Source of the DNA: a bacterium | GTDB lineage: Bacteria; UBP15; UBA6099; DSWB01 | Assembly (NCBI GenBank): GCA_020061125.1 | Contig: JAGUYV010000192.1 | Location: 1-11,118, forward strand | Length of the DNA: 11,118 bases | Direction of reading: 5' to 3' | Part shown: positions 1 to 11,118 of the stretch, piece after piece | Position numbering within the stretch: position 1 is the stretch's first letter | Layout of the letters: every line of letters begins with the position of its first letter | Notes under the pieces: model-generated | What the model was told of the DNA's origin: nothing | The model's input: only the letters and a program-made list of their open reading frames with translations | Databases searched by the model: none | Translations under genes and position numbers: made by a program

Positions 1-1
1 G

Positions 2-745
2 AGCGGCGCGCCAGCGGCTTCGCCTGCCGGATCCCAGACCGCATCGCCCGCGGCCTCCGCTCCCGCAAAGGGCAAAGCGTCAAAGTCCAGACAAGAGTTG
101 CTCCGCGAACTCGAAATCCTCGAAAAGGACATGGACGCGGTCAAGGCGCAGCTCGCAAAACTCAATCAAAACATCCTCATGAATAATCAGCAGTTTCAGG
201 AATGGCAGGAAGTGGCCCAGAGCGGCATGGACAAGTGCAGGGATGTTCTCTTCGGACTGTTCATGGACGCCAGCGCGGGCAAACTCGCGGACCGCTACGA
301 AACCATGTACGATCTTGCCAAAAAGCTCCCGGACCAGCCGCAGCCGCTCATCAAGAGGCTCGGCCGCACCAACGAGCTTTTCACTGCGCTCAAGGACGCC
401 AAGAGCTTCAAAGATGTCCTCGACTGGGCGTATGCGGAAGGGGACACCCTGCCCGGCGCGATTGAGAAGATCCGGGACGGCATCGGCCTGATCGCCGGAC
501 TCAAGGGTTGGGACAAAACGCTTGTCGGCGCGGCATGGGTTTATGGAAGCAACATCGTGGATCTCACCTTTGCCTATACGCAATACTCCGCGGGGTACGA
601 CGCGCTCATGCTCCAGGAAAAGAACATCGAGGAGTTCAACAAAGCTCTGGCCAGCCTCAAGAACCGCATGCAGGACATCGTCGCAAAGACACGGGACGCC
701 AAGCAGCAGTTGTCTGCTCTGCCTGCTGATGAATCCCTTGAATAG
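2..745 (+). CDS. C-terminal part of a coiled-coil protein of unknown function (5' end outside window)
   Basis: The frame is open from the first bases of the window to TAG at 743-745, so the true start lies upstream. A TTG at 98 is only an internal codon of the same frame. The first ~30 visible residues are an Ala/Ser/Pro-rich, low-complexity linker. A charged helical segment follows (about 98-220, starting LLRELEILEKDMDAVKAQLA) with heptad-like Leu spacing. The middle (about 220-590) mixes amphipathic helices with a Gly/Ala-rich stretch (IRDGIGLIAGLKGW). A second coiled coil runs from about 600 to 725. The layout of disordered linker plus two coiled coils around a helical core suggests a structural or scaffold protein. 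I recognise no family and no catalytic motif. The phosphoesterase gene starts 67 bases downstream on the same strand, so co-transcription is possible. Confidence 0.75.
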   Translation, partial: SGAPAASPAGSQTASPAASAPAKGKASKSRQELLRELEILEKDMDAVKAQLAKLNQNILMNNQQFQEWQEVAQSGMDKCRDVLFGLFMDASAGKLADRYETMYDLAKKLPDQPQPLIKRLGRTNELFTALKDAKSFKDVLDWAYAEGDTLPGAIEKIRDGIGLIAGLKGWDKTLVGAAWVYGSNIVDLTFAYTQYSAGYDALMLQEKNIEEFNKALASLKNRMQDIVAKTRDAKQQLSALPADESLE

Positions 746-800
746 GTGTAAAATGAGAGGAGAACGCGAGCGGCATCCAGCCGCGGCTCAATAGAGGACA

Positions 801-806
801 GGGAGG
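801..806 (+). promoter_or_regulatory. Ribosome binding site of the metallophosphoesterase gene
   Basis: GGGAGG lies six bases before ATG 813. This supports that start over later in-frame codons, and it keeps the complete signal peptide. Confidence 0.7.
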
Positions 807-812
807 CGATTC

Positions 813-2084
813 ATGACACAGGGAATCCGGCGGACAGCGGCAGCAAACACAGCGGCGATTGTAATTCTGTGTTTTTCGTTGCTGGTCATCCATTTGCCAG
901 GGAGCGCGGCGCTGGCCGCAGGCGCGTTCGAGCCGGACCGGATCATTTTGAACCTCACGGAAACGCCCGCTACGAGCATGGCCGTAACCTGGCGCACGGC
1001 CGGAAAAATCAAGGATCCCAAAGCGCAGATCGCCGTGGCCCTAGCATCGCCGGCCCTGGATGAAAAGGCCTGGACCGTGGACGCGGTTACCGAATCCGTG
1101 ACCCTTGAAACCGGCAAAACCGTATCCGCGCATTCCGTGGTGTTCCAGTCCCTTCAGCCGGAGACCGTGTATGTATACCGCGTCGGAGGCAACGATGTGT
1201 GGAGTGAGTGGAACCAGTTCCGCACCGCGTCCGCCGCGCCTAAACCGTTCAGGTTTTTGTATTTCGGGGATCCGCAGAACGACATTCTATCCAAGTGCTC
1301 GCGCGTGTTCCGCGAGGCGTATCGCCGTGCGCCGGACGCCGCGTTCTGGCAGTTTGTGGGCGATATCGTGAACAACGGGGAAAACGACAGCGAGTGGGGT
1401 GAGTTCTACGGCGCGGTGGGCTGGGCGCCGCGTGCCACACCCTTCATGTTGCTGCCGGGCAACCACGAGTACAAGAAGAATCCGGCGCCCCTGGCGGGTG
1501 GCAACGGCGGCGAACAAAAAGGCTTGTCCCGATACTGGAGGCCCCAGTTCACTTTCCCGCTCAACGGCCCCGCCGGCCTCGAAGAATCCGCGTATTATTT
1601 CGACTACCAGGGCGTGCGTTTCATCATGCTCAACGGAACGGAAAAAATCGAGGAACAGGCCCGGTGGATCAAGAAAGTCCTGTCGAACAATCCCCAGCGC
1701 TGGACCATCGTTGGCATCCACCAGCCCTTTTATTCAACCGGCCAGGACAGGGACAACATTTACCACCAGAAACTGTTCACCCCGCTGTTTGACAAATACG
1801 GCGTAGACCTCGTGCTGCAGGGACACGATCATACCTACGGGCGTACGCACAAGGTGCGCAATGGCAAGAAACAGGACATCAACGCCAGGGGAACGGTTTA
1901 TGTGGTGACCGTAACCGGACCCAAACAGTACAAGCCCAGCGCTCTGTATGAAAAGCTCATGGCCAAAACTGGAACGCAGACCCAGTTGTATCAGGTCATC
2001 AGTGTTGACACGAACAAACTCACATACGAATCCTATACCGTCACCGGCGAACTGTTTGATTCGTTCGTGTTGGAAAAGAAATAA
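813..2084 (+). CDS. Secreted purple-acid-phosphatase-like metallophosphoesterase
   Basis: The 423-residue protein is a predicted extracytoplasmic phosphoesterase. Residues 1-36 form a signal peptide: basic start, hydrophobic core (AAIVILCFSLLVIHLPG) and a likely cut after SAALA. Residues ~38-140 resemble the fibronectin-III-like N-terminal domain of purple acid phosphatases (TPATSMAVTWRT; a Tyr-rich VYVYRVGG strand; ending NQFRTAS). The calcineurin-like domain follows with its dinuclear-metal motifs in order: FGDPQ (D153), VGDIV (D184), GNHE (N217, H218), VGIHQP (H303) and GHDHTYGRTH (H338, H340). Classical purple acid phosphatases have GDxxY, where Tyr is an iron ligand. Here the motif reads GDIVN, so the enzyme may be a non-purple bacterial relative that uses other metals. 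Substrate is unknown (phosphomonoester or phosphodiester). It starts 67 bases after the coiled-coil gene and converges with the next gene, which is on the other strand. Confidence 0.9.
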   Translation: MTQGIRRTAAANTAAIVILCFSLLVIHLPGSAALAAGAFEPDRIILNLTETPATSMAVTWRTAGKIKDPKAQIAVALASPALDEKAWTVDAVTESVTLETGKTVSAHSVVFQSLQPETVYVYRVGGNDVWSEWNQFRTASAAPKPFRFLYFGDPQNDILSKCSRVFREAYRRAPDAAFWQFVGDIVNNGENDSEWGEFYGAVGWAPRATPFMLLPGNHEYKKNPAPLAGGNGGEQKGLSRYWRPQFTFPLNGPAGLEESAYYFDYQGVRFIMLNGTEKIEEQARWIKKVLSNNPQRWTIVGIHQPFYSTGQDRDNIYHQKLFTPLFDKYGVDLVLQGHDHTYGRTHKVRNGKKQDINARGTVYVVTVTGPKQYKPSALYEKLMAKTGTQTQLYQVISVDTNKLTYESYTVTGELFDSFVLEKK

Positions 2085-2113
2085 CCGCGGCGTCGTGGGC
2101 TGGCCCGCGGGAT

Positions 2114-3610
2114 TCAGATTCCCATGAACAGCGCACGCAGTTTGGTGACGCGCGTCATGGCGCTCATGAGCGCCTCGCGCACCGGATAGTCCACCCGGCG
2201 CAGGCGATCCATGGGTTCGCCGTCGAGCGTGCGCAGCACCTGCACCATGGTGCGCGCGGCCGGCTCCAATCTCTTAACCGCCACCTTGTCCAGCGTGTCT
2301 TCCTCGTTCAGCAGATACAGCGGCGGGCTGATGAAATTCACCACGGGCACGCCGTGCAGGTGGAAATCGCCGCCGTCCGTGGGCGGGAATTCGCCCATGG
2401 GTCCGTGCGCGGGAAGCAGCATGGTGCGGTCCAGGTGGTTATCTTCCACGGCGTCGAACACCGCCCGCTTCACCGCGCGGTTGAATGGCACGAACGCGCC
2501 GATGAAATCCGGCCGGTCCAGAGTTTCCAGGGTGCCGTCGGGTTTCTCCACGGCCTCGAGGGCGATGTGCTCCATGTGAAATTCCAGCGCCACCTTGTCA
2601 AGCAGCGCGCCCTGGTTGCGCTCGATGAAGGTGCGCGTGCCGATGGAGCCGTAGAAGTGGCCCGCGGTGAACATGACGATGAGTTTGTGCTTGAGTTCGC
2701 GCGCCGCGGCGAAGTGCCTGGCCGCGCCCAGAACCACCGCGCATCCCGAAGCGTCCTCCACCGCGGAACTGAACGGCGCGTCGTGGTGCGACGCGATGAT
2801 GAATGTGTCCTCGGATTCGCCGGGCAGCTCGCCGATCACATTGTGCGTGACCCCGGGTTTCAGAGTCCCCGTGAGCAGCAGGCGCGCGTGCGCGGATTCC
2901 TTTTTCGCGGCCTCCCGGATTTTCGCGCCCGTCACGCGATCCACCCAGAAGCCCGGCACGGGCTTGTCGTGTATGTCCTTTTCCTTGAAGCCGTAGGGCG
3001 CGTAATGCTTGTGTCCGCCCGCATAGTGGTCCGCGAGGATGCCGATGAACCCCGCGGCGCCGCGGCGCGCCGCCTCGCGGTACAGCGCCCAGTGCATGCG
3101 CACCCACACCGCGCGGCGGCTCTCGCCCTTCATCGTGTCCCCGGGGTCGTGCAGCCCCATGCAGAATTTCTCCAGGTCGTCCGTGGCCAGTTCCGGAAAC
3201 TTGATGTCAGCCACAATCACGCGGCCCTTCCACTTTTTGAACACGCGTGCGCCGGGGTCGAAAGGATCCACGAACAGAAGCCGCCCCTCCACTCCCTGCG
3301 CGGGCGTGAATTGCGTGAACGGAATATAGAACGCAGGAACCTCGGCGAAATCCGCCTCGCCCTTGTATCTTATTGACAACTTGTAGTCTTCTGCCTGCCA
3401 CACGCGCATGGGGATGGGGTCCTTGCGCACATTCTCGAACCCCGCCGCGCGCAGCGCGTCCGCAAGGTAATCCTCGCCCCGGTGGTCCGCATCCGTGCCC
3501 GCGCGCCGGGGGCCGAGCGCATACAAATCCTTGATCACATTGAACATCTCATCCTGCGACGGCACAAGCGTGCCGCCCGGTTTATCGTCCGATCTTTCAT
3601 GGCTGTTCAT
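2114..3610 (-). CDS. M28-family peptidase homologue with a PA-like insert and altered metal ligands
   Basis: The 498-residue protein has no signal peptide, so it is probably cytoplasmic. ATG 3610 is supported by GAGGTGA six bases upstream. Residues ~20-85 look like the N-terminal part of an M28 aminopeptidase (LYALGPRRAGTDADHRGEDY). Residues ~95-250 form a PA-like insert. The catalytic-type domain begins at ~256 (HNVIGELPGESEDTFIIASH). The first zinc motif is present: H275-x-D277 in ASHHDAP and D286 in VEDASG. The Glu-Glu that normally follows is TAGHFYG here (G317, H318). The usual Asp in NxDM is replaced in LEFHMEH (H345, H348). The final His four residues before DT is Leu (LLNEEDTLDKV). 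The protein may bind metal in another way or be a non-peptidase relative. The alignment is mine, from memory of the family consensus. Confidence 0.75.
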   Translation of the reverse strand: MNSHERSDDKPGGTLVPSQDEMFNVIKDLYALGPRRAGTDADHRGEDYLADALRAAGFENVRKDPIPMRVWQAEDYKLSIRYKGEADFAEVPAFYIPFTQFTPAQGVEGRLLFVDPFDPGARVFKKWKGRVIVADIKFPELATDDLEKFCMGLHDPGDTMKGESRRAVWVRMHWALYREAARRGAAGFIGILADHYAGGHKHYAPYGFKEKDIHDKPVPGFWVDRVTGAKIREAAKKESAHARLLLTGTLKPGVTHNVIGELPGESEDTFIIASHHDAPFSSAVEDASGCAVVLGAARHFAAARELKHKLIVMFTAGHFYGSIGTRTFIERNQGALLDKVALEFHMEHIALEAVEKPDGTLETLDRPDFIGAFVPFNRAVKRAVFDAVEDNHLDRTMLLPAHGPMGEFPPTDGGDFHLHGVPVVNFISPPLYLLNEEDTLDKVAVKRLEPAARTMVQVLRTLDGEPMDRLRRVDYPVREALMSAMTRVTKLRALFMGI

Positions 3611-3616
3611 AGCAAA

Positions 3617-3623
3617 TCACCTC
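3617..3623 (-). promoter_or_regulatory. Ribosome binding site of the M28-like gene
   Basis: The minus strand reads GAGGTGA, six bases before the ATG at 3610. It fixes the start of the M28-like gene. Confidence 0.65.
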
Positions 3624-3630
3624 ACACGGG

Positions 3631-3636
3631 ATTGTA
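3631..3636 (-). promoter_or_regulatory. Possible -10 box for the M28-like gene
   Basis: The minus strand reads GATACAAT, with TACAAT at 3631-3636, about 20 bases before the start codon. No good -35 box is seen 15-19 bases upstream, so this is a weak call. Confidence 0.25.
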
Positions 3637-3752
3637 TCACGAAAACAAGAGAAAGCAGCGCCGCCGGGCCGGAAACCGGACGCCGCCGCATGCCGCTGAT
3701 GCAGGAAGCGAGAGGCAAGGCAGCAGAAAAGAAATGACAAAATCAAAGATAT

Positions 3753-3778
3753 CCACGAAGCACACGAAGAACACGAAA
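3753..3778 (+). repeat. CACGAAG short-period repeat, three units
   Basis: CACGAAG occurs at 3754-3760 and 3763-3769, and as CACGAAA at 3772-3778, exactly nine bases apart. The stretch lies in the 255-base spacer between two genes and is not part of any convincing reading frame. I recall similar CACGAAG arrays in spacers of environmental bacterial genomes; their function is unknown to me. Confidence 0.6.
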
Positions 3779-3811
3779 GAACGGTCGAAGGCCGCTCTGA
3801 CATGATCCTGC

Positions 3812-3835
3812 TCCGCGTCTCCGCGCTTCCGTGGT
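3812..3835 (+). repeat. TCCGCG short-period repeat, three units
   Basis: Three units of eight bases follow one another: TCCGCGTC, TCCGCGCT and TCCGTGGT. They sit 33 bases after the CACGAAG repeat in the same spacer. Their TCCGTGG end is the reverse complement of the CCACG(G)A theme of the other repeat, so the two could partly pair. Confidence 0.5.
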
Positions 3836-3841
3836 GTACTC

Positions 3842-3859
3842 AAAAAGACCGCCCGGCGG
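3842..3859 (-). terminator. Likely intrinsic terminator of hisF
   Basis: Seven bases past the hisF stop, the minus strand reads CCGC-CGG-GCGG (3849-3859) and then TCTTTTT. The stem is short but all G-C and is followed by a U-run, as in a small rho-independent terminator. Confidence 0.5.
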
Positions 3860-3865
3860 AGCGCG

Positions 3866-4630
3866 TCACAGCTTCACGGGGATGCCCTGCGACTGAAGAT
3901 GTTCCTTCATCTGCCTGATGGTGAAAGTGCCGAAATGCGCAATGGACGCCACCAGGACCGCGGCTGCGCCCGCCTGCAGCACGGCATCGGAAAGATGTTC
4001 CAGTTTGCCCGCGCCGCCGGAAGCGATGACCGGGATTTGCACAGCCTGCGCGATGGCGCGCGTCATGGGAATGTCATAGCCGTTGAGCGTGCCGTCCGCG
4101 TCCATGCTTGTGGGCAGCAGCGCGCCGACACCCGCGTTCTGCATGCGTTTGGCCCACTCCACCGCGTCAATGCCCGTGCCCTTGGTGCCCGCATTGATGA
4201 CCACCTCGAAACCCGAGGGCGCGGCGTCCGACTTGCGCGTATCAATGGCGATGGTCACGCGATCGCCTCCCACGGCGGCGACCACCTCGGAAACCATGTC
4301 CGGATTTTTCACAGCGGCCGTATTGATGGAAATTTTGGACGCGCCCACGGCCAGAAGCGCCTCGGCGTCCCCGGCGCTGCCGATGCCGCCGCCCACGGTC
4401 AGCGGAATGCCGCAGCGATCCGCCGTGCGCCGCACCACCTCGCGCATGGTCTTGCGCTTTTCCACCGTGGCCGTGATGTCCAGGAACACCAGTTCGTCCG
4501 CGCCCGCCGCGCTGTACGCCGCCGCGCTCTCCGCCGGATCCCCCACGTCGCGGATGTTCACAAAATTGATTCCCTTGACCAGCCGCCCGTCGCGCACATC
4601 AAGGCACGGAATGACTTTGCAATAGTCCAT
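3866..4630 (-). CDS. hisF: Imidazole glycerol phosphate synthase, cyclase subunit HisF
   Basis: HisF takes ammonia made by the glutaminase HisH and converts PRFAR to imidazole glycerol phosphate and AICAR in histidine synthesis. The 254 residues match the usual length and the (beta/alpha)8 barrel. Both catalytic aspartates are at the expected places: D11 (IPCLDV) and D130 (IAIDTR). The phosphate-binding loops are also present: VGGGIG (79-84), NTAAVKNP (103-110), TSMDADGT (174-181) and ASGGAGK (203-209). ATG 4630 is preceded by GGAGGAGG at six bases. Compared with Thermotoga HisF, E46 and K99 are kept, but R5 is K, D98 is S98, and E167 corresponds to A170. The last two positions concern the HisH interface and ammonia gate. 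No other his gene lies within the window, so hisF is outside a his operon at least on these sides. Confidence 0.95.
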   Translation of the reverse strand: MDYCKVIPCLDVRDGRLVKGINFVNIRDVGDPAESAAAYSAAGADELVFLDITATVEKRKTMREVVRRTADRCGIPLTVGGGIGSAGDAEALLAVGASKISINTAAVKNPDMVSEVVAAVGGDRVTIAIDTRKSDAAPSGFEVVINAGTKGTGIDAVEWAKRMQNAGVGALLPTSMDADGTLNGYDIPMTRAIAQAVQIPVIASGGAGKLEHLSDAVLQAGAAAVLVASIAHFGTFTIRQMKEHLQSQGIPVKL

Positions 4631-4636
4631 GACAAT

Positions 4637-4644
4637 CCTCCTCC
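4637..4644 (-). promoter_or_regulatory. Ribosome binding site of hisF
   Basis: The minus strand reads GGAGGAGG, six bases before ATG 4630. It is a strong Shine-Dalgarno sequence. Confidence 0.75.
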
Positions 4645-4686
4645 GAATGCAAAAACTCGCGTCCCCTCGCGGGACACCGGAACCCT

Positions 4687-4692
4687 ATTATA
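4687..4692 (-). promoter_or_regulatory. Possible -10 box for hisF
   Basis: The minus strand reads TGTATAAT, a perfect -10 hexamer about 57 bases before the hisF start. I see no -35 box at a normal distance (CGCATG at 17 bases). It may be a weak or activator-dependent promoter, or chance. Confidence 0.35.
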
Positions 4693-4755
4693 CATCTTGC
4701 GCGCGCAGCCATGCGTGTTTGCTAGAACAACAAATGCGCTTGCGCTCACGGTTGA

Positions 4756-4776
4756 AAGTGTGCGTCGAGCACACTT
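4756..4776 (-). terminator. Hairpin downstream of tRNA-Ser, possible terminator or processing signal
   Basis: AAGTGTGC (4756-4763) and GCACACTT (4769-4776) form a perfect 8-bp stem with a 5-base loop, 18 bases past the tRNA 3' end on the minus strand. Only a short T-run follows (TTT), so its terminator role is uncertain. A T5 run (4789-4793) lies between tRNA and hairpin. Confidence 0.4.
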
Positions 4777-4793
4777 CTGGTATGTGTGAAAAA

Positions 4794-4883
4794 CGGAGGA
4801 GGTGGGATTCGAACCCACGTCGGTGCGGTTAACACCGAAACGGTTTTCGAGACCGCCGCCTTCAGCCGCTCGGCCACCCCTCC
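4794..4883 (-). tRNA. tRNA-Ser, anticodon CGA
   Basis: Read on the minus strand, the gene is 90 bases with a complete cloverleaf. The acceptor stem pairs GGAGGGG (4877-4883) with CTCCTCC (4795-4801), including one G-U pair, and the discriminator is G at 4794. The anticodon stem is GCGGT/ACCGT around the loop CTCGAAA, and anticodon CGA is at 4849-4847, reading the UCG codon. A long class II variable arm (stem CGGTG/CACCG) confirms serine. The T arm is GTGGG-TTCGAAT-CCCAC. No CCA is encoded, so the tail must be added after transcription. It has its own strong promoter just upstream. Confidence 0.97.
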
Positions 4884-4899
4884 AAAACCAAACATCCCG

Positions 4900-4928
4900 A
4901 TTATAACTTGCTTTTTTCTAAACGTCAA
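4900..4928 (-). promoter_or_regulatory. Near-consensus sigma-70 promoter of tRNA-Ser
   Basis: On the minus strand, TTGACG (4928-4923) and TATAAT (4905-4900) are separated by exactly 17 bases. The -10 box ends 16 bases before the first base of the tRNA, leaving a leader of only about ten bases. Five of six -35 bases and all six -10 bases match the consensus. Confidence 0.85.
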
Positions 4929-4952
4929 TTTCTTGTTTTCCGTAATATCGCT

Positions 4953-4980
4953 AGGAGCAAGGTAGGAGCAAAAGGAGCAA
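4953..4980 (+). repeat. AGGAGCAA repeat, three units
   Basis: AGGAGCAA occurs at 4953-4960, 4964-4971 and 4973-4980, with steps of 11 and 9 bases. It lies about 25 bases upstream of the tRNA-Ser promoter, at the edge of the AT-rich region. I see no coding explanation. Confidence 0.55.
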
Positions 4981-5100
4981 GATAAAGGAATGAGTACTTC
5001 ATGGCATTTTGGATTGTAGCCAATTAAAAGGGCGGCAACTGGTCTCAGTAGTGTAAAATCAGTTAAATGTATCTGAAAACAATCAAGGGAAGCCTTGATG

Positions 5101-5129
5101 TTGAACGGAGGCTGGTTTTCTTGTAATAT
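5101..5129 (+). promoter_or_regulatory. Possible promoter of the TPR gene
   Basis: TTGAAC (5101-5106) and TAATAT (5124-5129) are 17 bases apart. This gives a leader of about 120 bases before the TPR start. The match is moderate and the region is AT-rich, so chance is possible. Confidence 0.3.
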
Positions 5130-5257
5130 ATGTTGAAGATGCAGGCTTTCACGAAATCCGACTATATGAGCCACTATGTTTTCGGCAATTTAGCCCCCGG
5201 TGGAAGCCAAAAGGAATTTTGACATGGAGAATGTAGGATGAAAGGAAAGGTTCATAT

Positions 5258-6376
5258 TTGAGTATATCAAAATACTATTTATCCTTTACGCTCCAAGCAA
5301 CTTACTTTTTATTTTGGTGCATTTTATTTATTGTCTCCGCATCTTTTTCCATCTATGCAAATTACGAGTGTGAGAGCACTGTTGAATGTTTACAAAAAGC
5401 GAATAAAGCGATGGAAGACTATGATTTAGATGCGGCAATTGCATATTGGGAAAGAGATATCGAAATCGAAGAAGAGAGCGGCGTTGAGTTTGAAGGGGAT
5501 GTGAATCCTGTCTTTCATCATGCAGGCCACATGTTAGTAAATTGCCTTTTTGAAAGAGCGACGGTTTTTTCGCATTTTAATTTCCCGGAACAAGCCATTG
5601 ATGATTATACACGCATTTTAGAGGTACAAGATACCTACCCAGTCAATGAACACGAAATTCCAGAACCTGCCATATACTCATTTCGAGGATGGGAGTTGCT
5701 TACGATTGCTGAATATGAAGACGCAATTGCTGATTACGATTCTTCAATTGAAATTATGGAAGAATTAGACTCCCCCAAATTACATGTAATGCTTGCAGAT
5801 AATTATATGAATCGTGGCTATACATATTATTTCTTAGGGGAGGTAGAAAAGGCTAAAAGCGATATTGATATTTCGTTGGAACTCAATGATGATTCAGTGC
5901 TTGCAAAATGTGTTGCCATTGAAGTGTCATTGTCATCAGATTCCCCGGAATCTATATTGGATATGATGAACCGGGATTATCAAAAATGCGAAAATATGGA
6001 CGAAGACAGTGTTTATATCAAAGCATTTCGACTTATATATGACGAGTTGCTTGACACAGGGTCTTTCCCTGATATAGATATCATTTCAGAAAAGGCAAGT
6101 GAAGCATTTGACAACGATAACTTTGAGGAAGCTGCGATATTGTATAAAACTATCAATTATTTGGAACCTGAAAATCCCGTATTTACATATAACCTTGCTT
6201 TGAGCTTCGCACATATTGATGATAACAACGAATCATTGCGTTATTATTACAGATATCTATATCTTGACCCAGACACAAATGAACGAGACGAAATAATGGA
6301 TATTATTAATGAACTTCAGCCCCAAGAGACCATGTATGACCTCGCGCAAATGTATAAGAAAGAAATGGGAGAGTAG
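5258..6376 (+). CDS. Exported TPR-repeat protein of unknown function
   Basis: The 372-residue protein starts at TTG 5258, preceded by GGAAAGG (5244-5250) at seven bases. The only ATG in the same frame nearby (5231) is followed at once by a stop. Residues ~8-34 are hydrophobic (FLFWCILFIVSASFSIYA), which suggests a signal peptide cut near residue 34 or a membrane anchor. The rest is helical and very acidic, with TPR-type helix pairs: about 47-70 (KAMEDYDLDAAIAYWERDI), 92-122 (FPEQAIDDYTRIL), 138-170 (YEDAIADYDSSIEIM), 180-210 (RGYTYYFLGEVEKAKSDI), 275-305 (FEEAAILYKTINYLEP) and 308-338 (NESLRYYYRYLYLDP). TPRs bind partner proteins, so an envelope scaffold role is likely, but no partner is visible. 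The gene is far AT-richer than its flanks (6241-6300 has 19 G/C of 60), suggesting transfer. It ends ten bases before an IS-type inverted repeat. Confidence 0.85.
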   Translation: MSISKYYLSFTLQATYFLFWCILFIVSASFSIYANYECESTVECLQKANKAMEDYDLDAAIAYWERDIEIEEESGVEFEGDVNPVFHHAGHMLVNCLFERATVFSHFNFPEQAIDDYTRILEVQDTYPVNEHEIPEPAIYSFRGWELLTIAEYEDAIADYDSSIEIMEELDSPKLHVMLADNYMNRGYTYYFLGEVEKAKSDIDISLELNDDSVLAKCVAIEVSLSSDSPESILDMMNRDYQKCENMDEDSVYIKAFRLIYDELLDTGSFPDIDIISEKASEAFDNDNFEEAAILYKTINYLEPENPVFTYNLALSFAHIDDNNESLRYYYRYLYLDPDTNERDEIMDIINELQPQETMYDLAQMYKKEMGE

Positions 6377-6385
6377 GATTTCTCG

Positions 6386-6424
6386 TGGCCTGCCCCCGAA
6401 ATGAGTACCAGTTAGAATGTTAGG
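6386..6424 (+). repeat. Left terminal inverted repeat (IS3-like)
   Basis: It begins TGGCCTGCCCCCG and ends GAATGTTAGG. It aligns with the reverse complement of 7786-7825 at 31 of 40 positions with one gap (hand alignment). From memory, IS3-family ends often start TGACCTGCCCCC, so the outer bases fit. It starts ten bases after the TPR stop codon. Confidence 0.7.
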
Positions 6425-6470
6425 TTTTGACTTTGCCTTTGTTTTAGCTTTTGATTTTGGCTTTGCATTT
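6423..6470 (+). repeat. Degenerate hexanucleotide repeat GNYTTT, eight units
   Basis: Eight units follow in exact six-base phase: GGTTTT, GACTTT, GCCTTT, GTTTTA, GCTTTT, GATTTT, GGCTTT and GCATTT. On the minus strand this puts Lys at every second codon in the transposase frame. The array begins at the inner edge of the left inverted repeat and runs into the end of the transposase remnant. Confidence 0.6.
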
Positions 6471-6632
6471 TCGATGGAAGCGGAAGGGATTGGAACTTCC
6501 ATCGCTTGAGGTGAACTGGGCGGGAGTGAGATAGCCCAGGGAGCTGTGCGGCCGGAACTCATTATACTCCCCCCTCTATGTTTCCACCACTTGTCATGCC
6601 TCACGCACTGAAGTAAAGATTTCGCGGTTGGC
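6444..6632 (-). pseudogene. C-terminal remnant of an IS3-family OrfB transposase
   Basis: The minus strand encodes, in one frame, ANREIFTSVREA, a stop, QVVET, a stop, then RGEYNEFRPHSSLGYLTPAQ and a short tail ending at TAA (6444-6446). YNEFRPHSSLGYLTPAQF is the hallmark end of IS3-family integrase-type (rve) transposases. The internal stops are TGA at 6594-6596, where Arg (CGA) is expected, and TAG at 6576-6578, where Trp (TGG) is expected. Each is one transition away, with no frameshift. The catalytic Glu region, normally about ten residues before CLNREIF, and everything N-terminal to it are absent. The sequence stops matching at about 6632. It cannot be functional and marks one end of the element. 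Confidence 0.85.
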
Positions 6633-6715
6633 GGGAATGCCCCCAGGTTATATCCCGAGGTATCACAGCATCAGCGACCATGAAGTAAAAATCCGTAAAA
6701 ATCAACATATCAATA

Positions 6716-6764
6716 TATGGACTCGGGTGTTGGCTTTCAGGGTGTCTGAAAGTCAGCATACCGA
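6716..6764 (+). repeat. Direct repeat, copy 1, upstream of mntA
   Basis: It begins TATGGACTCGGGTGTTGG and ends with GGTGTCTGAAAGTCAGCATA plus CCGA. It matches 7691-7740 in the same orientation at about 42 of 50 positions with one gap. The copies lie ~120 bases before mntA and ~160 bases after hepT, so they bracket the toxin-antitoxin pair. Confidence 0.75.
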
Positions 6765-6812
6765 AGCCAGCCCACCTTGCCGCCTGATGGTTATCGTGTC
6801 GTTGTCCATCAG

Positions 6813-6842
6813 TTGCGGTTTCACGCGATTTGCAGGTATAAT
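6813..6842 (+). promoter_or_regulatory. Likely promoter of mntA-hepT
   Basis: TATAAT at 6837-6842 is a perfect -10 hexamer. TTGCGG at 6813-6818 is a partial -35 box at 18 bases. The start codon is 43 bases downstream of the -10 box, which fits a short leader. Such pairs are usually autoregulated, but I see no clear operator here. Confidence 0.45.
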
Positions 6843-6884
6843 AAAAACACTTGAAAAGCTCATTCGGGCCGAGGGGGAGATTTT

Positions 6885-7196
6885 GTGCAGGAAATTGTTA
6901 AAAAGAGAATAAGTGAGCTGGCCGCGATCTGCGAGAGACACGGTGTCATCCGTCTCTGGCTGTTTGGATCGGCGGCGGCAGCGGATTTCAATGCTGAAAC
7001 CAGCGATCTTGATTTTCTGGTGGAATTCAGGGCCATGCCCCCCGGAGCTAAGGCGGATAGTTTTTTCGGCCTCCAGGAAGACTTTCAGACTTTGTTCGGA
7101 GTGCCGGTTGATCTTGTGGAGCCGGGTCCTATCAGAAATCCCTATTTTCTAAAATCTGTCGAGCAGACTCGGGTAAAACTTTATGAAGCGGCGTGA
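6885..7196 (+). CDS. mntA: MntA-type minimal nucleotidyltransferase antitoxin
   Basis: The 103-residue protein is a minimal nucleotidyltransferase, the antitoxin of MNT-HEPN (type VII) toxin-antitoxin systems. Known members use ATP to attach AMP units to a Tyr of the HEPN toxin and so silence it. The signature is LFGS (G28, S29), eleven residues, then SDLDFLVEF (D41, D43). The third metal-binding Asp is D76 in VPVDLVEPG. GS-X11-DxD is one residue longer than the GS-X10-DxD often quoted, but I recall it in other family members. It starts at GTG 6885, five bases after AGGGGGAG. Its last 14 bases overlap the start of hepT, so the two are translated together. Both catalytic motifs are intact, unlike the surrounding transposase. 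Confidence 0.88.
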   Translation: MQEIVKKRISELAAICERHGVIRLWLFGSAAAADFNAETSDLDFLVEFRAMPPGAKADSFFGLQEDFQTLFGVPVDLVEPGPIRNPYFLKSVEQTRVKLYEAA

Positions 7197-7533
7197 AGCC
7201 TGCAAATATCTTTTTGACATTCATGAGGCGTGTATTCTGATTGAGCAGTTTGTTTCCGGCAAAACTCTTGAAGAGTATAGTACCGATCCGTTGCTTCGTT
7301 CCGGTGTGGAACGCCAGTTTGAAATAATCGGCGAGGCTCTGAATCAGGCATTGCGCATTGATTCAGATCTTGCGGAGAGCATAACGGAGCCGGAGCGCAT
7401 CATCGCTTTCCGAAACAGGCTGATCCACGGTTATGCTTCCATCGCCGATGATGTCGTATGGGGCGTGATTGAAGAAAAATTGCCAGTTTTGCATCGTGAA
7501 GTTAAAACATTGATGGATAAGACTGCTCCATAA
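7183..7533 (+). CDS. hepT: HepT-type HEPN toxin (DUF86)
   Basis: The 116-residue all-helical protein is a HEPN ribonuclease-type toxin partner of the preceding antitoxin. The catalytic RX4HXY motif is complete: R77-NRLI-H82-G-Y84 in AFRNRLIHGYAS. In studied pairs, Arg and His cut RNA and Tyr is the residue modified by MntA. The conserved helix with RQFEIIGEALNQAL (44-57) and the ending VVWGVIEEKLPVL (91-103) are typical of DUF86. ATG 7183 lies inside the end of mntA (14-base overlap), which favours coupled translation and keeps antitoxin first. It is full length with no damage. Nothing in the sequence shows which RNA it targets. Confidence 0.9.
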   Translation: MKRREACKYLFDIHEACILIEQFVSGKTLEEYSTDPLLRSGVERQFEIIGEALNQALRIDSDLAESITEPERIIAFRNRLIHGYASIADDVVWGVIEEKLPVLHREVKTLMDKTAP

Positions 7534-7690
7534 ACCCTTCCCGTTTCCGGTTAAATCCTCCTTTATTCAAGTTTCCAACAGGGTCGCCAGACTGCGGTCC
7601 CGTTTCGTGCCTGTCGTGTTATTCGGGCGCCAACCGATCCAATAACGACACTGCGGAAATGCAGGGAATATGCCAACACCTGCGGCCATG

Positions 7691-7740
7691 TATGGACTTG
7701 GGTTTCGGTTTTTCAGGGTGTCTGGAAGTTGGCATACCGA
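7691..7740 (+). repeat. Direct repeat, copy 2, downstream of hepT
   Basis: It begins TATGGACTTGGGTTTCGG and ends with GGTGTCTGGAAGTTGGCATA plus CCGA. It is the partner of 6716-6764, same orientation. The differences are mostly C/T and A/G transitions, as expected of decayed copies of one sequence. Confidence 0.75.
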
Positions 7741-7758
7741 CCCCATTAGTGTATGCCA
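7730..7758 (+). repeat. Inverted repeat overlapping direct repeat copy 2
   Basis: TGGCATAC (7730-7737) and GTATGCCA (7751-7758) form a perfect 8-bp stem with a 13-base loop. A third arm, TATGCCAAC at 7669-7677, can pair with GTTGGCATA at 7728-7736 instead, so two alternative hairpins compete. Copy 1 of the direct repeat lacks the partner arms. Confidence 0.5.
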
Positions 7759-7785
7759 TTATGATGACCCAAAGACCTATAGTAT

Positions 7786-7825
7786 CCTAACATTCCGGGT
7801 GGTTCTCTTTCCGGGGGGCAGACCA
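7786..7825 (-). repeat. Right terminal inverted repeat (IS3-like)
   Basis: Read on the minus strand, it begins TGGTCTGCCCCCC and ends GGAATGTTAGG, mirroring 6386-6424. This edge corresponds to the end of an IS3 element that precedes orfA. Beyond it the sequence changes to the DUF4160 leader. Confidence 0.65.
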
Positions 7826-7849
7826 AAACGGTCTCCGGCTAAAATTTCC

Positions 7850-7921
7850 ATGCCGGAAATTTGCAGGTTCTATGGAATCGCAATCAACATCTACTTCAAT
7901 GAACCACCAGAATCCGGATAG
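7850..7921 (+). pseudogene. Fragment of a DUF4160 gene
   Basis: Only 23 codons remain: MPEICRFYGIAINIYFNE and a short run to TAG. The start is the characteristic opening of DUF4160 proteins, which I recall as MPEI-RF-GI-I-MYF-DHNPPHFH. Here the HNPPHFHAEY part is lost after NEPPE, so the gene is broken. DUF4160 genes often sit beside DUF2442 genes in toxin-antitoxin-like pairs. The next bases (7921-7956) can be read as ELNRWNEDPVIM, faintly like a DUF2442 segment; I regard that as weak. It lies 25 bases outside the right inverted repeat of the element. Confidence 0.6.
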
Positions 7922-7980
7922 AATTGAACCGTTGGAATGAAGATCCCGTAATCATGTAATTTTCAATAAGAATAGCTGTT

Positions 7981-9489
7981 TCAAGACTTTGCTTGTGATG
8001 CCGTTTCGGGCTGCCCGAATTCGGGGTTTTGCTTTTTGGGGAACATCATGCGCAGGCCCAGGGCGGCGTTGCTGATGAAGCGGGGCAGGGCGCCGCTGCC
8101 GAAGAGCCAGCGCGCGCCGGGCTTTTTGAAGATGCGCGTTTCGTAGCAGTACAGTTTCCAGAACCCGAACGCGAGGGTGTACAGGGCGCGCGGCGCCGCG
8201 CCCTTGATGTCTATCAGGATTTTGAACAGCGGCTCCAGGCGCGGGAACCGGACCATGAGCGCCATGAGCCGGTGCAGGTTCTCGATGCGGGCCTTGTCTG
8301 GCGCGTCAAATGGCATTTCGTTGAAGTAGGAATGCGAAAGTTCGTTGCCGGACGGCACCTGCAACCCCTGCTCGCGGGCCAGTTCGTGGATGCGCGTGCC
8401 GGGGTAGGGGTAGGTGATGGACACCCAGGGATAATCCACACGGCATTCGGCGTTGAGGCGGTAGGTCTTCCAGTCGGACTCGAACGAGCCGCCGGGGATG
8501 CCGGCCATGTTGGTGGTCATGACGCGGATGCGGTTGGCGCGGAACAGGCGGATGGCGTCGCGGATCTGTTCGTTGGTCTGGCGGCGGCCGAGCATGCGGC
8601 GGCGCAGGTCTTCGTCCCCGGTTTCCACGCCCACGCATACGCTCCAGCAGCCCGCGCGCTTGAGGTCCCGCACGATTTCCGGGGTGACAAGTTCCGCGCG
8701 CACATTGCAAAAGAATGGGACGCCCGCGCGCGCCGGAAACTTTTCAGAGAATTCCTCGACCCAGGCGGCCGAGCTGATGAAGATGTCGTCCATGAACTGG
8801 ATCATGCCGAGCGGATACGCGGCTTTGACCTCGAGGACTTCGGCGATGACATTGTCCACGCTGCGCCGGCGCACCACGGGGCCGAGTCCGCGGTACAGGG
8901 CGTTGTACTGGTGGTTGAAACAGTAGGTGCAGGTGTAGGGGCAGCCGCGCGAGGCCATGAAGCTCTTGAGGTGCGCGTGGCGGTGCGTGGGATTCTGATA
9001 GAACGCGGCGCGGTCCGGGAAGGGCAGGGAGTCGAGTTTTTCAATCAGGGGCGCGGGATCGTTTTTGATGATTTCGCCGCGGTGGTTGAACCAGAAATTC
9101 GGCGTTGTGAGATGCGCGCCGCCGCCTTGAGCGAACCTGTCGAGGAGCAATGGCAAAGCGGTCTCGGCTTCGCCGCGGCAGACGGCGTCCACGCCCGGCT
9201 CGCGCGCCATGTCCGGCGAATAGGTGGGGTGCGGTCCGCCGAAGATGCTGAATGAGTTTATGTGCTTTTTGATCTCGCGGTTCAGCGCCAGGTATGTGCG
9301 GTGCGCGCCGGTCATGGCGCTGAAAGCCAGCACATCCGGCCGCGCGGTCACGGCATGGCGCACGGCACGCCGCGGGTCCGTGAAAAACACGGCGTCCGCG
9401 CCATGTCCCGCAGCGCGCACGGCGCTGATCAGCCACCCCACCCCGAGCGGTTCCTGGTGCGGCTGTTCCATGAGAAAAAGAAGGCGCAT
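7981..9489 (-). CDS. B12-binding-domain radical SAM protein
   Basis: The 502-residue protein has the architecture of cobalamin-binding radical SAM enzymes, many of which methylate unreactive carbons or rearrange rings. Residues 1-~120 form the Rossmann-like B12-binding domain (PLGVGWLISAVRAAGH; IFGGPHPTYSPD; VCRGEAE) and lack the DxHxxG cobalt-ligand motif. The radical SAM core has C183-x3-C187-x2-C190 (SRGCPYTCTYCFN) for the 4Fe-4S cluster. Further core motifs are IQFMDDIF, VGVETGDEDLRRRMLGRRQT (SAM-binding strand), MAGIPGG and YPYPGT. A helical, partly hydrophobic C-terminal region (~410-480) follows. ATG 9489 matches the usual beginning of the domain (MRLLFL), but no Shine-Dalgarno precedes it and a strong hairpin sits 24 bases upstream. 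Substrate unknown. The next upstream gene is a homologue in the same direction. Confidence 0.88.
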   Translation of the reverse strand: MRLLFLMEQPHQEPLGVGWLISAVRAAGHGADAVFFTDPRRAVRHAVTARPDVLAFSAMTGAHRTYLALNREIKKHINSFSIFGGPHPTYSPDMAREPGVDAVCRGEAETALPLLLDRFAQGGGAHLTTPNFWFNHRGEIIKNDPAPLIEKLDSLPFPDRAAFYQNPTHRHAHLKSFMASRGCPYTCTYCFNHQYNALYRGLGPVVRRRSVDNVIAEVLEVKAAYPLGMIQFMDDIFISSAAWVEEFSEKFPARAGVPFFCNVRAELVTPEIVRDLKRAGCWSVCVGVETGDEDLRRRMLGRRQTNEQIRDAIRLFRANRIRVMTTNMAGIPGGSFESDWKTYRLNAECRVDYPWVSITYPYPGTRIHELAREQGLQVPSGNELSHSYFNEMPFDAPDKARIENLHRLMALMVRFPRLEPLFKILIDIKGAAPRALYTLAFGFWKLYCYETRIFKKPGARWLFGSGALPRFISNAALGLRMMFPKKQNPEFGQPETASQAKS

Positions 9490-9507
9490 TGTTAAAAGAT
9501 TGTGTTG

Positions 9508-9541
9508 GTGGAAAACCCTTTTTGTGTAAAGGGTTTACCAC
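9508..9541 (-). repeat. Strong hairpin in the leader of the radical SAM gene
   Basis: AAACCCTTT (9513-9521) and AAAGGGTTT (9528-9536) are perfect inverted repeats around a 6-base loop. Past one A-A mismatch the stem continues for four more pairs (GTGG 9508-9511 with CCAC 9538-9541). It ends about 18-24 bases before the start codon at 9489, where no ribosome binding site is seen. Confidence 0.6.
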
Positions 9542-9562
9542 ACCTTTCCCAAAAACTTTGTG

Positions 9563-9591
9563 GGCAAATCCTCGCTTCGCTCGGAATTGCC
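9563..9591 (-). repeat. Hairpin with a GCGAAGC tip
   Basis: On the minus strand GGCAA/TTGCC closes the stem. TCC/GGA continues it after one mismatch, then two adjacent G-A mismatches, and the tip is GCGAAGC, a sequence known as an unusually stable mini-hairpin. It lies 22 bases beyond the leader hairpin. Confidence 0.5.
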
Positions 9592-9655
9592 TTGTTGTTG
9601 AATAATATCCTGCACATTATTTAATCCTAACCGTTCTGCCAATCCTGCAACATAA

Positions 9656-9674
9656 GCCTCATGGCATGTGAGGC
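9656..9674 (+). repeat. Small inverted repeat in the spacer
   Basis: GCCTCA (9656-9661) and TGAGGC (9669-9674) form a 6-bp stem around TGGCATG. A 4-bp CGGG/CCCG stem at 9679-9690 follows. Both are short and may be incidental. Confidence 0.35.
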
Positions 9675-9725
9675 ATGACGGGTGCGCCCGGACAGGAACA
9701 TGGAAGCTTTGTGTTTCGTGTGAGC

Positions 9726-9747
9726 GGCGGGGTGCGGTGACCCCGCC
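9726..9747 (+). repeat. GGCGGGGT hairpin
   Basis: GGCGGGGT (9726-9733) and ACCCCGCC (9740-9747) form a perfect 8-bp stem around GCGGTG. No T-run follows on either strand, so it is not a standard terminator. I recall similar GGCGGGGT...ACCCCGCC units as dispersed repeats in other genomes. Confidence 0.6.
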
Positions 9748-9937
9748 CTACAAAGCCTCCGTAGCTGAATAGCGATATTCGGACCAATGTAATGTTCGAA
9801 TATTCTTATCCTGCTTATCCGCCCATCCTGCAAAGAAACTTGATGTCTTCGGTGCATAAGTGATTCACACGGTCAGAACAATGTGCTTCGTGATACCATT
9901 GGCGGCCCAAGCATACTACGACTTGTCCGCCTTCATT

Positions 9938-11118
9938 TTACCCGCTTTTCAGAAAGCCGAGAAACCTGAAACCGTCCCGCAGATATTGCAGCGCATACCT
10001 TGTGCGGAAAGTGCGCAGGAACATTTTCCACAGCACTTTCGGCCGGAAATAAAACGCGCGGAACATGCGCAGAGATTCCTTTTCAAGAAGCTCGCGCGTG
10101 AGGCCGTGCGGGATGAACACCGGGTTCCAGATGTTCAGTTCTTCCCAGTCGGCGTTGAAATCGGCCCATTGCCCGGCGGTGCGGTACAACTCGGTGCCGG
10201 GCAGGGGCACAGTGTAGGACACCTGGAAGAAATCGAAGTCCACGCTCGTGGCGAATGCGCGGGTTTTGCGGATGGTCTCCAGGGTTTCGCCGGGGTGCCC
10301 GATCATGAAGAATCCCTTTGTGGTGATGCCCGCCTTCCTGGTCACGGCCACGGCGCGGCGCACCTGGTCGAGGGTGATGTTCTTTTTGATGCGGTCCAGA
10401 ATTTCCTGATCGCCGCTCTCCACGCCGAATGAGATATGCCAGCACCCGGCGCGCTTCATGAGCTTGAGCAGGTCTTCGTCCACCATATCCACGCGGCCGC
10501 TCACGGCCCAGGTGAGATCGAGTTTCTTTTCGAGCATGAGTTCGCACAGGCGGCGCATTTTGGGCTTGAACGCAAGCAGGTCCTCGTCCTCGAAATTGAG
10601 GCTGCGCACGCCCCAGTTGCGGATGAGCATCTCGAACATCTCGATGCAGTACTCGGGGCTGTGCATGCGTACGCGGCCGCCGTACACATTGCGCGAGCAG
10701 AAGATGCACTTGCCCTTGGCGCAGCCGCGTGAGATGAGCACGGACGCGGACGGCATGCGGTCCACGCGGATCACCACATGCTGGTAGAATTTCGTGAGCT
10801 GGGGCAGGAGATCGTACGCGGGCATTGGGAGCGAATCGAGGTCCGCGATCAGCGGCCTCGGCTCGTTCATCACGATGCGGCCGTTGTCGCGCCAGAGAAG
10901 GCCCTGGATGCCGTTCAGCGGCGCGTTGCTGTCCAGCGCGTCCAGGAGTTCAATCAGAGTGTGCTCACCTTCGCCGAATGCGCCGAGGTCGAATTCGGGA
11001 TACCGCTCGAGGGTTTCCACGGGTGCGGCGGACATGTGCGGGCCGCCCATGATCACGGGCGTTCCGGGCAGGATCTGCCGCATGCGGCGGGCGATGTCCG
11101 CGGCGTGGTGCACGACCA
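9938..11118 (-). CDS. B12-binding-domain radical SAM protein with a CX4CX2C cluster motif (N-terminus outside window)
   Basis: The frame is open through the window end (codons before the GTG at 11113 continue), so the start lies outside and the visible ~392 residues are a C-terminal part. From the GTG at 11113 as residue 1: the end of a B12-binding domain (GTPVIMGGPHMSAAPVETL, AFGEGEHTLIELLDAL) is followed by a linker with LADLDSLPMPAYDLL-type sequence and the radical SAM core. The cluster motif is SRGCAKGKCIFCSR (C131, C136, C139): four residues, not three, between the first two cysteines. Other core motifs are FEDEDLLAF, FGVESGDQEILDRIKKNITL, GFFMIGHPGETLETI and VPLPGTELY. The C-terminus is basic and aromatic-rich. 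It is a homologue of the neighbouring radical SAM gene, from which 448 bases separate it. Substrate unknown. Confidence 0.85.
   Translation of the reverse strand, partial: VVHHAADIARRMRQILPGTPVIMGGPHMSAAPVETLERYPEFDLGAFGEGEHTLIELLDALDSNAPLNGIQGLLWRDNGRIVMNEPRPLIADLDSLPMPAYDLLPQLTKFYQHVVIRVDRMPSASVLISRGCAKGKCIFCSRNVYGGRVRMHSPEYCIEMFEMLIRNWGVRSLNFEDEDLLAFKPKMRRLCELMLEKKLDLTWAVSGRVDMVDEDLLKLMKRAGCWHISFGVESGDQEILDRIKKNITLDQVRRAVAVTRKAGITTKGFFMIGHPGETLETIRKTRAFATSVDFDFFQVSYTVPLPGTELYRTAGQWADFNADWEELNIWNPVFIPHGLTRELLEKESLRMFRAFYFRPKVLWKMFLRTFRTRYALQYLRDGFRFLGFLKSG

Follow-up and report, generated by a model that had tools for sequence, protein, structure and literature searches.

A MntA-HepT-like toxin-antitoxin pair between IS3-type ends: a probable insertion sequence relic in a tRNA-adjacent island

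Background

How does a toxin-antitoxin (TA) operon come to lie between the two ends of an IS3-family insertion sequence, where the transposase genes should be, and does such a unit move? The question is raised by a unit of 1440 bases (positions 6386 to 7825) in the stretch of DNA analysed here, called the window, which has 11,118 nucleotides and is an entire 11 kb contig of a draft genome that is 79% complete and consists of 513 contigs. A sequence-only reading of the window had proposed that the transposase core was replaced by a TA cassette, giving a non-autonomous element that a related IS could mobilise and that the TA pair would hold in place.

Elements of a comparable kind have been described. 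Mobile insertion cassettes (MICs), for example MIC231A1 of Bacillus cereus and mic-qnrD (PMC3913671), resemble the window in having IS inverted repeats around a passenger gene and no transposase gene. TnSod9, one of several Tn3-family transposons with TA pairs (PMC7157771), is like the window in that a DDE transposon carries a HEPN-MNT pair; the Tn3-family transposons are replicative and have both transposase and resolvase, whereas the window has IS3-family ends without transposase. Our search of open-access papers found no IS3 derivative with TA cargo.

Results and discussion

The two edges are ends of one kind of IS3 element

The features of the unit are listed in Table 1. Pairwise alignment of the two edges gives 31 matching columns out of 40 with one gap, and the ungapped core (6393-6424 against 7786-7817) has 78% identity. 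The score of this alignment, 21, was reached in none of 5000 shuffles of both edges (maximum 15), which bears out the inverted repeats of 39 and 40 bases noticed in the sequence-only reading. In a blind comparison of wider flanks (500 by 400 bases) 5 of 1000 shuffles reached the same score; despite this, the match is secure because of its context, namely the OrfB remnant and the TA pair that it encloses. The repeats are imperfect and begin with 5'-TG (here TGG...), as do the 20-40 base terminal repeats of the IS3 family.

Table 1. Features of the IS3-TA unit (positions in the window)
Feature	Position	Strand	Remarks
IS3 right inverted repeat (IRR)	6386..6424	-	tip TGGCCTGCCCCCGAAA... at 6386; form as in the IRR of plasmid IS3 relatives (TGACCTGCCCCC)
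Degenerate (TTTGCC)n simple-sequence tract	6424..6472	.	inside IS3 3' end
IS3 OrfB (DDE transposase) C-terminal remnant	6483..6632	-	two internal stop codons
Direct repeat D1a	6713..6769	+	13-pair hairpin GTTGGCTTTCAG-GGTGT-CTGAAAGTCAGC
Putative TA promoter TTGCGG-18-TATAAT	6813..6842	+	conserved with G006
MntA-like antitoxin (MNT nucleotidyltransferase, GSX11DXD)	6885..7196	+	GTG start; PF01909
HepT-like toxin (HEPN RNase, RX4HXY = RNRLIHGY)	7183..7533	+	PF01934; 14-base overlap with mntA
Direct repeat D1b, copy of D1a, hairpin decayed	7688..7745	+	
IS3 left inverted repeat (IRL)	7786..7825	-	tip TGGTCTGCCCCCCGG at 7825; 86% identity to G002 IS3 left end

Just inside one edge, and in the correct orientation as had been claimed, lies the C-terminus of an OrfB transposase of the rve/rve_3 DDE type that is characteristic of the family. 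The Pfam rve_3 match (6522-6632, minus strand, E 2e-10) covers the C-terminal part only, and positions 6629-6483 align at 53% with residues 316-364 of a 374-residue Burkholderia IS3 transposase. OrfB thus survives merely as its last ~50 residues, and of the orfA-orfB frames of an intact autonomous IS3, orfA was not found in the unit. What is recognisably IS3 is limited to ~40 bases at the left end and ~245 bases at the right end, with D1a, the TA operon and D1b following one another in between.

To compare the ends, we located those of the elements at seven plasmid loci whose IS3 genes resemble the remnant. Several of these relatives have the left end TGAYCTGC[C/T]CCCC and the right end TGACCTGCCCCC, the left one being one base longer; the window ends, TGGTCTGCCCCCC and TGGCCTGCCCCC, share this form, including the longer IRL. 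The IS3 elements with TGAYCTGCCCCC ends, for instance those on plasmids of Burkholderia, Sphingobium and Deinococcus (L138-L144), agree with the window in end form, OrfB C-terminus and overall length, but they carry orfA-orfB, of which the window element retains the OrfB tail alone. The unit is indeed close in size to a complete IS, as originally remarked, since the intact relatives that we measured span 1200-1418 bases.

A second comparison is provided by another genome of the same order, G002, in which three contigs (C88, C79 and C105; L027, L028 and L124) start within one IS3 left end, each with ~100 bases of the IS. This left end is 86% identical to window positions 7785-7820 and leads into a reading frame starting MKKKRYTEEQIVRILSEAREG, which we read as a putative IS3-type orfA start. 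Three contigs beginning within the same left end mean that this unassembled IS3 element is present in G002 three times or more. Across seven genomes, a search pattern combining the two ends matched nothing but the two window edges and the three G002 ends. The possibility that the two edges come from different IS families was checked and does not apply, given the end form shared with the plasmid relatives and with the G002 left end; judged by sequence, both edges belong to a single kind of IS3 element and are oriented as its ends should be.

The passenger is an intact operon under purifying selection

The operon in the interior is intact, as first described: both frames are open and both are matched by Pfam. 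Its layout is that of the type VII HepT-MntA system (PMC7641770), with MNT upstream of HEPN on the same strand, the two genes overlapping, and PF01909 paired with PF01934. The published motif is RX4HXY, which receives AMP, with GSX10DXD (PMC7641770). RX4HXY is found in the HepT of the window, whereas the MntA motif, GSX11DXD, is one residue longer than the published one, as it is in 72 of 82 sampled loci; a further difference is that both proteins score under the NCBIfam equivalog cut-offs. By analogy, a type VII mode of action is the most likely one for the pair.

The same pair recurs at 80% DNA identity in G006, a genome of the same order and of another family. Homology is confined to window positions 6811-7548: it opens two bases before the conserved promoter and closes just past the HepT stop codon. 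The differences fall mostly at third codon positions, and dN/dS is low (~0.07 for mntA by NG86; 0.11 by NG86 to 0.18 by YN00 for hepT), which places the pair under purifying selection.

No IS3 match and no IS3 ends were found around the pair in G006, where it adjoins a fragment of a tyrosine-recombinase gene. The occurrence of the pair without IS edges in a relative indicates a self-contained unit that travels independently of IS3, although it does not tell how the pair reached the window. Among 80 loci with MntA relatives, none has the TA pair enclosed by IS3; IS3 genes lie near the pair in two of the sampled loci (L081 and L099) and do not enclose it.

The G006 locus (L026, 4598-5565 and 7255-7903) contains, besides the homologous pair, another and different MNT-HEPN pair no more than 2.5 kb away; a broken tyrosine recombinase gene separates the two. 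In a viral contig (L156, 1863-4345), an MNT-HEPN pair stands directly after two tandem tyrosine-recombinase genes and before Rhs-like genes.

A direct repeat surrounds the TA pair

A feature that had been overlooked earlier is a direct repeat of 57 bases that flanks the TA pair inside the IS3 remnants, its two copies, D1a and D1b, being in the same orientation. Their similarity score, 35, exceeds the highest score among shuffles, 22, and the hairpin formed by D1a is strong (z -4.5). These repeats could be taken as the boundaries of a nested unit (6713-7745) which would have entered an already deleted IS3, the hairpins acting as ends of the IS200/IS605 or REP type. The position of the repeats and their similarity far beyond chance speak for such a unit; the D1b hairpin is weak, however, the TA pair of G006 has no D1-type repeat, no matching transposase was found nearby, and no other copy of D1 was found in the source genome, in 386 sampled genomes or among viral contigs. 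We consider this origin very unlikely. The same searches led us to reject D1 as a dispersed repeat; it is covered by no Rfam family, and by eye it does not match an attC integron site, as the GTTRRRY core is missing.

The unit lies once in an AT-rich island beside tRNA-Ser

The unit belongs to an AT-rich island (~4885-7980; 35-50% GC against 60-65% around it) that begins beside tRNA-Ser (4793-4884) and is bounded on the other side by a radical SAM gene. Apart from the unit, the island holds a gene for a 372-residue TPR protein (5258-6376, 37% GC) and non-coding debris. The TPR gene differs in GC content from the IS3-TA segment, which suggests that the two have separate origins. In G002 and G003 the hisF orthologues are found without tRNA-Ser and without the flanking genes, and the same-order genomes share the locus no further than hisF.

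Since the window is an entire contig of a fragmented metagenome bin, and assemblies commonly break or join at IS elements, IS3 ends misjoined to a TA pair by the assembly might also be imagined. Nevertheless the edges occur once in the bin, leaving no second copy to misjoin, and GC is smooth (about 46-50%) across the IS3-TA segment, with genes of 60% GC on either side; an assembly chimera is therefore very improbable.

Complete copies of the unit and its parent IS were both sought. In the source genome, within its 79% completeness, neither edge has a further copy, the only matches being (TTTGCC)n simple sequence, and no other IS3 element with the window ends was found. Such (TTTGCC)n tracts occur in non-coding DNA of contigs C81, C183, C325 and C417 (L002-L007), some of them at contig ends. 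The whole element has no copy in 193 genomes, and neither edge has a close match in the plasmid and viral collections. As to the parent, six same-order genomes contain no complete copy, the similar left ends at the G002 contig ends being all that was recovered; G003 and G006 do contain intact IS3 genes, which were tried as candidates and are not close.

A relic or a mobile cassette

The junctions with the flanking DNA, TTCTCG/TGG and CCA/AAACGG, have no abutting 3-5 bases in common; the target duplication is absent, as had already been seen. The proposed replacement of the transposase core by a TA cassette holds in so far as the core is missing and a segment including the TA pair is in its place, between ends of one IS3 kind. 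The proposed mobility, like the proposed stabilisation by the TA pair, finds no such support: the unit is present as a single copy, with no target duplication, no IS3 with the same ends (in a 79% complete genome), a decayed OrfB and no second case of a TA pair between IS3 ends among relatives. For these reasons we prefer, with a probability of roughly two in three, to see the unit as an IS3 relic, lying in the AT-rich island next to tRNA-Ser, that lost its core and received a TA-bearing segment instead; the TA pair would be functional and the ends would be out of use.

The order of events would then be as follows. An IS3-family element in the island would have lost its transposase genes, leaving behind the short left end and the right end with its decayed OrfB tail and IRR. 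The interior would have been replaced by a segment of ~1.1 kb bearing a self-contained MntA-HepT operon with its own promoter. By analogy with type VII modules, HepT would be an RNase toxin, which MntA would inactivate through AMP transfer to the tyrosine of RNRLIHGY, and the pair may owe its retention to a value of its own in addiction or defence. The IS3 ends would be a relic rather than an active vehicle, and the most likely reading of the unit is that of a one-off fossil within a small genomic island.

Some of the evidence weighs against a fossil. Intact IS3 relatives have inverted repeats that look no better matched than those of the window, which lends no support to an element long dead, and the unit is nearly as long as a complete IS; further copies or the parent IS could be missing from so incomplete and fragmented a genome; moreover, the relic reading accounts neither for the entry route of the TA pair nor for the direct repeat that flanks it.

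The alternative is a non-autonomous element of the MIC type, with IS3 ends and a TA pair in place of the transposase; a related IS3 transposase would move it in trans, and the pair would make it difficult to lose. IS ends around passenger genes without a transposase gene are the anatomy of a MIC, and here an intact operon is enclosed by two ends of a single IS3 kind, in the correct orientation and at the distance of a complete element; the three contig ends of G002, with their similar left ends, imply that the lineage has transposases of this sort, MICs have been described in other IS families (PMC3913671), and TnSod9 gives a precedent for the cargo (PMC7157771). The good match of the ends, on a par with intact IS3 relatives, and the incomplete genome leave this alternative some probability. 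Against it stand the single copy, the lack of a target duplication and of any empty site seen, the absence of copies in the genomes searched with the whole element, the 0 of 80 relative loci and the OrfB tail, which is a decayed remnant and no clean replacement. From MICs (PMC3913671) the window differs in its IS3-type ends, the transposase remnant left inside, the missing target duplication and its presumed immobility. We regard a MIC-like element as unlikely, and somewhat more doubtful is the complete proposal of an IS3 derivative with a type VII pair in place of its transposase, mobile in trans and resistant to loss through addiction. With MICs (PMC3913671) and the HEPN-MNT pair of TnSod9 (PMC7157771) as precedents, even a mobile unit would combine known kinds in a new way, as judged on the open-access literature.

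Conclusions

Had the unit moved in its entirety, it would be an addiction module packaged in little more than a pair of IS ends, intermediate between insertion sequences and selfish TA cassettes. In its present state, preferably read as an IS3 relic, it is an example of the accumulation of IS relics in a tRNA-adjacent island, and it indicates that HEPN-MNT pairs travel as compact units of promoter plus operon, placed in an IS3 relic here and beside an integrase gene in a relative.
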